Source of the DNA: Candidatus Electrothrix aarhusensis
Lineage (GTDB): Bacteria > Desulfobacterota > Desulfobulbia > Desulfobulbales > Desulfobulbaceae
Assembly: GCA_004028505.1 (NCBI GenBank)
Contig: MTKO01000034.1
Span: forward strand, 1 to 64,000
Reading direction: 5' to 3'
Length of the DNA: 64,000 nucleotides
The translations under genes and the position numbers were made by a program. Position 1 is the first letter of the stretch, and every line of letters starts with the position of its first letter. This document shows positions 1 through 64,000 of this stretch, one piece after another. Under the pieces are notes generated by a model, which was not told the origin of the DNA, searched no databases, and saw nothing but the letters and a program-made list of their open reading frames with translations.

Positions 1-15
1 AGGAGGTGCAGCATC

Positions 16-2923
16 ATGAGCACATTATTTCGCATAGCACGCAAGGAATTCGGAGCCTTTTTTAGCTCTCCGGTTGCCTTTATCTTTCTCGGCACCTTTC
101 TTGCGACAACCCTTTTTATCTTCTTTTTGGGTGGAGACTTTTTTCTCCCGCAATATAACAGAACTCAGGGCCTTGTTTGAGTGGATGCCAATCCTGCTTA
201 TTTTCTTAGTCGCAGCCATCACCATGCGGATGTGGGCAGAAGAGCACCGGGCTGGCACCTTGGAATTCCTGCTGACCTCACCGGTACGACCGGTCACCTT
301 GGTTTTAGGGAAATTTATAGCCTGTCTGGTGCTAATTGCCCTGGCCCTAGCCTTGACCCTGCCTCTGGCCATTACCGTGAGTTTTCTCGGACCTCTGGAT
401 TGGGGCCCGGTGTTGGGTGGCTATCTTGCCTCGCTCTTTTTGGCAGCGGCCTATATTTCCATCGGCCTCTTTGTCAGCGTGAAATCGGAAAACCAGATCG
501 TCAGCCTGATCACCACCTCGCTGATCTGCGGTCTGCTTTACCTGATCGGTTCTGACACCCTGTCTGCTTTTTTCGGTAATAAGGGTTCAGAAATTCTCCA
601 GATGATGGGAAGCGGGTCCCGTTTTCACTCAATCACCCGAGGCGTGATTGATCTTCGCGATCTCTATTATTACGTCGGCATTATGGGTGTTTTTCTTTGC
701 CTCAATATCTACGGCTTGGAGAAAATTCGCTGGGCAGGCAACCCGGTCAACAAGAACCATCGGGCCTGGCAGCTGGCTTGTGGATTGCTCATTGCCAATT
801 TTCTGGCTGCAAATCTTTGGCTTTCTCCTCTAGGTGAGCTTCGCTCGGACATGACAGATGGTGATATCTACTCCATATCTGATGCCACTCGCAGCTATCT
901 GGGACAGATTCAAGAACCCCTGCTCATTCGAGGTTATTTTTCCGCCCAGACTCACCCACTGCTGGCCCCGCTGGTGCCTCGGCTCCGCGACCTGCTGGAA
1001 GAATACGCCATTGCTGGCAACAATAAGGTGCGGGTTGAATTTATTGATCCGGCAGATAACCCGGATCTGGAGCAGGAGGCTGGCCAGAAATACGGCATCC
1101 GGCCTGTGCCTTTTCAGACATCCAGCAAGTACCAGGCCTCGGTCACGAATTCCTATTTTGATATCCTGATCCGCTACGGTGATCAGTTCGAGACCTTAGG
1201 TTTTCGCGATCTCATCGAGATCAAGGCCCAGGATGAGCAAAACCTGGACGTGGAGCTGCGTAACCCGGAATATGACATCACCCGTGCCATTAAGAAAGTC
1301 CTGTACAGCTATCAGGCAGGTGGTGATCTGTTCAGCTCTATGAAGAAACCGGTTGAACTGACCGGCTATTTTTCCGTGGATGAGCGGCTGCCAAAGGAAC
1401 TGGTCACTTTAAAGGCCGATCTGCTGGATCTGTCCAAGGAGCTGGCAGCAGAGAGCAACGGTCGTTTCACCGCCGCAACTGTTGATCCAGAGGCGAACAA
1501 CGGCATCATCGCCGAGCAAATCAGTCAGGAATACGGTTTTCGGCCTATGGCTGCCAGCCTGTTTGATCAAAATTCCTTCTGGTTTTACATGATGCTGAAA
1601 AGCGGCGACCAGACCGTGGAGATCCCCTTGCCCAAGGATCTGAAAAAAGAAAGCCTGAAGCGGGCCATCGATGCAGGCTTGAAACGTTTTGCCACTGGCT
1701 TTACCAAGAACGTGGCCCTGAGTGTTCCTGAATCTAGGCCGCCTATGCCGCAATACGGAATTCCCGGAGGAAACGGTCCTAAGTTTGATGCCCTGCGCGA
1801 GTTGCTTTCCCAAGAACATACAGTTACGGATGCGGATTTATCCAAGGGACACGTTCCAGGCGAAGCAGATATCCTGATGCTGGCTGCCCCGGAAGAGCTT
1901 AATGAAAAGGCACTTTTTGCTGTGGATCAGTTTCTTATGCAGGGCGGGACAGTAATTCTGGCCGCCTCTCCCTATACGGTTGATCTCCAGAGACAGCTTT
2001 CCATGACCGAGAAGAAGACCGGTTTGGAAGACTGGCTGGAACATAACGGCATTACCTTGGAGAAGAAAATGGTGCTGGACCCGCAAAACAGCCCTTTTCC
2101 CGTGCCGGTGCAACGAAACTTGGGCGGTTTCATGATCCGGGAAACCAAACTGGTCAATTACCCCTATTTTGTTGATATTCGACCAGACGGCATGAACGAG
2201 GACAGCGGTGTCACTTCGGGCTTGCAGCAGCTCACCATGAACTGGCCTTCACCAATCACCATTGATCCAGAGAAAAACAAGGGCCGCAAGGTCACCCGGC
2301 TGCTGGAAAGCTCTGAAAAGAGCTGGGTTTCTTCATCTACTTCGATTCAGCCGGACTTCAAGACCCACGGCGATCTTGGTTTTGCTGTTGAAGGCGAGCA
2401 AGGACAGCAACTGCTGGCAGCGGCTATTGAGGGCGGTTTTACTTCCTATTTTACAGGAAAGCCTTCGCCGTTGCTGAAAAAGGATGAAGATGCAGCGGAA
2501 GCACCCATGAAAAAAGATGGCGAAGAAAAAGAAGAGCAGGTCATTAGCCGGCAATTGGATAAATCCCCAGACACGGCCAGAATCATCCTGTTCGGTTCAA
2601 ATAGCTTTCTCAGCGACACGGTGCTGAGTATCAGTTCCAGTGTGATGCGGACCAATTACCTCGGTCCGGTGCAGCTTGTCGCCAACACAGTCGATTGGTC
2701 TCTGGAGGATCGGGGTTTGCTCTCTATCCGGGGCAGAAGCCATTTTTCCCGTCCTCTTAACCCTATCACCAAGAATAAGCAGCTTTTCTGGGAATATCTC
2801 AACTATGGTCTTGTGCTGCTTGGGTTGGCAATCATCTGGCTGCTCCGACTCCGTATTCGCAAACGGGCAGAGGAACGTCAGCTTGCCTTTTTGCAACTTG
2901 AGACAGGGAGGGTATCATCATGA
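16..2923 (+). CDS. GldF/GldG-type ABC-2 permease fused to GldG auxiliary domain (apparent frameshift)
   Basis: The membrane part of an ABC-2 exporter (GldF-like) is fused to a GldG/ABC_transp_aux domain. The first about 240 residues carry the permease helices with the family motif MRMWAEEHRAGTLEFLL. A roughly 650-residue periplasmic-type domain follows, then a last TM helix (about 915-932) and a basic tail. I choose ATG 16 because a perfect Shine-Dalgarno AGGAGG lies at 1-6 and its product (MSTLFRIARKEFGAFFSSPV) matches the family N-terminus. That frame runs into a stop at 178-180. The rest of the protein is in the next frame (open from TTG 74), and the two join if one T is removed from the T6 run at 139-144. 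The ATPase gene is presumably upstream, outside the window. The stop overlaps the next start (ATGA). The substrate is unknown. Confidence 0.85.
139..144 (+). other. Frameshift site in the GldFG fusion (T6 run)
   Basis: Reading from ATG 16 gives ...FFLGGDFF and then nonsense. Dropping one T restores ...GGDFFSRNITELRALFEW, the expected family sequence. It is a sequencing indel or a real +1 lesion. Confidence 0.75.
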
Positions 2924-4386
2924 TGAAGGCAATAATCTATGCAGCCGCAGTCTTGCTTTTTCTCCAGATCGGGCTGACCGTGGCTGTGCATCAGCAACAG
3001 GCGGTTAATCTGGAATCCACGGCACCGGACTCAGCCTTTCTCTCCTTTACTCCCAAGAGTATAAGCTCTGTTCTTATCAATGGGCCGGAGAATGAGGAGC
3101 TAGTTCTGCAAAAGAGCGATAAGGGCTGGATAATGCCGGGTGCTTTTTCTGCGCCAGTGAGTAAAGGACAGGTCGATGGTCTGCTGCAAAAGCTGGCCGA
3201 TGCCCGTCAAGGTCTAGCTGTGGCCACCAGCACAGGGGCGGCCAAACGCTTTAAAACAACTGAGGATGACTTTGAACGCCACGTCACCCTGAAGCAGGGC
3301 GACACTGTTGTTGGAGAGTTCTACCTCGGCACCTCTGCCGGCATGCGTAACAGCCATGTCCGCAAGGCGGATCAGGATGCTGTGGTCAGCATCTCGGTGA
3401 GTAGCCATGAGGTTGATGTGGAGGCTGATAGCTGGCTGGATCGTACCTTGGCTGATTTGAGCAAAGATGATCTCAAAGCGGTTACCCTGGCTGATATTTC
3501 TTTGATCAAGAAAGAAGAGGGCAAAGAAAAGGTCTGGCTGCTGGACGGCGCAAGCAAAGAGGAAATCGAGAAGGACGAGGTGGATTCGCTGCTGAATAAG
3601 GTGACCGCCATCTCTGTGCAGTCGGTGCTTGATCCCGCAACATCAGCCGAGCTGCTTAAGGATCCGGCTGTCCAGTTCACTGTGACCAAGCAGGACGACA
3701 GCAAGGTGACCTATGCCTTTGCCAAGAATGATGACAAGAAGGATAACAAGGAGGAGGATTATTTTATCCTCAAAATGTCGAATAACGAACTCTACTTCAA
3801 GGTCGGCAAGTGGCTGGTCGATGATCTGACCGAAGCCAAGCGGGAAAAGCTGTTGGTTGGCTATGAGGAAAAGAAGGAAGAAATTCCGGCAGTTCAACCC
3901 GTCGCGCAGGAAGCACCGCTTGCTGATGTTCCAGATCAGGAGACAGAGCAGGCGGTTTTGCCTGATTTCCTTGCTGAAGAGGATGAAGAAGCAGTACCTG
4001 TGCAGGATGAGGATCTGAAGGATGAGCCTGTGCAGAATACAGAGGCTGCTGTGCAGGAACAGGTAGAGACAGAGGTAGAGGCGGAACCCGCCGCACCTGA
4101 AATCGAGGCGGAAGTACTTCCTGATGCACCGGCAGAAACGGTAGAGCAGGAAGCTGATGTGGCTCAAGACTCTGAACAGGAACCCCTTGAATCTGCTGCT
4201 GTGCAAGAGCAGGCCAAAGCTGCCGAACCCGAGCAGCAGGAGGTTCAGGCTGCTGAGCAAAACGCGGGACAGGAACAGATTCAGGAGGATGTCCAGCCTG
4301 TCAATGACCCTATGGATGATTCCGGTGTTGAGGAATCTTCGGAACAGAAGCAGGAGGCGATTCCTGTGGAAGAGGCTGCTGAATAG
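2920..4386 (+). CDS. DUF4340 domain protein with long acidic C-terminal tail
   Basis: The protein has 488 residues. An N-terminal TM/signal anchor (about 5-23) is followed by a DUF4340-type domain (about 40-310), a family regularly encoded directly after GldG-type genes. The last about 175 residues are a low-complexity Glu/Gln/Ala/Pro/Val-rich tail with almost no basic residues, which looks like an intrinsically disordered extension. ATG overlaps the upstream stop by 4 nt (ATGA), so translation is probably coupled and the product likely works with the exporter. The role of DUF4340 is not established; I infer a periplasmic, membrane-anchored accessory subunit. Confidence 0.8.
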   Translation: MMKAIIYAAAVLLFLQIGLTVAVHQQQAVNLESTAPDSAFLSFTPKSISSVLINGPENEELVLQKSDKGWIMPGAFSAPVSKGQVDGLLQKLADARQGLAVATSTGAAKRFKTTEDDFERHVTLKQGDTVVGEFYLGTSAGMRNSHVRKADQDAVVSISVSSHEVDVEADSWLDRTLADLSKDDLKAVTLADISLIKKEEGKEKVWLLDGASKEEIEKDEVDSLLNKVTAISVQSVLDPATSAELLKDPAVQFTVTKQDDSKVTYAFAKNDDKKDNKEEDYFILKMSNNELYFKVGKWLVDDLTEAKREKLLVGYEEKKEEIPAVQPVAQEAPLADVPDQETEQAVLPDFLAEEDEEAVPVQDEDLKDEPVQNTEAAVQEQVETEVEAEPAAPEIEAEVLPDAPAETVEQEADVAQDSEQEPLESAAVQEQAKAAEPEQQEVQAAEQNAGQEQIQEDVQPVNDPMDDSGVEESSEQKQEAIPVEEAAE

Positions 4387-4416
4387 CTGACAGGTTTCTG
4401 CATAATTGTTGCATAA

Positions 4417-4446
4417 GGTAGGGGCGTTTCACGAAACGCCCCTACC
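4417..4446 (+). repeat. Perfect 13-bp inverted repeat, GTAGGGGC-type hairpin
   Basis: GGTAGGGGCGTTT pairs perfectly with AAACGCCCCTACC around a 4-nt CACG loop. It lies 30 nt after the DUF4340 stop. It could end transcription, but no U-tract follows. A sequence with the same ends (GTAGGGGC/GCCCTTAC) occurs at 29237-29264, so I treat it as a dispersed palindromic repeat. Confidence 0.6.
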
Positions 4447-4508
4447 GTTTTCCGCCATTCCGTTTTCTCGCAGAACTTAAATTTCGAGTTCTGCGAGCCT
4501 CCTTGGAA

Positions 4509-4802
4509 TCATTTATCAAGATTCACAGGAGAACCATATCGCTTTTCCAACCTGTTTTCTGGTCGATTGTAATAATGCTCATTTTCTGTATGATTCGCTC
4601 CGTCCTGGCTGAAATAATTATTGACCCGACCCGGCATCTCTGTCACCGGTTCACTCATTATTAGCTCGTATCCTATGGAAAACGCGAGAACAACAATCAG
4701 GGTGAGAACTGATTTCTTTTTTCTATGCTCCTGGGGCAGCAGGACAAGGCCGACCACGACTGCAATCATGATCCACAAATGATACTCTACGAACAGCTCC
4801 AT
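4509..4802 (-). CDS. Small two-helix membrane protein, function unknown
   Basis: The product has 97 residues. Two hydrophobic helices (about 8-23 and 33-49) are separated by a short basic loop (EHRKKKS), followed by a hydrophilic, Asn/Glu-rich C-terminal half. A good Shine-Dalgarno (AAGGAG) lies about 8 nt upstream of the ATG on the minus strand, which supports translation. It is convergent with the DUF4340 gene. I recognise no family. Confidence 0.6.
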   Translation of the reverse strand: MELFVEYHLWIMIAVVVGLVLLPQEHRKKKSVLTLIVVLAFSIGYELIMSEPVTEMPGRVNNYFSQDGANHTENEHYYNRPENRLEKRYGSPVNLDK

Positions 4803-5134
4803 ACTCTTCTCCTTTTGGGTCGCTCCTTCTCGGGTTGACCTGTTTGACAGAAATTTGAAAAAATATCCAACATGAAAAAGCTACAAATTTCTTTTGGTAA
4901 AAATAACGAAAATATTCTTGAAAAGCAATTTGAGTTTGAGGCCAGCAGATAAAATAGTAGCTCTCCCCAGTCCGCATTTTCTCTCCTGTACAATCATTAA
5001 GTAATTTGCTATAGATAAGGTTATGAGGAGAAATATGCAGCTCCCACAGGATTGCTGGCGATAAAAAATTGTCAGCAAATCCTATCTAATATAGATTCTT
5101 ACAATATTTTTGGCTGTATTGTTGATTATTTTTT
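4803..5134. other. AT-rich divergent intergenic region
   Basis: This 332-nt, A/T-rich spacer separates the minus-strand small membrane gene from the plus-strand PHP gene, so promoters for both should lie here. I see no convincing -35/-10 pair, RNA gene or repeat. The short overlapping minus-strand ORFs have no ribosome site and look fortuitous. Confidence 0.4.
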
Positions 5135-5983
5135 ATGTGCGTTGAACTCCATACTCATTCTGTTTATTCCGACGGCACGGCCACTCCTACCGAGCTGATT
5201 CAAATGGCTGCGGACCGCAAGATTCAAGGTTTTTCTCTAACAGATCATGATACTGTTGAGGGTGTGCAAGAAGCAATGTGCCAGGGCCAAAAACTTGGCA
5301 TACCCGTTGTCAGTGGTATTGAGATCAGCGCCAGTCATCGTCAGTATTCATTACATATTCTCGGCTACGGTATTGATCCACATAATCAAGAGCTTCTCGA
5401 TTGGTTAGCCCGTCTGCAACAGGGACGGATTGAGCGCAATAGGAATATCTTGGAAAAATTAGCAAAAATGGGAATTTCTATTACTGACCAGGAACTGCAA
5501 CAGGTTTCTGGATGCGGCCAAGCTGGCCGACCTCATATTGCCAGATTGCTGAAAGAAAAGGGCTATGTAACTAATATGCAAAAGGCCTTTTCTTATTACC
5601 TGGGAAGAAACAAACCTGCATGGTGCAGCCGTTACACATCCGAATCCTCGGAAGCTATTGCAATTCTTCATCAAGCCGGAGGACTAGCCGTGCTTGCCCA
5701 TCCTGGAATAATTGATAAGAGTATGAAGGCCCAACCCATGCTTATCCAGGAATTAGTAGAAAGGGGGCTTGATGGTCTGGAGGTATTCTATCCCACCCAC
5801 AGTAGAAAAATGAAAAAACGTTTACAGGTTCTCGCGGAAAAATATACTTTGCTCTGTACCGGGGGGAGCGATTACCACGGCAGCCAGCATGGCAGGCTGT
5901 TTGCCGGAGAAGCTGGTGCTATCTGTCCGCCGGATTCAATAATGGTTGAACTCCTTGATCGATTGCAATATGTTCAGCAATGA
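5135..5983 (+). CDS. PHP-domain phosphoesterase (RNase AM / YciV-like)
   Basis: The protein has 282 residues and is a complete PHP metal-dependent phosphoesterase. It shows the N-terminal HxH motif (ELHTHSVYSDGT), LTDHDTVEG, HILGYG, AHPG and the C-terminal GGSDYHG metal ligands in the right order. Members of this subgroup are 5'-3' exoribonucleases or 3',5'-nucleoside bisphosphate phosphatases acting in the cytosol. The start is taken from family alignment (MxxELHTHS); no clear Shine-Dalgarno is present. The gene is monocistronic or leads into the regulator 108 nt downstream. The exact substrate cannot be told from sequence. Confidence 0.88.
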   Translation: MCVELHTHSVYSDGTATPTELIQMAADRKIQGFSLTDHDTVEGVQEAMCQGQKLGIPVVSGIEISASHRQYSLHILGYGIDPHNQELLDWLARLQQGRIERNRNILEKLAKMGISITDQELQQVSGCGQAGRPHIARLLKEKGYVTNMQKAFSYYLGRNKPAWCSRYTSESSEAIAILHQAGGLAVLAHPGIIDKSMKAQPMLIQELVERGLDGLEVFYPTHSRKMKKRLQVLAEKYTLLCTGGSDYHGSQHGRLFAGEAGAICPPDSIMVELLDRLQYVQQ

Positions 5984-6045
5984 GAGAATGTCGGAGAAGA
6001 AGATCCTGCACAAAAAGAGAAGAGATTAAGACGAGATTAAAAAGA

Positions 6046-6067
6046 GAAGGAGAACCCGTTCTCCTTC
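6046..6067 (+). repeat. 9-bp hairpin just before the NtrC-type regulator
   Basis: GAAGGAGAA pairs with TTCTCCTTC across a CCCG loop. It ends 24 nt before the regulator ATG. It has no U-tract, so it could be a leader structure or a weak terminator of the PHP gene. Confidence 0.4.
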
Positions 6068-6091
6068 CCTAACCCATACTTCAGAGCTACC

Positions 6092-7483
6092 ATGCATACT
6101 ATTCTTGTAGTTGATGACGAACCGAATTACCTGATTGTCCTTTCTGAACTGTTACGCGATGAAGGATACGAAGTTTTTACTGCGGACAGCGGACAGGCTG
6201 GCCTAAGAATGGCGAGAGAAAACGACCTGGATCTGGTTATAAGCGATATGAAGATGCCTGGCATGGACGGTATCGCTCTGCTGAGCAAGCTGAAAGAATT
6301 TAATCAGCGATTGCCGGTCATCCTGATCACTGCCTATGCCGAGGTCGGCAAAGCGGTTGAGGCTATGCATCTCGGTGCTTTCACGTACCTAGCCAAGCCC
6401 TTTTCCAATGAGGAGTTGCTGGCATCTGCCCGCAAGGCCGTGGAGCATTATGGCATGGTGCGGGAAATTAAACGCCTGCGCAGTGAAGCCACTTTTAAAT
6501 CGGGTTTTGGCGGCATGATCGGAAAAAATCCGAATATGCTGGTCGTCTATCGGCTCATCGAGAAGGTTGCCCCCACCCCTTCCTCTGTTCTTGTCACCGG
6601 TGAATCTGGAACAGGGAAGGAGCTGGTGGCTCGGGCTATTCATAACCTGAGCGAGCGCAGGGATGCACCATTTATCTCGGTGAACTGTGCTGCCCTTTCC
6701 GAGCATTTGCTGGAAAGCGAGTTATTCGGTCATGAAAAAGGAGCCTTTACCGATGCATCTGCAATGCGCAAGGGGCGCTTTGAGCTGGCTGACTCAGGCA
6801 CACTCTTTCTTGATGAGATAGGGGAAATGACTCCTGCCTTGCAGGCTAAGCTGCTGCGGGTACTCCAGGAGCGCTCTTTTGAACGGGTAGGAGGCAATAC
6901 CACTATTTCCATTGATGTTCGCATTCTCGCAGCAACCAATAAAGATCTGAAAGACGAGGTGGAGCAGGGGAATTTTCGAAACGATCTTTTTTATCGCCTC
7001 AATGTCATTCATATCCACATGCCGCCCCTGCGGGAACGACTCGATGATATCCCGGCCTTGGTGCATTATTTCCTCAAGAAAAACGGGGAACGACTCGGAC
7101 GGGAAAGGAACGAGATCTCTCCCGAGGCCATGCGTCTGCTTGTCACCCTGCCTTGGGAGGGGAATATCCGAGAGCTGGAAAACACCATTGAGCGGGCTGC
7201 TATTCTCTGTAATGAAGGCTGCATTGAGGGAGAGGATGTCCAACCGGATACCAGTCAGATGCCTGGTATACAGGAATGGAGTTCCGGCCTTGAACTGGGC
7301 CAGTTCATTCCAGAGGGCCTCAGTCTCTCCGAAGTTTTGAGCGGTATTGAAGAGAAATTGGTCCGTCAGGCCTTGGAAGAGGCCAATAATGTCCAGGCCA
7401 GAGCGGCTGAAAAGCTTGGTATTACCAAGAGCCTGCTGCAATATAAGATGAAAAAATATAATTTGCAGCGAAAAAAGAAATAA
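6092..7483 (+). CDS. Sigma-54-dependent NtrC-family response regulator
   Basis: The protein has 463 residues in the order receiver, AAA+ and Fis-type HTH. The receiver (about 3-118) has the acidic pair DDE, the phospho-acceptor in ISDMKMPGMDG and the conserved Lys in LAKPF. The AAA+ domain (about 145-375) has Walker A GESGTGKE, Walker B LFLDEIGE and the sigma-54 loop as GAFTDA rather than the commonest GAFTGA. The C-terminal helix-turn-helix (ARAAEKLGITKSLLQYKMKK) resembles Fis. It activates transcription with RNA polymerase sigma-54 once phosphorylated. No partner kinase is adjacent. It lies 6 nt before metF, so the two may be cotranscribed, but its targets are unknown. Confidence 0.93.
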   Translation: MHTILVVDDEPNYLIVLSELLRDEGYEVFTADSGQAGLRMARENDLDLVISDMKMPGMDGIALLSKLKEFNQRLPVILITAYAEVGKAVEAMHLGAFTYLAKPFSNEELLASARKAVEHYGMVREIKRLRSEATFKSGFGGMIGKNPNMLVVYRLIEKVAPTPSSVLVTGESGTGKELVARAIHNLSERRDAPFISVNCAALSEHLLESELFGHEKGAFTDASAMRKGRFELADSGTLFLDEIGEMTPALQAKLLRVLQERSFERVGGNTTISIDVRILAATNKDLKDEVEQGNFRNDLFYRLNVIHIHMPPLRERLDDIPALVHYFLKKNGERLGRERNEISPEAMRLLVTLPWEGNIRELENTIERAAILCNEGCIEGEDVQPDTSQMPGIQEWSSGLELGQFIPEGLSLSEVLSGIEEKLVRQALEEANNVQARAAEKLGITKSLLQYKMKKYNLQRKKK

Positions 7484-7489
7484 ATCCAA

Positions 7490-9001
7490 ATGCTCCGAAC
7501 TGCCCTGAACACCCCTGATGAATTCACAGTCACTTTTGAACTTGTACCACGCCAGGGGTTTAATCGTAAGCAGGTCGATCCGCTGCTGGATTTTGCACAA
7601 CAGGCAAAAGAGGACGGCAGGATCAAGGCGCTCTCTATCACGGATAATCCTGGAGGAAATCCAGCGCTGGCACCGGTGGCCATCGGTGCCGAGCTGATCA
7701 AAATAGGCATAGAGCCCCTTATCCATTTTTCCCTCAAGGATAAAAATCGTAATCAGATTGTTAGTCACATTTACCTCTATCAGCGTCTGCGTCTCCGTTC
7801 TCTGCTTGTTCTGGGCGGTGATTTTCCTCATCCCGGCTATTATGGACGGGGCAAACCTGTTTATGACCTGGATACCATTCAAGCCCTCCAGCTTCTTAAC
7901 GATATGGAGAACGGGCATTATCCAGATAATCAAAGCAAAAAAAACAAGTACCCCGCACCCAGTATTTTAACAGGGTGTGTGGTCTCTCCTTTCAAAGCCA
8001 GTGAAGCTGAACAGGTCTGGCAGTACGTCAAACTCCTCCATAAAATTAAAGCTGGGGCAGATTTTGTTATTACCCAGGTTGGCTTTGATATCTGCAAATT
8101 TGAAGAATTGACAGAATTTCTTCATGAGCAAGGGATAAAGATCCCCTTGCTTGCCAATATCTTTATCCCAACCTTACCTTTGGCTCGAGCCCTCTCTGCT
8201 GGCAAGATGCCCGGCATTTTGCTCTCTGAAAAACTGGTGCAACAGATGGAGGCTGAAGCCGCCGCTGGTGCGAACCGCGCCCGGCTTGATAGGGCTGCGT
8301 TCATGGTAAGCCGTTTAAAAAAATGCGGCTATCAAGGGGTTCATCTCGGTGGGGTCAATCTTCGGTTTAAGGATATCGCCTATCTGCTGGACAGGGTTGA
8401 ACAACTGGACAGAGAGGGGATCCCGGACAATGCACACTATGATTTTCCGATACCTGGAACTTGGTATTATTTTCAACATCATGTACCGGAAGACAAGGGG
8501 AAAAAAGCTGCTGAGCCAGCTGCTGAACCTCTGTCCCCAGGCACCCTTCTCAATACTACGTGGATGCATAGGCTTGGCCATAACCTGCTCCTTACAGATC
8601 AATATATCACTGGTCGACTCTTTGCCCGTTTCTGCCTGTTTTGCGCCAAGAGCAGCTACAGATTCAATATCCTGCTCTGGCTTGAGAAGACCGTAAAACG
8701 CCAAGTGTATAACTGCCAAATGTGTGGTGAATGCACACTCTCTCACACCGCTTTTCTCTGCCCGCAATGGCATTGCCCAAAAGGGCTTGTCAACGGTCCC
8801 TGTGGCGGCAGTAATCAGGGAAGATGTGAAGTCGATCCTGAGCGTTTTTGCTTTTGGGTACGGGTGTACAACCGTCTGGATAAACGGACCACGCTGGCCT
8901 CACTTGCCGCACCTCCTCATCTGCCACCGAAAGATTGGCACCGAGAAAAAACCTCGTCCTGGGTTAACTTTTTTTCTGCTCAGCAGAAAAAGCAGGATTA
9001 A
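7490..9001 (+). CDS. metF: Methylenetetrahydrofolate reductase with C-terminal MTHFR_C domain
   Basis: The protein has 503 residues. The N-terminal about 300 residues form the MetF flavoprotein barrel (FELVPRQGFNRKQVDP start, ITDNPGGNPAL). The C-terminal about 100 residues are a Cys-rich MTHFR_C domain (CQMCGEC, FLCPQWHCPKG, GPCGG) like that of MetV in acetogens, where it can bind zinc or Fe-S. The enzyme reduces methylene-THF to methyl-THF in the cytosol. The extra domain is typical of Wood-Ljungdahl organisms, where electrons may come from a partner other than NADH. The ATG lies 6 nt after the regulator stop and lacks a clear Shine-Dalgarno. A radical-SAM gene follows after 42 nt. Confidence 0.88.
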   Translation: MLRTALNTPDEFTVTFELVPRQGFNRKQVDPLLDFAQQAKEDGRIKALSITDNPGGNPALAPVAIGAELIKIGIEPLIHFSLKDKNRNQIVSHIYLYQRLRLRSLLVLGGDFPHPGYYGRGKPVYDLDTIQALQLLNDMENGHYPDNQSKKNKYPAPSILTGCVVSPFKASEAEQVWQYVKLLHKIKAGADFVITQVGFDICKFEELTEFLHEQGIKIPLLANIFIPTLPLARALSAGKMPGILLSEKLVQQMEAEAAAGANRARLDRAAFMVSRLKKCGYQGVHLGGVNLRFKDIAYLLDRVEQLDREGIPDNAHYDFPIPGTWYYFQHHVPEDKGKKAAEPAAEPLSPGTLLNTTWMHRLGHNLLLTDQYITGRLFARFCLFCAKSSYRFNILLWLEKTVKRQVYNCQMCGECTLSHTAFLCPQWHCPKGLVNGPCGGSNQGRCEVDPERFCFWVRVYNRLDKRTTLASLAAPPHLPPKDWHREKTSSWVNFFSAQQKKQD

Positions 9002-9043
9002 CCGCTTCCTTTCAGCGTCTCTGCTCTCCTACACAGCCTTGCC

Positions 9044-10441
9044 ATGCGCATTCTCCTTATCCGCCCTCCCCGTCCACCCAAGGCCATTACCATTGGCGAA
9101 TTCATGTTCTGCGAACCCCTTGGACTTGAGGCGGTCTACGGTGTGCTGCGGGAAAAACATCAGGTCACCATCCTGGACATGATGGCAGAGCAGGTGAATA
9201 TCGAGCAGTATCTGCGAGAGCAGCAGCCCAAGGCCGTGGGCATCACCGCACTCTGTATTGATGTGAATAACGTGCTGGAGCTAGCCCGGGTGGTGAAGGC
9301 AATTGATGCAACCATTCCGGTGGTGGTAGGCGGTACCCAAGCCCAAGTCATACCCCATGCCTTTGCTGATCCGGCCATTGATTACGTGATGCACCAAACC
9401 ACGAAGGCCGGGCTGCATGGCCTTTTTGAGGCCTTAGCCTTAGCTGCTTCAAACAAGGCTCAAACAAACAACACCGAGAAAATCCCCGGCGTCCTTGCGG
9501 TACGGGAAGGGATTCCAGAAAACATCCGCCTGCAAAAGAACGAATACCTGGTACCGGATCGCAGCTCCTGCCAGCAATACAGAAGTCAGTACAGTTATTT
9601 CGGTTATAAACCCTGCGCCCTACTTCAAACATCACAGGGATGCAGTACATGCTGTACCTTCTGCCTACGCTGGCGAATCGAGGGGGCCAAAGAGGCCCAT
9701 CAAGACATGGAAGTGATCTTTCGCCAGATCCGTGAGATAGGCGAGCCGAGCATCATGATCATTGACAATGACTTCCTGTTTAGCGGTGAGCGACTGGAAC
9801 AGCTTTGTGATTTTCTTGACCGGGAAAAAATCAGCAAAACCTTTCTCTGCTACGGATCAGTGCAGAGCGTGCTGCATAACCGAAAAAGCGTGCGCCGTTT
9901 TGCGAAATACGGTCTCAAGGCGGTGCTGGTGGGGTATGAGTCCTTTAACCCCAGCGAGCTGGCTCGCTATCAGAAAAAGGCTACGGTGGAAGATAATCTG
10001 GAGGTGGCTGGATTGCTGCGTCAATGGGGGGTGGATGCCTGGGCTTCGTTTATTTTTCATCCAGACTGGGACCATGCTGATTTCAAGGCCTTTCGTCGCT
10101 ATATCCGTGAGCTGCGCCCGGAGATCTCCTCGCTTTCGCCCCTGACGCCCTTTCCGGGTCTGCCTGCTTTTCAGGAATTCGAGGACCGACTTTTGTTTGA
10201 CGTCACAGATTATGAGCAATGGAGTTTTGGTAATATCTCCATTCGTCCGAGCAAGATGAGCCTGCGGGCCTATTATGCGGAAGTGCTGCTGACCAATCTT
10301 CAGGTCAATTTTTTCATGAATAATGCGCTCTATCTAGTGCGGCGCTTTGGATTCCTCACCCTGTTCCGCCTGACGGCTGGGGGATTTCGGCTAATGTTGC
10401 GTTATTTAGCAGCTATGTGGCGCAACAGGGAGCTTTCTTAA
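9044..10441 (+). CDS. B12-binding-domain radical SAM protein
   Basis: The protein has 465 residues. The N-terminal cobalamin-binding Rossmann domain (about 1-130) begins MRILLIRPPRPPKA. A radical-SAM core follows with the CxxxCxxC cluster motif in GCSTCCTFCLRW (about 203-214). It is cytosolic and binds [4Fe-4S], SAM and probably cobalamin. Family members methylate or rearrange diverse substrates (lipids, hopanoids, antibiotics, tetrapyrroles), and the substrate here cannot be assigned. It is the last gene of the metF cluster. Confidence 0.82.
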   Translation: MRILLIRPPRPPKAITIGEFMFCEPLGLEAVYGVLREKHQVTILDMMAEQVNIEQYLREQQPKAVGITALCIDVNNVLELARVVKAIDATIPVVVGGTQAQVIPHAFADPAIDYVMHQTTKAGLHGLFEALALAASNKAQTNNTEKIPGVLAVREGIPENIRLQKNEYLVPDRSSCQQYRSQYSYFGYKPCALLQTSQGCSTCCTFCLRWRIEGAKEAHQDMEVIFRQIREIGEPSIMIIDNDFLFSGERLEQLCDFLDREKISKTFLCYGSVQSVLHNRKSVRRFAKYGLKAVLVGYESFNPSELARYQKKATVEDNLEVAGLLRQWGVDAWASFIFHPDWDHADFKAFRRYIRELRPEISSLSPLTPFPGLPAFQEFEDRLLFDVTDYEQWSFGNISIRPSKMSLRAYYAEVLLTNLQVNFFMNNALYLVRRFGFLTLFRLTAGGFRLMLRYLAAMWRNRELS

Positions 10442-10705
10442 AAAAACCCGCCTGAAGAAGTACTGTAAACCAGTACGCAGTGATTCTATTCGCGCCGGAT
10501 AAACATCCAGCTTGTCGGACCCCTGTTTATCAATCGCTCACGATCCTCCCTGACAAGTTGAACAGTATCTTTGCAGCAATTCCGATTCCGAATATCAGCC
10601 GTAAACATTGGATTAGTAAGAAAGATCTTGACGGATACCCTAAAATACAGCTAGACTGTCTAGGTGAAAGATGCTCAAAAGAAATAACTGCAAGGAGAAC
10701 AATAT

Positions 10706-10966
10706 ATGATAAGAAGAACAACTTGGGCACTTCAGGATGCCAAAAATAAATTCAGTCAAGTGGTCAACGAAGCACTCACGCACGGGCCGCAATATGTCAT
10801 GCGGCGGGGGGTTAATACCGTCGTTGTCCTGTCGGTCCGTGATTATGAGAAATTGACCTCGCAGAAGCCCTCGTTTACCGACTTTCTGTTGAGTGCTCCA
10901 AAGATCGACAATGATGCTGATCCGTTTGAGAGGCAGCATGAATATCCGAGGGAACTTGATTTATGA
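10706..10966 (+). CDS. Type II antitoxin, Phd/YefM family
   Basis: The protein has 86 residues. The N-terminal Phd/YefM DNA-binding fold (TWALQDAKNKFSQVVNEAL, then VMRRGVNTVVVLSVRDYEKL) is complete, and a C-terminal toxin-binding tail follows. A strong Shine-Dalgarno (AAGGAG) sits about 8 nt upstream. Its 3' end overlaps the toxin start by 4 nt (ATGA), the usual coupled arrangement. It is expected to neutralise the toxin and autoregulate the operon. Confidence 0.9.
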   Translation: MIRRTTWALQDAKNKFSQVVNEALTHGPQYVMRRGVNTVVVLSVRDYEKLTSQKPSFTDFLLSAPKIDNDADPFERQHEYPRELDL

Positions 10967-11385
10967 ACTATCTGCTGGACACATGCGTGATCTCCGAGCT
11001 GGTTAAACCTCGACCGAATACGGCGGTGACTGACTGGCTTGCCCGGATTCCTGCGGACCGCCTGTTTCTGAGTTCCCTCACCATAGGAGAGTTGAAACGA
11101 GGTATTACGCGGCTACCTGAGTCAAAAAAGAAAAGCCACCTGATGGTGTGGCTTGAGACGCTGCTGGCGGACTACGGTGACCGGATTCTTCCTGTTGATC
11201 ATGCTGTTGCCGAAGCATGGGGGATTATGCAGGCGCGGGCGGAGGATTCAGGACAGAGGATGTCGATTATTGACGGGTACATTGCCGCCACGGCATCAGT
11301 ATACCAGATGACTGTCGTGACACGAAATGAAGGGGATTTTTCCCCGAGTCATCAGGCAATACTGAATCCTTGGAAAATGCTTTGA
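10963..11385 (+). CDS. vapC: PIN-domain toxin, VapC/FitB type
   Basis: The protein has 140 residues and is a full-length PIN ribonuclease. The acidic active site is intact: D6 (LLDTCVISEL), E43 (TIGELKRG), D104 (SIIDGYIAATA) and D125 (TRNEGDF). VapC/FitB proteins cleave tRNA or other RNA when free of antitoxin. It overlaps the antitoxin by 4 nt. The pair borders an AT-rich HNH gene and a tRNA-like fragment, which suggests an acquired island. Confidence 0.9.
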   Translation: MNYLLDTCVISELVKPRPNTAVTDWLARIPADRLFLSSLTIGELKRGITRLPESKKKSHLMVWLETLLADYGDRILPVDHAVAEAWGIMQARAEDSGQRMSIIDGYIAATASVYQMTVVTRNEGDFSPSHQAILNPWKML

Positions 11386-11646
11386 GTTAGCTTGGAAGCT
11401 CTGCCGATGGCTGTTCTCACTCTGATAAACATTTTCAGCATCTTCCGGTTGGATGCGTGAAAGTTCAGGTAAGAAGGTAATCCTGCTGGAGTTCCCGGTC
11501 GAATAAAAAAACGAAAACGTGGTCTGTCCCTGATTCGCACAACTTACTTTGCTTTTTAGGTGTTTCGGAATGGCAGCAGCCCAATGCCCCGCATGCGGTT
11601 ACGCTTATATTGCATTACTAATATTATAAAAACTAGAGGTAATAAC

Positions 11647-12435
11647 ATGTTATGTTATTTATGCGGAAAGGAAATTGAATCAGATAAAGAGATAAGTCGT
11701 GATCACGCGATACCGCGTTTATTTATAGAGCGTAGCCAACCAAAAGTTAAAGGATTTGATTATGCTGGCACAATTAACACTCACATATCATGTAATAATA
11801 ATTTTGGCCCAGAAGATTATTGCCGTAAGGCTATGAAGATAATTTCTAACCTTAATAATTCTAATTCTGTAACATTCTCACCGGGAAAGAAAAATGACTT
11901 ACCACTTTTATATTTAAATCAAAAAAATTTTAATGACTTTTCAAGAAATGATCTAAATTATTTTAAAATTATCGATGCAAGAAAAAAATCATATGAAGAA
12001 ATCAAGGGATATCATTTTACAGAAAAAGACAAGCCAACTATCATTAACGATATTTTATTTACAGCATTAGCTGTTATTGCTAAAAGTGCAGCAGCTTTAC
12101 TTTTAAAAAAGGAATACCTTAAAAAGGTACCTTCATGTTGGCGCATTTCATCTTTTCCACACGCTGGAGAAACAAAGAATTTATCATTTGATAGAATACT
12201 AGGGAAAGCCAAACCATTTGACAAAGATGTAAAAGTCTATATCGAATATTTAGGAGGAGAGGTTTATTTTGTATTATTTGCAGCACATAGTGTTATGGTT
12301 TATCTATTCTTTCATAGCGCAGATAACGATAAAAACTTAAAGGAAATATCATCGAAATTTCCCAATGAGCCGCATTATTACTTTGAAGGAACTTGCATTA
12401 ACGAACTTATAACACATCAGTGGAAGATGTTATAG
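11647..12435 (+). CDS. HNH-type nuclease-like protein (AT-rich, probably acquired)
   Basis: The product has 262 residues. The N-terminus has an HNH/zinc-finger pattern: C3-x2-C6 (CYLCGKEI), D19-H20 (SRDHAIPR), then H46-x2-C49-N50 (HISCNNNFG). This fits an HNH endonuclease fold with structural zinc. The remaining about 200 residues match nothing I know and are Lys/Asn/Phe-rich. I start at ATG 11647, directly before the CxxC module, with AGAGG upstream; the open frame extends back to 11560 without support. Base composition is far more AT-rich than neighbours, a sign of transfer. Next to a toxin-antitoxin pair, a defence or mobile-element role is plausible but unproven. Confidence 0.65.
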   Translation: MLCYLCGKEIESDKEISRDHAIPRLFIERSQPKVKGFDYAGTINTHISCNNNFGPEDYCRKAMKIISNLNNSNSVTFSPGKKNDLPLLYLNQKNFNDFSRNDLNYFKIIDARKKSYEEIKGYHFTEKDKPTIINDILFTALAVIAKSAAALLLKKEYLKKVPSCWRISSFPHAGETKNLSFDRILGKAKPFDKDVKVYIEYLGGEVYFVLFAAHSVMVYLFFHSADNDKNLKEISSKFPNEPHYYFEGTCINELITHQWKML

Positions 12436-12575
12436 AACAACCTTCCCAATCATGCCGTGCTTTGGGCTTCCGGTAGTGACCCGTCAAAGTAGGGTGGAAG
12501 TAGCCAAAAACGAGAAAAAGGTAGGCAAAACGGTATCACACCCCAAAATCAAACCCCGCAGCCATGCGGGTTGTA

Positions 12576-12609
12576 GAGTGGGGTTGCAGGTTCGAACCCT
12601 TCCTGCCAA
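12576..12609 (+). repeat. tRNA 3'-end-like fragment (decayed T-arm/acceptor)
   Basis: The stretch GGGTTGCAGGTTCGAACCC followed by TTCCTGCCA reads like the T-arm and acceptor end of a tRNA with GCCA. The distal T-stem is about 3 nt short and there is no matching 5' half, anticodon arm or D-arm upstream. It looks like a remnant attachment-site (att) copy bordering the toxin-antitoxin/HNH island, or chance similarity. Confidence 0.3.
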
Positions 12610-12615
12610 CCGAAT

Positions 12616-12649
12616 AAAAAAAAGGGGAAACCCAAAGGCCCGCCCCTTT
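12616..12649 (-). terminator. Rho-independent terminator of the formate dehydrogenase gene
   Basis: On the minus strand AAAGGGG pairs with CCCCTTT around a loop of about 15 nt and is followed by a run of eight or more T. It lies about 50 nt beyond the formate dehydrogenase stop. Confidence 0.65.
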
Positions 12650-12697
12650 CACATACTCCACAGAGCAACCATCAGTCGCTCATTTTCACGCTAAAGA

Positions 12698-15600
12698 TCA
12701 CCCCAAAACCTCCACCTTAATAGCACAAAGCTTATACTCAGGAGTCCGAGAAAGCCGATCCAGCGCATCCAAGGTCAGGAAGTTGACCGGGGTTTCCTCA
12801 TAATTATAGGTAGTGAAGATCGTACCGGGCTGGCTCCGCTCGGTGATCTTCGCCTTGATATCCACCGTTCCCCGGCGGGAGGCAAGCCGCAACATATCGC
12901 CCGCCTTAATCCCCATCCGCTCGGCATCAACAGGATTAACTTCGGCCAGAGCCTCGGGTGCGATATCATCAATCTCCTCGGTCTTGCCAGTCATATTGCT
13001 GAAATTATAACGGGCATAATGACGGCCCGTGGTGAAGAGCATAGGATACTCGTCGTCCACTGGCTCCTTAGGTGCCATGTAGATTCCGGCACAAAACAGG
13101 CCCTTACCGCGCGTAAAGGACTCTGTATGGAGAACCGGGGTGCCCGGATGCTCAGTATCAGGCACCGGCCATTGCAGGCCGACATCCTCAATTCGGGCGT
13201 AGGAAAGACCCTTGTACTGGGGCAAAAGTTCGCAGACTTCATTAAAGACATCTTCCGGACCTGCTATGCCCATGGAGTAACCCATCCGCTCGGACAGCTC
13301 GCTGATGATCTGCCAATCCTCCTTAGCCATTCCCGGAGGTTCAACCGCTTTGCGTACCCGTTGCACCCGTCGCTCCGTGGAGGTAAAGGTGCCGTCTTTC
13401 TCGGCAAAACAAGCCGCAGGCAGAACCACGTCCGCTGCTTTAGCCGTGTCATTGAGGAAAAGATCCTGGACAACAAGAAACTCCAGATGATCGAGAGCCT
13501 TATGGACATGGCCGATATTAGCATCAGCAATGGCCGGGTCTTCACCAAACACGTACAGGGCTCGGATTTCATCCTGGAGGATATTGTCCCAGATCTCCGT
13601 GGCCGGTTTGCCGGGATGCCGGGGTAATTTGACCTGCCAGCGTTCTTCGTAGCGGTCAAACAACTGATCATTATCCAGCTTACCGTAACCGGGCATGGTA
13701 TTGAACAGAGCGCCCATATCGCAGGCTCCCTGCACATTGTTCTGACCGCGCAAAGGATTACAGCCCCCGCCTTCCACCCCAACCTTGCCGCAAAGCATGG
13801 CCATGTTGGCGATGGATTTGACTCGGTCCGTGCCGGTGTGATAATGGGTGATGCCCATGCCGTGATAGATCGCATTGCGACCCGGAGCCGCATACATACG
13901 GGCGGCCTGCTCCAGTTGACTGATCGGGAGACCGGTGATTTCGGAAACCAGTTCAGGCGGATATTTCTCCGCCATCTCTTGCATCTCCTCGAAATCCTCG
14001 GTGCGCTGGGCAACAAAGTCCTTATCCCAAAGATCTTCTTTCAGGATGATATGCATCAAGCCGTTGAGCAGGGCCACATCCGTACCCGGTTGAATCCGCA
14101 ACCAGAGATCGGCTCGTTCTGCCAGCTTGGTCCTGCGCGGATCAACCACCACCAGTTTAGCATCCCCTTTATCCAAGGCCTGATGGATACGCAGGCCGAT
14201 GGTGGGATGACTGGTGTCTGGATTGGACCCGATCATGAAAAAGAGATCTGTTTTGTTATTAACGACATCGGCGATTGAGTTAGTCATTGCGCCGGAACCA
14301 AAAGTGATGGCCAGACTGGCCACAGTAGGAGCGTGTCAGAGCCGGGCACAGTGATCGATATTATTCGTCCCGATCACCGTGCGCATGAACTTCTGCATGA
14401 GGAAGTTTTCCTCGTTGGTTGCTCTGGCACAGGAGAATCCAGCAATGGAATCCGACCCATGCTCCTTCTTGACCTTGGTCAGTCGCTCGGCAATAACATC
14501 ATAGGCCTCATCCCAGGTAGCTTCCACCAGCTTACCGTCACGGCGAACCAGAGGAGTGGTCAGACGTGCCTTATCCTGAGCAAAGTTAAAGGCGAAACGA
14601 CCCTTGACGCAGAGTGCCCCGTAGTTGGGAGCCAAATGCGATTCCGAGGTGGCCTCCATAATGGTGTCGCCCTTGACCTTGAGCTGCATCTGACAACCGG
14701 CCCCGCAGTAGGGACAGGTGGTGCGTACCTTGCGTGTTTCTTCGTTAAGGATGGGTGACAGCACATCCTTCTTGGTAATCGTGCCGGTAGAACAAAAGTC
14801 AGCACAGTTGCCGCAGTGCACACAGTTGTCGTTAAAGCTGAGAGAGATGCCCGTAGCCACACCCTGCTCATCCTTGGATACGCAGCTTAAATCCAGGGCC
14901 TCGTAGGCGCAGGCATTGACACAACGTTGACAGTAGATACATTTATTGAGATCTACATCCAGCATAGGGTGGGATTGATCCAGGCTGTAGGCAGGCACTG
15001 TCCCCATGCCGGTTTTATTCAGATTAATATCATTATCAATACAGAGGGTTTTAAAGTCACAGTCGTCAAAGGCCATACAACCGCATTCCAGGCAACGATC
15101 AGCCTCTCGCTTGGCAGCAGCCTCATCAAAGCCCAGCTTCACCTCTTCATTATCCAGCACAGCTGTTTCAGGTGTACGAGTAGGCATAGGCGTACGTTCC
15201 TGCTTGGTAAACCGTTCCAGCACCTTGCTATCCTCAGCAGATTTACCGCGTGTAAAATTAAAGCGGCTTTCCGCCGGGGCCGGTGCAAGGCCCATCACAG
15301 CGCTATGGATGCTTTCTGCTGCCTTACGCCCGGTACTGACCACTTGGATCAGAGGACGGGAGCCGCCAGCTGCCTCGCCAGCTGCATAGACCTTATCCAT
15401 GCTGGTCATCGCGGTCTTGACATTGGCCTTGATCAGATTTTTTGGGCTCAGTGCTACATCAGCCGCTGGAGTCTCATCACTCTGACAAACTATCTGGCCC
15501 TGGGAATAAACAACCGTATCCACCAGCAGGACATCAAAGGCGTCAGGAACAGGTTGCAGCTTCTGTTTTCCTTTCTTGTCCGGCTCACTTAACTCCAGCT

Positions 15601-16801
15601 GATTCATAACCAATTCAAGCCCGGAACCCTGCTGCCTGATCTCACAAGGGTCAACCTGAAAGAGAAAACGTGCCCCTTCCTTTTCCGCTTCTTGGATCGC
15701 TACCGGGTTGGCACCAAGTCCAGAGATATCTTTTTTGGGATTAACAATGCTTACTTCATAGCCCTGACGGAGCAAAGCACGGGCCGCTTCCATAGCGACA
15801 TTATTGCCGCCGATCACGGCTGCGCTCTTGCCCTGCTTTACTTCCCCACCTGCATTATATTTGCGGAGAAAATCTAACGCAGGGCGAACACCGGGCAGGT
15901 CGCTACCAGGCAGCCCCAAAGGCTGATCAACTCCGGCCCCGATGGTCAGCAGGACAGCGTCGAACTGGCTGTTCAGCTCATCCATGCTCACCTCTTGACC
16001 AAGGCGATGATTGCATTTGACCTCAATACCGAGCTTGAGGATGGTTGCAATTTCGTAGTCCAGTACCTTCTTGGGGATCTTAAACTCGGGAACAGCGTAG
16101 CGAAGCAACCCGCCCAATTCTTTCTCTGCCTCATAGATGGTCACGTCATGGCCGCTCTTGGCCAAATAATAGGCCCCGGCCAGACCAGAAGGTCCGCCGC
16201 CGACAACAGCAATCTTTTTACCCGTAGCCGGTTGCTTCTGAATATTCAAATCGACCTGATTACTCATGCACCAGTCAGCAACAAAGCGCTTCAGGTGGTT
16301 AATGGCAATGGGGTCATCCAGGAGGACCCGCCGGCAACGGCTCTCACAAAAACGCCGGCAAAGACGGCCTACAGAAAAAGGCAAAGGGTTTTTCTCCATG
16401 ACCAGCCGGACCCCTTCTGCATACTGTCCCTTGGCCACATGGGCGATATAGCCTTGGACATTAATCTGACCGGGACAAGTCAGGCTGCATGGGGCCTTGC
16501 AGTCGCCAAAATGGATGGATGCCAAAGCAGCGACTCGTTCCTGACGATGCGCTTTGATTGCATCATTCTCTGTGATAATGACCATCCCCTCTTCGACCGG
16601 GGTTGCGCAGGATTTTATGAGGCCCTCCCGTCCCTCGCAGGCAACGACACAGACCTCGCAATGGGACTCTTGAGATATTTTTTTCGGGAGATGACAAAGA
16701 GTCGGAATGGTGATTCCGGCTTGGCGGGCTGCTTCCAGTATGGTTGCACCCTGTTCGACGGAAATCTGAACGGCATCAACGGACAGGCTGATTTTTTTCA
16801 T
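12698..16801 (-). CDS. Selenocysteine formate dehydrogenase fused to ferredoxin and GltD-like flavin modules
   Basis: This is one 1367-residue cytosolic protein if UGA at 14336-14338 is read as Sec822. Order: [2Fe-2S] domain (C36, C48, C51, C65); GltD-type Fer4 (C101/C105/C109, C148/C152/C156); FAD/NAD(P) module (GGGPSG at 201-206, second Rossmann VIGGNNVAMEAA); two [4Fe-4S] ferredoxin motifs (CIYCQRC, CVHCGNC); then the Mo/W-bis-MGD catalytic domain with CPYCGAGC and HCARL-U-HAPTV. UGA sits exactly where formate dehydrogenases have Sec or Cys, and a SECIS-like hairpin follows. The reaction is formate oxidation or CO2 reduction, with electrons passed to FAD and probably NAD(P)H. There is no Tat signal. 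The start has GAGGA 10 nt upstream. Its likely role is formate supply to the C1 pathway that includes metF. Confidence 0.92.
14308..14338 (-). promoter_or_regulatory. UGA(Sec) codon and SECIS-like hairpin
   Basis: The codon is TGA at 14336-14338 (minus). From 14322 to 14308 TGGCC pairs with GGCCA around loop AGUCU. The loop begins 21 nt after the U of UGA, the same offset as the GGU apical loop in E. coli fdhF, whose flanking codons (UGA CAC) are also the same. It should recruit SelB with Sec-tRNA. Confidence 0.75.
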
Positions 16802-16856
16802 ACGATTGATGTCCTCAGTAATAACTGTTTTATAAAAATTGTATTTGTTTGACAGT

Positions 16857-16885
16857 TATATAACAATATTGAAGTAACATGTCAA
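16857..16885 (-). promoter_or_regulatory. Sigma-70-type promoter for formate dehydrogenase
   Basis: On the minus strand TTGACA (16885-16880) is followed by 17 nt and TATATA (16862-16857), about 55 nt upstream of the start codon. The match is near-consensus with ideal spacing. Confidence 0.55.
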
Positions 16886-16994
16886 TATCACGAAGATGTC
16901 AGAAAAAAAATTTGTGTGAATAATTATCATGATAGATATTTTTTTTCTTCCCTCTCTTAGTAAAAGAAGTGACAAAGAGGTAAAATAAGGGCGG

Positions 16995-19706
16995 TCAACC
17001 TTGATGCCGGGCAATACGTTCGAGAACAGCTTGGAGTTCTGTTTCCGCTTGGTTAATCAGATCTGTCTCAACATCTTCGTTCATGGTCGAGGTATTACTG
17101 AAGCACTCTTCCAGCTCTGCGGATAGCCTGTTCAGGCTCAACGCCTGGATAGCTCCGGCTGCTGATTTTAAATTATGGGCCTGGCGATGGGCCTCTTCGC
17201 GGTCACCTTCAGTAAGGGCCTGACAAATTCGCTCCATCGTATGACTATGAGTATCGACAAAGGCTTCGAGAATAATTGGGTTATCAAACAAGGGGGCAAC
17301 TCTCTCTTCCGGCTCAGCCTGCACAGCTAGCTCATCTTGCAACGAGACCTGCAAGGAAGCATTACTGTTACTGTCACCGCAAGTCTTTTTTTCTTCAGGT
17401 AACCAAAACTCTAGGGTTTCAAAAAAGGTCTGGGGATCAATGGGTTTACTGATAATGTCATTCATTCCGCTCTGAAGACAATTCTGCTTGGTCGATCCAC
17501 TTGCATCAGCTGTCAGGGCGATGATTGGCAGGTCTGCACAATCAGGCAGGTGATGTATAGCTATACCAGCCTCAACACCATCCATACGCGGCATGTTCAA
17601 ATCCATCAGTACCAAATCATATTTTTTTGTCTGGACCATTTCAACCGCCTCAACACCATCCTCTGCACTCTCGACAGTGAGCCCGGCCATATTCATCAAC
17701 TCCACAGCCACCAAACGGTTAAAAGGATCATCATCGACCAAGAGAATCTTTCCTCCAATAAAACTTTTGGGGACGATTTTGCCATGATCAGACACACACA
17801 CAAGCTTGTCACCTTTTTTCTTATCTACCGAATGTAACGGCAGAACAACTTGAAAAATACTGCCTTGGTACAGGTTGCACTCAGCCTGAATACTTCCTTC
17901 CATCAACTCTGCGAGCTGCCGAGCAATACTTAACCCCAAGCCGGTGCCCCCGCTTCGCACAGCCGACTGACCTGCCTGCTGAAAGGGGTGAAAAATACTT
18001 TCCAACTTATCCTCGCGAATCCCGATTCCCGTATCAGAAACTCTCAATAAGAGCCATTCTTCGTGACACTCTTCGTTATCCTGGTACATCTCAACGCTCA
18101 CCTGAATTTGCCCTCTCTCAGTAAACTTAATAGCATTGCTCACCAGGTTAATCAGAATCTGGCCGACCCGTTGTTGATCACCGTACCAGTATTCCGGCAT
18201 ATCAGGTTCCATGCTCACCTGAAAATCAAGCCCTTTCATCTCTGCACTAATTTTGTACGGCTCAAGCTTGTCCAGAAGATCAGGAAGTCTAAAAATGCCT
18301 TGATTCAACTCCATTTTACCGGCTTCAACCTTGGCCGAATCAAGCAAATCATTGGTCAGATTCAACAAAGACTCGGATGAACGCCGAACGATGCCTAGCC
18401 AATATTTTCTTCTGTCGTCAAGCGGCGGACCGATCTCGGTAGCTAGGCAGAGTCTTGTTAAATTAATAATGGCGTTCATCGGGGTACGGATCTCATGGCT
18501 TATCGCAGCAACAAAAGCACTTTTCGCTTCATTGGAAACCTCTGCCTCTCTGGCAGCACACTGCAACCGCTGCTCTCGTTGTTGGATCTGCTCCAGAAAA
18601 TAATTAATCCCCGCAGCCAGCGAGGTGATCTCATCATCCCCTGTTTCCTTGATAAAAATATCTTTTGCTGTACTCTCAACATCGTATCCGATGAGTTTTT
18701 GCCGAATATCAAGAATACGCAAGATGACAGAGCGACGCACAAATATATAAACCGCTGCCAAAGAAGCCAGCACCATAAACGCTAACAAAAAGAGATAAAA
18801 ACGAAATCTATGGAGTTCCAGGAATGTTTCTCGTTCATCTCCCAAAGTGGCTTTCTTTGCATTTACATGCAGCTGATGCGATGAGGCGAGCAAAAGAGCA
18901 GCATAACTTCGTCCCTTGAAGAGACAGCCATCAATGCGATCCTGTACATTTATACCCTCGGAACAAAGAAAAAAAAGGCCCTTATCACCAACAGCGTAAC
19001 GAGTTATCTCTTTTTGATACCTGCTTAAATCTCCCTTGGTTTGAGCAGGGAGCAGCTCCAACATCTTGGTCGCGTGATTTACACTCTGCTCAACTTGCCA
19101 AGCATATGTCTCAATATGCCGCTGATATCGACTTGTATACGAGGTCATCAACAGGGCTATGGTACGAAAAATCGTCGAGTGCCATTCCTGGAAAGGATCA
19201 GTTTTGGTTACACTCAATTGCGGATGAAGGAAAAGATGGTCCTCGGTCACCTCTTTGAGTAACACTGCCAATCGCTTATGAATCTGTTCTTGTTGACGCT
19301 TTATCCGCAGTTGCTCTTTTTTCAAGGCAACCAGATCCAGCTGATTATCAGCTAAACGATGATATTGCGTGATAAACATTCGCAATTGAATATCAGAAGA
19401 CTTTTCTGCTTCAACCCGTGAGATAATACCTGTAATGCGAGCCACCGATTGCTCAATCAGGCCTTGAACATCCACAAAAAGATAATTTCCTTGAGACATC
19501 AGGATGTCCTGAGTATGGGACACCAGAACTCTGGCTTCCTGCTCCAGTTCGGCAGCAATCATAAGAGCTGGCATTTCGTAGGTAATCTTTTCGAAACGAG
19601 CATGAAATGTACTGAAACGAAGAAGAATAAAAAGGACACTCCCTCCGAGGACAGCTGCGATCAAGAAAAGGCTAAAAAGGACACGCTGACTGATTCCCCA
19701 ATGCAT
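16995..19706 (-). CDS. Hybrid sensor histidine kinase with receiver and HPt domains
   Basis: The protein has 903 residues. TM1 (about 8-29), a helical periplasmic sensor of about 270 residues, TM2 (about 300-322) and a HAMP-like linker lead to HisKA ([16 protein letters not shown], about 400), HATPase ([29 protein letters not shown]), a receiver ([23 protein letters not shown]) and a C-terminal HPt ([11 protein letters not shown]). This is a complete BarA/TorS-style phosphorelay in one chain. The signal is unknown; the sensor is not a PAS or Cache fold I can name. It lies 95 nt downstream of a LuxR-type response regulator on the same strand, its likely partner. Confidence 0.9.
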
Positions 19707-19801
19707 AAAATGCCCTCCCTCCGCATCAACGGATTAAAATCAGCAGATTTCTGGAGAAGGAAGCATCAGAAAAAAGCACAATGCCCTTCCTTGGATAAAC
19801 T

Positions 19802-20677
19802 TTAACTTACAGAACTCAGGTAAGTGTACAAATTTACCTTTCTATTGGTAATCTTGAGTTTTTTCCTGATTGTTTTACGATGGGATGCAATGGTACTCAC
19901 AGATATATTACAGATATCTGAAATTTCCTTACTTCCCTTTCCCTGCTTTATCAAATTGACAATCTGCAATTCAGAAGGAGAAAGGGTTTTTCCCAGCTCA
20001 ACCCCACCAGCACCAGGAACAAAAGGCCTTGTGAGCTCCTGAAAAGTACTCTCAATTACTCGAAAAAGGACCTCCTTTTTTTCTGCATCCTCCTCCTCTG
20101 TTATTGCTCGAATCTTAGGAAGAATAAGTTTTTCCGCATTAAACTGAACCCGATTTGCAAGCTCCTTCTTTTCCTCTTCTATTGCGGAAAGGAGCACCTT
20201 GAGAGCTGCATTGACATCCTGTACCTTGCTCTCCGTATTCTGCAACTCCTCATCTCTGCTTCCCAGCTCGTGTATCAAACGTTTATTCACCCGATGCAGG
20301 GTCAGATGAGTCCTTAGCCTGATCAGTACCTCTTTTTCCGAAAACGGCTTAGTTATATAATCCACCCCACCTGCTTCAAAAGCGTTTATCTTTTCCTCAG
20401 TTGAGTGCAAACCACTCAAAAAGATAACTGGAATTCTTTGAGAATCCTCATTCTCCTTCAGAAGTCGACACGTCTCGTAGCCGTCCATTTTGGGCATAAC
20501 AACATCAAGGAGGATAATATCAGGCGGTTGCCTATCGACCATTTCGAGAGCTGAAGGCCCGTCCGACGCAGTCAATAATTCACATCCTGAGTCCTTAAGT
20601 ACGGTTTGCAACTGAATAATCCCAAAGGGGTCGTCATCAACAATAAGTACTGTACACGGGCTATCCGTAAAGTTCAT
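19802..20677 (-). CDS. Response regulator with receiver, coiled coil and LuxR-type HTH
   Basis: The product has 291 residues from ATG 20677; the frame continues back to GTG 20689. The receiver (about 10-125) has VDDDPFG, LLDVVMPKMDG and ITKPFSE. A charged, probably coiled-coil linker (about 130-220) follows, then a GerE/LuxR helix-turn-helix (LSPSELQIVNLIKQGKGSKE, SVSTIASHRKTIRKKL). It is a transcription factor controlled by phosphorylation. The hybrid kinase gene follows on the same strand after 95 nt, so the two probably form a relay. Targets are unknown. Confidence 0.88.
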   Translation of the reverse strand: MNFTDSPCTVLIVDDDPFGIIQLQTVLKDSGCELLTASDGPSALEMVDRQPPDIILLDVVMPKMDGYETCRLLKENEDSQRIPVIFLSGLHSTEEKINAFEAGGVDYITKPFSEKEVLIRLRTHLTLHRVNKRLIHELGSRDEELQNTESKVQDVNAALKVLLSAIEEEKKELANRVQFNAEKLILPKIRAITEEEDAEKKEVLFRVIESTFQELTRPFVPGAGGVELGKTLSPSELQIVNLIKQGKGSKEISDICNISVSTIASHRKTIRKKLKITNRKVNLYTYLSSVS

Positions 20678-20931
20678 ACTGCTCACCACAGCAAAGGTCA
20701 GTAAATAATTTTGTACACTTCACATGTAAGATTTATTTAAATAAAATATCATAATTGAAACAGAAATACAAGTTTCCTGATCACCGGTTTAAAATTTAAA
20801 ATTCTTCTTCCAGAAGAAGGACAAAGTAACCTTATTGAAAATAATTGCTCCTTTTTTTAAAGGAAAAAAAAGGCTATAATCTTTTTTCTTCCCAAATATC
20901 GACCCTCTTTTTTGGAGTGATAATACAGACA

Positions 20932-21654
20932 ATGCAACTTGTATGCGACAACCTGAGCTTTGAATATTCGGACAATGGCACAATCGTGCTTGATCGCCTC
21001 TCCTTTACCATGCAGGGACCAGGTTTTCATGCTGTGTTCGGTCCTTCTGGGGTAGGGAAAACCTCGCTGGCCCGGATTATTTCCGCTGGAATCACCGGGT
21101 ATACAGGCCAACTCCATCTCAAGGAAATTAAAACGATTCTCTACTCCTATAATATGGAACGACTACCGGGTTGGTCAAACATTGGTAATATACTTCGACA
21201 GGTAACGCCATCCGGGTGCGAATCCTTGCTTGAAGAGCTGATTACTGTTTTCGACTTGGACAGCCTCATGCATTCCCGCTTTGCTCGTCTCTCCTTGGGA
21301 CAGCAAAACCGAGTCAACCTGATTCGCTACTTGGTGCAGGATTTTGATCTGCTGATCCTGGATGAAAGCCTAGCCAATGTGGATGAAAAATTGCGCCACA
21401 CCATCCTCCTGCATATCAAAGAACGCTTTTCAGATAAAATGTTCCTCTCTATTTCCCATAATTTGATGGAAATAGCCACCTTTTGCAAAAAAATCGTGGT
21501 GCTCGGCTCGCGAAAAGAAGAAGGTCGGGAATATCTTCTCCAGGGAATGGATGTACAGAGGGATAGGGAAGTTGCTCAGGATATTGCTCAGGACATGCTC
21601 CCGGATAGAAAAAGATTGGATGAAGTAATGTTGGAGATCATGAATGCTTGTTAG
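20932..21654 (+). CDS. ABC importer ATPase (NMT1/SsuB-like system)
   Basis: The product has 240 residues from ATG 20932; the open frame reaches back to 20845, but the ABC fold begins at MQLVCDNLSFEY. Walker A is GPSGVGKTS, the signature is a variant LSLGQ (RLSLGQQNR), Walker B is LLILDESLANVDE and the switch is SISHN. It energises import together with the next two genes: it overlaps the permease by 11 nt, and the permease overlaps the binding protein. No TPP or other riboswitch is visible upstream. Confidence 0.85.
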   Translation: MQLVCDNLSFEYSDNGTIVLDRLSFTMQGPGFHAVFGPSGVGKTSLARIISAGITGYTGQLHLKEIKTILYSYNMERLPGWSNIGNILRQVTPSGCESLLEELITVFDLDSLMHSRFARLSLGQQNRVNLIRYLVQDFDLLILDESLANVDEKLRHTILLHIKERFSDKMFLSISHNLMEIATFCKKIVVLGSRKEEGREYLLQGMDVQRDREVAQDIAQDMLPDRKRLDEVMLEIMNAC

Positions 21655-22420
21655 GAGGTTTGTCAGAAGAATTGCGCAGTTTCTTATCGTCTATGGTATC
21701 GGCCTTGCCGGATTACTAGGCCTGAAATACGTTCTGGCCCTCTCCGATTATGTTGTACCGGATATCTCTTTGATTCTGGAGACGGCAAAAGAGGTCATAG
21801 CCGACTATATTCCTGCCGTCTTCAGTACCCTGTCGGTTACGATTCTTGGGCAGGTTATCTCCATTATCCTGGCCTTCAGCGTGGGGATTGCCGGAAGAAA
21901 ATCTTCCTGGCTAGGTTCTTTTATCCGGGTAACCGCCTATAATATCCAGGCCTATCCCATTGTGGCTCTGGCTCCGATCATCTTTATTCTGCTCGGCGAC
22001 GGCTTTATCTCCCGGCTCCTCATCGCCTCCATGATCTGCTATTTCCCTCTCCTCCTCTCGGTTCTCGGGGTGATGGCAGCCCCGGTCCGGGATATTGAAC
22101 ATTTTTATCGAGCTACAGGCCGGATGACCTGGCAATTAGAAGTCAAAATCCGGGCTTTTGAAAACCTCAGCAAGCTTACCACGGTAATTTCCGGCAGTGC
22201 CACCTTGGCTATGGCTGGAACTATAGTGGCTGAGTTTGTCGCTGCCAACGCAGGCATAGGCTACAGCATTCGCACAGCCCTTTATCAAAGCGATTTGGCA
22301 AAAATATTTGTCGCCCTGTTTTTGATCGGCATTATCATTTCTGTTTACCAAGGGCTGCTTGAAACCGTCGGCACTTGGATTATCCAAAAGACTTCAACTG
22401 AAGCATCTTCCCATGAATAA
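21644..22420 (+). CDS. ABC importer permease (SsuC/ThiX-like)
   Basis: The protein has 258 residues with about six TM helices and the BPD_transp_1 fold. A cytoplasmic EAA-like loop lies around residues 150-185 (FYRATGRMTWQLEVKIRAF). It forms the inner-membrane channel for the substrate delivered by the next gene's product. It overlaps both neighbours (11 nt and 8 nt), so the three proteins are translationally coupled. The family handles sulfonates, nitrate, thiamine precursors and similar small molecules; specificity is not readable here. Confidence 0.85.
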   Translation: MLVRRFVRRIAQFLIVYGIGLAGLLGLKYVLALSDYVVPDISLILETAKEVIADYIPAVFSTLSVTILGQVISIILAFSVGIAGRKSSWLGSFIRVTAYNIQAYPIVALAPIIFILLGDGFISRLLIASMICYFPLLLSVLGVMAAPVRDIEHFYRATGRMTWQLEVKIRAFENLSKLTTVISGSATLAMAGTIVAEFVAANAGIGYSIRTALYQSDLAKIFVALFLIGIIISVYQGLLETVGTWIIQKTSTEASSHE

Positions 22421-23414
22421 AAAATACGCCCTCTTTACCTATATCTTACTATTTTTACCCTATTCCTTCCTTTGCTTGCTGATCGTTACCCATTCAGCCC
22501 AGGCAAAAGAGCATGAGATTCGCTACCGGCTGAAATGGCTGTTTAACACCAGTGTTGCCGGAGATATCTATGCCAACAAGGCTGGATATTTTGCAGCCCA
22601 GGGGTTGCAGGTCAACATCAAGGAGGGCAGCCCAGAAAAAAATGCCATTAACGAGCTGGAACTTGGACGAGCTGAATTCGGGGTGGCTTCGGCAGATCAG
22701 GTCATCCGCGCCCTGGATAAAGGAGCACGCCTTGTTGTACTGGCGCAGATCTTTCAGGTCAACCCCATGCAATGGATCTACCGAGATGATCAGCCGGAAA
22801 TCAAGACCCTGAACGACCTTCAGGGAAAAACGATAGGCATTACCTTTGGCGGTAATGATGAAACCATCATGCGTACCTTGCTGACCAAGGCCGGGATTAA
22901 AGAAAAAGAAGTGAAGCTGAGCGGGGTTCGTTTTGATTTTATGCCCTTCTTCCGTCGCCAAGTCGAGGTCTGGCCGGTGTATCGAAATAGCCAGGGCGTT
23001 ATTTTACAAGATAAACTGACCAAGGAGGGGGAGGCTGTGCGGTTTTTTAATCCGGCAGAATTCGGGGTGAATTTTGTCGCCAACTCGATCATCACCTCGG
23101 AAGAGATGCTCAAAGAACAACCCCAGGTTGTAGAAAAATTTCTGACAGCCTTGTTACAGGGTTGGGAAGCGGCCATGAATCAGGAGAACGAAACCAAAGT
23201 ACTGGCTGCGGTGAAAGCACTGGATAAAAACACCGATGCCCGGATTATGCAAAAGCAGCTTGCTTCTACCCGAGGACTGGTGCTGGCCGAGGCTGAAGCA
23301 AAAAAGATCGGGGCCATTGACATGCCGGCTTGGCAACAAACCGAGGCAATCATGCTACAGGCAGGCCAGATTAAACGGGCCGTGCAGGTGGAGAAGTATT
23401 TGCAGGTGAGATAA
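22413..23414 (+). CDS. NMT1/THI5-like periplasmic substrate-binding protein
   Basis: The product has 333 residues from ATG 22413, overlapping the permease stop. A signal peptide ends ..THSAQA before KEHEIRYRLKW. The mature part has the NMT1 layout: W-F in LKWLFNTSVAGDIYANKAGYF, GSPEKNA, FGVASADQVI and GITFGGNDETIM. It captures the ligand in the periplasm for the upstream importer. THI5-like proteins often bind pyrimidine thiamine precursors, but the lack of a TPP riboswitch or thi genes leaves the ligand open. Confidence 0.85.
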   Translation: MNKKYALFTYILLFLPYSFLCLLIVTHSAQAKEHEIRYRLKWLFNTSVAGDIYANKAGYFAAQGLQVNIKEGSPEKNAINELELGRAEFGVASADQVIRALDKGARLVVLAQIFQVNPMQWIYRDDQPEIKTLNDLQGKTIGITFGGNDETIMRTLLTKAGIKEKEVKLSGVRFDFMPFFRRQVEVWPVYRNSQGVILQDKLTKEGEAVRFFNPAEFGVNFVANSIITSEEMLKEQPQVVEKFLTALLQGWEAAMNQENETKVLAAVKALDKNTDARIMQKQLASTRGLVLAEAEAKKIGAIDMPAWQQTEAIMLQAGQIKRAVQVEKYLQVR

Positions 23415-23432
23415 CCTGCTAGCTGCCATCCT

Positions 23433-23458
23433 CCGGGATAAAACGAGCTTTTTCCCGG
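23433..23458. terminator. Inverted repeat between convergent operons
   Basis: CCGGGA..AAA pairs with TTT..TCCCGG in the 62-nt gap between the ABC operon and the glutaminyl cyclase gene. It has no strong U-tract on either strand, so termination is only likely. Confidence 0.35.
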
Positions 23459-23476
23459 CGTTAAAAAAGGTTATTT

Positions 23477-24286
23477 TTAGAGACCTTCCTTTGCCACCAC
23501 CTTTATCTCAAACAACGAGGGCCATAACTTACCCGTCACAAAAAGGCGATCATTCACCGGATCGTACATAATCCCGTTGAGCACATCAGTTTTTCCTTTC
23601 CAAATGCTCTGCACCCGAGCTGAAAGCTCACTCAGATCAAGCCAGCCAGAGACCACACCGTCCTCCGGGTGAATGATCGCAATCCGATCTGTCTGCCAAA
23701 CATTGGCATAGATGGAACCCCGGACATATTCCAGCTCATTCAACCTTGCAACCTCTCCCTGGTCATCCCGGACCAGGATGCGCCGTTTTTCTTCCAGGGT
23801 TTCCGGATCAAGAAAATACAGCGAGGCTGTACCGTCACTGACAATCAGCTCGTTGCCGTTATGAGTGATTCCCCAGCCCTCACGCGGATACGGCCTGGAT
23901 TTGATCACAGAAAATTTGTCTTTATCAAACAGGAAAATCCGCCTGCTTTTCCAGGTCAGCTGATAAATGAGTCCCTGGAAAACCGTGATTCCTTCGGCAA
24001 AATATTGTCGCGTATAGTTTTGCTGCTGGTTCACTAACCCAGTTTTCAGATCCACCGAGCGCAAGGAGGAGCGGCCATAGAGGCCCGTTCCCTCATACAT
24101 TCGCCCTTCATCCCAGGCCAGCCCCTGGGTAAACGCCTTGGAGTCATGGGGATATTCTCGAATCAGAGTATAGGTGTACTGCTTTGGCCGAGGAACCTGC
24201 GTTTCGCCGCCCCCCGGCATCGCTCTGAACAACAATCCGAAGACGAAAAAAAGGATGAGGAAAAACCGGAGCACCAATCCGTCCAT
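23477..24286 (-). CDS. Glutaminyl-peptide cyclotransferase, exported
   Basis: The protein has 269 residues. An N-terminal hydrophobic segment (about 5-22, LRFFLILFFVFGLLF) is followed by a five-bladed propeller of the plant/bacterial glutamine cyclotransferase family, with motifs DSKAFTQGL, YEGTGLYG, REGWGITHNG, VSDGT, LNELEY, LNGIMYDP and VTGKLWP. It cyclises N-terminal Gln to pyroglutamate on exported peptides, in the periplasm or membrane-anchored. It starts 1 nt after the recJ stop, so it probably shares the recJ transcript. Confidence 0.88.
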   Translation of the reverse strand: MDGLVLRFFLILFFVFGLLFRAMPGGGETQVPRPKQYTYTLIREYPHDSKAFTQGLAWDEGRMYEGTGLYGRSSLRSVDLKTGLVNQQQNYTRQYFAEGITVFQGLIYQLTWKSRRIFLFDKDKFSVIKSRPYPREGWGITHNGNELIVSDGTASLYFLDPETLEEKRRILVRDDQGEVARLNELEYVRGSIYANVWQTDRIAIIHPEDGVVSGWLDLSELSARVQSIWKGKTDVLNGIMYDPVNDRLFVTGKLWPSLFEIKVVAKEGL

Positions 24287-24287
24287 T

Positions 24288-26063
24288 TTAATCAGCAGGC
24301 CTTACAGTAACCGCATGTACATCAAGCCGTTTTTTCCCCCGAAAGCAGGATTCCTTCAGGCGAAAGCCCAAATCCACTTTCCCTGCAACAGCCAGAGCAT
24401 GCTGCTCAGCCATGAAAAAACCAATACCGCTGAGCCGAGTGCCGTTGAGGCTGAGCGAAAATTTGAGGTGTTCGCGCAGGCAATGGACGTCCTCCAACTG
24501 AACATTCTGTGCAAGAAAAACCGGCTCCGGGTTGCCCTCACCAAAGGGTTCCATGAGCTGCAATCCTCGCAGGAGTTCCTGGCAATTCTGGTTGTTATCC
24601 AACAGAGCATCAACCATGACGCCCTGTTGCTGCTCATCACGCTCCATTTGCTGTATCTGGTTGTCGAACAGGGCACGAAAGGCGGCAAAGGCATCCTGCC
24701 GTACAGTGAGTCCGGCTGCCATAGCGTGCCCGCCGAAACGGAGGATCTGCTCCTGGCAGAGCTCAAGAGCCCGGTGGAGATTCAGTCCGGGCACGGAACG
24801 ACCCGACCCTTTCACCACTGCCACCTCGCCCTCCTCTGAGGAATACGGCGGAGTATCGCCGGTGAAAACCAGGGACGGTAGATGAAAGCGATCAACCATC
24901 CGGGAGGCAATAATGCCGATTACCCCTAAATGCCAGTTCCTGCCGTACAGCACTAGGCTTTCCATGCCCTCCTTGACCTGCTCTTCGGCCTGACGCACCG
25001 CCTCATCCAACACTGCCGCTTCAAGCTCCCGCCGGAGAAGATTGGCCTGCTCCAATTCCTGAGCTAAGTCAGCCGCGCTATCGCCCTTACTCAGAAGAAG
25101 ATTTGCTGCCAACTGAGGATTACCCAGTCGGCCTGCCGCATTGATCCTCGGAGCCAACTGAAAAGCAATATTTTCCGCTGTGATAATACCCTGCCCTGTT
25201 TTAGCGACCTTGCATAGAGCCTGGAGACCGGGCCTGCCGTGCTCGCCTATAACCTCCAGCCCTGCCCTGACCAGAATGCGGTTCACCCCGGTCAGTTGCA
25301 TCACATCGGCAACCGTGCCCAAGGCCACCAAATCGAGAAAATCGCGCAGATTGGGCATGGTGTCCTTGGTCCAGATGCCTAGCTCTACCAGCCTGCGGCG
25401 CAAGGCCATAATCAAAAAAAAAGCCACTCCTACTCCGGATAGGCCCTTATAGGCGAACGCGCAATCCTGCTGACGTGGATTGATGATAGCGTCGGCCTGA
25501 GGCATTCTAGCCTGATCACTGGGGGGCTGATGATGATCCGTGATAATCACCCGGAAACCGAGCTCTTGGGCATAAGCCACCTCTTCTGCGCTAGTGATAC
25601 CGCAGTCCACCGTAATCAGGAGGGCGGGCATGCGCACCTTTTCCGCCAAGGCAGCCACGGATTTCATGGTCAGGCCGTAATCATCGGTCAGTCGGTTGGG
25701 CAGATGCCAGATCGCCTTGATGTCAAGCTTGGCCAGAAAATCGGTCAGCAGCACGGTGGCGGTAATGCCGTCCACATCGTAATCCCCGTGGATAACCACC
25801 TGCTGCCCGGCCTGTATGGTCTCGGCCAGGATATCAACAGCGGCGTCCAGTCCTTTCAGGGCTGCGGGTGAAGGCAGCTCAGCCAACTGCGGCTCAAGAA
25901 AGGGGGCTGCTGCTTCCGGGCTTGTCAGTCCACGTCGGTAGAGGAGTTCCGCAACGATCTTTGGTAGACGGAGATCCTTGGCCAGTTTTTGGCTGGTTGT
26001 TGCCTCGGCGGCTGTCAAGGGTGGTGGTAGGATGTAGGGGGGCTGTTCTTTTATGGTGGTCAA
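24288..26063 (-). CDS. recJ: Single-stranded-DNA exonuclease RecJ
   Basis: This is a DHH-family 5'-3' ssDNA exonuclease for recombination and mismatch repair. DHH motifs: GDYDVDGITATVLL, TVDCGIT, ITDHHQPP, INPRQ, then LAPRINAAGRLG and the DHHA1 motif GGHAMAAG. The open frame reaches 26228, but residues before TTG 26063 are translated from a hairpin-repeat array and match no RecJ N-terminus, so I choose TTG 26063 (TTIKEQPPYILPPP), giving 591 residues. The true start could lie a little upstream. The glutaminyl cyclase gene follows directly. Confidence 0.9.
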   Translation of the reverse strand: MTTIKEQPPYILPPPLTAAEATTSQKLAKDLRLPKIVAELLYRRGLTSPEAAAPFLEPQLAELPSPAALKGLDAAVDILAETIQAGQQVVIHGDYDVDGITATVLLTDFLAKLDIKAIWHLPNRLTDDYGLTMKSVAALAEKVRMPALLITVDCGITSAEEVAYAQELGFRVIITDHHQPPSDQARMPQADAIINPRQQDCAFAYKGLSGVGVAFFLIMALRRRLVELGIWTKDTMPNLRDFLDLVALGTVADVMQLTGVNRILVRAGLEVIGEHGRPGLQALCKVAKTGQGIITAENIAFQLAPRINAAGRLGNPQLAANLLLSKGDSAADLAQELEQANLLRRELEAAVLDEAVRQAEEQVKEGMESLVLYGRNWHLGVIGIIASRMVDRFHLPSLVFTGDTPPYSSEEGEVAVVKGSGRSVPGLNLHRALELCQEQILRFGGHAMAAGLTVRQDAFAAFRALFDNQIQQMERDEQQQGVMVDALLDNNQNCQELLRGLQLMEPFGEGNPEPVFLAQNVQLEDVHCLREHLKFSLSLNGTRLSGIGFFMAEQHALAVAGKVDLGFRLKESCFRGKKRLDVHAVTVRPAD

Positions 26064-26104
26064 GGTGTTGAATTGTTTTGGTTGAGGGTGATGAATTTTG
26101 TTGT

Positions 26105-26345
26105 ACTTGTCGCAGGATACTAATACCCCGAAGGGGTTATACTTAACAAGCTCGGGGTAACACCCCGAGAAACCCTTCTCTCCCCAGCGATAAATCACTG
26201 GGCTATGATTGAATGTCCCTCCGGACAATAGTCCCGGAGGAACGACAGAAAATAGCCCGCTGTTTTAACGGCGGGCACCAAGGTTGAGAAAGTCGTGGAC
26301 TCAGGGTGTTACCCTAAGCTGATATATACAGCCCCGTTGGGGCAT
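26105..26345. repeat. Array of short hairpins (palindromic intergenic repeat)
   Basis: At least seven stem-loops lie in about 240 nt: ACCCC/GGGGT at 26125-26138; CTCGGGGT/ACCCCGAG at 26151-26169; CCCAG/CTGGG around 26184-26202; CCTCCGG/CCGGAGG around 26218-26240; GCCCGC/GCGGGC around 26255-26276; AGGGT/ACCCT around 26303-26315; GCCCC/GGGGC at 26331-26343. None has a U-tract. It resembles dispersed REP-type intergenic arrays and lies directly in front of recJ. Confidence 0.65.
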
Positions 26346-26406
26346 AATTGACAAAACACTCCAGCGATAGTAACGTTACTACATAAAATTCAACAGGAGA
26401 TACACC

Positions 26407-26673
26407 ATGTCTGTTACAACAATATCCAGCACAGCATTAACTAGAGATATCGGCAAGACAAAAAAAGCCGCGCAAGCTGGGCCTGTCATTCTCACAGAGG
26501 ATGGTCAACCAGCCTATGTTCTTATGAATATCGAGCAATATAAAGAGATTATCGAAAACGCACAAAGCATCCTTGACCTGCCTCGCCCTGCCCGGTGCAG
26601 AGGATATCGACTTCAATCCGCCCCGCCTTTCTATCACTCCACAGTCACACTCTTAGCCAAATTCCTCGGCTGA
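26407..26673 (+). pseudogene. Broken orphan Phd/YefM-type antitoxin
   Basis: The first about 58 residues are a normal antitoxin (TALTRDIGKTKKAAQAGPVI, then YVLMNIEQYKEIIENAQSIL) with a good AGGAG site 10 nt upstream. After SILDL the frame is lost. Removing one C at 26581-26582 restores LALPGAEDIDFNPPRLSIT, the usual toxin-binding tail, which would end at 26656. No toxin gene follows; the 3' end instead runs antisense into the end of glmS. This is a relic of a toxin-antitoxin pair cut short at glmS, or an antitoxin kept without its toxin. Confidence 0.75.
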
Positions 26674-28471
26674 TCAACATCGCAACCACGCCGATTGGCA
26701 ATTTCATAGGAAAGCAACTGCGCCGGGATGGTATAGAGCAGAGGATTGAGCTCCTCATGAACCTTGGGCAAATAGAGGACATCATCGGTCAGGTCAGCAA
26801 GATGTTCATCTCCTTCTGTGCCGATCAGTAGTAGCCGCCCCTGACGGGCCCGAATTTCTTCCACATTGGAGATGGTTTTCTGGTACACCGCATCCTGCGG
26901 AACCAGAGCCATAACCGGCATATCCTTATCAATCAGGGCGATGGGACCGTGTTTCAGTTCACCGGCAGCATAGCCTTCGGCATGAATATAGGAAATCTCC
27001 TTCAATTTCAAGGCACCTTCCAAGGCGATAGGGAAGTTCAGCCCCCGCCCGACAAAGAGAAAATCTTTCGCATCATAATATCCCTCAATCATCTCCCGAA
27101 TCTGCTCCTGCATACCCGGCAAAGTCGACTCAATAACTGCGGCAACATCAATGAGCGCTGCGCCCAATTCTTTGAGCGTCTCCCGATCAATGGTCTGACG
27201 AACCTGCCCGAGATACAAGGTGAACAAGAAAAGGCTGAAAGCTGGCTGGTAAAGGCTTTGGTTGAGGCCACCCCGATCTCAGGACCGGCATGGGTGTAGA
27301 TAACCCCGTCCGCCTCCCTGGTCATGGTGGAACCAACCACATTACAGATGGTCACCACTCTCGAACCCAGTGAGGCCGCCAAACGGATACCTGCCAGGGT
27401 GTCAGCTGTTTCTCCAGACTGGGAGATAGAAATAGTTAAGACCCGTTCATCAAGCAAAAGCCGACGATAGCGAAATTCCGAGGCAATATCCACATCCACC
27501 GGGATCCCTGCCCATTTTTCAATCCAATACTTGGCCACCAAGGCTGCATGCCAAGACGTTCCACAGGCCACCAACGCAATCCGCTCGATTTTTCGCAATT
27601 CATCATCAGAAAGGCCGATCTCTGGGATATCAATTCTTCCTGTATCCGGGATAATTCTGCCGCTCACCGTATTCAAAATGGCTTGAGGTTGCTCATAGAT
27701 TTCTTTGAGCATGAAATGCTTATAACCGGCTTTTTCGGCCATAGCAGCATTCCAATTAATCGTTTTGACTTCCTTGGTTATCTCCTGCCCACTCTCAATT
27801 CCCATGATTGTATACGAACCTTTTTCCAGCACAGCCAATTCATGATCATCAAGAAAAATAACATCCTTGGTATAGGGGAGCAGGGCCGGAATATCCGAGG
27901 CAAGATAACAGGCATCCGCATCCACACCCATGACCAAGGGGCTCTGGTTACGGGCTGCAACGAGTCTGCCCGGATCCTTCAACCACATCACACCAAGGGC
28001 ATAGGAACCCTCAACGTGCGCCAGAGCTGTACGCACGGCAGCCACCAAATCATCTTCAAGATATTTTTCAATGAGATGAACCAGAACCTCCGTGTCCGTC
28101 TCTGAGGAAAAGCAATGCCCATCCGCGCTAAGATCCTGTTTGAGCTGACCATAATTTTCAATAATCCCGTTATGGACCACCACCAGTTCACCGGTGCAGT
28201 CGGAATGAGGATGGGCATTATCTTTGGTGGGTGCGCCGTGAGTGGCCCAGCGGGTGTGCCCCAGACCAGTATGAGCATCAGCTCCGATATATTCATCAAC
28301 CACTTCTTCCAGATTGACCAATTTTCCAGCGGCCCGAAATTTCACTAACTCATCCTGATACTGATACACAAGACCGGCTGAGTCGTATCCTCGATACTCC
28401 AAGCGACGCAATCCTTCCAGCAACACTGGAATAACTTTTCGATTCCCGGTATAACCGACTATCCCACACAT
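26634..28471 (-). pseudogene. glmS: Glutamine-fructose-6-phosphate aminotransferase with one frameshift
   Basis: The enzyme makes glucosamine-6-phosphate for peptidoglycan and LPS. The N-terminal glutaminase (MCGIVGYTG with Cys2, GHTRWATHG, HNGIIENY) and two SIS isomerase domains (ISQSGETADTLA, IGVASTKAFTSQLSAF) lie in one frame. The C-terminal part (LFTLYLGQVRQTI ... NLAKSVTVE, the canonical GlmS end) is in another. One missing base in the A4 run at 27229-27232 (T-run in the gene) explains it; repair gives about 612 residues, normal for GlmS. GlmS is normally indispensable, so a sequencing error is the likeliest reason. No glmS ribozyme is expected in this group and none is visible. Confidence 0.88.
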
Positions 28472-28805
28472 AGCGACTCCAATAGAATTATAATGAATAA
28501 AGAAAATACCCTGATAGCTTTAAAAGCTGCTCATATACTTGGAATATTCCTTAGAATACAGTATTCTTCGGGCAAACATGAAAAAAGAATATCATATCCA
28601 ATCTATAAAGAACACAGAAAAAACACCCTGCAATAACCGGGAAAATATTTACAGGGATCGGCAAAGGCAGTATCTTGTTTCGTTGTAAAAAATCATCCTA
28701 TCTGGGGACGGACGGGTTTTGGTGTCTAAAAAGTCACCATGCAAAAAAACGAGCGAAATCTTGCCCCCCTTTAACAGCCAATCAACCGCGTTCCATAATG
28801 TTCTG
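28472..28805. other. Divergent spacer between glmS and the Nudix gene
   Basis: This 334-nt AT-rich stretch must hold promoters in both directions. A possible 47-codon plus-strand ORF starting near 28491 has no ribosome site and I do not support it. No RNA gene or repeat is seen. Confidence 0.35.
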
Positions 28806-29240
28806 ATGAGCAAGAAAAATAAGAAAAAAGTGCGAAAAAAAGCAGGCGTTGTTGTCTATAAATATACAGAGAACGATAAGGACCCCTTGGTGCTGATCGT
28901 CTCGGCCCGCAAAGTAAAAGGTTCGTGGGTGTTTCCGGTTGGCGGAATTGATCCCGGAGAAACTGCGAAAATCGCTGCTGCCCGGGAGTGTGAAGAGGAA
29001 TCTGGCTACTGTGTCAAAATCGGCGAAAAGCTGACTCCTATTGAGTCATGCGAATCATGCAGCGACAAAAAAACAGCCCGTTTCACCTTTTTTCTGGCCA
29101 CGGTATCAGCAGAGAAAGAAACTTGGGAAACCGACAGAAGCAGAGAGTGGGTTCCTCTTTCCGAGGCAAAAGACAGGCTACCCTCCTTGTTTCATAGCGT
29201 GGCAGAAGAAGCAGCAGCCCGCTTTCTTGCTGAGCAGTAG
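28806..29240 (+). CDS. Nudix hydrolase
   Basis: The product has 144 residues from ATG 28806; the open frame starts at 28719, but its first 29 residues are unlike the family. The Nudix box GGIDPGETAKIAAARECEEE plus SG fits Gx5Ex7REUxEExG exactly. The basic N-terminus (SKKNKKKVRKKAG) and the domain size resemble diphosphoinositol-polyphosphate/Ap5A-type Nudix enzymes, but the substrate cannot be set. The stop codon lies inside a palindrome at 29237-29264. pyrE follows after 71 nt. Confidence 0.85.
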   Translation: MSKKNKKKVRKKAGVVVYKYTENDKDPLVLIVSARKVKGSWVFPVGGIDPGETAKIAAARECEEESGYCVKIGEKLTPIESCESCSDKKTARFTFFLATVSAEKETWETDRSREWVPLSEAKDRLPSLFHSVAEEAAARFLAEQ

Positions 29241-29264
29241 GGGCACGGCGCGCCGTGCCCTTAC
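29237..29264 (+). repeat. 14-bp near-perfect palindrome, GTAGGGGC-type
   Basis: GTAGGGGCACGGCG pairs with CGCCGTGCCCTTAC with a single mismatch. It contains the Nudix stop codon and shares its ends with the hairpin at 4417-4446. Confidence 0.55.
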
Positions 29265-29311
29265 CCCATCGCACCAAACCTCTAACAAAAAAACATTAAG
29301 GATATTTACAA

Positions 29312-29872
29312 ATGGATACAGCGGAAGAACGAAAGCGACTGAAAGAACTCCTCCTTGAGAAATCATATCGCCAAGGAACATTTACCCTGACTTCAGGAAA
29401 AACTTCTGATTTTTACATTGATGGCAAGCAGACCACTCTGGATGCCGAGGGTGGCTATCTCTGCGGGCGGCTCCTTTTTGAGTTGATCAAAAATGCTCCG
29501 GAGCAAATCAGCAGTGTCGGCGGCATGACCCTAGGAGCGGATCCCCTTGTGACCGCAGTATCCGTTGTCAGTCACCTGGATGGCAACCCCATCCCCGCCT
29601 TTATTGTCCGCAAAGAGGCAAAGGGGCATGGCACCGGCAACTATATAGAAGGGAAGAAAAACCTGAAGGAGGGAAGCTATGTCGCGCTGGTTGAAGATGT
29701 CGTGACCACGGGCGGAACCCTGATTCAGGTGATTGAACGCGTAGAAAACGAGGGCTTTAAAGTAGGCCTGGTTGTTACCGTGGTTGATCGTGAGGAAGGA
29801 GGAGCCGAGGTTCTTTCCCAGGCTGGCTATCCCTTAAAATCCATTTTTACCAGAACAGAATTGATCGGTTAA
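29312..29872 (+). CDS. pyrE: Orotate phosphoribosyltransferase
   Basis: The protein has 186 residues. It converts orotate and PRPP to OMP in pyrimidine synthesis, in the cytosol. The N-terminal substrate motif FTLTSGKTSDFYIDGKQ, the Lys-rich loop (VRKEAKGHG) and the PRPP-binding motif VALVEDVVTTGGT are all present. AAGGA lies about 10 nt upstream of the ATG. A small zinc-ribbon gene follows after 27 nt and may be cotranscribed. Confidence 0.93.
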   Translation: MDTAEERKRLKELLLEKSYRQGTFTLTSGKTSDFYIDGKQTTLDAEGGYLCGRLLFELIKNAPEQISSVGGMTLGADPLVTAVSVVSHLDGNPIPAFIVRKEAKGHGTGNYIEGKKNLKEGSYVALVEDVVTTGGTLIQVIERVENEGFKVGLVVTVVDREEGGAEVLSQAGYPLKSIFTRTELIG

Positions 29873-29899
29873 GCGGTTAAGTGACTGAGGCGCTCCTTT

Positions 29900-30070
29900 A
29901 TGCAATGCAAAAAATGTGGTGGTAAACTGGAAGTACACCGGCAATGCCGTCGGGTACGACTGAAATGCCGAAACTGTCAACAAGAGTATCAGATCCAAGA
30001 GGTTGCGGCGGATCTGGATACAGAGACCGAAAAGCTGCTTGAGCAGTATACCTGCATTATCTACGACTGA
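29900..30070 (+). CDS. 56-residue zinc-ribbon protein
   Basis: This small gene lies just after pyrE and encodes 56 residues starting MQCKKCGGKLEVHRQCRRVR. Two CxxC pairs (C3/C6 and C23/C26) form a zinc ribbon. An acidic helix (LDTETEKLLEQYTC) and the end IIYD follow. The regular CxxC spacing, acidic/basic patterning and snug fit behind pyrE argue it is real. Shine-Dalgarno is weak (GAGG). Function is unknown; it could bind RNA or serve as a protein adaptor. Confidence 0.65.
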   Translation: MQCKKCGGKLEVHRQCRRVRLKCRNCQQEYQIQEVAADLDTETEKLLEQYTCIIYD

Positions 30071-30154
30071 GCAAAGGTCACCTTGCTGTCCTCGCCTGAT
30101 ATGGCATTGATCAGGTTGAGGACGGACTAATTACCCACCATCATTACCCCACCA

Positions 30155-32170
30155 TCAGTTTTGCAGTGCTGCCTCTTCAAGATCCACCATTGTTCCGAGG
30201 GGTAGATTCAAAGCAAACCATACCCCCTGCCCCAGCTCACTTTCGCAATACAAGATGCCGTGATGGCGTTGAACAAGGTTATAGCTGATATACATTCCAA
30301 GGCCACTACCGGAACCACGTTTTGTAGTATAGAAGGGCTCAAAGAGATGCTCCAAAGTTTCGGAACTCATCCCCTTGCCGTTATCCTGGTATTCCATATG
30401 AAAAGTATCCTGTGAACGACAGAAAATATGAATTTCTCCTCTTAAGGCTCCATTATCAAAGCCGTGAATAAGGCTGTTTTGAATGAGATTGACTAAGACC
30501 TGCTCAATCAAACCAGGCACACTGATGATGCGAAGCTCTTTAGGACATTCGACAGTCACTTTGACCTTCGTTTTCTTTAAGGTATTATGGAGACTGACCA
30601 ACACATCTTCGATCAATTCCCGGACACAAAAATGGCGAAGTTCCTCAGAGGTCCGATCCACGGATGAACGCTTAAACCGTTGAACCAAGTCGGCAGCACG
30701 GCGAAGATTAGTCAGCGTTAATCCGGTCCCCTCCGCAATAATTCCCAGAACCTCTTCTAGTTCATTCTCATCCACCTCCTCGAATGCCAGCATCTGCTTG
30801 ATCTCGTTTGCAGCATCCTGAAGCTGAGATGCTGCCCCCACAGCAATCCCGATAGGCGTATTGATCTCATGGGCAAAGCCAGCCACGAGACGTCCTAAAG
30901 AGGCCATTTTTTCGTTGGCCACGAGATGATCCCGTGCCTGTTCTAACTCCACCACCTTGCTATGCAGCTCACGGGTCCGTTGAGCGACCTTTCTGTCCAG
31001 ATTATGCAGAGTAGCCTCAAGCTCTGCTTCAACCATTTTGCGTTTACTAATATCAGTGCTTACTTGTACAACCCCCTTCCCTCCACCTCCTGTATCTACT
31101 GAACTTAGGGTGAACTTACGCCAGCCCCGTTCGTTATTCAGTTTCAACTCTGTGGGGGGAAGTTCAGCACCAATATGGAGAGCTCTGCATACAGGACAGG
31201 ACCTCCTGCTCAGGTGGACAGGATGAAACAGGGCGTGGCAATCCCTGCCAACCAGTTCACTTTCTTCCAGACCGATCTCCAAGCAGGCAGCCTTATTTGC
31301 TTGCCGTAGCCTGCCGTCTTGATCAAGCAGAACAGTTGCTTGGGGGATTGCATGATATACGTTTGCATCACGGGCCAACACCGTAAAGGGCTCACGTAAC
31401 GTCGTATGAATAATTGCTTCGTAAATGAGCCAGAACGAGTAGAGCCTGAAAAGATGGCCGATCAAATTTGAGAGACCATAGACGTCGACATAAAAGATGA
31501 AAGCCAAGTCCGCACCGATAGCCAGCACAATTCCGGCCAGCATGATGCGATAAATCCGGGGGGACAGCAGGGTACGTCGGCAAAACAGAAAGAGACCGGC
31601 ACCGGTCATGATGGTGATGATAAGATAATCACTGTACACCTTAAAAGGAGTCAGCCCGACACCGTTCTGATAAGCATCTGGAAAAAATCCAGAGAAAACC
31701 AAAGCGATGAGGAGGACAGTAACAAGTACAAAAAGACCCATCACAAAGTGACGGTTCAGAGATCTTACAAGAAAAATAGGGGCGGTCAGTAGGAGCAAGG
31801 CTTCCAGTGCTCGGCTTGCAAGGCAAAATTGGATTGCAGGATTTTTACTAGTAATTACCGGAAAAATAGCCATTCCTTTATAAATCAGGGTGTGAAGAAA
31901 ATCCAGCAGGGCGATCCAGGTGTACCCACAGCCCAAGTACATCAAAAAATTATTCTTGGAAAAAGTATACGTATACCAGGTGACCACAAACATTATGATG
32001 GCCACAACAATAGAAAAAAACTCCGCCAAAGTATGAAACAGCAGATAACTGTATTGGCTGATCAAGACCAAAAGAAAACTAAAGCCAGACATAAACAGAA
32101 AGCCTGGAAGCAAATTCTGAGGAAGGAAAGGAGGGTTGCAGCGCCCCGTGTCTGATCGACTGAGGGTCAT
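30155..32170 (-). CDS. Membrane sensor histidine kinase (MASE3-PAS-HisKA-HATPase)
   Basis: The protein has 671 residues. Seven or eight TM helices (about 20-260) form a MASE3-like sensor (YTFSKNNFLMYLGCGYTWIA, LLDFLHTLIYKGM). A PAS domain (about 275-390) contains a Cys cluster (CHALFHP, CPVCRAL) that might bind a cofactor. A coiled coil leads to HisKA (GFAHEINTPIG) and the HATPase (NLIQNSLIHGF, DNGKGM, GSGLGMYIS). There is no receiver. Its start overlaps the stop of the HD-GYP gene by 4 nt (ATGA), so this kinase and the REC-DUF3369-HD-GYP protein are likely partners. Confidence 0.9.
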   Translation of the reverse strand: MTLSRSDTGRCNPPFLPQNLLPGFLFMSGFSFLLVLISQYSYLLFHTLAEFFSIVVAIIMFVVTWYTYTFSKNNFLMYLGCGYTWIALLDFLHTLIYKGMAIFPVITSKNPAIQFCLASRALEALLLLTAPIFLVRSLNRHFVMGLFVLVTVLLIALVFSGFFPDAYQNGVGLTPFKVYSDYLIITIMTGAGLFLFCRRTLLSPRIYRIMLAGIVLAIGADLAFIFYVDVYGLSNLIGHLFRLYSFWLIYEAIIHTTLREPFTVLARDANVYHAIPQATVLLDQDGRLRQANKAACLEIGLEESELVGRDCHALFHPVHLSRRSCPVCRALHIGAELPPTELKLNNERGWRKFTLSSVDTGGGGKGVVQVSTDISKRKMVEAELEATLHNLDRKVAQRTRELHSKVVELEQARDHLVANEKMASLGRLVAGFAHEINTPIGIAVGAASQLQDAANEIKQMLAFEEVDENELEEVLGIIAEGTGLTLTNLRRAADLVQRFKRSSVDRTSEELRHFCVRELIEDVLVSLHNTLKKTKVKVTVECPKELRIISVPGLIEQVLVNLIQNSLIHGFDNGALRGEIHIFCRSQDTFHMEYQDNGKGMSSETLEHLFEPFYTTKRGSGSGLGMYISYNLVQRHHGILYCESELGQGVWFALNLPLGTMVDLEEAALQN

Positions 32171-32946
32171 TTCCCGGTCTCTTCAGATCCGGTTTTTTTT
32201 TCTGATTCCCTCGGGAAGACCCCGCGATCTGTTAAACGAAGAAAGGCGTCAACCACTGTCTGGTCGAACTTGGTACCGGCATTTTCTCGGAGATTGGCAA
32301 TACAGCGCTCCGGCTCCCAAGCCTCTTTATAAGGACGTTTATGGGAAAGGGCATCATAGACATCTGCAACCGAGACAATGCGGGCGGTCAAGGGGATTTC
32401 ATTTCCCCTAAGCCCCAGGGGATATCCGCCTCCGTCCCAATGTTCATGATGATACAGGGCGATATCCTTGGCCAGCTGAAACCAATGATGCCGTTCCAGA
32501 ATACGGGCACCCAAGGTAGTGTGGCGACGGATAAACGTAAACTCATCCTCCGTGAGTCGTGCCGGTTTCTGCAGAATAGCATCAGGTATACCCAACTTTC
32601 CGATATCATGCAATATACTTGCTTGGGCGCATTCTTCCGCCTCTTCCGCACGGAGCCCCATCTCCAAGGCAAGCAGACGGGTATATTCGGATATCCTGCG
32701 AATATGATTTCCCGTATTCTGATCCTTAAACTCAGCCGCCATAGCCAGCATATAGAGGGATTCTCGGTTAGCCTCTTTCAGCTCAAAATGGAGCTTCAGA
32801 TTTTCCAAGGCTGAAGAGCATTGGTTCACCATGACCTGGATAAGATGCCGATCATTTTTGGTCAGGCAATGGGTACTCTCTAAATAAATAAAGCCGGGGA
32901 CCTGCAGTTTATTGCCGAGAGGAAGCAGCAAGGCCCCTGATTTCAA
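32167..32946 (-). CDS. HD-GYP phosphodiesterase half of a split REC-DUF3369-HD-GYP protein
   Basis: The product has 259 residues from TTG 32946. It holds the last third of DUF3369 (ALLLPLGNKLQVPGFIYLES) and a full HD-GYP domain (MAAEFKDQNTGNHIRRIS, ILHDIGKLGIPD, HHEHWDGGGYPLGLRGNEI, RIVSVADVYDALSHKRPY). HD-GYP domains hydrolyse c-di-GMP or cGAMP. In relatives, REC, DUF3369 and HD-GYP form one protein; here the first two parts are on the overlapping upstream ORF. A one-base lesion around the CCCGCCC at 32963-32969 would rejoin them. The kinase gene follows with a 4-nt overlap. Confidence 0.82.
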   Translation of the reverse strand: MKSGALLLPLGNKLQVPGFIYLESTHCLTKNDRHLIQVMVNQCSSALENLKLHFELKEANRESLYMLAMAAEFKDQNTGNHIRRISEYTRLLALEMGLRAEEAEECAQASILHDIGKLGIPDAILQKPARLTEDEFTFIRRHTTLGARILERHHWFQLAKDIALYHHEHWDGGGYPLGLRGNEIPLTARIVSVADVYDALSHKRPYKEAWEPERCIANLRENAGTKFDQTVVDAFLRLTDRGVFPRESEKKTGSEETGK

Positions 32947-33731
32947 CTCTCCATATCGTGCTCCCGCCCTTCTTTAATGATTCTTGAGCAACTTCGGATA
33001 ACCTCAACGCATTCAGGATTCTGGTTAATATTATCCCGCAGGAAAAAATCTCCTGTTCCTGCACGCACTTGCGCATCATCGCTGTCAAAGGTGGAAATAA
33101 AGCTGTTGATGGTGCAAAGCAAACCGTTTTTACCCAACTGGCAGAGACCGATGACTTGTTGTAAGACCCCCTGGAAAAATTGATCCGCAGAATCAAAGCT
33201 GGGCAGATATAGTCCAGGAGTTGCATTGAGAATACGTTCCAGCCCCTGCCGGTTACTCTCAATAATCATGATATCACGGTAGGCCTTGAGAGCCGAACGA
33301 ATGGCTGTATACAGCTTCTGGGCGGTCAGCTCGGTCTTGTCCTTATAATCATCAATATCGTAATGATCAATAACCTCCCGCTCCGGGGCTGATCCGGCCT
33401 GTCCCGTTCGGATAACCAGTCTGATATACCCATTGCCCAACTCCTCACGGATATACTCCACCAGCTCCAACCCGGCATGTTCGCTCTCCATCACCACATC
33501 GACCACGGCCACTGCAATGTCCGCCTCTTCATGGAGCACTTTTTTGGCCTCTTCAGCTGAGTAAGCCGAGAAAAGCTGCACCCTGCGACCGGAGAATTTC
33601 ATGCGTTTCAGGATAAGCTGGGTCAGGGTATGCACTGACGGTTCATCGTCAATGACCAGTATCTTCCACGGTTGCTCCGGAGCCTCTTCAGTCGACGAAA
33701 GAGGACTTCTTTTTTTTTTGACTAATCGCAT
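32943..33731 (-). CDS. Receiver plus DUF3369 N-terminal half of the split HD-GYP protein
   Basis: Start is taken at ATG 33731; the frame is open to 33788. The receiver domain has ILVIDDEPSVH, AVVDVVMESEHAGLELV and YKDKTEL. The DUF3369 sensor part (LYTAIRSALKAYRDI, NATPGLYLPSFDSADQFF, LLCTINSFIST) breaks off at GREHDMES, where family members continue. The HD-GYP gene restarts in another frame over a 4-nt overlap. It is probably one gene of about 530 codons with a frameshift; alternatively a natural split kept together by coupling. Confidence 0.78.
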   Translation of the reverse strand: MRLVKKKRSPLSSTEEAPEQPWKILVIDDEPSVHTLTQLILKRMKFSGRRVQLFSAYSAEEAKKVLHEEADIAVAVVDVVMESEHAGLELVEYIREELGNGYIRLVIRTGQAGSAPEREVIDHYDIDDYKDKTELTAQKLYTAIRSALKAYRDIMIIESNRQGLERILNATPGLYLPSFDSADQFFQGVLQQVIGLCQLGKNGLLCTINSFISTFDSDDAQVRAGTGDFFLRDNINQNPECVEVIRSCSRIIKEGREHDMES

Positions 33732-33818
33732 AGTATGCCCTGTATCTTCTTTGTTTGAGATACCCTCAGCACAAGGATATCTGACCAAGCTGTCTTGTTT
33801 TTTCGAAGAAGATCCGAT

Positions 33819-35009
33819 TCAGAACGATGCATCTCGGTCCATACATATAAAAGCAAGTTTTGCCGCCCGTTGTGCGCAGCCTGGAGGCCCAAGTTTTTCT
33901 GTTACCAGGGCAAGCCCCCGGATAATTTTTTTTCTATAGGTGCGATCATTCACCATGACTTGAAGATGTTCGGCAATAGCCACAGGAGTGACAGCATCTT
34001 GCAGCAATTCCGGAATAACCTCTTGGTCAGCAATCAGGTTAACCAGAGAAAAATGGCGGATATGGCGAATGAGCAGACGGCCCAGTCGGTATGTTCGCGG
34101 TGAAAGCCGATAGGTGGTCAGGGTAGGAATACCGAGAATAGCAAGCTCAAGGGTCACTGTGCCGGAGGCAGCAACCACGGCATCGCAGGCGGCCATCAGG
34201 TCATATCGGTTATCAGTCAGGACGTGAATATCAAGCCTGTCCTCTCCAGCTGCTCGACAGGCTGCTAGGCCGCTTTCCAGCAGCAATTCCTCAGAGACTG
34301 TGGAGGCACGGGGCAGAAGAAAAAGCCATTTTTTGTCCTGATCCTTGCTTACTAAGATTCGGGCCGCAGCAAGAAAATCAGGGAGCAGAGAGCGAATCTC
34401 CTTGGTACGGCTGCCGGGCAGCAGACCGATAATCCGGGTCTTTGGATCACTGGACAGGTTGTGTATCCGGAGAAATTCCTCCTTGCAAGCAACCTTATCT
34501 CGACTGACGGTATCCTTGAGCGGATGCCCGACAAAATCCACCTCAACACCGCGAGCAGCATAAAAATCTTTTTCGAAAGGCAGGATGACGCCGATCCGGT
34601 CGGTGAGCCTGTCAATTTTTTTCACTCTGCCACTGCGCCAGGCCCAGACCTGTGGACTCACATAATAGAAGACCGGGATGCCCAGCTTCTTTGCCTTGGC
34701 AGCAAGCAGAAGGTTGAAATCCGGGTAGTCGATCAGGATCAGCAGGACCGGTTTTTTCGCCTGCATCCGCCGAATCAAAGTCTTGCGAGCCGCCAGGATA
34801 TCGCCGAGATGACTCAGGACCTCGGTGATTCCTACCACGGCCAGCTTAGAGGCATCAAAAAGCATTTCCACGCCTGCGGCGGTCAGTTCCTTCCCGCCAA
34901 TACCGGAAAAAGAGAGATCAGGCTGCATCGCCTGCATGGCTTCAACCAGTCGGGCTCCGTGCATATCGCCGGAGGCCTCTCCGGCGACAATCATAATGTG
35001 GGTGGTCAT
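33819..35009 (-). CDS. lpxB: Lipid-A-disaccharide synthase
   Basis: The protein has 396 residues and is a GT19 glycosyltransferase that joins UDP-2,3-diacylglucosamine with lipid X to form the lipid A disaccharide at the inner membrane. Typical motifs: MIVAGEASGDMHGARLVEAM, SGIGGKEL, VGITEVL, LIDYPDFNLLLA, YYVSPQVWAWR, FEKDFY, VDFVGHPL, LLPGSRTKEI and AASGTVTLELAILGIP. It shows an outer membrane with LPS. It stands alone here, downstream of a long spacer. Confidence 0.95.
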   Translation of the reverse strand: MTTHIMIVAGEASGDMHGARLVEAMQAMQPDLSFSGIGGKELTAAGVEMLFDASKLAVVGITEVLSHLGDILAARKTLIRRMQAKKPVLLILIDYPDFNLLLAAKAKKLGIPVFYYVSPQVWAWRSGRVKKIDRLTDRIGVILPFEKDFYAARGVEVDFVGHPLKDTVSRDKVACKEEFLRIHNLSSDPKTRIIGLLPGSRTKEIRSLLPDFLAAARILVSKDQDKKWLFLLPRASTVSEELLLESGLAACRAAGEDRLDIHVLTDNRYDLMAACDAVVAASGTVTLELAILGIPTLTTYRLSPRTYRLGRLLIRHIRHFSLVNLIADQEVIPELLQDAVTPVAIAEHLQVMVNDRTYRKKIIRGLALVTEKLGPPGCAQRAAKLAFICMDRDASF

Positions 35010-35747
35010 ATTTTTTCAGATGGTTGCACAGAAAAACTGTCAGTTTTGAACTGATTCGTCCTTACAGTGCATCCTGGATGAAATGAACTCTCCCGCTCCC
35101 AGAAGGCAGAGAGTTAAAATTAACATGTTGTTTAACGGTAAAAGTAAGCAAAACGAATCGTCCCAGAGGCTTCAATAGTCGAGCAGGCTGCCCAAGTATC
35201 AAGTTTACAATACCGCATTCTGCGACCGGATCAAAGCGTTCTCCGAAATAATGACCGGGGCAAGCCTGCTTCTCCAGGTTGCATTATTTATAAAATAACT
35301 TTATATCAATCTGTTATCTAGGATGACTGACCTTGCATTGCTGTTGCTTTTTTTTCAAAGCGGGTAAAAAGATTAAACAATTCGTCTTACTGCATATAGT
35401 TATACATGTAAGTGCAACAGATAAAATATGCAGGTGGCTATGCTTCTTGCTGTTGTAACAGAAGCAGGATAGCGCTTATCATTTAAGGCTAAGGCATTTT
35501 CATTTCCCTTCTGGATTTTTTTAATAAAAGCATCAATCAATTTGGCCTTCTGATTCGAAAAAAAGTGGTAGCTTTTGGATAAAGGAACAAAAAAGGATGG
35601 TATATCAATTAAAAACAGCACAATGAAATGCAAAATTATTAGCTGGTTTCGATTCTGCCAAGTGACTTTTTCAGTATTCATCAGTTCCATAGCTCATTTT
35701 ATCAAGAACGGAAGCACCCCTAGAGACATCATCATCCCTTCTCTCCC
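35010..35747. other. Long spacer between lpxB and grpE without a supported gene
   Basis: About 740 nt. A 96-codon minus-strand ORF (35400-35690) has a hydrophobic stretch but no ribosome site and unlikely composition; I do not call it. The stretch 35040-35290 has mixed composition and could hide an RNA, but I recognise none. Confidence 0.3.
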
Positions 35748-35776
35748 TTGACACGCAAAATACCCATACTTATTAT
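35748..35776 (+). promoter_or_regulatory. Consensus sigma-70 promoter for grpE
   Basis: TTGACA (35748-35753), 17 nt, TATTAT (35771-35776), about 75 nt before the grpE start. I see no CIRCE operator and no well-spaced sigma-32 box. Confidence 0.7.
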
Positions 35777-35851
35777 TGCATCTGACTTAAGCAAAAAAAT
35801 CTTTTGTACTATTGTCCGGTCATCCGGATGATCATCCAAGGAGAACTATAC

Positions 35852-36484
35852 GTGACTGAAGAAAATAAAATTGAAGCAGAGTTAGTCGAAGAGGAACAAG
35901 AGGTACAAGAGCCCCAGGCCACTGAGCCGGTTGAATCTCAGCAGAAAGAGGTTACAGAAGCAGAAGCAACAACAGAGGAAGAAGACCTGGTTAGCGTGGA
36001 AAGTCTTTCTCAGGAGCTTGCTGAAAAACGAGACCAGATGCTGCGTATCCAAGCGGATGCAGAGAATTTCAAGAAGCGGATGGAACGTGACAAGGCGAAG
36101 CTCCTCAAATACGCCGGTGAAAACATCTTGCGAGAATTACTCAGTACAGTGGACAATCTTGATCGGGCCCTGGAGCAGGGTGCGGTTGAAGGTGGTGATC
36201 CTGCGCAGAAGCTTGAGGCCTTACTGGCCGGGGTTGAGCTGACCAAAAAGGGGCTGAACACCGTGTTGGAGCGTTTTGAGGTCACCCCGCTGGATGCCTT
36301 GGGCAAACCTTTTAATCCCGATGAAATGGATGCGCTAACCATGGAAGCCAGTGAAGAAGTACCAACTAATCATGTGGTCACGGAATTTGCCAAGGGCTAT
36401 ACCTTTAAGGACCGAGTGCTACGGCATGCTCAGGTCGTGGTCTCCAGCGGTTCGGCTGAAAAGAAACCAGAGAACGACGCCTAA
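35852..36484 (+). CDS. grpE: Nucleotide exchange factor GrpE
   Basis: The product has 210 residues from GTG 35852, chosen because AAGGAG lies about 10 nt upstream; the open frame reaches 35804. An acidic disordered N-terminus (about 1-55, Glu/Gln-rich) is followed by the long helix (QMLRIQADAENFKKRMERD), the four-helix part (LLSTVDNLDRALEQ) and the beta domain (GYTFKDRVLRHAQVVV). It releases ADP from DnaK. dnaK follows after 207 nt with its own possible -35 box (TTGACA at 36553). Confidence 0.93.
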   Translation: MTEENKIEAELVEEEQEVQEPQATEPVESQQKEVTEAEATTEEEDLVSVESLSQELAEKRDQMLRIQADAENFKKRMERDKAKLLKYAGENILRELLSTVDNLDRALEQGAVEGGDPAQKLEALLAGVELTKKGLNTVLERFEVTPLDALGKPFNPDEMDALTMEASEEVPTNHVVTEFAKGYTFKDRVLRHAQVVVSSGSAEKKPENDA

Positions 36485-36691
36485 CAAAAAACATGCGGCC
36501 TTCTTGCTCGATTTTTTTGCCCACAGGGAGAAAGAAGTCACGATATTCTCCTTGACAATGCTGTTTTAATGCGCACTGTAGGGACTTGAGAGAAGAAGTG
36601 TACGCAGAAAAAGTACTCATAAAAATAGATCCAGAGATAAAGAACAGCCCGGAAGCTGTTTTCAGGATAAAGAGATTAACGGAGAAAAAAC

Positions 36692-38617
36692 ATGAGCAAA
36701 ATAATAGGAATTGACTTAGGAACCACCAACTCTTGTGTTGCCATTATGGATGGCGGTGACCCTAAGGTCATTGAAAACAGCGAAGGAACCCGAACAACCC
36801 CCTCTATTGTTGCCTTTTCTGACAGTGGAGAACGTTTAGTGGGCCAGGTGGCGAAACGCCAGTCGGTGACCAACCCGACCAAGACCCTGTTTGCTATCAA
36901 GCGACTGATCGGGCGTAAATTCACCGATCCCGAGGTACAAAAATCCATTGAGCTAAGCCCGTTTGATATCGTGGAAGGCCCGAACGGAGACGCTATGGTC
37001 GAAGTGGACGGCAAGTCCTACTCCGCAGCAGAGATCTCCGCCATAACCCTGGGCAAGATGAAGAAGACAGCGGAAGAGTATCTTGGTGAGACCGTCACCG
37101 AGGCGGTTGTTACTGTTCCTGCCTACTTTAACGACGCCCAGCGCCAGGCAACCAAGGATGCTGGTAAAATTGCAGGTCTGAACGTACAACGGATCATCAA
37201 CGAGCCTACAGCTGCCTCCCTGGCCTATGGTCTGGACAAGAAAGGCGAAGAAAAGATTGCTGTCTTTGATCTGGGTGGCGGTACCTTTGACGTTTCCATT
37301 CTTGAGATCGGCGACGGTGTATTCGAGGTAAAATCCACCAACGGCGATACGTTCCTCGGTGGTGAAGATTTTGACATGCGCATTGTCAACTGGCTGGCTG
37401 ATGAGTTCAAACGAGAAAATGGTGTTGATCTGCGCGGCGACAAGATGGCCCTGCAACGTTTAAAAGAAGAGGCGGAAAAGGCCAAGAAAGAGCTGTCCTC
37501 CTCTATGGAGACAGATATTAATCTGCCTTTTATTACCGCAGATGCCACTGGACCTAAGCATCTGAATGTGAAACTGTCCCGCGCAAAACTGGAATCCCTG
37601 GTTGCCGATCTCATTGACCGCTGCGAAGGCCCCTGTCTGACCGCGCTCAAGGATGCTGGCCTGTCTGCCTCTGATATCGACGAGGTTATTCTGGTCGGCG
37701 GCATGATCCGTATGCCCAAGGTTCAGGAAAAAGTTAAACAGATCTTCGGCAAAGACCCTCATAAGGGTGTTAACCCGGATGAAGTTGTTGCCATCGGCGC
37801 AGCTATCCAGGGCGGTGTGCTCCGAGGTGATGTAAAAGATGTTCTGTTGCTGGATGTTACTCCGCTTTCTCTCGGTATTGAGACCTTGGGCGGAGTTATG
37901 ACCAAGCTGATCGAAAAAAACACCACGGTTCCGACCAAGAAGAGCCAGGTTTTCTCCACTGCGGCGGATAACCAGCCTGCGGTATCCATCCATGTGCTCC
38001 AGGGTGAGCGGGAGATGGCCGACGCCAACAAGACCATCGGTCGCTTTGAGTTGTCTGATATTCCGACTGCACCGCGCGGGGTACCTCAAATTGAGGTTAC
38101 CTTTGACCTGGACGCCAACGGTATCCTCCATGTTTCTGCCAAGGATATGGGTACCGGCAAAGAGCAGTCCATCCGTATCACCGCTTCTTCCGGTCTGAGT
38201 GAGGAAGAGATTGAGAACATGAAAAAGGATGCGGAACTGCATGCCGAAGAAGACAAGAAGCGCAAAGAAATGGTTGAAGCGAAAAACAATGCTGATTCCA
38301 TGATCCACATGACCGAAAAAACCTTGGGTGAGCTTGGCGATAAGGTCGATGCCGAGACCAAGGGCAATGTGGAACGCGAGATTGAGAACACAAAAAAGGC
38401 CCTGGAAAGCGATGACTTTGATAGCATCAAGTCCGCTACCGAGGCCCTGACACAGGCTTCCCATAAACTGGCTGAGCTGATGTATGCTCAGGCTTCTCAG
38501 GATCAGGGAGCTGCGGCAGGTGCCGGTCCTGATGCCGCAGGCGCTGATGCGGGTAAGGCTTCTAGCAAAGATGATGATGACGATGTTGTTGATGCTGACT
38601 TTGAAGAGGTGAAGTAA
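36692..38617 (+). CDS. dnaK: Chaperone DnaK (Hsp70)
   Basis: The protein has 641 residues and is full length. The N-terminal ATPase starts [19 protein letters not shown] and contains [28 protein letters not shown] and [15 protein letters not shown]. The interdomain linker [15 protein letters not shown] and a substrate-binding domain follow, ending in a short acidic tail with the usual EEVK. GGAG lies 9-10 nt upstream. It folds proteins in the cytosol with GrpE. Strong hairpins follow the stop. Confidence 0.97.
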
Positions 38618-38637
38618 GCGGCTTTACTAAGCTGCCT

Positions 38638-38671
38638 CACAGCGCAAGTACTTTGAAGTACTTGCGCTGTG
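38638..38671 (+). terminator. 15-bp hairpin after dnaK
   Basis: CACAGCGCAAGTACT pairs perfectly with AGTACTTGCGCTGTG around TTGA. It is followed only by AATTTT, so it may protect the mRNA end rather than terminate by itself. Confidence 0.55.
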
Positions 38672-38677
38672 AATTTT

Positions 38678-38710
38678 ACTGAACGGTGTTTGATTGCACC
38701 GTTCAGTTTT
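38678..38710 (+). terminator. 11-bp hairpin with short U-tract after dnaK
   Basis: ACTGAACGGTG pairs with CACCGTTCAGT around an 8-nt loop, then TTTT. It is the second of three tandem hairpins. Confidence 0.55.
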
Positions 38711-38729
38711 GCAACCAACACGTTGCAAC

Positions 38730-38773
38730 AAAAAAAGGGTGAGAGCGGATATGTCCGCTCTCACCCTTTTTTT
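38730..38773. terminator. Bidirectional rho-independent terminator between dnaK and serC
   Basis: GGGTGAGAGCGGA pairs with TCCGCTCTCACCC around TATG, flanked by A7 and T7. It works for both convergent transcripts. Confidence 0.85.
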
Positions 38774-38821
38774 ATGCGATTCCTTGAGGATTCAGAAAAA
38801 ATTCAGCAAGGAAGCAAGGGA

Positions 38822-39903
38822 TTAGCCGTTCTTTGCAGCAAACTCCGCCATAAAGGCTACCAGCTTTTCAATGCCTTCCTTGGGAAAGGCATTATAGATG
38901 GATGCTCGGCAGCCACCGATGGAGCGATGCCCTTTCAGGCCGTCCAAGCCAAGCGCTGCGGCCTCGGCAATGAATTCGGCTTCCAGCTCTGGAGTGGGTA
39001 AATTAAAGGTGACGTTCATCAGAGAGCGGGATGCTTTCTCAGCATGGCCCCGATAAAAATCATTGCCATCAATGGCATCATACAGCAGGGCTGCTTTTTC
39101 TTCATTGCGTTGCTGCATAGCCGCAACACCGCCCTGCTCTTTCAGCCAGTTCAGTACCCGTCCCACACAGTAAATAGCAAAGGTCGGCGGGGTATTGAAC
39201 ATAGACCCCTTGTCCGCATGGGTCTTGTAGTTGAGCATGGTAGGCACATTATCCGGAGTGCTGTCCAGCAGGTCTTCCCGAATAATGACCAAGGTTACCC
39301 CGGCAGGCCCCATGTTCTTCTGGGCACCGGCAAAAATAATGCCGAAGCGGGAGATGTCCAGTTGACGGGAAAAAATATCCGAAGACATGTCACAGACCAG
39401 CATGCTCTCTTTTTCTGGGAACTGGGCAAACTGGGTACCGTAAATGGTATTATTGGAACAGAGATAGAGGTATTCGGAAGATTGATCCACTGCATACTCA
39501 CCCTCTTTAGGAACCCGGTTGAAGGTGCTCTCTTCGCTGGAATAGGCCACGTCAATATCCCCAAACAGCTTGGCTTCCTTAATCGCCTTCTTAGCCCAGG
39601 TGCCGGTGTTCAGATAGGTCGCTTTTTTACCTGCACCGAGCAAATTCATCGGGATCATGAAGAACTGTGAAGAGGCTCCGCCCTGGAGGAAAAGTACCTT
39701 ATAATTTTCCGGCACTGCGAGCAGTTCACGAACCAAGGCTTCAGTTTCATCGGCAACCGCATGAACTCCTTGGACCGATGGCTCATTTCAATCAGACCAA
39801 TGCCCTTGTCCTTAAAATTGACAATATCTTGAGCGGCTTCTTCAAGAACTGAGTACGGCAGAGTAGCAGGTCCGGCGCTGAAATTATAAATTCTCTCTGG
39901 CAT
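38822..39903 (-). pseudogene. serC: Phosphoserine aminotransferase with one frameshift
   Basis: This is the PLP enzyme of serine synthesis (3-phosphohydroxypyruvate to phosphoserine). The first part ([20 protein letters not shown], then [10 protein letters not shown]) is in one frame. The rest ([37 protein letters not shown] with the PLP Lys, GHRSIGGCRASIYNA) is in another. One missing base near CC 39757-39758 (GG in the gene) repairs it to about 360 residues, the normal size. AAGGAG lies upstream of ATG 39903. As with glmS, a sequencing indel is the likely cause. Confidence 0.9.
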
Positions 39904-39941
39904 TGTATGTAGTGCTCCTTTTTTATAAAGGGATAAAGGGG

Positions 39942-40409
39942 TTAAGTGGATTGCAGCTGACGCAAGGCCTCATAAAGAACAATCCCGGCACTCATGGCCA
40001 GATTGAGGCTACGGATATGCGAATTTGACATGGGAATGGTATAACAGCGGTCAGGGTAAAGCGCAAGGGTTTCTTCTGGCAGGCCCTTGGTTTCTTTCCC
40101 AAAAACCAGGCAATCTCCGGGACTGAACGCTGCTTGGAAATACGGGCGTTCTGTCTTGGTGGTCAAAAAGAAAAGCTTGCGCTCATCGTGCTGATCAAGA
40201 AATTCATCGAAATTTTGCCAGTGTCGAATATTGACATGGGGCCAATAATCAAGACCTGCCCGTTTTAAATGCTTGTCATCGGTGCTGAAGCCCAAAGGGT
40301 GTACCAAGTCTAGAACAGAATCCGTTGCCCCGCAGAGGCGAGCAATTGATCCGGTATTAGGAGGGATTTCCGGTTCGACCAACACGATATGAAGAGGTGC
40401 TGCTTGCAT
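39942..40409 (-). CDS. trmL: tRNA (cytidine/uridine-34 2'-O)-methyltransferase TrmL
   Basis: The protein has 155 residues and is a single SPOUT domain. It methylates the wobble 2'-OH of tRNA-Leu in the cytosol. Motifs: [50 protein letters not shown] and [20 protein letters not shown] (the trefoil knot). Length is exactly family size. It lies 38 nt upstream of serC on the same strand, so the two may be cotranscribed. Confidence 0.92.
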
Positions 40410-40633
40410 TATAGGAGACTTTTTTTAGTTTATTCTGTGTCTTTGACAATCGGGTTGCCATTTCGCTCAAAAGGGATATACCGCAAACCCGTGGGAAAGG
40501 CAAACCATTCAATAGATGAGGCCAAAAAACAAGAAAGAGGCTAACCCTTTTAATAGGCTGCCCCTTTGCAGAACGCTTTTCTCGAAACAACATTATAGCA
40601 ACTCATCTTTACCGCTGTGACCTCTTTGTTAGA

Positions 40634-41182
40634 CTATTTGTCACACTTTAAAAAAAGCCCATCTGTGTCAAGAACCTTGACTTCTGATGCCCTCTTCCTT
40701 TTCTGCGATTTCGAACTATAGGTATTCCCGGTATCACAATCATAGGCCCCTGGGCTCAGCTGAAATGCCCCTTCCCAACCCACGCGGTTACTACCATCCA
40801 TGACCCAAGAAAAATTTGACGGTTTTTCAGAACTATTACTATCGCCAGAGGTCACAGGCATATTTTGGCCGAGTGTATAAATATTTACCACCGGCTTACT
40901 CTTCCCGTCCCGTTGTATACTGTCTTTCTGTAGGACAAGAACAAAAACTGTGTTGGTGATATTGTCATAACGCAGGTAGACGTTCGGCGATACTTCTCGT
41001 GTGCCCTTCTGGTCAGAACGCATGGGGGTGGAACAATCCTTGTCCAGATCCCATTCGCCATATTGACCGTCAATAACAATCGTTTTCTGCACGCCAGCTT
41101 GCGCGGTAAAAGGAAAAATGACCAATAAAAATACTGCCAACCCTGTCATCCTTCCGCTGAATAGAGCACATCTTACTTTCAT
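40634..41182 (-). CDS. Secreted protein of unknown function under a riboswitch-like leader
   Basis: The product has 182 residues. The signal peptide ends FPFTAQA before GVQKT. The mature domain begins TIVIDGQYGEWDLDKDCS, which resembles the start of CBM9-like/DOMON beta-sandwich proteins, and has two Cys near the end (YDCDTG, LKCDK) that could pair. GGAGG lies about 7 nt upstream of the ATG. A GEMM-like RNA and a clear promoter precede it, so expression is probably set by a cyclic dinucleotide. No neighbour clarifies its role. Confidence 0.7.
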   Translation of the reverse strand: MKVRCALFSGRMTGLAVFLLVIFPFTAQAGVQKTIVIDGQYGEWDLDKDCSTPMRSDQKGTREVSPNVYLRYDNITNTVFVLVLQKDSIQRDGKSKPVVNIYTLGQNMPVTSGDSNSSEKPSNFSWVMDGSNRVGWEGAFQLSPGAYDCDTGNTYSSKSQKRKRASEVKVLDTDGLFLKCDK

Positions 41183-41211
41183 GACACCACCTCCTGGTAT
41201 TGGAAACTAAA

Positions 41212-41290
41212 AGCAGGTAACCCGGCTATCTCTCCCATCAGAGACCCGTGGTTTTCCGACACCGCCTCGCGACGACTGTGGCTTTATCAA
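41212..41290 (-). promoter_or_regulatory. GEMM-type (cyclic dinucleotide) riboswitch-like leader
   Basis: Read on the minus strand: GATAAAGCCAC, then a hairpin with a GCGA (GNRA) tetraloop, then CGGAAAACCACGGGTCTC, then a short stem (TCTC/GAGA), then ATAGCCGGGTTACC. Order and consensus pieces (GNRA hairpin, AAA-CCACGGG, AGCCGGGTTACC) are those of GEMM c-di-GMP-I/cGAMP riboswitches. The first arm (AAAGCCACAG instead of AAAGGCAAACC) is diverged. It ends about 30 nt before the start codon. Confidence 0.6.
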
Positions 41291-41380
41291 CTTTCCGGCA
41301 CAGGAATCAATAGTCCTGCAATCCTGCTCCGCACAGAAAGTGAAGGTACCCGCTGTATAAGCATAGAGGCACTTAATATC

Positions 41381-41409
41381 AAATTAAAAATATTAGAGCT
41401 ATTTGTCAA
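41381..41409 (-). promoter_or_regulatory. Sigma-70 promoter of the riboswitch-controlled gene
   Basis: Minus strand TTGACA (41409-41404), 17 nt, TAATTT (41386-41381). It gives a leader of about 190 nt that contains the whole GEMM-like RNA. Confidence 0.6.
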
Positions 41410-41995
41410 CTTTTTTAATTAAACGAGGGTGATAGGCGAGCACTGCAAGAGGTAATTTCACCTTTATCAGCAGGAGAATCCTTATCTGTCTTAATTGACA
41501 TATATTCACGAAAATTCAATATATTATTGGCAAAAAATCGTTGTGAGTTACACCCTGCAACGTGACACTTTGTGGTAACTTTTTAAATTCTTTTATTTTT
41601 TTACTGTTCAGGCCTAATTTCCTTGCAGTAGCGTCAGCACGTCAGCAGCGCACACAAATTACCCCAAGATAATTTTTAGCAATGTGCTTGATGGATGATC
41701 AACTGGAATGCAGATTTCATCTTTCAGCGGCATGGCTCCATTGAAACAATTGACCCCGTTTTTTTATTCAAAGGACATTTTTTTATTGCCAAGTTTTCCA
41801 AAAAGCAGTATTTACCCGCGCCCTTTTTTCTTGGAACGGAGAACCCCACATAAACAACTTAAAATCAAAAAGATAAGGCCAAAATTCGCTCCGGAGAAAA
41901 AAATATGCGCGTGACCGTACTCTACTGCTTTCGATTTCACATAGGGTGATTTGCGAGCAGGCTTTGCATAACTCTTTTTGAGGAGACTGTAGGTC
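41410..41995. other. Spacer upstream of the SET gene
   Basis: About 585 nt, AT-rich. A 68-codon plus-strand ORF (41708-41914) is proline/lysine-rich with no ribosome site and is not supported. The promoter of the SET/decarboxylase pair should be here but is not obvious. Confidence 0.3.
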
Positions 41996-42496
41996 ATGAT
42001 TTATCCAAAAGAATTTGGGATCAACCCCCTGTATCCGCAAGCTGTTGACTTTGAACGTATCTACAAAGATACACTTTCAGGTTCAGGTATCATCACTAAG
42101 AGATATTTTGCTCAGGGTGATTTGATGGCAATGGTAGCAGGAGAAGAAGTATCGGAGATACTCCAGCATACTCTTCAGATCGCACCGGATCGCCATCTGT
42201 ATGACCCTTATTTTTCAGGATACTTTCTTCATTCCTGTTCACCGAATATTTCACTTGATATGGCGAGACGGACAGTAACCGCCCTTTGCGATATCGAGCC
42301 GGGCAGCTTTCTCTATATGGATTATGCTGAAACGGAAGATGTCCTCTTTAAACAGTTTCCCTGCTCCTGCGGCAGCTCAAGCTGCCGTTTATGGATCACA
42401 GGTCGCAAGGAGGGCGACAGCGTTGCACACGCCGTCGCCCAAGGAGATTCTACCGGGCTCGTCGCTACGGTTAGCCGCCTTACAGGCGAGAGCTGA
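41996..42496 (+). CDS. SET-domain protein methyltransferase
   Basis: The protein has 166 residues and is almost only a SET fold: SAM-binding GxG strand (SGSGIITKRYFAQGDLM), pseudoknot motif H79-S80-C81-x-P83-N84, catalytic-type Tyr110 (FLYMDYAETED) and a post-SET zinc cluster (C123, C125, C130 in FPCSCGSSSC). It should methylate lysine side chains. The gene overlaps the next, PLP-dependent, gene by 1 nt (TGATG), so the two act together. GAGGAG lies about 10 nt upstream. Bacterial SET proteins are scattered and often acquired. The substrate could be the partner enzyme, its amino-acid substrate, or another protein. Confidence 0.82.
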   Translation: MIYPKEFGINPLYPQAVDFERIYKDTLSGSGIITKRYFAQGDLMAMVAGEEVSEILQHTLQIAPDRHLYDPYFSGYFLHSCSPNISLDMARRTVTALCDIEPGSFLYMDYAETEDVLFKQFPCSCGSSSCRLWITGRKEGDSVAHAVAQGDSTGLVATVSRLTGES

Positions 42497-43710
42497 TGGA
42501 GAGCAGACAGTACGCTACCTGGTGGCAGAGAGAGGATCTCTGCTATCGGGACGGACAACTCTTTTTCGCGGATCGGGCAGTCAGGCATTTGGCTGCCCAG
42601 TTCGGTTCACGGTCCTTTATCTACTCATTTGCCCGAGTACGAGAGAACCTGAAACGACTTAGACAGGCCTTGAATGAGGCAAAGCTGGCAGGCGGCTTTT
42701 CGGTCTTGTATGCCATGAAAGCCAATCGCTTTGTCCCACTGCTGACCCGACTTCAAGAAACAGGCCTCTGCGGTATTGATGCCTGTTCCCCGAACGAGGT
42801 CGAGTTGGCAGTCAGCTGCGGATTCAGGCCCTCTGATATTTCCTTTACTGCGGGCAATCTGTCCCGCGCTGATTATGAACAGCTCGCCCGCTATGACGGG
42901 CTGTTTATGGATTGCGATTCCCTGCACGCAATCCGAACCTGGGCAAAGTATAAACCAGGGGCAAAGATCGGTATACGGATCAATCCGGGCTGCGGGGTGA
43001 GCCGCGAGGCAAACACTGCCCTGCAATATGCGGGCAACAAGGTCACCAAGTTCGGGATTTATCAGGAGCAGTTTGATGAGGCACTGGCAACGGCTGCGGA
43101 ATGCGGGCTGACTGTCAGCAAGATTCATTTTCACACGGGCTGCGGCTATCTCACGCCCCAGCTTGAGCAGCTGGAGGCGGTCATACAGCGTTGTCTATGG
43201 TTCATAGAACGCTGTGACAAGCTGGAAAAGGTCAATATGGGCGGAGGGCTTGGTGTTCCCCATAATGCCTTTGATCAACCCCTTGATTTGTATCAATGGG
43301 CCAAGGTGCTGAAAAAATATTTCAGCGGCACCGGTCTTCATCTGGAGGTGGAACCGGGAGAATACCTGCTCAAAGATGCGGGACTGCTGCTGCTGGAGAA
43401 AACCATGATTGAGAAAAAGAAAGACACCCTCTTTCTCGGGGTTGACGGGGGCTTTAATCTGGCACCGGAACCGGCCTATTATCAACTCCCCCTGCAACCG
43501 GTTCCTCTGGAGCTGGGTAACGGGCAGTTCATGCCGATGCGGGTGGTCGGCAATATCAACGAGGCTATTGATGTATGGTATGACGAGTCCTGGATGCCCG
43601 ACATGGCCGGACAGGAGTATCTGGCCCTGATCAATGCGGGTGCCTATTCCTCTTCAATGGCCTCAAATCATTGTATGCGCGGTCAGTTTAAGGAGTTTTT
43701 GCTGACCTGA
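42496..43710 (+). CDS. PLP-dependent decarboxylase homologue (LysA/alanine-racemase fold) with altered Cys motif
   Basis: The product has 404 residues. The fold type III barrel is clear: PLP lysine K75 (LYAMKANRF), IDACSPNEVELA, FTAGNLSRADY, KFGIY, HFHTGCGY, NMGGGLGVPHN, LEVEPGEYLL and the C-terminal LINAGAYSSSMASNH. Diaminopimelate decarboxylases have CESGD with a catalytic Cys; here the aligned segment is GNINEAIDVW, with no Cys and NEAID in place of CESGD. It is therefore unlikely to be ordinary LysA and may act on another amino acid or a carrier-bound one. It is translationally coupled to the SET gene. Confidence 0.8.
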   Translation: MESRQYATWWQREDLCYRDGQLFFADRAVRHLAAQFGSRSFIYSFARVRENLKRLRQALNEAKLAGGFSVLYAMKANRFVPLLTRLQETGLCGIDACSPNEVELAVSCGFRPSDISFTAGNLSRADYEQLARYDGLFMDCDSLHAIRTWAKYKPGAKIGIRINPGCGVSREANTALQYAGNKVTKFGIYQEQFDEALATAAECGLTVSKIHFHTGCGYLTPQLEQLEAVIQRCLWFIERCDKLEKVNMGGGLGVPHNAFDQPLDLYQWAKVLKKYFSGTGLHLEVEPGEYLLKDAGLLLLEKTMIEKKKDTLFLGVDGGFNLAPEPAYYQLPLQPVPLELGNGQFMPMRVVGNINEAIDVWYDESWMPDMAGQEYLALINAGAYSSSMASNHCMRGQFKEFLLT

Positions 43711-43836
43711 TTTCGTCTTTTTCCCCGGCAGGTCACTCCGTCCCGGAGACAGCTTTCTGCTGCCTCCTCCCGCTTCCTTGGAATTCCGATTGCATTTTTC
43801 CCCTTGCTGAGGTTTTATAGCCAGTTGGGTTTCTCT

Positions 43837-43869
43837 TGAGAACACAGGATATCTCCTCTTGTGTTCTCA
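43837..43869 (+). repeat. 10-bp hairpin downstream of the decarboxylase homologue
   Basis: TGAGAACACA pairs with TGTGTTCTCA around a 13-nt loop. It has no T-run; it could be an mRNA end structure. Confidence 0.4.
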
Positions 43870-43972
43870 TCCGCCCTTTGAAGAAAAACAAGCCGTCATT
43901 CTCTTTCTCGCTGCTCCCGATTTTCCAACACGACTGGCGTGAGGAAAAAATCAGGCTGTCATTTTTTAAAAT

Positions 43973-44360
43973 GGGCTTGGTTCTAAATTCGGCCAATGGC
44001 GGTAAATAAAATCTTGAGAAAGTCAGCATAAGAAGCGGCTGAGCCAATTCACTTTACCTAAATTCACTTTACCTAAATTGGCCGAACTTAGAAATTTTTC
44101 CCGGAAAATAAAATTTCCAAGCAAAGTACTGTATGGTATTGAAAACAAAGAGTATTAATGGAATTATTTATATTTTCTGTTTTTTTAAAATAAATCACGA
44201 TTAACCAACTTCTTTCAGTGTGTTACGCGCACCGTTAAGGAAAAGTTAATTTCGACCCCCTAAGTTCTAAGCTCGGCCATTTTGCAGAACCACAGCCCTA
44301 GATTATACTGCAATTGCTACATTATACTTTGGCATAATGGCCGAACTTAGAACCAAGCCC
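43973..44360. mobile_element. MITE-like element with 22/23 terminal inverted repeats and 8-bp target duplication
   Basis: The left end GGGCTTGGTTCTAA-A-TTCGGCCA (43973-43995) and the inverted right end (44338-44360) match at 22 of 23 positions. The element is flanked by perfect 8-bp direct repeats TTTAAAAT at 43965-43972 and 44361-44368. It is 388 bp with no coding capacity. It contains further TIR-like cores at 44078-44093 and 44263-44280, suggesting nested or tandem copies, and two perfect 15-nt direct repeats (AATTCACTTTACCTA, 44046-44075). It must be moved by a transposase elsewhere. Confidence 0.75.
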
Positions 44361-44412
44361 TTTAAAATCAAGCGTTCCGTTTAAAGAAATGAGACGTGCG
44401 AGGAGAAAAAGA

Positions 44413-44614
44413 AGAGGTACTTTTTCAAAAAGGACTGCTCCTTTTTGAAAATGGTGCTGTCCTCTTTCTGCTCACACCTCTCCATTTTCAAAATGGACAA
44501 GCGCGAGATCAAAAAGAGGCGATACTTTTTTAAAACGGCTCTCTCCTTTTTTAAAAAGTGGTCGTCCGTTTTTTTCTCGCAGCTCTTGATTTTTAAAATG
44601 GAAGAGCACAAAGA
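44413..44614. repeat. Tandem degenerate repeats of about 101 nt with TTTT/AAAA palindromes
   Basis: Two full units (44413-44514 and 44515-44614) share the layout AGAGG..ACTTTTT.AAAA.GG..CTCCTTTTT.AAAA..ATTTT.AAAATGGA..AGCGCGAG. A third unit upstream (about 43880-44412) is interrupted by the MITE-like element. Each unit carries three T-tract/A-tract palindromes about 26-42 nt apart. The ORFs here arise from the repeat and are not genes. Confidence 0.6.
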
Positions 44615-44626
44615 GAGACGTGAGCT

Positions 44627-44822
44627 CAGGGCAAACGCATTTAAAACGACACAGATACAAAAAGACAGGGCTGTATACAGGGCGAACGCATGACTTCTGT
44701 AAAAAATATGCTTTACAGGTCAGTATAATGCAATATTACACTGAGCCGACATTGTTTATAGATGTCGAGCCTCTCGTCTAACTAGCTGGTATCAATATAT
44801 ACTTTTAATGCGTTCGCCCTGT
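44627..44822. repeat. CAGGGCGAACGCAT inverted-repeat element
   Basis: ACAGGGCGAACGCAT (44677-44691) and its perfect 15-nt inverse (44808-44822) bracket about 116 nt. A further direct copy with one change (CAGGGCAAACGCATTTAAAA) lies at 44627-44646. The interior has small hairpins (CTGTAAA/TTTACAG, CGACAT/ATGTCG). It looks like a second short non-coding insertion. No target duplication is seen. Confidence 0.5.
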
Positions 44823-44958
44823 TCAGTTATCCGGGTGCTCCCTTACTCCTTTTTCCTTGACACAAGAAGGTGGGGAGCGTAAATTCGTGTAGATGAGATC
44901 CTTGAATTTTCATAATTATTTCTTCCTCTTTCGAATAAATTTACAGGAGTGTATCGAG

Positions 44959-47385
44959 GTGCATTACCGAACCCCCTTTTTTTCCTTTATAACGGTTGCT
45001 TGTTTTCTGGGTGCATTCTGCATGTTCAACCCGACAGATGTCAGTGCAGAGGCTGTCAGGGCGATGCAGTGGGAAATTACTGCTGATAAATTGACCAAGT
45101 TTGAAGACCCTGCCAGTGTGATCGCAGAGGGTAATGTTATCCTCCGGAAAATGGAAAATATAACCGGGGTTGCCAAGAAAAAGAAGGTCACAAAAGACTG
45201 GGGCGATCTTCTTGGTGAAGATACTTTGCCGACAGACGGGAACACTCTGCCTAAGAAAGGCGGTGAGGCAACATTAATCTCTCCGAAAAAAGCCCCTGCT
45301 TTGCAGGACGCCAGTTCCGATTCCGAGGAAGAGAAAGAAGTTGTCAGCTCTGCTGTTATCAGCACCATCAAGGCAGATTGGGTGGTGTATGATATGGATC
45401 TGGGAACGGTCAAGTTGCGCGGAAACGTGTTTATTGATATCGGCCCGGATAAGTTGAGTGCAAGTGAGGGCGTTGTTCATCTGACCAGGGAAACCGCCTC
45501 GTTTAATGATGCGACCATTATCCGACAATACAAGGATATGCATGTTGAAGGGCGAGTTATTGAAAAGACCGGAGAACTTACCTACCACATTAAAGACGGC
45601 TGGCTGGTTACCTGCAAACTGAAAGACGGAGAAACACCGCCGTGGAGTTTTCATGCTGCTGATGCCGAGATCACTGACGGCGGGTATGCTTTTCTGAAAC
45701 ATGTCACTTTTCGGATCAAAAACATGCCCATTTTCTATACACCCATTATGATGCTGCCTGCTAAGCGAAACCGCCAGACAGGGTTACTCTTTCCTTCTGT
45801 TTCCATGTCTGACCGGGACGGGTTCAGTCTGGAGTGGCCGCTTTTTATCAATCTTTCTCCAAGTACTGACATTACGCTGTATCCCCATTATCTTGCCGAG
45901 CGGGGCTTCATGGCAGGGGCGGAAGCGCGCTACATGTTGGATCAGAATTCTAAGGGGACAGTGATTGCAAATCTCCTGAACGACGATCTCAGTGATATCG
46001 ATAATCCAGATAACGCTGAGTATTACGCCGAAGGGGGATACACGCATACCAATCAAAATCGTTATTGGATACGAGGGAAGGCGGATCAAAGATTCGGCGG
46101 GTGGACAACTCGGCTTGATATTGACCTTGTCTCTGACCAGGATTATTTAGATGAATTCAGTAATGGTTTTACCGGGTACTCTGTGAGCGACCAGCGGCTT
46201 TCTGATCAGTTCGGGCGGGGGTTACAGGACAGGAATACCTATGAGCGGGAAAATAAGCTGACCACGCTTCGTTCCTGGTCCAACGGCTCTTCTTTAGAGG
46301 CAACCCTGAAAGGCATTGACGATCTGCATGAATATAGCGAAGGTAGCGGCTCGACGGCTCTGTGGAAGTTTCCAGAGGTCAAATACAGTGGCTTGGTTCC
46401 TCTGTATGACACAGACGTAGATTTTTCCTGGGATGCCAATTACGTTTATTATAAACGTGATATAGGCGTGGAGGCGCAACGGATAGACCTCTATCCAAAG
46501 TTAAAAACAGCCCTTCCCATGCTGAGTGAGTATCTGGAGACAACTGTCGGTGTCGGTATTAGGGATACCATGTATGTGATTGATGACAACGGTGACGAGG
46601 ATTGGCAGGATAGTGACAGCGAGAATCGTTTGCTCGCTGATGTGAATGGGGAAATCGCAACAACCTTACGTAGGGATTTTGCTGTCAATGGGAAGACAGT
46701 TTCAGCATGGAGTCATACCCTGCGGCCTTTTGTGCGCTATACTTATGTAACAGATCCAGACGAAGATAATCTGCCCCTGTTTGATTCTGTTGATAGTGTC
46801 GGTGATCAGAATAAAGTTACTTACGGGGTGAACAATTTCTTCTATGTCTCCGAGACGAGAGGTGATGAAGAGTCTGAGCGGGATTACGGGTACATTAAAT
46901 TGCAACAAAACTATGACCTCCGTAACGTTGCCTCTGATGAGCCTTTTTCCGATGTGCAATTTCGTCTCTCCTGGAATCCTTGGCAGAATATGAATTTCAA
47001 GTACGCCACTGATATTGATATGTATGATGACGGTTTTACACAGCATACAGTTGAGAGTGATTACCGCAACAGTCGAGGAGATTTGCTTTCTTTTGATTAT
47101 CTTTTTCAGGCCGGTGCCACGGATGAGGTAGAGGATACCAGTTCGATTAGACTGTTTACCCGGGTGGGCCTGATGTATGACTTTGCTGTGGGCTATTCCC
47201 TGGAACGATCTATTGAGGATTCCGTGACCATAGCTGAGAAAGTTAATTTGATCTACAGCCCCTCCTGCTGGTCAGTGGAATTGGTGGCTGATGTTACACC
47301 GGATAACGAACAGGTTATGGTCTTGTTCAAGTTGGCCAATATCGGTGCACCCTTTGGCCTGGACCTCATGGGAAGCAGTGATTAA
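44959..47385 (+). CDS. lptD: LPS-assembly outer-membrane protein LptD
   Basis: The product has 808 residues from GTG 44959, chosen because AGGAG lies about 9 nt upstream and the product then starts with a signal peptide ending NPTDVSA; the open frame reaches 44893. The N-terminal OstA-like jellyroll (WEITADKLTKFEDPASVIAE, VKLRGNVFIDI) contains an unusual acidic/Lys-rich insert (about 75-130). The LptD barrel follows (GLLFPSVSMSDRDGFSLEWP, TLYPHYLAERGFMAGAEARY). It inserts LPS into the outer membrane with LptE. The DHH gene follows after 20 nt. Confidence 0.9.
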   Translation: MHYRTPFFSFITVACFLGAFCMFNPTDVSAEAVRAMQWEITADKLTKFEDPASVIAEGNVILRKMENITGVAKKKKVTKDWGDLLGEDTLPTDGNTLPKKGGEATLISPKKAPALQDASSDSEEEKEVVSSAVISTIKADWVVYDMDLGTVKLRGNVFIDIGPDKLSASEGVVHLTRETASFNDATIIRQYKDMHVEGRVIEKTGELTYHIKDGWLVTCKLKDGETPPWSFHAADAEITDGGYAFLKHVTFRIKNMPIFYTPIMMLPAKRNRQTGLLFPSVSMSDRDGFSLEWPLFINLSPSTDITLYPHYLAERGFMAGAEARYMLDQNSKGTVIANLLNDDLSDIDNPDNAEYYAEGGYTHTNQNRYWIRGKADQRFGGWTTRLDIDLVSDQDYLDEFSNGFTGYSVSDQRLSDQFGRGLQDRNTYERENKLTTLRSWSNGSSLEATLKGIDDLHEYSEGSGSTALWKFPEVKYSGLVPLYDTDVDFSWDANYVYYKRDIGVEAQRIDLYPKLKTALPMLSEYLETTVGVGIRDTMYVIDDNGDEDWQDSDSENRLLADVNGEIATTLRRDFAVNGKTVSAWSHTLRPFVRYTYVTDPDEDNLPLFDSVDSVGDQNKVTYGVNNFFYVSETRGDEESERDYGYIKLQQNYDLRNVASDEPFSDVQFRLSWNPWQNMNFKYATDIDMYDDGFTQHTVESDYRNSRGDLLSFDYLFQAGATDEVEDTSSIRLFTRVGLMYDFAVGYSLERSIEDSVTIAEKVNLIYSPSCWSVELVADVTPDNEQVMVLFKLANIGAPFGLDLMGSSD

Positions 47386-47405
47386 TAGAGGGAGCAGGCA
47401 ATATA

Positions 47406-48386
47406 ATGAATTTTCTTGATGTATTTAACGGCGATGCCGACGGTATCTGTGCCCTTCATCAGTTGCGCCTACATGAGCCTCGTCCAGACGCCCGACTGCT
47501 CAGTGGGGTAAAACGAGATATCGCCCTGCTGGATCAGGTAACAGAGGTGAGCGATACCGCGCTCACGGTTCTTGACATATCTCTGGATAAGAACAGGGAA
47601 AGCTTGGATAAAATTTTGGCTGCTGACAGTGGCAATACGGTGTTCTATGCAGACCATCATTATGCCGGTGAGCTTCCGAATTCGGAACGCCTTACTGCCC
47701 ATATTGATCCGCAGCCTCTGATCTGCACCTCATTGATCATCAACCAGCTCCTTGAAGGAAAATATGCGCTGTGGGCGGTTGTCGGTGCCTTTGGCGATAA
47801 TCTTGATGAATCGGCTGAGCAGCTTGCCCGGCAATTGGGAGTTGATCAGGCAGCCCTCGCCTTGCTCAAGGAAACAGGGATTCTGCTCAACTATAACGGT
47901 TACGGTGCATCGTTAGAGGATCTCTTTTTTGATCCTGTAGAGCTCTTTGGCCAGGTGCAGCCTTATGCGCACCCGCGAGACTTTTATGCTAATGCAGCTG
48001 CATTGCGGACCCTGAAAGAGGGATACCAGAGTGATATGGAACAGGCAATGTCTTTCTCCCCTGTACACCAAGACAACTCTGGACGTGTCTATCAGCTCCC
48101 TGCAGAGGCTTGGTCACGGCGAGTTGCTGGCGTGTATTCCAATACCCTGGCCCGGCAAAAGCCTGAACTCGCCCATGCTTTGTTGACGGAGAATGTTGAT
48201 AAATCACTGCGCATCAGTGTCCGTGCTCCTCTGTCTCATCGCAACGGGGCTGATGTTCTTTGCCGACGCTTTCCCAGCGGCGGCGGTCGAGCGGCAGCCG
48301 CTGGAATCAACGCCCTGCCCTCGGAGCAGCTGGATGATTTCATCCGGGCCTTCAGCGAGCAGTTCCACCCCTCTGATTCTGTTTGA
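47406..48386 (+). CDS. DHH-family phosphoesterase-like protein
   Basis: The protein has 326 residues. The DHH fold has VFNGDADGICALHQL (D10, D12), VLDISLDKN, the D83-H84-H85 motif (FYADHHYAG) and a C-terminal nucleotide-loop GGGRAAAAGIN typical of DHHA1. Such proteins cleave phosphodiesters (nano-RNA, pApA, c-di-AMP). The gene is close behind lptD (20 nt) with GGGAG about 11 nt upstream of the ATG. The specific substrate is unknown. Confidence 0.82.
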   Translation: MNFLDVFNGDADGICALHQLRLHEPRPDARLLSGVKRDIALLDQVTEVSDTALTVLDISLDKNRESLDKILAADSGNTVFYADHHYAGELPNSERLTAHIDPQPLICTSLIINQLLEGKYALWAVVGAFGDNLDESAEQLARQLGVDQAALALLKETGILLNYNGYGASLEDLFFDPVELFGQVQPYAHPRDFYANAAALRTLKEGYQSDMEQAMSFSPVHQDNSGRVYQLPAEAWSRRVAGVYSNTLARQKPELAHALLTENVDKSLRISVRAPLSHRNGADVLCRRFPSGGGRAAAAGINALPSEQLDDFIRAFSEQFHPSDSV

Positions 48387-48432
48387 TCCAAGTTTTTCTT
48401 TCACCCTTTGTTTATTCTTTGTTCGTTTAATT

Positions 48433-49095
48433 ATGAAATTTTGTTGCGGTTACTCTGTTTACACCCTTTATTACTCCCTCTGTATCACCTGCCTCTTATT
48501 TTTTTTTGCAGCAACAGGGGAGGCAGAGCCAAAACCGACTCCGGCTGTTCCGGTCAAAGACGATCAAGTCATTAACCTGCAACAGCAAAAATATAAGCAA
48601 TTATTCCAAGAATTGGAGCAGGAGCATAAATTCCAGCCTGCTGAGCTTGATGCGGTTAGCTTTGACGGTAATGATCACTGTGACCTCTGGAATTCTGTAC
48701 CTGATGCCTTGGCCTCCATTGCAAATTATATGAAACTACACGGATGGGTGCAGGGCACGCCGGTCTATGTGGAGCTGGGAAATACGCTGAAGGATAAGCA
48801 GCTGATTGCCGCAAAGGAAGAGGGCAGGAAAGGGCGCGTTCCTTGGGATCTTGTCCGGGCAGTGCAAAAAACAGTGCAGAAAAAGGATATTCCTCCTTCA
48901 CCGGGCGGGCTGCCGCTTTCCATCATCAGTCTGGAGCTTGACCCGAAAAAATTCGATCATGCCTATCGTTATGTTGCTGGTTATCCCAATTTCCACACCA
49001 TTACAGAATATAACCATTCACTCTTCTATGGAATGGCTGTCAGTGAATTGGCAGAGCAGCTGAAGGAAAAACAGGCCCTTTTTTCAATTTTTTGA
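48433..49095 (+). CDS. MltB-like protein lacking the catalytic core (SLT_2 remnant)
   Basis: The product has 220 residues from ATG 48433. A signal peptide (LCITCLLFFFAATGEA) leads to an N-terminal helix like that of MltB (YKQLFQELEQEHKFQPAELD) and then directly to the MltB C-terminal subdomain (DLWNSVPDALASIANYMKLH, GWVQGTP, ITEYNHSLFYGMAVSELAEQ). The roughly 120-residue middle containing the catalytic Glu of lytic transglycosylases is missing. It is probably not a muramidase; it could bind peptidoglycan or be a decaying gene. The frame is clean with no internal stop. Confidence 0.7.
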   Translation: MKFCCGYSVYTLYYSLCITCLLFFFAATGEAEPKPTPAVPVKDDQVINLQQQKYKQLFQELEQEHKFQPAELDAVSFDGNDHCDLWNSVPDALASIANYMKLHGWVQGTPVYVELGNTLKDKQLIAAKEEGRKGRVPWDLVRAVQKTVQKKDIPPSPGGLPLSIISLELDPKKFDHAYRYVAGYPNFHTITEYNHSLFYGMAVSELAEQLKEKQALFSIF

Positions 49096-49155
49096 GAAAT
49101 TTTTCATAATATAATCAAGTATTTTATATCTCTAACTCATCTCTCATTTCTAGCT

Positions 49156-49908
49156 ATGGAACAATCGCGATCCAATCGATTTTATGCCCTTCCCAGCATG
49201 CTGACCTGTACCAGTCTGTTCAGCGGCTTTTATTCCATAGTCGCCTCAATTAATGGAGATTTTTTTCCTGCTGCCGTGGCAATTCTGGTGGCCGGAATCT
49301 TTGACGGGCTGGACGGACGAGTTGCCCGTTTAACAGACTCCACTTCGCGCTTCGGTATGCAGCTGGATTCGCTTTGTGATCTGGTTTCCTTTGGTGTTGC
49401 TCCTGCGTTACTGGCCTATCTCTGGGGCTTGATCCCCTATGGACGATACGGCTGGTTGGCGGCGTTTCTGTACGTGGCCACCACTGCTCTGCGTTTGGCT
49501 CGATTTAACTCTATGGCTGAGGAACCGGAGGACGAAAATAATGAAAATCATGATTTTGTCGGCCTGCCTTGTCCGGCTGCTGCCGGGGCCATTGCAACCA
49601 TGGTGATGTTTTTTCGGTATTTAGGAACAACCGATCCTGTTAAACATTTTTCCATTCTTTTATTGGTCTACCTGCTCTCCTATCTGATGATTTCAACCCA
49701 TCGCTACCTGAGCTTTAAGAAAGTCAGGGTTCCCCGGGAAAAGCGTTTTCAGGCTGTTGTCGGTATGGTTCTTATCCTGATCCTTTTGGCGACAGAGCCC
49801 CCTGTTACCTTGTTCGCTACGACATTATTATACGCTCTATCTGGTTTAGCCTTAGAGTTGTACACTTTTTTGCGAAAAAGAAAGGAAGCAAAAGAGTCGG
49901 AAAAATGA
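49156..49908 (+). CDS. pssA: CDP-diacylglycerol-serine O-phosphatidyltransferase
   Basis: The protein has 250 residues. It makes phosphatidylserine, the precursor of phosphatidylethanolamine, in the inner membrane. The CDP-alcohol phosphatidyltransferase motif is complete (DGLDGRVARLTDSTSRFGMQ, then LDSLCDLVSFG), with about seven or eight hydrophobic helices and a charged loop (AEEPEDENNENHDFVGLPCP). It is followed by rsmD after 32 nt. Confidence 0.92.
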   Translation: MEQSRSNRFYALPSMLTCTSLFSGFYSIVASINGDFFPAAVAILVAGIFDGLDGRVARLTDSTSRFGMQLDSLCDLVSFGVAPALLAYLWGLIPYGRYGWLAAFLYVATTALRLARFNSMAEEPEDENNENHDFVGLPCPAAAGAIATMVMFFRYLGTTDPVKHFSILLLVYLLSYLMISTHRYLSFKKVRVPREKRFQAVVGMVLILILLATEPPVTLFATTLLYALSGLALELYTFLRKRKEAKESEK

Positions 49909-49940
49909 GTAGAGTCACAGCCCTCTCTTTCTAAAATATC

Positions 49941-50522
49941 ATGCGGATTACCGGTGGTTCAGCCAAAGGGCGTCATTTGATCGGGCCCAAAGCAGGATGG
50001 CATTTTATACGCCCGACCGGAGATAGGGTACGCGAGGCCCTGTTTAATATTCTTGGTGACGAAGTTGCAGGCAGCACGATTCTTGATCTCTATGCGGGTA
50101 CCGGGGCATTAGGCCTTGAGGCCCTAAGTCGGGGAGCAGAGATAGCCGTCTTTGTTGATCAGTCCCGCCAAGCCCTTGAGCTTATCCACGGCAATCTGAC
50201 CAACTGTTTCCCCGCAGCAAAGGCCTCGCTGCAGCAGTTCAATCTCTCACGGGAAGACAGCATAGATCGGCTGAAAAAAAAAATGCCTGCCCAATTGCTT
50301 TTTGATATTATTTTTCTTGATCCGCCCTATGAAAAAAAACTGGCGGAAAAGACGCTGGCAATGGTAGAAAGAGGGGCCTTGCTGAAAGAGAATGGATTGG
50401 TTATCGCAGAAGAGCGGGCAAGCGAGCAACTTGCTGAACAATACGGGGCACTGAGCCTGGCGAGCCACCGGAGTTACGGAGAAACCGGTATCTGGTTCTA
50501 TCGCAACATTGTTAGCTCCTGA
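49941..50522 (+). CDS. rsmD: 16S rRNA (guanine-966 N2)-methyltransferase
   Basis: The protein has 193 residues of full family length. It methylates G966 of 16S rRNA in the 30S particle. Motifs: MRITGGSAKGRHLIGPK, RPTGDRVREALFNIL, ILDLYAGTGALGLEALSRGA (SAM site) and IIFLDPPYEKK (catalytic DPPY). coaD follows, the same rsmD-coaD order as in many bacteria. Confidence 0.93.
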   Translation: MRITGGSAKGRHLIGPKAGWHFIRPTGDRVREALFNILGDEVAGSTILDLYAGTGALGLEALSRGAEIAVFVDQSRQALELIHGNLTNCFPAAKASLQQFNLSREDSIDRLKKKMPAQLLFDIIFLDPPYEKKLAEKTLAMVERGALLKENGLVIAEERASEQLAEQYGALSLASHRSYGETGIWFYRNIVSS

Positions 50523-50625
50523 CTTGTCAGCCCCTGATTTATCAGATCCTGACCACGGCTCACATCCTGCTCTTTACGAACGACCAATTCACTCGTTCCA
50601 GATCTAACCGTACAAACTACCTGTT

Positions 50626-51153
50626 ATGCCTCATCACATTGTTACTGACACGGATTCTCAACCGGCTCGTCCTTCGGGTATTGCTGTATACCCTGGTACC
50701 TTTGATCCCATTACCAACGGCCATGTAGATATCATCAAACGATCATTACGCATGTTTGATCAGGTGATCGTGGCCCTAGCCATCAATACGGCCAAAGCCC
50801 CCCTGTTTACCCTGGAAGAACGGGTTGCGTTGGTCGAACAATGCTTTACTGCGAACAGCAATGTGACCGTTGATACCACCGGCGGGCTGATCGTTGATTA
50901 TGCTGTTCGGCAAAAGGCCTGTGCCATTGTACGCGGCCTGCGGGCGGTTTCTGATTTTGATTATGAGTTCCAGCTGGCCCTGATGAACAGGAAGTTGGAG
51001 CGCAGGGTCCAGACCGTTTTCCTCATGACCGGTTTTCGCTGGATATATATCAGCTCCTCCATTATCAAGGATGCAGCCCGCCACGGCGGGGACATCAGCG
51101 GGATGGTCCCTGCCCATGTGCTGGCCGCTCTGAAAGAGAAATTTAATAACTGA
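50626..51153 (+). CDS. coaD: Pantetheine-phosphate adenylyltransferase
   Basis: This is the penultimate step of coenzyme A synthesis (phosphopantetheine plus ATP). YPGTFDPITNGHVDIIKRSL contains the T/HxGH nucleotidyl-transfer motif. VRGLRAVSDFDYEFQLALMN and the ISSSIIKDAARHGGDIS motif complete it. The N-terminus is about 15 residues longer than usual (MPHHIVTDTDSQPARPSG), so GIAVYPG might be closer to the natural start. Confidence 0.93.
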   Translation: MPHHIVTDTDSQPARPSGIAVYPGTFDPITNGHVDIIKRSLRMFDQVIVALAINTAKAPLFTLEERVALVEQCFTANSNVTVDTTGGLIVDYAVRQKACAIVRGLRAVSDFDYEFQLALMNRKLERRVQTVFLMTGFRWIYISSSIIKDAARHGGDISGMVPAHVLAALKEKFNN

Positions 51154-51185
51154 TTTAATAACCGATCAGCGGTGCTGAAGTTTTT

Positions 51186-51623
51186 ATGGCGGAAGAAAAA
51201 CTCGATACAGCGGATGAACGCCGCAGTTTTTTGCGCAATATGATCAGCTGGACAGGGGCCTTTATCGGAGCCAGTTTGCTCTATCCCCTGTTTCGTTTTG
51301 CCGGTTTTGCTGTCAAGCCCAAACCGAGGCATATCAAGGTGGCGGCTCCCTTGCCTGTCAGCGGTTTTCACGCGGAGCGGGATTTCATTCTCTTTGCCCG
51401 GGACGAACAGGCTTGGGCTGTCTCCAGAACCTGTACTCATCTCGGCTGCCGGGTCAATTTCCTGGAAGATCAGCAGCTCATTGAATGTCCCTGTCATCAG
51501 AGTCGGTTTACGGAGCAAGGAAAACGTCTGAGAGGGCCAGCTGAACGCGATTTGCCTGCTTTTGCAGTGGCAGTACAAAAGGACGCGGACGGGGCAATAA
51601 CCGAGTATGTGGTGACGATTTAA
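51186..51623 (+). CDS. Rieske [2Fe-2S] protein
   Basis: The protein has 145 residues. A Tat-like N-terminus (RRSFLRNMISW) and one TM helix (about 20-38) anchor a Rieske domain with CTHLGC and CPCHQSRF, so both Cys and both His ligands are present. Its stop overlaps the cytochrome b gene by 1 nt (TAATG). Together they form the core of a bc-type quinol oxidising complex. The mature domain is short, as in simple ancestral complexes. Confidence 0.9.
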   Translation: MAEEKLDTADERRSFLRNMISWTGAFIGASLLYPLFRFAGFAVKPKPRHIKVAAPLPVSGFHAERDFILFARDEQAWAVSRTCTHLGCRVNFLEDQQLIECPCHQSRFTEQGKRLRGPAERDLPAFAVAVQKDADGAITEYVVTI

Positions 51624-52519
51624 TGGTCGTACCGAGTCGACAGGATAAGGCGAAGATGAGAGTGGCGGAACGGCTACACCACATCCTGTTCTCGATCCGC
51701 TGGGGAGGCCATGCCCTGATCAGTCTGTATATCTCAGTTCTGTCCGGCCTGATTGTCGGGCTTCAGTATAATGCAACGGAGCCCTTTTATTCCACTGCAA
51801 CCATAGAGCTGATCGTTCCCTTTGGCTCCTTTTGGCGTTCTTTGCATTACTGCTCCAGCCAGGCCTTTATGCTCCTCCTGCTGGTTCATCTGGCTTTCAT
51901 CCTTTGGCAGAATGCCTCTTCTCCTGCGTACAACTTCACCCGAGGTACATGGCTACGGCTCAGCGCTTCTGTGCCGGTCGCGCTTTTTCTCCTCTTTACC
52001 GGCTATATCCTCCGGGGTGACGCCACAGGAGAGGCAGCCGGGGCCATTGCCGAGAATATCCTTCTTGCTGTACCGCTCCTGGGGTCTCTTCTCAATAAAC
52101 TCCTGTTTGACGGCTCCGTAGCCGGGGTGCAAAAGGTTTATCTCAATCACCTGATCGGGCTGATGGTTGTGGGCGGCTTCTGTGTCTGGCCCCACCTGCG
52201 CCGCTATACAGCGTCCTGGCGTAATCATCTTCCCCTGGCATTACTTCTCCTCCTTATCTCGCCTGTTCTGAAAACCCCGCTGGAGCGCGACCATTTCGGC
52301 CTGCTGCATATTAATGGGCCGTGGTTTTTTCTCGGGCTTCAGGAACTGCTGCGCTATATCTCGGTGTTCTGGGCTGGAATCTTTGTCCCGGCGACCTTTG
52401 TCGGTGCCTTGCTGCTCCTACCGTCTGAAGGGGCTGCTCGTCGAAGAACCTTGTGGTTTATGGGCGCTTGGTTAGCTCTTTATATCGTGTTGAGTGTCAT
52501 TGGCTTCCACCGGGGATAA
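51623..52519 (+). CDS. Cytochrome b (b6-like) subunit of a Rieske/cytochrome b complex
   Basis: The protein has 298 residues. Helices carry the two heme-ligand pairs: H-x13-H (SLHYCSSQAFMLLLLVHLAF) and H-x14-H (LNHLIGLMVVGGFCVWPHLR). About four helices follow, giving seven to eight TM in all, so the N-terminal b6 part is fused to a shortened subunit-IV-like part. It oxidises quinol with the Rieske protein. No cytochrome c1 or other acceptor gene lies next to it in this window. Confidence 0.87.
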   Translation: MVVPSRQDKAKMRVAERLHHILFSIRWGGHALISLYISVLSGLIVGLQYNATEPFYSTATIELIVPFGSFWRSLHYCSSQAFMLLLLVHLAFILWQNASSPAYNFTRGTWLRLSASVPVALFLLFTGYILRGDATGEAAGAIAENILLAVPLLGSLLNKLLFDGSVAGVQKVYLNHLIGLMVVGGFCVWPHLRRYTASWRNHLPLALLLLLISPVLKTPLERDHFGLLHINGPWFFLGLQELLRYISVFWAGIFVPATFVGALLLLPSEGAARRRTLWFMGAWLALYIVLSVIGFHRG

Positions 52520-52712
52520 GACATGGGTGAAAGATGCGGCTGTCTAGGCCTTCCATGTTATGACGTGGTATCAGTAAATTTCGGATTTTTTTTCGTGGTT
52601 GCAGTGATAATATTTTGTTATTATGGGGAGAGAAAAGAACCTGATGGAGTCAGGTTAAGCGGTTTTCAGCGAGGAGTTCCGGGTAATCAATAGTTGGCTT
52701 TGGAGAGTGTTC

Positions 52713-53210
52713 ATGTTTGTCGAGGATATATATAATTGGACGTCTCATTATGCTGCCCTAAATAATGCTCACTCAAAATTTGAGTTTAGTAGCATCTGGC
52801 ATTTTGATGAGGCGAAAAAAACGTATCCTCCATTCAGAGGATTTCCAGGTGTTTATATTTATGCAAAAGGAAAATCAAAAAGCTCTTTCGATACTTGTAA
52901 TTTAGAAGTGCTATATATTGGAATGAGTAAAGTGGATCTTTGTGGTCGAATTTGGAGCCATGTAGGTACAATTTATGACCCTGATACTGGCCAAGAATGG
53001 TCACCTAAATTTAAGAAACACCAATGGAGTGAATGTGCGGCAATAAGTAATGAACTTAAAGAGATTATTGCAGAAGGGGATCTTTCAGTTTATTGCATAA
53101 AAACAGCAATTGATTCTCTTGAAAATCTTCCTAGAGCTCTTGAAGCTTCGTTAATCAGCTCTTATTACTTGGTCAACAGAAAACTTCCTCCGTTAAATCA
53201 GCAGTTTTAG
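52713..53210 (+). CDS. GIY-YIG nuclease-domain protein (AT-rich)
   Basis: The product has 165 residues from ATG 52713 with GGAG about 7 nt upstream; a GTG two codons before is possible. The GIY-YIG fold is visible as GVYIYAKG..., VLYIGMSKVDLCGRIWSHV (Arg), then EASLISSYY (Glu) and LPPLNQQF (Asn). It should bind a divalent metal and nick DNA. Composition is markedly AT-rich compared with the upstream cytochrome genes, so it was probably acquired. No restriction or homing partner is adjacent. Confidence 0.75.
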   Translation: MFVEDIYNWTSHYAALNNAHSKFEFSSIWHFDEAKKTYPPFRGFPGVYIYAKGKSKSSFDTCNLEVLYIGMSKVDLCGRIWSHVGTIYDPDTGQEWSPKFKKHQWSECAAISNELKEIIAEGDLSVYCIKTAIDSLENLPRALEASLISSYYLVNRKLPPLNQQF

Positions 53211-53286
53211 CCTAGCAGGCAACTTGCAACGGCTGAATTTTCGCTACGTTTCAATTGCCCGCTGATTTGGACGTTAGGTGTAGGAA

Positions 53287-53511
53287 ATGAAGAAAACGAA
53301 CAGATTGCTTGGTCTGGAGAAAATGAAGTTTTTCAATATATTATTACTGACAACCTTACTCTCGCTTCTCAGCGCCTGCCTCCTCACAAAGCTTGTCACC
53401 GTTCCAATGCGTATGAGTGGAGCCGCAATCTCAGTTCTTCCTGTTGTGGGGAATACAGCGCATGATGCAATTGACGAAGCAGCAGAGGTCGTCGATAACG
53501 TGCCGTTATAG
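53287..53511 (+). CDS. Small lipoprotein
   Basis: The product has 74 residues (or 62 from ATG 53323). The hydrophobic signal ends in a lipobox (LLSAC), followed by a short conserved-looking mature part (LVTVPMRMSGAAISVLPVVG) and an acidic tail (AIDEAAEVVDNVPL). Similar tiny lipoproteins are common in related bacteria. It is probably anchored in the outer or inner membrane. Function is unknown. Confidence 0.65.
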   Translation: MKKTNRLLGLEKMKFFNILLLTTLLSLLSACLLTKLVTVPMRMSGAAISVLPVVGNTAHDAIDEAAEVVDNVPL

Positions 53512-53534
53512 AATCTTCATTCTTAACGCAACAT

Positions 53535-53963
53535 CTAAAGATTCGGAAAGAGGTGGGCATCCTCTTTTCGTGCGTGAAGCAGTACCATTTCGAGAACTTC
53601 CCTGCTTGACCGCATTATTTCCTCAATTTCCTTTTCTATTGGATGAGCTCCGTACGAAGCAACTTTTTCCATAAATTGGGCAAGTTTTTTTAATATTGTC
53701 ACATGCTCATTTTGTAGCATTTGAACCATTCTTTTTTCTTTTTCATTACCGTACTTGAGTATCAGAGGGAAAACTTCCTCTTCTTCAAACCTGAAATGGT
53801 TGATAATGTATTCTTCTGAGAATTTCCGCAGCCTCTTGAGATAATTTTCTATTTCATCAGCATCTATTCCTTCAACGAATTTTTCAAAGAAGGTCATTTC
53901 CTCGGAAATCATACCGTGATCAAGGTATGCCTTGGTCAACTTGTCCATTTTCATGTTTTCCAT
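53535..53963 (-). CDS. Hemerythrin-like (HHE) di-iron protein
   Basis: The protein has 142 residues and is a four-helix bundle with spaced ligands: YLDHGMI, HFRFEEEEVFP, NEHVTI and HARKEDAHLFP. It likely binds O2 or NO or stores iron in the cytosol, useful to an anaerobe that meets oxygen. A strong AGGAAGAGGA region precedes the ATG. It stands alone on the minus strand. Confidence 0.85.
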   Translation of the reverse strand: MENMKMDKLTKAYLDHGMISEEMTFFEKFVEGIDADEIENYLKRLRKFSEEYIINHFRFEEEEVFPLILKYGNEKEKRMVQMLQNEHVTILKKLAQFMEKVASYGAHPIEKEIEEIMRSSREVLEMVLLHARKEDAHLFPNL

Positions 53964-54208
53964 AACATCCTCTTCCTGCTAAATTTTTCTTCATCTTGTT
54001 GACGGGATGATAACTGCACTGTATATGCTTTTCTCCAAACGTGATGTTCGAGATACAGAGTAGGGTAAAATCTTATTCTATCATCTGTGTATAATTTTTA
54101 ATAGCTCGTAGTGTCTCCAAAACGAAGAGAGAGGGTTGAGGATGCCGAGAAGCACGCTGCTTTTAAAAAGTAGGTGGAAAGTCTGTGTTATTGATAAAAG
54201 ATCATTTA

Positions 54209-55876
54209 TTACAGGCAGGAAGGAAGCATCGTAGCCCGATTAAACTTCATCACTCCAGCGGTCTGTTCCGGCAGCAGGGCGATAAGCCCGCCCACCACAT
54301 TGTCTTGGTTGGTCAGTCCAAGGAACTGCATGGCCTCCTGAGAAAGCTCAACAAAACTGGCCTGTTTGAGGAATTCGACTCGCGTTTGGTAGGTAAACAG
54401 ACCTTCCACATTTTGCGGCAAGGCAGCACGCAGGTGGTTTCGCAGTTCTTTCTGGGATGTTTCGGTGAGATATTCCGGCAGGGTACGGAATCCGCAGCGC
54501 AGCCAGTCGTAGCGCAACAGATCCAGCAGCAGATCCTGATCCTCTCGTGTTTGCACCAGATCCGTGAGAATACGGAGCATCAATTTATGGGTTCGTGACA
54601 ACTGAAAAAAATTATATTCTCGGCAAAGGCGCAGAAGCTCGGAAAAAAAGGCAAAGGGATCCTCGTTTTTCTCGACAAGATATTGCCAGAAAGAACGGAA
54701 GAAGCGGTTATTATAAAAGGACTCCGTGCATTCGCAAAGCTCGTATAGCTCGGTCAACTGCTCATGGTCTAGCCAGCGGGTGGCTAGTACCTCATAGGGT
54801 GGTTCGCTGCAAGAGATCAGGCCAAACTCTTCCGCCCGTCGAGAGATCTCTGTATCGGGTAGGACCTTAAGCAGGCCCAATTGGATATAATGGGGCGCAA
54901 GCCGGAACACCTGATTAAAGGAATCTTGAAAACTAGCCTCGGTTTCAAAGGGCAGACCGAGAATCAGGTCCACATGGAGGTGGATGGTGTCCAAATCAAG
55001 CAAGCGCTTGATATTGCGGCAGGTTGCTTCGATATCCATCTTGCGATTGACTGCTGCTAAGGTCTGTGGCTGGCAGCTCTGAATGCCAATTTCAAACTGA
55101 AATTGATCACAGGGGACAGTGGCGAGCAGCTCGAACATGGGTTCGGTAAAGCGGTCCGGGGCGATCTCAAAATGGAAACGAACCTGCTCTGTTTGGTTAA
55201 TGAGGAATTGCCAAATTGCCAGGGCCCGTTCTGGATGATCATTAAAGGTGCGGTCTACCTGCTTGATGATCATGGGCTTTGCCGCGATAAGGACGGTCAG
55301 CTCTTCTTTAACCAACTCAACAGGCTTATGGCGTACCCCATTGGAGCCAGAAGAGAGGCAGTAGGAGCAGGAAAAGGGGCAGCCGCGCGAGGACTCGTAA
55401 TAGAGCTGGCGATTTTTTAGGGCTCCAGTGAAATCCTCCTGCCGGTACGGAGAGGGGAAAGTTTGAGGTTTTTCAGCTCGGTACAGCGATTGTAAACAGC
55501 CTTTTTCTAGGTCGAGGTAAAATTCTTTTGGAGCGCCTTCAATCTCGCCGATAAAAAGAGTACATTGCACGGGCAGCTCTCCGAGAGCCAGGGCCTGCGG
55601 TCCACCGAGGATGATAGGCAGATTTGGTTGAAGCCGGGCCAGGTCGTTGATCAGGCGACGAATAAACCTGTGGTTCCAGATATAAACGGAAAAGAAGAGC
55701 ACTTTTGCCGATGCTCCAGAGATACGCAACAGGGTGGCATAATAGGGATCATTAATGGTGAACTGACTGAAGATAAGGGGCTGGTCGGGCAGCTGTTGCT
55801 CCAGAGCATTGCGGACGTAGAAGAGGGCGAGGCAGGAGTGGGAATAGCGGCAGTTAATGCTTATGAGATGAAACAT
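54209..55876 (-). CDS. B12-binding radical SAM protein with DUF4080-type C-terminus
   Basis: The protein has 555 residues. The N-terminal cobalamin-binding domain (SINCRYSHSCLALFYVRNAL, ILGGPQALALG), the radical SAM core (SSRGCPFSCSYCLSSGS, so CxxxCxxC), and a long C-terminal DUF4080-like domain (LATRWLDHEQL, the RTHKLML region) are present. Substrate is unknown; families of this type act in methyl or sulfur transfer. The gene is followed by about 245 nt with no gene. Confidence 0.83.
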   Translation of the reverse strand: MFHLISINCRYSHSCLALFYVRNALEQQLPDQPLIFSQFTINDPYYATLLRISGASAKVLFFSVYIWNHRFIRRLINDLARLQPNLPIILGGPQALALGELPVQCTLFIGEIEGAPKEFYLDLEKGCLQSLYRAEKPQTFPSPYRQEDFTGALKNRQLYYESSRGCPFSCSYCLSSGSNGVRHKPVELVKEELTVLIAAKPMIIKQVDRTFNDHPERALAIWQFLINQTEQVRFHFEIAPDRFTEPMFELLATVPCDQFQFEIGIQSCQPQTLAAVNRKMDIEATCRNIKRLLDLDTIHLHVDLILGLPFETEASFQDSFNQVFRLAPHYIQLGLLKVLPDTEISRRAEEFGLISCSEPPYEVLATRWLDHEQLTELYELCECTESFYNNRFFRSFWQYLVEKNEDPFAFFSELLRLCREYNFFQLSRTHKLMLRILTDLVQTREDQDLLLDLLRYDWLRCGFRTLPEYLTETSQKELRNHLRAALPQNVEGLFTYQTRVEFLKQASFVELSQEAMQFLGLTNQDNVVGGLIALLPEQTAGVMKFNRATMLPSCL

Positions 55877-55934
55877 GGTGTTTATTATGTGCTCCCTATC
55901 TGGTTTTAAGTCGTAAATTGTCCTTTTCTTCTCA

Positions 55935-57908
55935 TTATTCAGGCGAGATCAAGTTTTTTTTTGCCGACTCCTGTTCTGTCTCTGTCCGTAACACTGTTCC
56001 GTCAATAACCAGCTCACCCGGTGCGGTGGCGCTTTGTATTCCTATGGCATGGTATGCTTTGAAGCTGCCCAGCAAGGGAGAGATAACTTGATCAATCAGG
56101 AGTTTACTTGTAGCTCCGGCTCTACGATCTCGGACAGTGATCATGGTTCCGGCCCAGGAAGCCAATTCTTGCAGAGCGTTGATGACCTCTGGGGTTCGGG
56201 CAAAGAGGCGAAGGTTGGCAGGCTCTTCCGGCTTGATAGCCACAGCTTGAAATTTTTTTCCCTCAGCCAGCGGTGTTTTTTTCTTGAGCAGGATGTCCTC
56301 TATCTGTTCTCTGCTGTCTGCTAATAGCAGGTATCCGTTGAAAAAAGCATAGGAGGGCTGCAACATGCCCTGGGCTGCCAGTAACGAGACAACCGGGACT
56401 CCACCGACCATAGTGCGACTTACCGGGAGATCAGCGATGATTTTCTGAAAGAACGCATCCATTTTTTTTCGATGCAAGATCTGAATACTGAAACAAAGGC
56501 GCGGGACCGGAAAAAAACCGGCAGTGCTGATGTCCGCCACATGGATGCTGAGGTTTTTTCCAAACAAACCGAGGAACTCTTCCATGTTCATGTCGGTCTT
56601 TTCTTTGATCCAGGCCGCAATTCTATCAGCTGCCGCCAGTTCCTCTTGTTCGCCGTGGGCAAGAGTGGTTTGCCACCAGAGCCGGGGCTCTAGCCAGTTG
56701 CACCAGAAGGATATTAAGAGATCTGCTGGTACCTCTTCAAAGCTATGGCTCCGGCTCGGTGGGGTGGTATATATGTGTTTCTGGAAGGGGTATAATTGGT
56801 CCTGGGAAAAACGAACAACGGTCTTAAGCTGCTCGGTATTTTTTTCTGTATGATGATAAAATCCCATGCTTCTCACCCCAGGAGCCCAGGGGTAGTTAAT
56901 GAATTTTTGGGATTCCTGGGGTTCCTGAGATTTTTGGCTTTTGCCTTGTGAGCTGAATTGAGCAAAGAAAATTTTGAGGTGGATCTTGAGGCGAAAGAGG
57001 TCCGCATAGAGAAAGAAATCCGTTTTACCTGGGCGTTCCTTTTCCATCTTCGTGTACTCCTGATTTAGGAGCAGATCATTCCGTTGTTTGAAGAGATGGC
57101 CAAGAAAAAGAGCAATACTATCCTTGATCGGCTGTTGAGCAAAGGAGAAGATGATCTTGCCGCCGACCGAGGCGAGATAGAGTTTTTGCCTTTTGGGGGT
57201 TTTTAAGGCATGCACTGTGAAACCGAAGTGCTTCAGTACTGTTTGCCTTCCTTGGAGTATATCGAGTAGGGCAGAAAGAACCGTGTCAGGATTTTCTTGG
57301 CCCGGATCCATAACGATTAGCAGATTATCCAGTAAGGGATGCTGCTGTTTGTCTTGAATCAAAGAGGGCAGGGCAGAGAGTTGGGCAAGAAAGAGGCGTT
57401 TGCCGAAGACCTGAGAAAAGGAGGGGTGGGTAAGCAGGTGCAGTAGACCGGAGGCGTTTTGCTCTAGCGGTTGACGCAGCTGTTTTTTTATCTGCATCCT
57501 TTGCAGAACAGCAGGCCAGTTAATGGTGTTCAACGTCTGTCCGAAACGGGAGTCGAGAAAACTTTTGCCTGTTGCAGCGGCGTCCTCCAGTTCCAGTACG
57601 ACCATAGCATAGCTAGGGATCAACTCCTGGGGGGCTATTGACTGGGAAAAGACGCGGAGTTGTTGCTCTATTCCCTTTATGAAGACCCTTGGCAGCATTG
57701 ACGAATTGATGCTGATGAGATCACGGGTAACAGAAGTGTTGAGTAAGCCTTTGCCTGTGGATATAGGACTGCGTTTATGGATCAGTTGTACAGCTTCCTC
57801 GGTGATTTTCCCGAGAGGTTCTCTGTCTTTCTGCGGATAAAAAACAAGCAGGTATACTGCCGAACACAGCGTAAAAAAAGAGAAAAAAAGAAGGAACGAA
57901 CGCTTCAT
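55935..57908 (-). CDS. Large exported DUF3352-like protein, function unknown
   Basis: The product has 657 residues. The N-terminal signal/anchor (FLLFFSFFTLCSAVYLLVFY) is followed by an extracytoplasmic domain with repeated alpha/beta units resembling DUF3352 proteins (YAMVVLELEDAAATGKSFLD, FTVHALKTPKRQKLYLASVG, YAFFNGYLLLADSREQIEDI). There is no catalytic motif I can name. It lies between a radical-SAM gene and a superoxide reductase on the same strand, with spacers over 50 nt. Confidence 0.65.
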   Translation of the reverse strand: MKRSFLLFFSFFTLCSAVYLLVFYPQKDREPLGKITEEAVQLIHKRSPISTGKGLLNTSVTRDLISINSSMLPRVFIKGIEQQLRVFSQSIAPQELIPSYAMVVLELEDAAATGKSFLDSRFGQTLNTINWPAVLQRMQIKKQLRQPLEQNASGLLHLLTHPSFSQVFGKRLFLAQLSALPSLIQDKQQHPLLDNLLIVMDPGQENPDTVLSALLDILQGRQTVLKHFGFTVHALKTPKRQKLYLASVGGKIIFSFAQQPIKDSIALFLGHLFKQRNDLLLNQEYTKMEKERPGKTDFFLYADLFRLKIHLKIFFAQFSSQGKSQKSQEPQESQKFINYPWAPGVRSMGFYHHTEKNTEQLKTVVRFSQDQLYPFQKHIYTTPPSRSHSFEEVPADLLISFWCNWLEPRLWWQTTLAHGEQEELAAADRIAAWIKEKTDMNMEEFLGLFGKNLSIHVADISTAGFFPVPRLCFSIQILHRKKMDAFFQKIIADLPVSRTMVGGVPVVSLLAAQGMLQPSYAFFNGYLLLADSREQIEDILLKKKTPLAEGKKFQAVAIKPEEPANLRLFARTPEVINALQELASWAGTMITVRDRRAGATSKLLIDQVISPLLGSFKAYHAIGIQSATAPGELVIDGTVLRTETEQESAKKNLISPE

Positions 57909-57975
57909 AGATATAAAAGGCAGGACAACATTATATTCTCCTGCCGGTAGCAGATGGTTGCCGGAAATTCAGGGG

Positions 57976-58392
57976 TTAGACCGTGAACTCGGTTACCCAC
58001 AGATCATGCATATTGCAGAAACTGGTTGCGCAGGCCTTACCCTTATATCCTGCGGGCAGATCAAAGCTTGATTCCGGCTTATCAGTATGCGAAAAAGTCT
58101 TACCGCCAATAACCTTGCCATCTGCAAGAACAACCGTATGTCGAACGATAAAATGGGGTTCGGTCATGGGGTGCTCAGTAACGACAGAAACTTTACCATC
58201 TGTCACTGTTACCTTGGGTGCATGGCTGCCTGCCTTGCCTTTCCACTGTCCTTGTTGTTGTTCCGTATACACGACGCCAGCGCCAGCATGGGATGTCGTT
58301 GTCTCGCCAGCAAAGACGTTATTGCTTGAGGCGACGGCAACAGCAGAGGCGGCAACAGCTGTTGTTTTCAGGAACTCTCTTCGATTAATCAT
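57976..58392 (-). CDS. Tat-exported superoxide reductase (neelaredoxin type)
   Basis: The protein has 138 residues. A Tat signal (MINRREFLKTTAVAASAVAV) ends near SSNNVFA. The mature domain has the mononuclear iron site: GSHAPKVTV, EHPMTEPHFIVRHTVV and C-N-x-H in FCNMHDLWV. It reduces superoxide to peroxide in the periplasm without making O2, as suits a strict anaerobe. There is no extra desulforedoxin domain, so it is a one-iron enzyme. Confidence 0.9.
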   Translation of the reverse strand: MINRREFLKTTAVAASAVAVASSNNVFAGETTTSHAGAGVVYTEQQQGQWKGKAGSHAPKVTVTDGKVSVVTEHPMTEPHFIVRHTVVLADGKVIGGKTFSHTDKPESSFDLPAGYKGKACATSFCNMHDLWVTEFTV

Positions 58393-58476
58393 CGTGTATC
58401 CTCCAGTTTTTGGTATAGTGTATGGGATTTATAAAGGTTTACATGTTGTTATGCTGTCGGTGACAGCAGCCGAAAT

Positions 58477-58896
58477 CTATGAGATGTTTTTGTTTAATTT
58501 TCCCGTCTCATTGTCCTTTTGCTTGTCCTTGATTTCCTTTCGTAGTTCTTCAATACGTTTATGGGCCGCATGTAGGGCCTCTTTTCTCGTGATCTCAGAG
58601 ACATTCTGCTCTATCTTTTCAATGGCTGACAGCAATTTGAACAGCATCAGAAAGACCATTAAAAATCCCATCAGAACAACGGCATTAAAATTATCAACCA
58701 CCCCCATAATTCTGGCTATGACCAGGGTAAAATCAGGATAAACAGCAATCAGGCCCATCCCGCCCCAGACAGCCAAGCGGACAGAGAGTTTTAAGAGGGT
58801 CTGGCCGGTTTCCCGGTTGATGAATTCTTTGATGCCGAGGTAGAGCATGACCGACGAAATACCGACAACAATAACCTGATAAAGGTGTATTTTCAT
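58477..58896 (-). CDS. DUF2304-type membrane protein
   Basis: The product has 139 residues. Three hydrophobic helices (about 7-22, 35-55, 70-90) and a basic coiled-coil tail (ALHAAHKRIEELRKEIKDKQ) match DUF2304, small proteins often found with glycosyltransferases. Its start overlaps the stop of the DUF808 gene (ATGA). There are no glycosyltransferases here; function is unknown. Confidence 0.65.
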   Translation of the reverse strand: MKIHLYQVIVVGISSVMLYLGIKEFINRETGQTLLKLSVRLAVWGGMGLIAVYPDFTLVIARIMGVVDNFNAVVLMGFLMVFLMLFKLLSAIEKIEQNVSEITRKEALHAAHKRIEELRKEIKDKQKDNETGKLNKNIS

Positions 58897-59766
58897 GTTT
58901 TATTTTGTTTTTTTGCAAAGTGGAGAATGAACAGGATAACAAAACCAACGATCAGGCCTGCGAAAAGGTTGGCAAGCATTATCGGCATGAAATGAAGTCC
59001 ATCGTGAATCAGTGCAATATTATGCACGTACATGCCTCCACCCACGAGGAGCATGGCAAGAGTGCCCACAAATTCCAGGAACCTGATAATTTTTGGCAGT
59101 GAGGCTATGAGAAGATCTCCCGTCTTGGTGAGTATCCCGGACATCAATCCTGTTATTGACTGAGCATACTGAACCAGATAAAAGCCCATGTCGTCAAGCT
59201 TAACCAGCAGAGCAACAAGCCCGTAAACACCCACTGTGCCAAAAGGGCCACAAAACTCACAACTATGATCTGCATGAGCAGTTGTTGATCACGTACTGAT
59301 TCTAAGGCAATAACGATAATTTCGATAGAGAGAATGAAGTCAGTTCTGACGGCGGAGCGTATTTTTTCTTTTTCAGAAAGTTTTGTTGCGGCGGTTTGCT
59401 GGGGATCCTCTTCATGAGCATTTTTTGCAAAACGATGGACCAGCCATTCGTAAATTTTCTCAGCCCCCTCAAAGCTGAGATAGCTCCGCCAAGCAAGAGA
59501 ATGGGGATGATGAGCCCAGGGATATAGGCGTTCAAGAAGAGGGCTGCTGGGATGATGATGATTTTATTGAGCACAGAGCCCTTGGTGATGGCCCAAATAA
59601 CCGGGAGTTCCCGCGAGGCATGAAAGCCTGTTGCTTTTTCCGCATTAACTGCCAGATCATCACCCAGGATACCGGCTGTTTTCTTGGCTGCTATCTTGCT
59701 CATGGCAGAGGCGTCATCAAGCAGCATGGCTATGTCGTCTAATATTGCAAAGATACCACTAGGCAT
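58893..59766 (-). pseudogene. DUF808 (YedI-like) membrane protein with two frameshifts
   Basis: Start MPSGIFAILDDIAMLLDDAS, then KTAGILGDDLAVNAEKATGF, matches YedI. After GGAISA the frame breaks; the next frame reads FEGAEKIYEWLVHRFAKNAH and RSAVRTDFILSIEIIVIAL, as in YedI. It breaks again before TVGVYGLVALLVKLDDMGFY, which runs to the end. Two one-base losses, at about 59471-59473 (A3) and about 59231-59240, restore one protein of about 290 residues. It is an inner-membrane protein of unknown role. Confidence 0.8.
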
Positions 59767-59822
59767 ATTTTACCCTCTCATGAACGTTGTTTTTCCTCTC
59801 TTATTATTTGTGGCGGCAATGA

Positions 59823-60971
59823 TCAACTGTACTCGTTTTTTATGTTGACCGCAGAGATTTTTTTCTCCTCAAGTTCCTTGGTAACGCAATAAACGCCCTG
59901 TCCCTGAAAACCAGGAGTGAAACACAGATTGTCCGATGTGCACTGAGCAGGACGAAGATCTCCATTGTTCCAGCGCTGAATCAAGTCCGGTTCCCTGATT
60001 AACGCTCTGCTCATGGAGATGTAATCGGCAATTCCTTCCGAAACAACTTCAGCGGCAACCTCAAAGGATTTAATGCCACCGACGAGAATAAGGGGGATGA
60101 TGCTTGCTGCTTTAAATTTTTGCGCATATTCCTTGAAATACGCCTCTTTCTCCTGACTTGTTATGCCGGGCCTGCTTGGCGAGAGTTTGCCGGTTCTGAT
60201 TATGCCGCCACTGACCTCAATTGCGTCAGCTCCTGCATCAGTGAAAATCGTTGCTGCCTGTAAGGAATCATCTGCATTCAGACCGTTTTCTATGAAATCC
60301 GCGCAGTTCATTTTTATGAACACAGGATAATCTCTGCCAACCGCCTCCCGGATTGCCTGCAAGATTTCGGAATGTATTCTTGTTCGGTTTTTGATATCAC
60401 CACCATATTCATCGGTTCGATGATTATAGGCCGGGGATAAAAACTGGCTCAGGAGGTATCCGTGCGCGGAGTGCAGTTGAATACCGTCAAAGCCAGCGTG
60501 TTTGGCTCGTTGGGCAGCCTGTGCATACGAAATGATGAGGGATGAGATATCGTCTTGGGTGATTTCTTTGCAGGGAAAGTCAGGCCGGGGAGAAGGGAGA
60601 GATACTGCTAATGCCGCTTGCTTGGTGAGGTCCGTTACAGTGTATTGACCGGCATAGGCAAGCTGTATGAGTATCTTGCCGCCATTTTCATGAACTGCCG
60701 AGGTCATCTCCTTGAGTCCGTTGACAAGACCGTCTTCGTGGATGCCAATTTGCCAGGGAGTACCTTGGCCTTCTTTAGAAACATAGGAATGGCTTGCTAT
60801 AATGAGACCAACACCACCTTGTGCAAGCGATACCATCATGTCAATAAGCTTTGGCGTGATAGCACCTTCCGGGGTGGCGAGTCCTTCCCATGTTGCTGAT
60901 CTGATAAATCTGTTTTTCAGGGAAAGGCCGTTGACGATGGTTTCTGTGAACAGGTTGTTTGCGGTATCCAT
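59823..60971 (-). CDS. Old-yellow-enzyme-family NADH:flavin oxidoreductase
   Basis: The protein has 382 residues and is a single FMN barrel: LKNRFIRSATWEGLATPEG, the active-site region IQLHSAHGYLLSQFLSPAYN, HRTDEYGGDIKNRTR, and FMN phosphate loops ILVGGIKS and ISMSRALIREP. The C-terminal Cys pair (CTSDNLCF) is short compared with 2,4-dienoyl-CoA reductases and there is no Fe-S/FAD extension. It likely reduces activated C=C bonds. It is alone on the minus strand. Confidence 0.87.
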   Translation of the reverse strand: MDTANNLFTETIVNGLSLKNRFIRSATWEGLATPEGAITPKLIDMMVSLAQGGVGLIIASHSYVSKEGQGTPWQIGIHEDGLVNGLKEMTSAVHENGGKILIQLAYAGQYTVTDLTKQAALAVSLPSPRPDFPCKEITQDDISSLIISYAQAAQRAKHAGFDGIQLHSAHGYLLSQFLSPAYNHRTDEYGGDIKNRTRIHSEILQAIREAVGRDYPVFIKMNCADFIENGLNADDSLQAATIFTDAGADAIEVSGGIIRTGKLSPSRPGITSQEKEAYFKEYAQKFKAASIIPLILVGGIKSFEVAAEVVSEGIADYISMSRALIREPDLIQRWNNGDLRPAQCTSDNLCFTPGFQGQGVYCVTKELEEKKISAVNIKNEYS

Positions 60972-61057
60972 GATTAATAAGGGGGCAGGTGGATTGAGTG
61001 AGAGCAGGGCTGGACCACGGCTTTTGCTCGGTAAATTACTGATCCTCTGTTGCCTGT

Positions 61058-61324
61058 TTAACGTTTGAGGTAAAGTACCGTGAAAGGCATCAGCGGTTTT
61101 CGGTTTCTATCATAGAAATCCACCCCTGTAACTGTCCAACCACGATCAATAAAAAATCGTGCAAACGGCTCACCTGCTCCACATCCTACATCAAGCAGTC
61201 TTCCTTGCTTTGCCTCCAATCCTGCATAAAAAGGATCAAAGACTTCCGTCATATCAAAAAGTCCTCGGTTCTCTTCATAGGTTTCAGCAAACCCATCATA
61301 AATTTCTTGAAGTGTGATATCCAT
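61058..61324 (-). pseudogene. Truncated class I SAM methyltransferase
   Basis: About 88 residues from ATG 61324 (open to 61357). Motif I (GRLLDVGCGAGEPFARFFID) and motif II (VTGVDF) are good, but the protein stops 15 residues later (YDRNRKPLMPFTVLYLKR) where enzymes of this type continue for another 100 residues or more. The downstream sequence in all frames does not restore the fold. It is a gene fragment. Confidence 0.6.
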
Positions 61325-61532
61325 AGCATACCTTTGGGTTGCTGATGCGGAGTTCACCGGGGAGCTTCGGCAAACCCCGTCGGAACGTTTGATTGCGCAA
61401 TTTTTTATATATTTTTAGCAAATTAAACATTTTTGTTCTCAACAGCCCACTACTCTCCTCGGTCAACTGAGTTGTATTTTTATGCGCAACGCTCTATTCA
61501 GCCGCTGCGCTTCTTACCGTCTGTTAGCAGAT

Positions 61533-62936
61533 TTATTTATCAATTAATTTACCCTTCGATGTCAGTTGCCAAGCCGATTTTGGCCCTTTAAGGCCAGGTA
61601 CTCTTTCAAGCAAACCTTCATCTCTGAGTTTGTAAAATTCAATTTTTACAAGGTTTTCTGACTTGATCCCGGTGATATCTCGTGTTTGTTGATTTGTTAT
61701 AGTATTATTAGTCTTGAGGAAGTTAAGAATTGCTTCTGTGGGGGTTGCAAGCGGGATGTGAGGCAACGTTACTTTAACATAATTTCCTTCTTCGATGATC
61801 TCAGGTGATTTGAGTCCCCATTCTTTCATTTTTTGGAAAGTGGTATTGAGACCTTCCCCTAAATCTTTGTTTGGAGCTTCCTTGTATCGATTTAGAGTTC
61901 TAACGATTTTTGAGTTTCTAGCGTAACGAGCATCCAGAATATTTTCGACTGTAACATACCCAGGTAGACGTCCAGGGCTTAATATTTCAATTCTATTGTT
62001 ATAAATAATAATTTGAGTGTCATCAGATATTGAATAGTCGCGATGAATTAAGGCATTAACAATAACCTCCCATATTGCTTCTGGTGGATAGTTAAGTTTT
62101 TTTAAACCATCAGAGTTCCATACTTTTACAGATGACATTATTTTTTCTACTGCCTGGACAGTCTCCTTGATCAAAGGATAAAGAGCCTTTTCTATTGTAA
62201 TTTGTTCAGTAAGGTGATCCCGTTCCGGATCATCGTCCTTTGTTTCATATCGGGTAATTTTAACAGCACATTTTCTAGGAATAACAGCACTCGGATATGG
62301 ATGAAATAATAATGCTGCTGACACTTTTGTTTCCCATGTTTTGTAATCAAGTAAGTTTTGATTAATACAAAATTCTAAGGGATCAGTTTTTGGCGAGTAT
62401 TCAGATAAAAATTCAGTCAGCTCTTTTGATTCTGCAATTTGCTCGGCCGGAATTTCTTTAAGAGTTTGGTCCTCAAACGAAGTAGCACCTTTTGCGAATG
62501 AGAGTTGAGTTATTCTTTGCGGATCTTTTATCGGAAGTGATTGGGCACCATGCCTTTGATAAACTGTTCCATCGGTTGTTTTATGAACTTCAGAGCTTTT
62601 TTCAACCAATATCCGCAGAGTATATCCTGGTTTGCTTTCACATTTTAATATCTCGTATTTTAAATCTAATGATGGAGTCACTTCAAAAACTGCTTGAAGA
62701 TGACTATTTAAATCTTCAATCCTTGGTGCCCCTTTCCATCTTTTTGCAGGGTCGGATTCTTCCTTTTCGTCAGCAATGCCGATAATAACTTCACCACCGT
62801 CTGCGTTTGCGAAGGCTACCGCTATTTTCTGTACTTTTGCACCTTTTATGAGAAAAGACTTTCTGTCAAAAAAATGCGACTCTTCTCTGCTTGACAAATC
62901 ATCCGCTTCAGTTTGTTCAATTGTTTTTATGTTCAT
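61533..62936 (-). CDS. AlbA_2 (Schlafen-like) plus ATP-binding domain protein (AT-rich)
   Basis: The product has about 467 residues from ATG 62936; the frame starts three codons earlier. The AlbA_2 domain (about 20-150) has AFANADGGEVIIGIADEKEE and RHGAQSLPIKD. An ATP-binding/HATPase-4 part follows (YPPEAIWEVIVNALIHRDYS, IEILSPGRLPG, EGLNTTFQKMKEWG), then a winged helix end. The family occurs near phage-defence and mobile regions as nucleic-acid-binding regulators. Composition is AT-rich, so transfer is likely. Confidence 0.8.
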   Translation of the reverse strand: MNIKTIEQTEADDLSSREESHFFDRKSFLIKGAKVQKIAVAFANADGGEVIIGIADEKEESDPAKRWKGAPRIEDLNSHLQAVFEVTPSLDLKYEILKCESKPGYTLRILVEKSSEVHKTTDGTVYQRHGAQSLPIKDPQRITQLSFAKGATSFEDQTLKEIPAEQIAESKELTEFLSEYSPKTDPLEFCINQNLLDYKTWETKVSAALLFHPYPSAVIPRKCAVKITRYETKDDDPERDHLTEQITIEKALYPLIKETVQAVEKIMSSVKVWNSDGLKKLNYPPEAIWEVIVNALIHRDYSISDDTQIIIYNNRIEILSPGRLPGYVTVENILDARYARNSKIVRTLNRYKEAPNKDLGEGLNTTFQKMKEWGLKSPEIIEEGNYVKVTLPHIPLATPTEAILNFLKTNNTITNQQTRDITGIKSENLVKIEFYKLRDEGLLERVPGLKGPKSAWQLTSKGKLIDK

Positions 62937-63017
62937 AATTTTCAATATGTAACAGGATTAATAAGTGGAAACTTTCCATACTATTGACTGCAATAGATCC
63001 CGAAAAACTATCAAAGC

Positions 63018-64000
63018 TTACATCAGCCCCAAAAGAAAATTCTTTACACAATTACCGAGATTATCAACATTATATCCCCCTTCCTGACAAACCAATGTCG
63101 GTATTTCGAGCGACTTGAACTGCTGACCAATGGAAATATAATCCTCTGTGAGAAGTTGAAAACCCCCGATAGGATCATCGATATGCGTATCAAAGCCAGC
63201 AGCAATAATTAAATACGCAGGGTTGAACGCACGTATTTTTTCTATAATTCTGTCAACTGCCGCGCTGTATTGTTCTAAGCTGGTATCCTTGGGCAACGGT
63301 TCATTATGATTTGTCCCAACTGCCTGACCTGTTCCTTTTTCGTCGGCATATCCCCAAAAGTACGGGTACTCGTTGGAAGGATCGCAATGAATCGATGCGG
63401 TAAAAACAGATTTTATCTCATTGAAAAATTCCTGCGTGCCGTTACCGTGATGATAATCGATATCGACAACAGCTACTCTTCCCTCGGGTAATAAATACTC
63501 GGCTGCTGTGGCTGCATTATTAAAATAACAATACCCGCCAAAAACACGAGGGCCTGCATGATGTCCTGAAGGGCGGCACAGGGCGTAAACGGTTTTCTCC
63601 TGCCCTTCGCGCAGCAATTCCGCACCGGTTAAGGCGGTTTCAGCAGAAGCGCGAGCAACTTCATAGGTCTTACGCATAATCGGTGTGACAGCATCGGTAC
63701 ACCATATTCCGCCCCAGAGCGGTGAATCGACCTTTTTGGTCAGATTTGCCCCTTCACCGGGAAAAAGGTCCGGATAAAATTCCTCATCATCATTGTGTAA
63801 GCTTAATCCCGTGTTACGGATATAATCGTGATAAGGATGCAGCCTTGCTATGAAACGTTCCGGGAATTGTTTGGCAACCTGGAAATCGAATCGTTCATCT
63901 GAACGAAGGGCTTTTTTTATGGATTCAACCCGCAGAGGCGTATCCTTTACTTCATATGTTTCCGGTCCGAGCTGATACTTCCAATATGGGTTGTGTAAGC
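63018..64000 (-). CDS. Histone-deacetylase-family amidohydrolase, 5' end beyond window
   Basis: The frame is open to the window edge; visible residues begin LHNPYWKYQLGPETYEVKDT. Zn amidohydrolase motifs: RPSGHHAG (two His), GGYCYFNNAA, VDIDYHHGNGTQEFF (Asp, His ligands) and AAGFDTHIDDPIGG (Asp ligand). This class deacetylates acetylpolyamines or acetyl-lysine in bacteria. An internal ATG at 63677 is not the true start, because upstream residues (about 108 codons) still match HDAC-type N-termini. The ending LLGLM is normal. Confidence 0.85.
   Translation of the reverse strand, partial: LHNPYWKYQLGPETYEVKDTPLRVESIKKALRSDERFDFQVAKQFPERFIARLHPYHDYIRNTGLSLHNDDEEFYPDLFPGEGANLTKKVDSPLWGGIWCTDAVTPIMRKTYEVARASAETALTGAELLREGQEKTVYALCRPSGHHAGPRVFGGYCYFNNAATAAEYLLPEGRVAVVDIDYHHGNGTQEFFNEIKSVFTASIHCDPSNEYPYFWGYADEKGTGQAVGTNHNEPLPKDTSLEQYSAAVDRIIEKIRAFNPAYLIIAAGFDTHIDDPIGGFQLLTEDYISIGQQFKSLEIPTLVCQEGGYNVDNLGNCVKNFLLGLM

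Follow-up and report, generated by a model that had tools for sequence, protein, structure and literature searches.

The window analysed here, a stretch of 64,000 nucleotides from the marine cable bacterium Candidatus Electrothrix aarhusensis, carries on its minus strand a gene for a secreted-type protein, preceded by a leader with promoter-like boxes, a hairpin that we denote P0, a GEMM-I aptamer and a Shine-Dalgarno (SD) region (Table 1). An earlier note on this DNA had proposed a secreted protein as the target, and the start codon indeed lies beyond the aptamer and is followed by a signal-peptide-like N-terminus. Among the 37 genomes searched, orthologs of the protein were found only in seven genus-mates (the named records carrying them being Ca. 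Electrothrix marina, Ca. Electrothrix gigas and a Desulfobulbaceae MAG), and the aptamer is present in the leader of every ortholog. Searches with the protein returned neither a Pfam family, even at E 10, nor a credible solved relative, and its AlphaFold model is unusable (mean pLDDT 35.7); from the motif VDGQYDEWD, a CBM9/DOMON-like domain might be guessed. The same note had described the promoter as well formed. All seven orthologous leaders of the genus share the TTGACA-17-TANNNT arrangement, but the second hexamer, TAATTT, is weak and was not listed by a generic scan. Elsewhere in the window, an imperfect 105-bp tandem repeat with nested inverted repeats occupies positions 44239-44602 within a non-coding stretch, and positions 26230-26275 (minus strand) match the Acido-Lenti-1 RNA with a score of 38.7, barely over the Rfam cut-off of 37, as does L040 at 2166-2211 (minus strand; 38.9).

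Table 1. Features of the leader and of the gene that it precedes, in the order of transcription.
Feature	Position	Strand	Basis
-35-like box TTGACA	41404..41409	-	17 nt before the -10-like box; same in seven orthologous leaders
-10-like box TAATTT (TANNNT in all orthologs)	41381..41386	-	read from leader sequences
Small hairpin near the predicted transcript 5' end	41346..41372	-	fold
P0 5' arm (CACUUUCUG; core CUUUCUG, 41334-41340), proposed anti-SD element	41334..41342	-	covariation among genus leaders; window fold
P0 3' arm (CGGAAAG), adjoining the aptamer linker UUGAUAAA	41291..41297	-	side-by-side reading, covariation, fold
c-di-GMP-I (GEMM-I) aptamer	41213..41292	-	RF01051 54.2 bits and covariation
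Equivalent of Vc2 G20: G	41282	-	alignment; genus count
First aptamer arm (CC..ACA..GCGA loop..GUC..GG), previously called diverged	41256..41281	-	alignment; genus count; covariation
Equivalent of Vc2 A47: A	41255	-	alignment; genus count
Equivalent of Vc2 C92: C	41217	-	alignment
CUUUU downstream of the aptamer, to which the P0 3' arm may pair instead	41209..41213	-	constrained folding
SD region CAGGAGG, with complementarity to the 5' arm of P0	41190..41196	-	duplex energies; window fold
182-aa secreted-type protein, Electrothrix-specific, no Pfam family	40634..41182	-	ATG at 41182

The suggestion that the leader contains a GEMM-like riboswitch, marked by a GNRA hairpin, CCACGGG and AGCCGGGTTACC in GEMM order, is borne out. 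All three marks are present at the proposed places and in this order, the GNRA loop being GCGA (41267-41270), as GCGA or GUGA is in most genus copies. In the Rfam search, RF01051 yielded a minus-strand match of 54.2 bits against a gathering score of 35, with an E-value of 8e-08 over the 64 kb searched. Across 37 non-redundant aptamers of the genus, 95.7% of the cells in the aptamer structure are paired, and changes on both sides occur at 11 of the 21 pairs, a count matched by none of 500 shuffles; the above-threshold score is thus accompanied by strong covariation. Because the aptamer is shared by seven orthologous leaders and 26 further RF01051 copies exist in the genome, a chance match can be ruled out. 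The clan-mate model c-di-GMP-I-UAU (RF03168) also aligns end to end with the same aptamer, at 56.4 bits; membership in that class was rejected, since this score is below the model's own cut-off of 65.9 and since, at the two contact positions that are U and U in the RF03168 consensus, the window has G and C. Clear Watson-Crick pairing of a P1 helix was not seen beside the aptamer: pairing of the linker (UUGAUAAA) with CUUUU, considered as P1, gives no signal, and neither this pairing nor that of GAAAG with CUUUU shows covariation. In Cd1, P1 is lacking (PMC9262584). Judged by sequence comparison, the window aptamer is a genuine c-di-GMP-I riboswitch with an ordinary sensor and a compensated arm.

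The first arm had been regarded as altered in a way that may change the choice of ligand. Like Vc2 of Vibrio cholerae, the type example of RF01051, the window aptamer has two arms, a GNRA loop, G20, A47, C92 and the interhelical C44-G83 pair, whereas it differs from Vc2 and RF01051 in the pair 21-46 (C-G instead of G-C) and in the internal loop (ACA/GUC instead of AAA/GAC); the pair 22-45 is kept and the closing helix of the arm is still paired. In the alignment, C44-G83 corresponds to 41258 C and 41226 G, a placement based on the Vc2 numbering of the 3IRW sequence. The ACA loop is common to 124 of the 129 genus copies read (GCCACA in 121, ACCACA in 3), the AAA loop being found in 5. The swapped 21-46 pair, combined with AAA/GAC, is already present in most family relatives, and the full ACA/GUC pattern was detected in 11 other genomes, including those of other families, in a sample of 395 genomes of the phylum. 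Another genome of the phylum has four matches with the ACA/GUC first arm at a spacing of ~1.6 kb (G161:C35:54994-59914). In Vc2 the ligand is contacted by G20, A47 and C92, while C44-G83 is an interhelical pair (PMC4744006). Since the arm is genus-wide and all these bases are canonical in the window, it provides no ground for a new ligand, and a ligand change through the first arm, which also occurs in other families, was abandoned as the main reading.

Position 20 bears on the ligand. The cGAMP-responsive GEMM-Ib riboswitches of Geobacter have the same architecture and a similar tendency to be multiplied within a genome (G. sulfurreducens has 17 GEMM-I; PMC6456294), but membership in GEMM-Ib calls for A20 (PMC6456294), unlike the G of the window. 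In Gmet_0970, a GEMM-Ib riboswitch, the single A20G change turns selectivity from cGAMP to c-di-GMP (PMC6456294). Given that G20, A47 and C92 are canonical and that position 20 decides the ligand in Gmet_0970, c-di-GMP is most likely the ligand of the window aptamer. It could be argued that the ligand of the window copy is 3',3'-cGAMP, or that the copy answers to both dinucleotides, considering that some Geobacter GEMM-I riboswitches do the latter (PMC6456294) and that all eight Electrothrix genomes have kept a Thr-type Hypr-like GGDEF protein; we regard this as very unlikely, because the window has the G20 of c-di-GMP binders, as do 126 of the 129 genus copies (A20 being found in 3), and because of the effect of A20G in Gmet_0970.

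The unusual part of the leader is its expression platform. Across the copies, P0 has the layout CUUUCYGGU ... ACCGGAAAG-UUGAUAAA-G20, so that the hairpin ends right at the aptamer, and past the aptamer the SD region reads, among other forms, ACCAGGAGG, ACCGGGAGG or ACCGGAAAG. The P0 5' arm is complementary to two segments, its own 3' arm and this SD region, and since one arm serves both pairings, they exclude each other. Own partners pair better than swapped ones: for arm and SD, -8.86 versus -7.69 kcal/mol in 68 leaders (z -5.5, 0/5000 permutations) and -9.05 versus -8.04 in a second set-up with 63 leaders (z -4.6, 0/5000). The two arms of P0 behave similarly (z -4.3 for own versus swapped partners), and a fixed register anchored on AGGAGG, chosen independently of the arm, also gives a signal (z 3.5, 0/5000). 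The control pairings of the 3' arm with SD, CUUUU with SD and the arm with the linker gave no signal in the swap test. Among 10-mers, none pairs better with the SD region than the arm in 40 of 57 leaders (mean -10.5; -3.4 for the arm against the shuffled SD region). Partners that change together are seen in the copies C46 (CUUUCUUGGU / ACCAGGGAGG, with one extra base on each side) and C100:18923 (CUUUCUGGUUG / CAAUCGGAGAG), as well as in C13 (CUUUCCAAU / AUUGGAAAG / AUUGGGGGG), which is outside the automatic set and serves as an illustration separate from the statistics. Pairing of GAAAG with CUUUU does not covary, because CUUUU is nearly invariant. In the window leader, arm and SD are paired in the minimum-energy fold and P0 is formed in the centroid; the leader is no more stable than its shuffles (z -0.32), which is uninformative. 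Collectively, covariation supports pairing of the P0 5' arm with either the P0 3' arm or the SD region.

P0 might instead be a passive 5' stabiliser or spacer, with control exerted otherwise (for example, through mRNA decay or Rho) and the complementarity between arm and SD reflecting common descent. This explanation gains from the partly generic nature of the pairing, given that CUUUC fits any GGAGG, and from the weaker outcome of a distance-correlation test that removes relatedness, in which 68 of 2000 permutations reach the arm-SD value and 138 of 2000 the arm-arm value, a moderate result. We nevertheless consider it improbable, because own partners beat swapped ones in two independent set-ups, whereas the control pairings do not, and because of the co-changing cases, including the one-base change in length at C46. 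P0 probably alternates between a closed hairpin and a form that masks the ribosome-binding site of the secreted-protein gene. No terminator was found at the window locus, and from the P0/SD pairing we infer a translational switch. Vc2 is also described as a translational OFF switch (PMC9262584); the window leader differs from it in that a competing anti-SD arm is carried by an upstream hairpin, so that the SD control encloses the aptamer. In a limited literature search, we found no description of an upstream competing anti-SD hairpin for GEMM-I.

Without ligand, P0 would be closed and the gene translated. Upon folding of the aptamer on c-di-GMP, the P0 3' arm (GAAAG) would be drawn to the CUUUU just after the aptamer, freeing the 5' arm, which would then cover the SD and stop translation of the secreted protein. 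The direction of control was approached by constrained folding of 102 leaders, with the aptamer core held paired and G20 and A47 left free, in an energy model that is without tertiary fold and transcription order. With the core held, pairing of GAAAG with CUUUU rises in 52 of the 102 leaders and falls in 1, and that of the arm with SD rises in 40 and falls in 13, whereas P0 falls in 43 and rises in 19; on average the shifts are small, with hardly any response in the window leader itself. We lean towards OFF at high c-di-GMP, since the first two pairings mostly rise and P0 mostly falls, although this is the weakest step of the model and one that we hold only somewhat more probable than its opposite. 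The same aptamer and platform could work as an ON switch, with c-di-GMP favouring closed P0 and exposing the SD. The leaders in which P0 rises and arm:SD falls fit such a switch, and P0, being transcribed first, may persist; with the opposite movement in more leaders, ON control seems the less plausible direction. Overall, we favour as likely a GEMM-I riboswitch that senses c-di-GMP and works through a translational platform peculiar to the lineage, as the OFF switch described. The genome has nine GGDEF matches.

The aptamer is present in many copies across the genus. The window genome has 27 RF01051 matches and its seven genus-mates 9-21 each, amounting to 146 in the eight genomes. Matches occur in 41 of the 74 genomes of the family; outside the genus most of these have 1-9, and one has 25. 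In copies from other genera of the family, read by eye with one copy per genome, an intrinsic terminator lies just downstream in 16 of 23 and the P0 unit in 0 of 23; transcription terminators are also used by the Geobacter examples studied, unlike in the window. Two copies of the window genome (C2:8611 and C64:1950) have terminator-like hairpins in place of P0. Two genomes each have a row of three c-di-GMP-I aptamers with the older AAA arm, spaced at ~133 nt and separated by terminator-like hairpins (G004:C1:4928718-4929063 and G007:C1:4046050-4046395). Since the sampled copies of other genera mostly have terminators and none has P0, the sequences make P0 look like a platform replacement that was then multiplied in Electrothrix.

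The genes that follow the copies, directly or after a short ORF, include those for the window protein, CAP, GspH-type pseudopilin, hemerythrin, phosphonate-binding, PA14/PEP-CTERM, P-domain/PEP-CTERM, tail-collar, GNAT and DUF4382 proteins; a collagen-like protein gene comes after a terminator-type copy. In many copies, a short ORF (~40-95 aa) with its own SD precedes the recognisable gene (L009, L010, L017, L019, L020, L023), and these ORFs are possible leader ORFs or means of polarity control. The three A20, cGAMP-like copies (G001:C171:14525, G003:C2:1008362 and G004:C1:2696897) all precede one gene family (DNDCFKA..., secreted, 123-124 aa), other copies before this family, including that of the window genome, having G20. 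Seven copies have U92. Five of them (G001:C22:29390, G003:C1:1214142, G004:C1:3811350, G005:C25:11889 and G006:C1:859686) precede one orthologous secreted protein, and G20/A47/U92 is therefore conserved there; the other two are G006:C1:2242289 and G006:C1:1573365. All eight Electrothrix genomes encode a GGDEF protein in which Thr occupies the Hypr position (GHHAGT...GGDEF; G000:C62:29343-29597, L194; L195-L201). Hypr enzymes are marked by Ser/Thr at the signature position together with the GGDEF motif (PMC6456294), and the Thr-type protein carries this signature in each genome. The A20 and U92 copies together with this Hypr-like protein hint at a second ligand elsewhere, not at the window copy. 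A broader scenario, in which one multiplied translational unit with the upstream, mutually exclusive anti-SD hairpin governs a large surface and secreted regulon and some copies (those with A20, in three genomes, and the seven with U92, of which five are orthologs) have shifted from c-di-GMP towards cGAMP made by the conserved Thr-type Hypr enzyme, is tentative and, taken as a whole, doubtful.

Cable bacteria have been called unculturable (PMC10926707), and in the literature searched we found none that deals with their riboswitches or with control by c-di-GMP. The repeated unit names, from sequence alone, a candidate c-di-GMP regulon of secreted, GspH-type pseudopilin, CAP, PEP-CTERM and hemerythrin proteins, and the A20 and U92 copies offer natural pairs in which the evolution of ligand choice in GEMM-I can be examined. 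The repeated unit also suggests that, in a family whose relatives rely mostly on terminators, an upstream anti-SD hairpin was adopted and subsequently multiplied.
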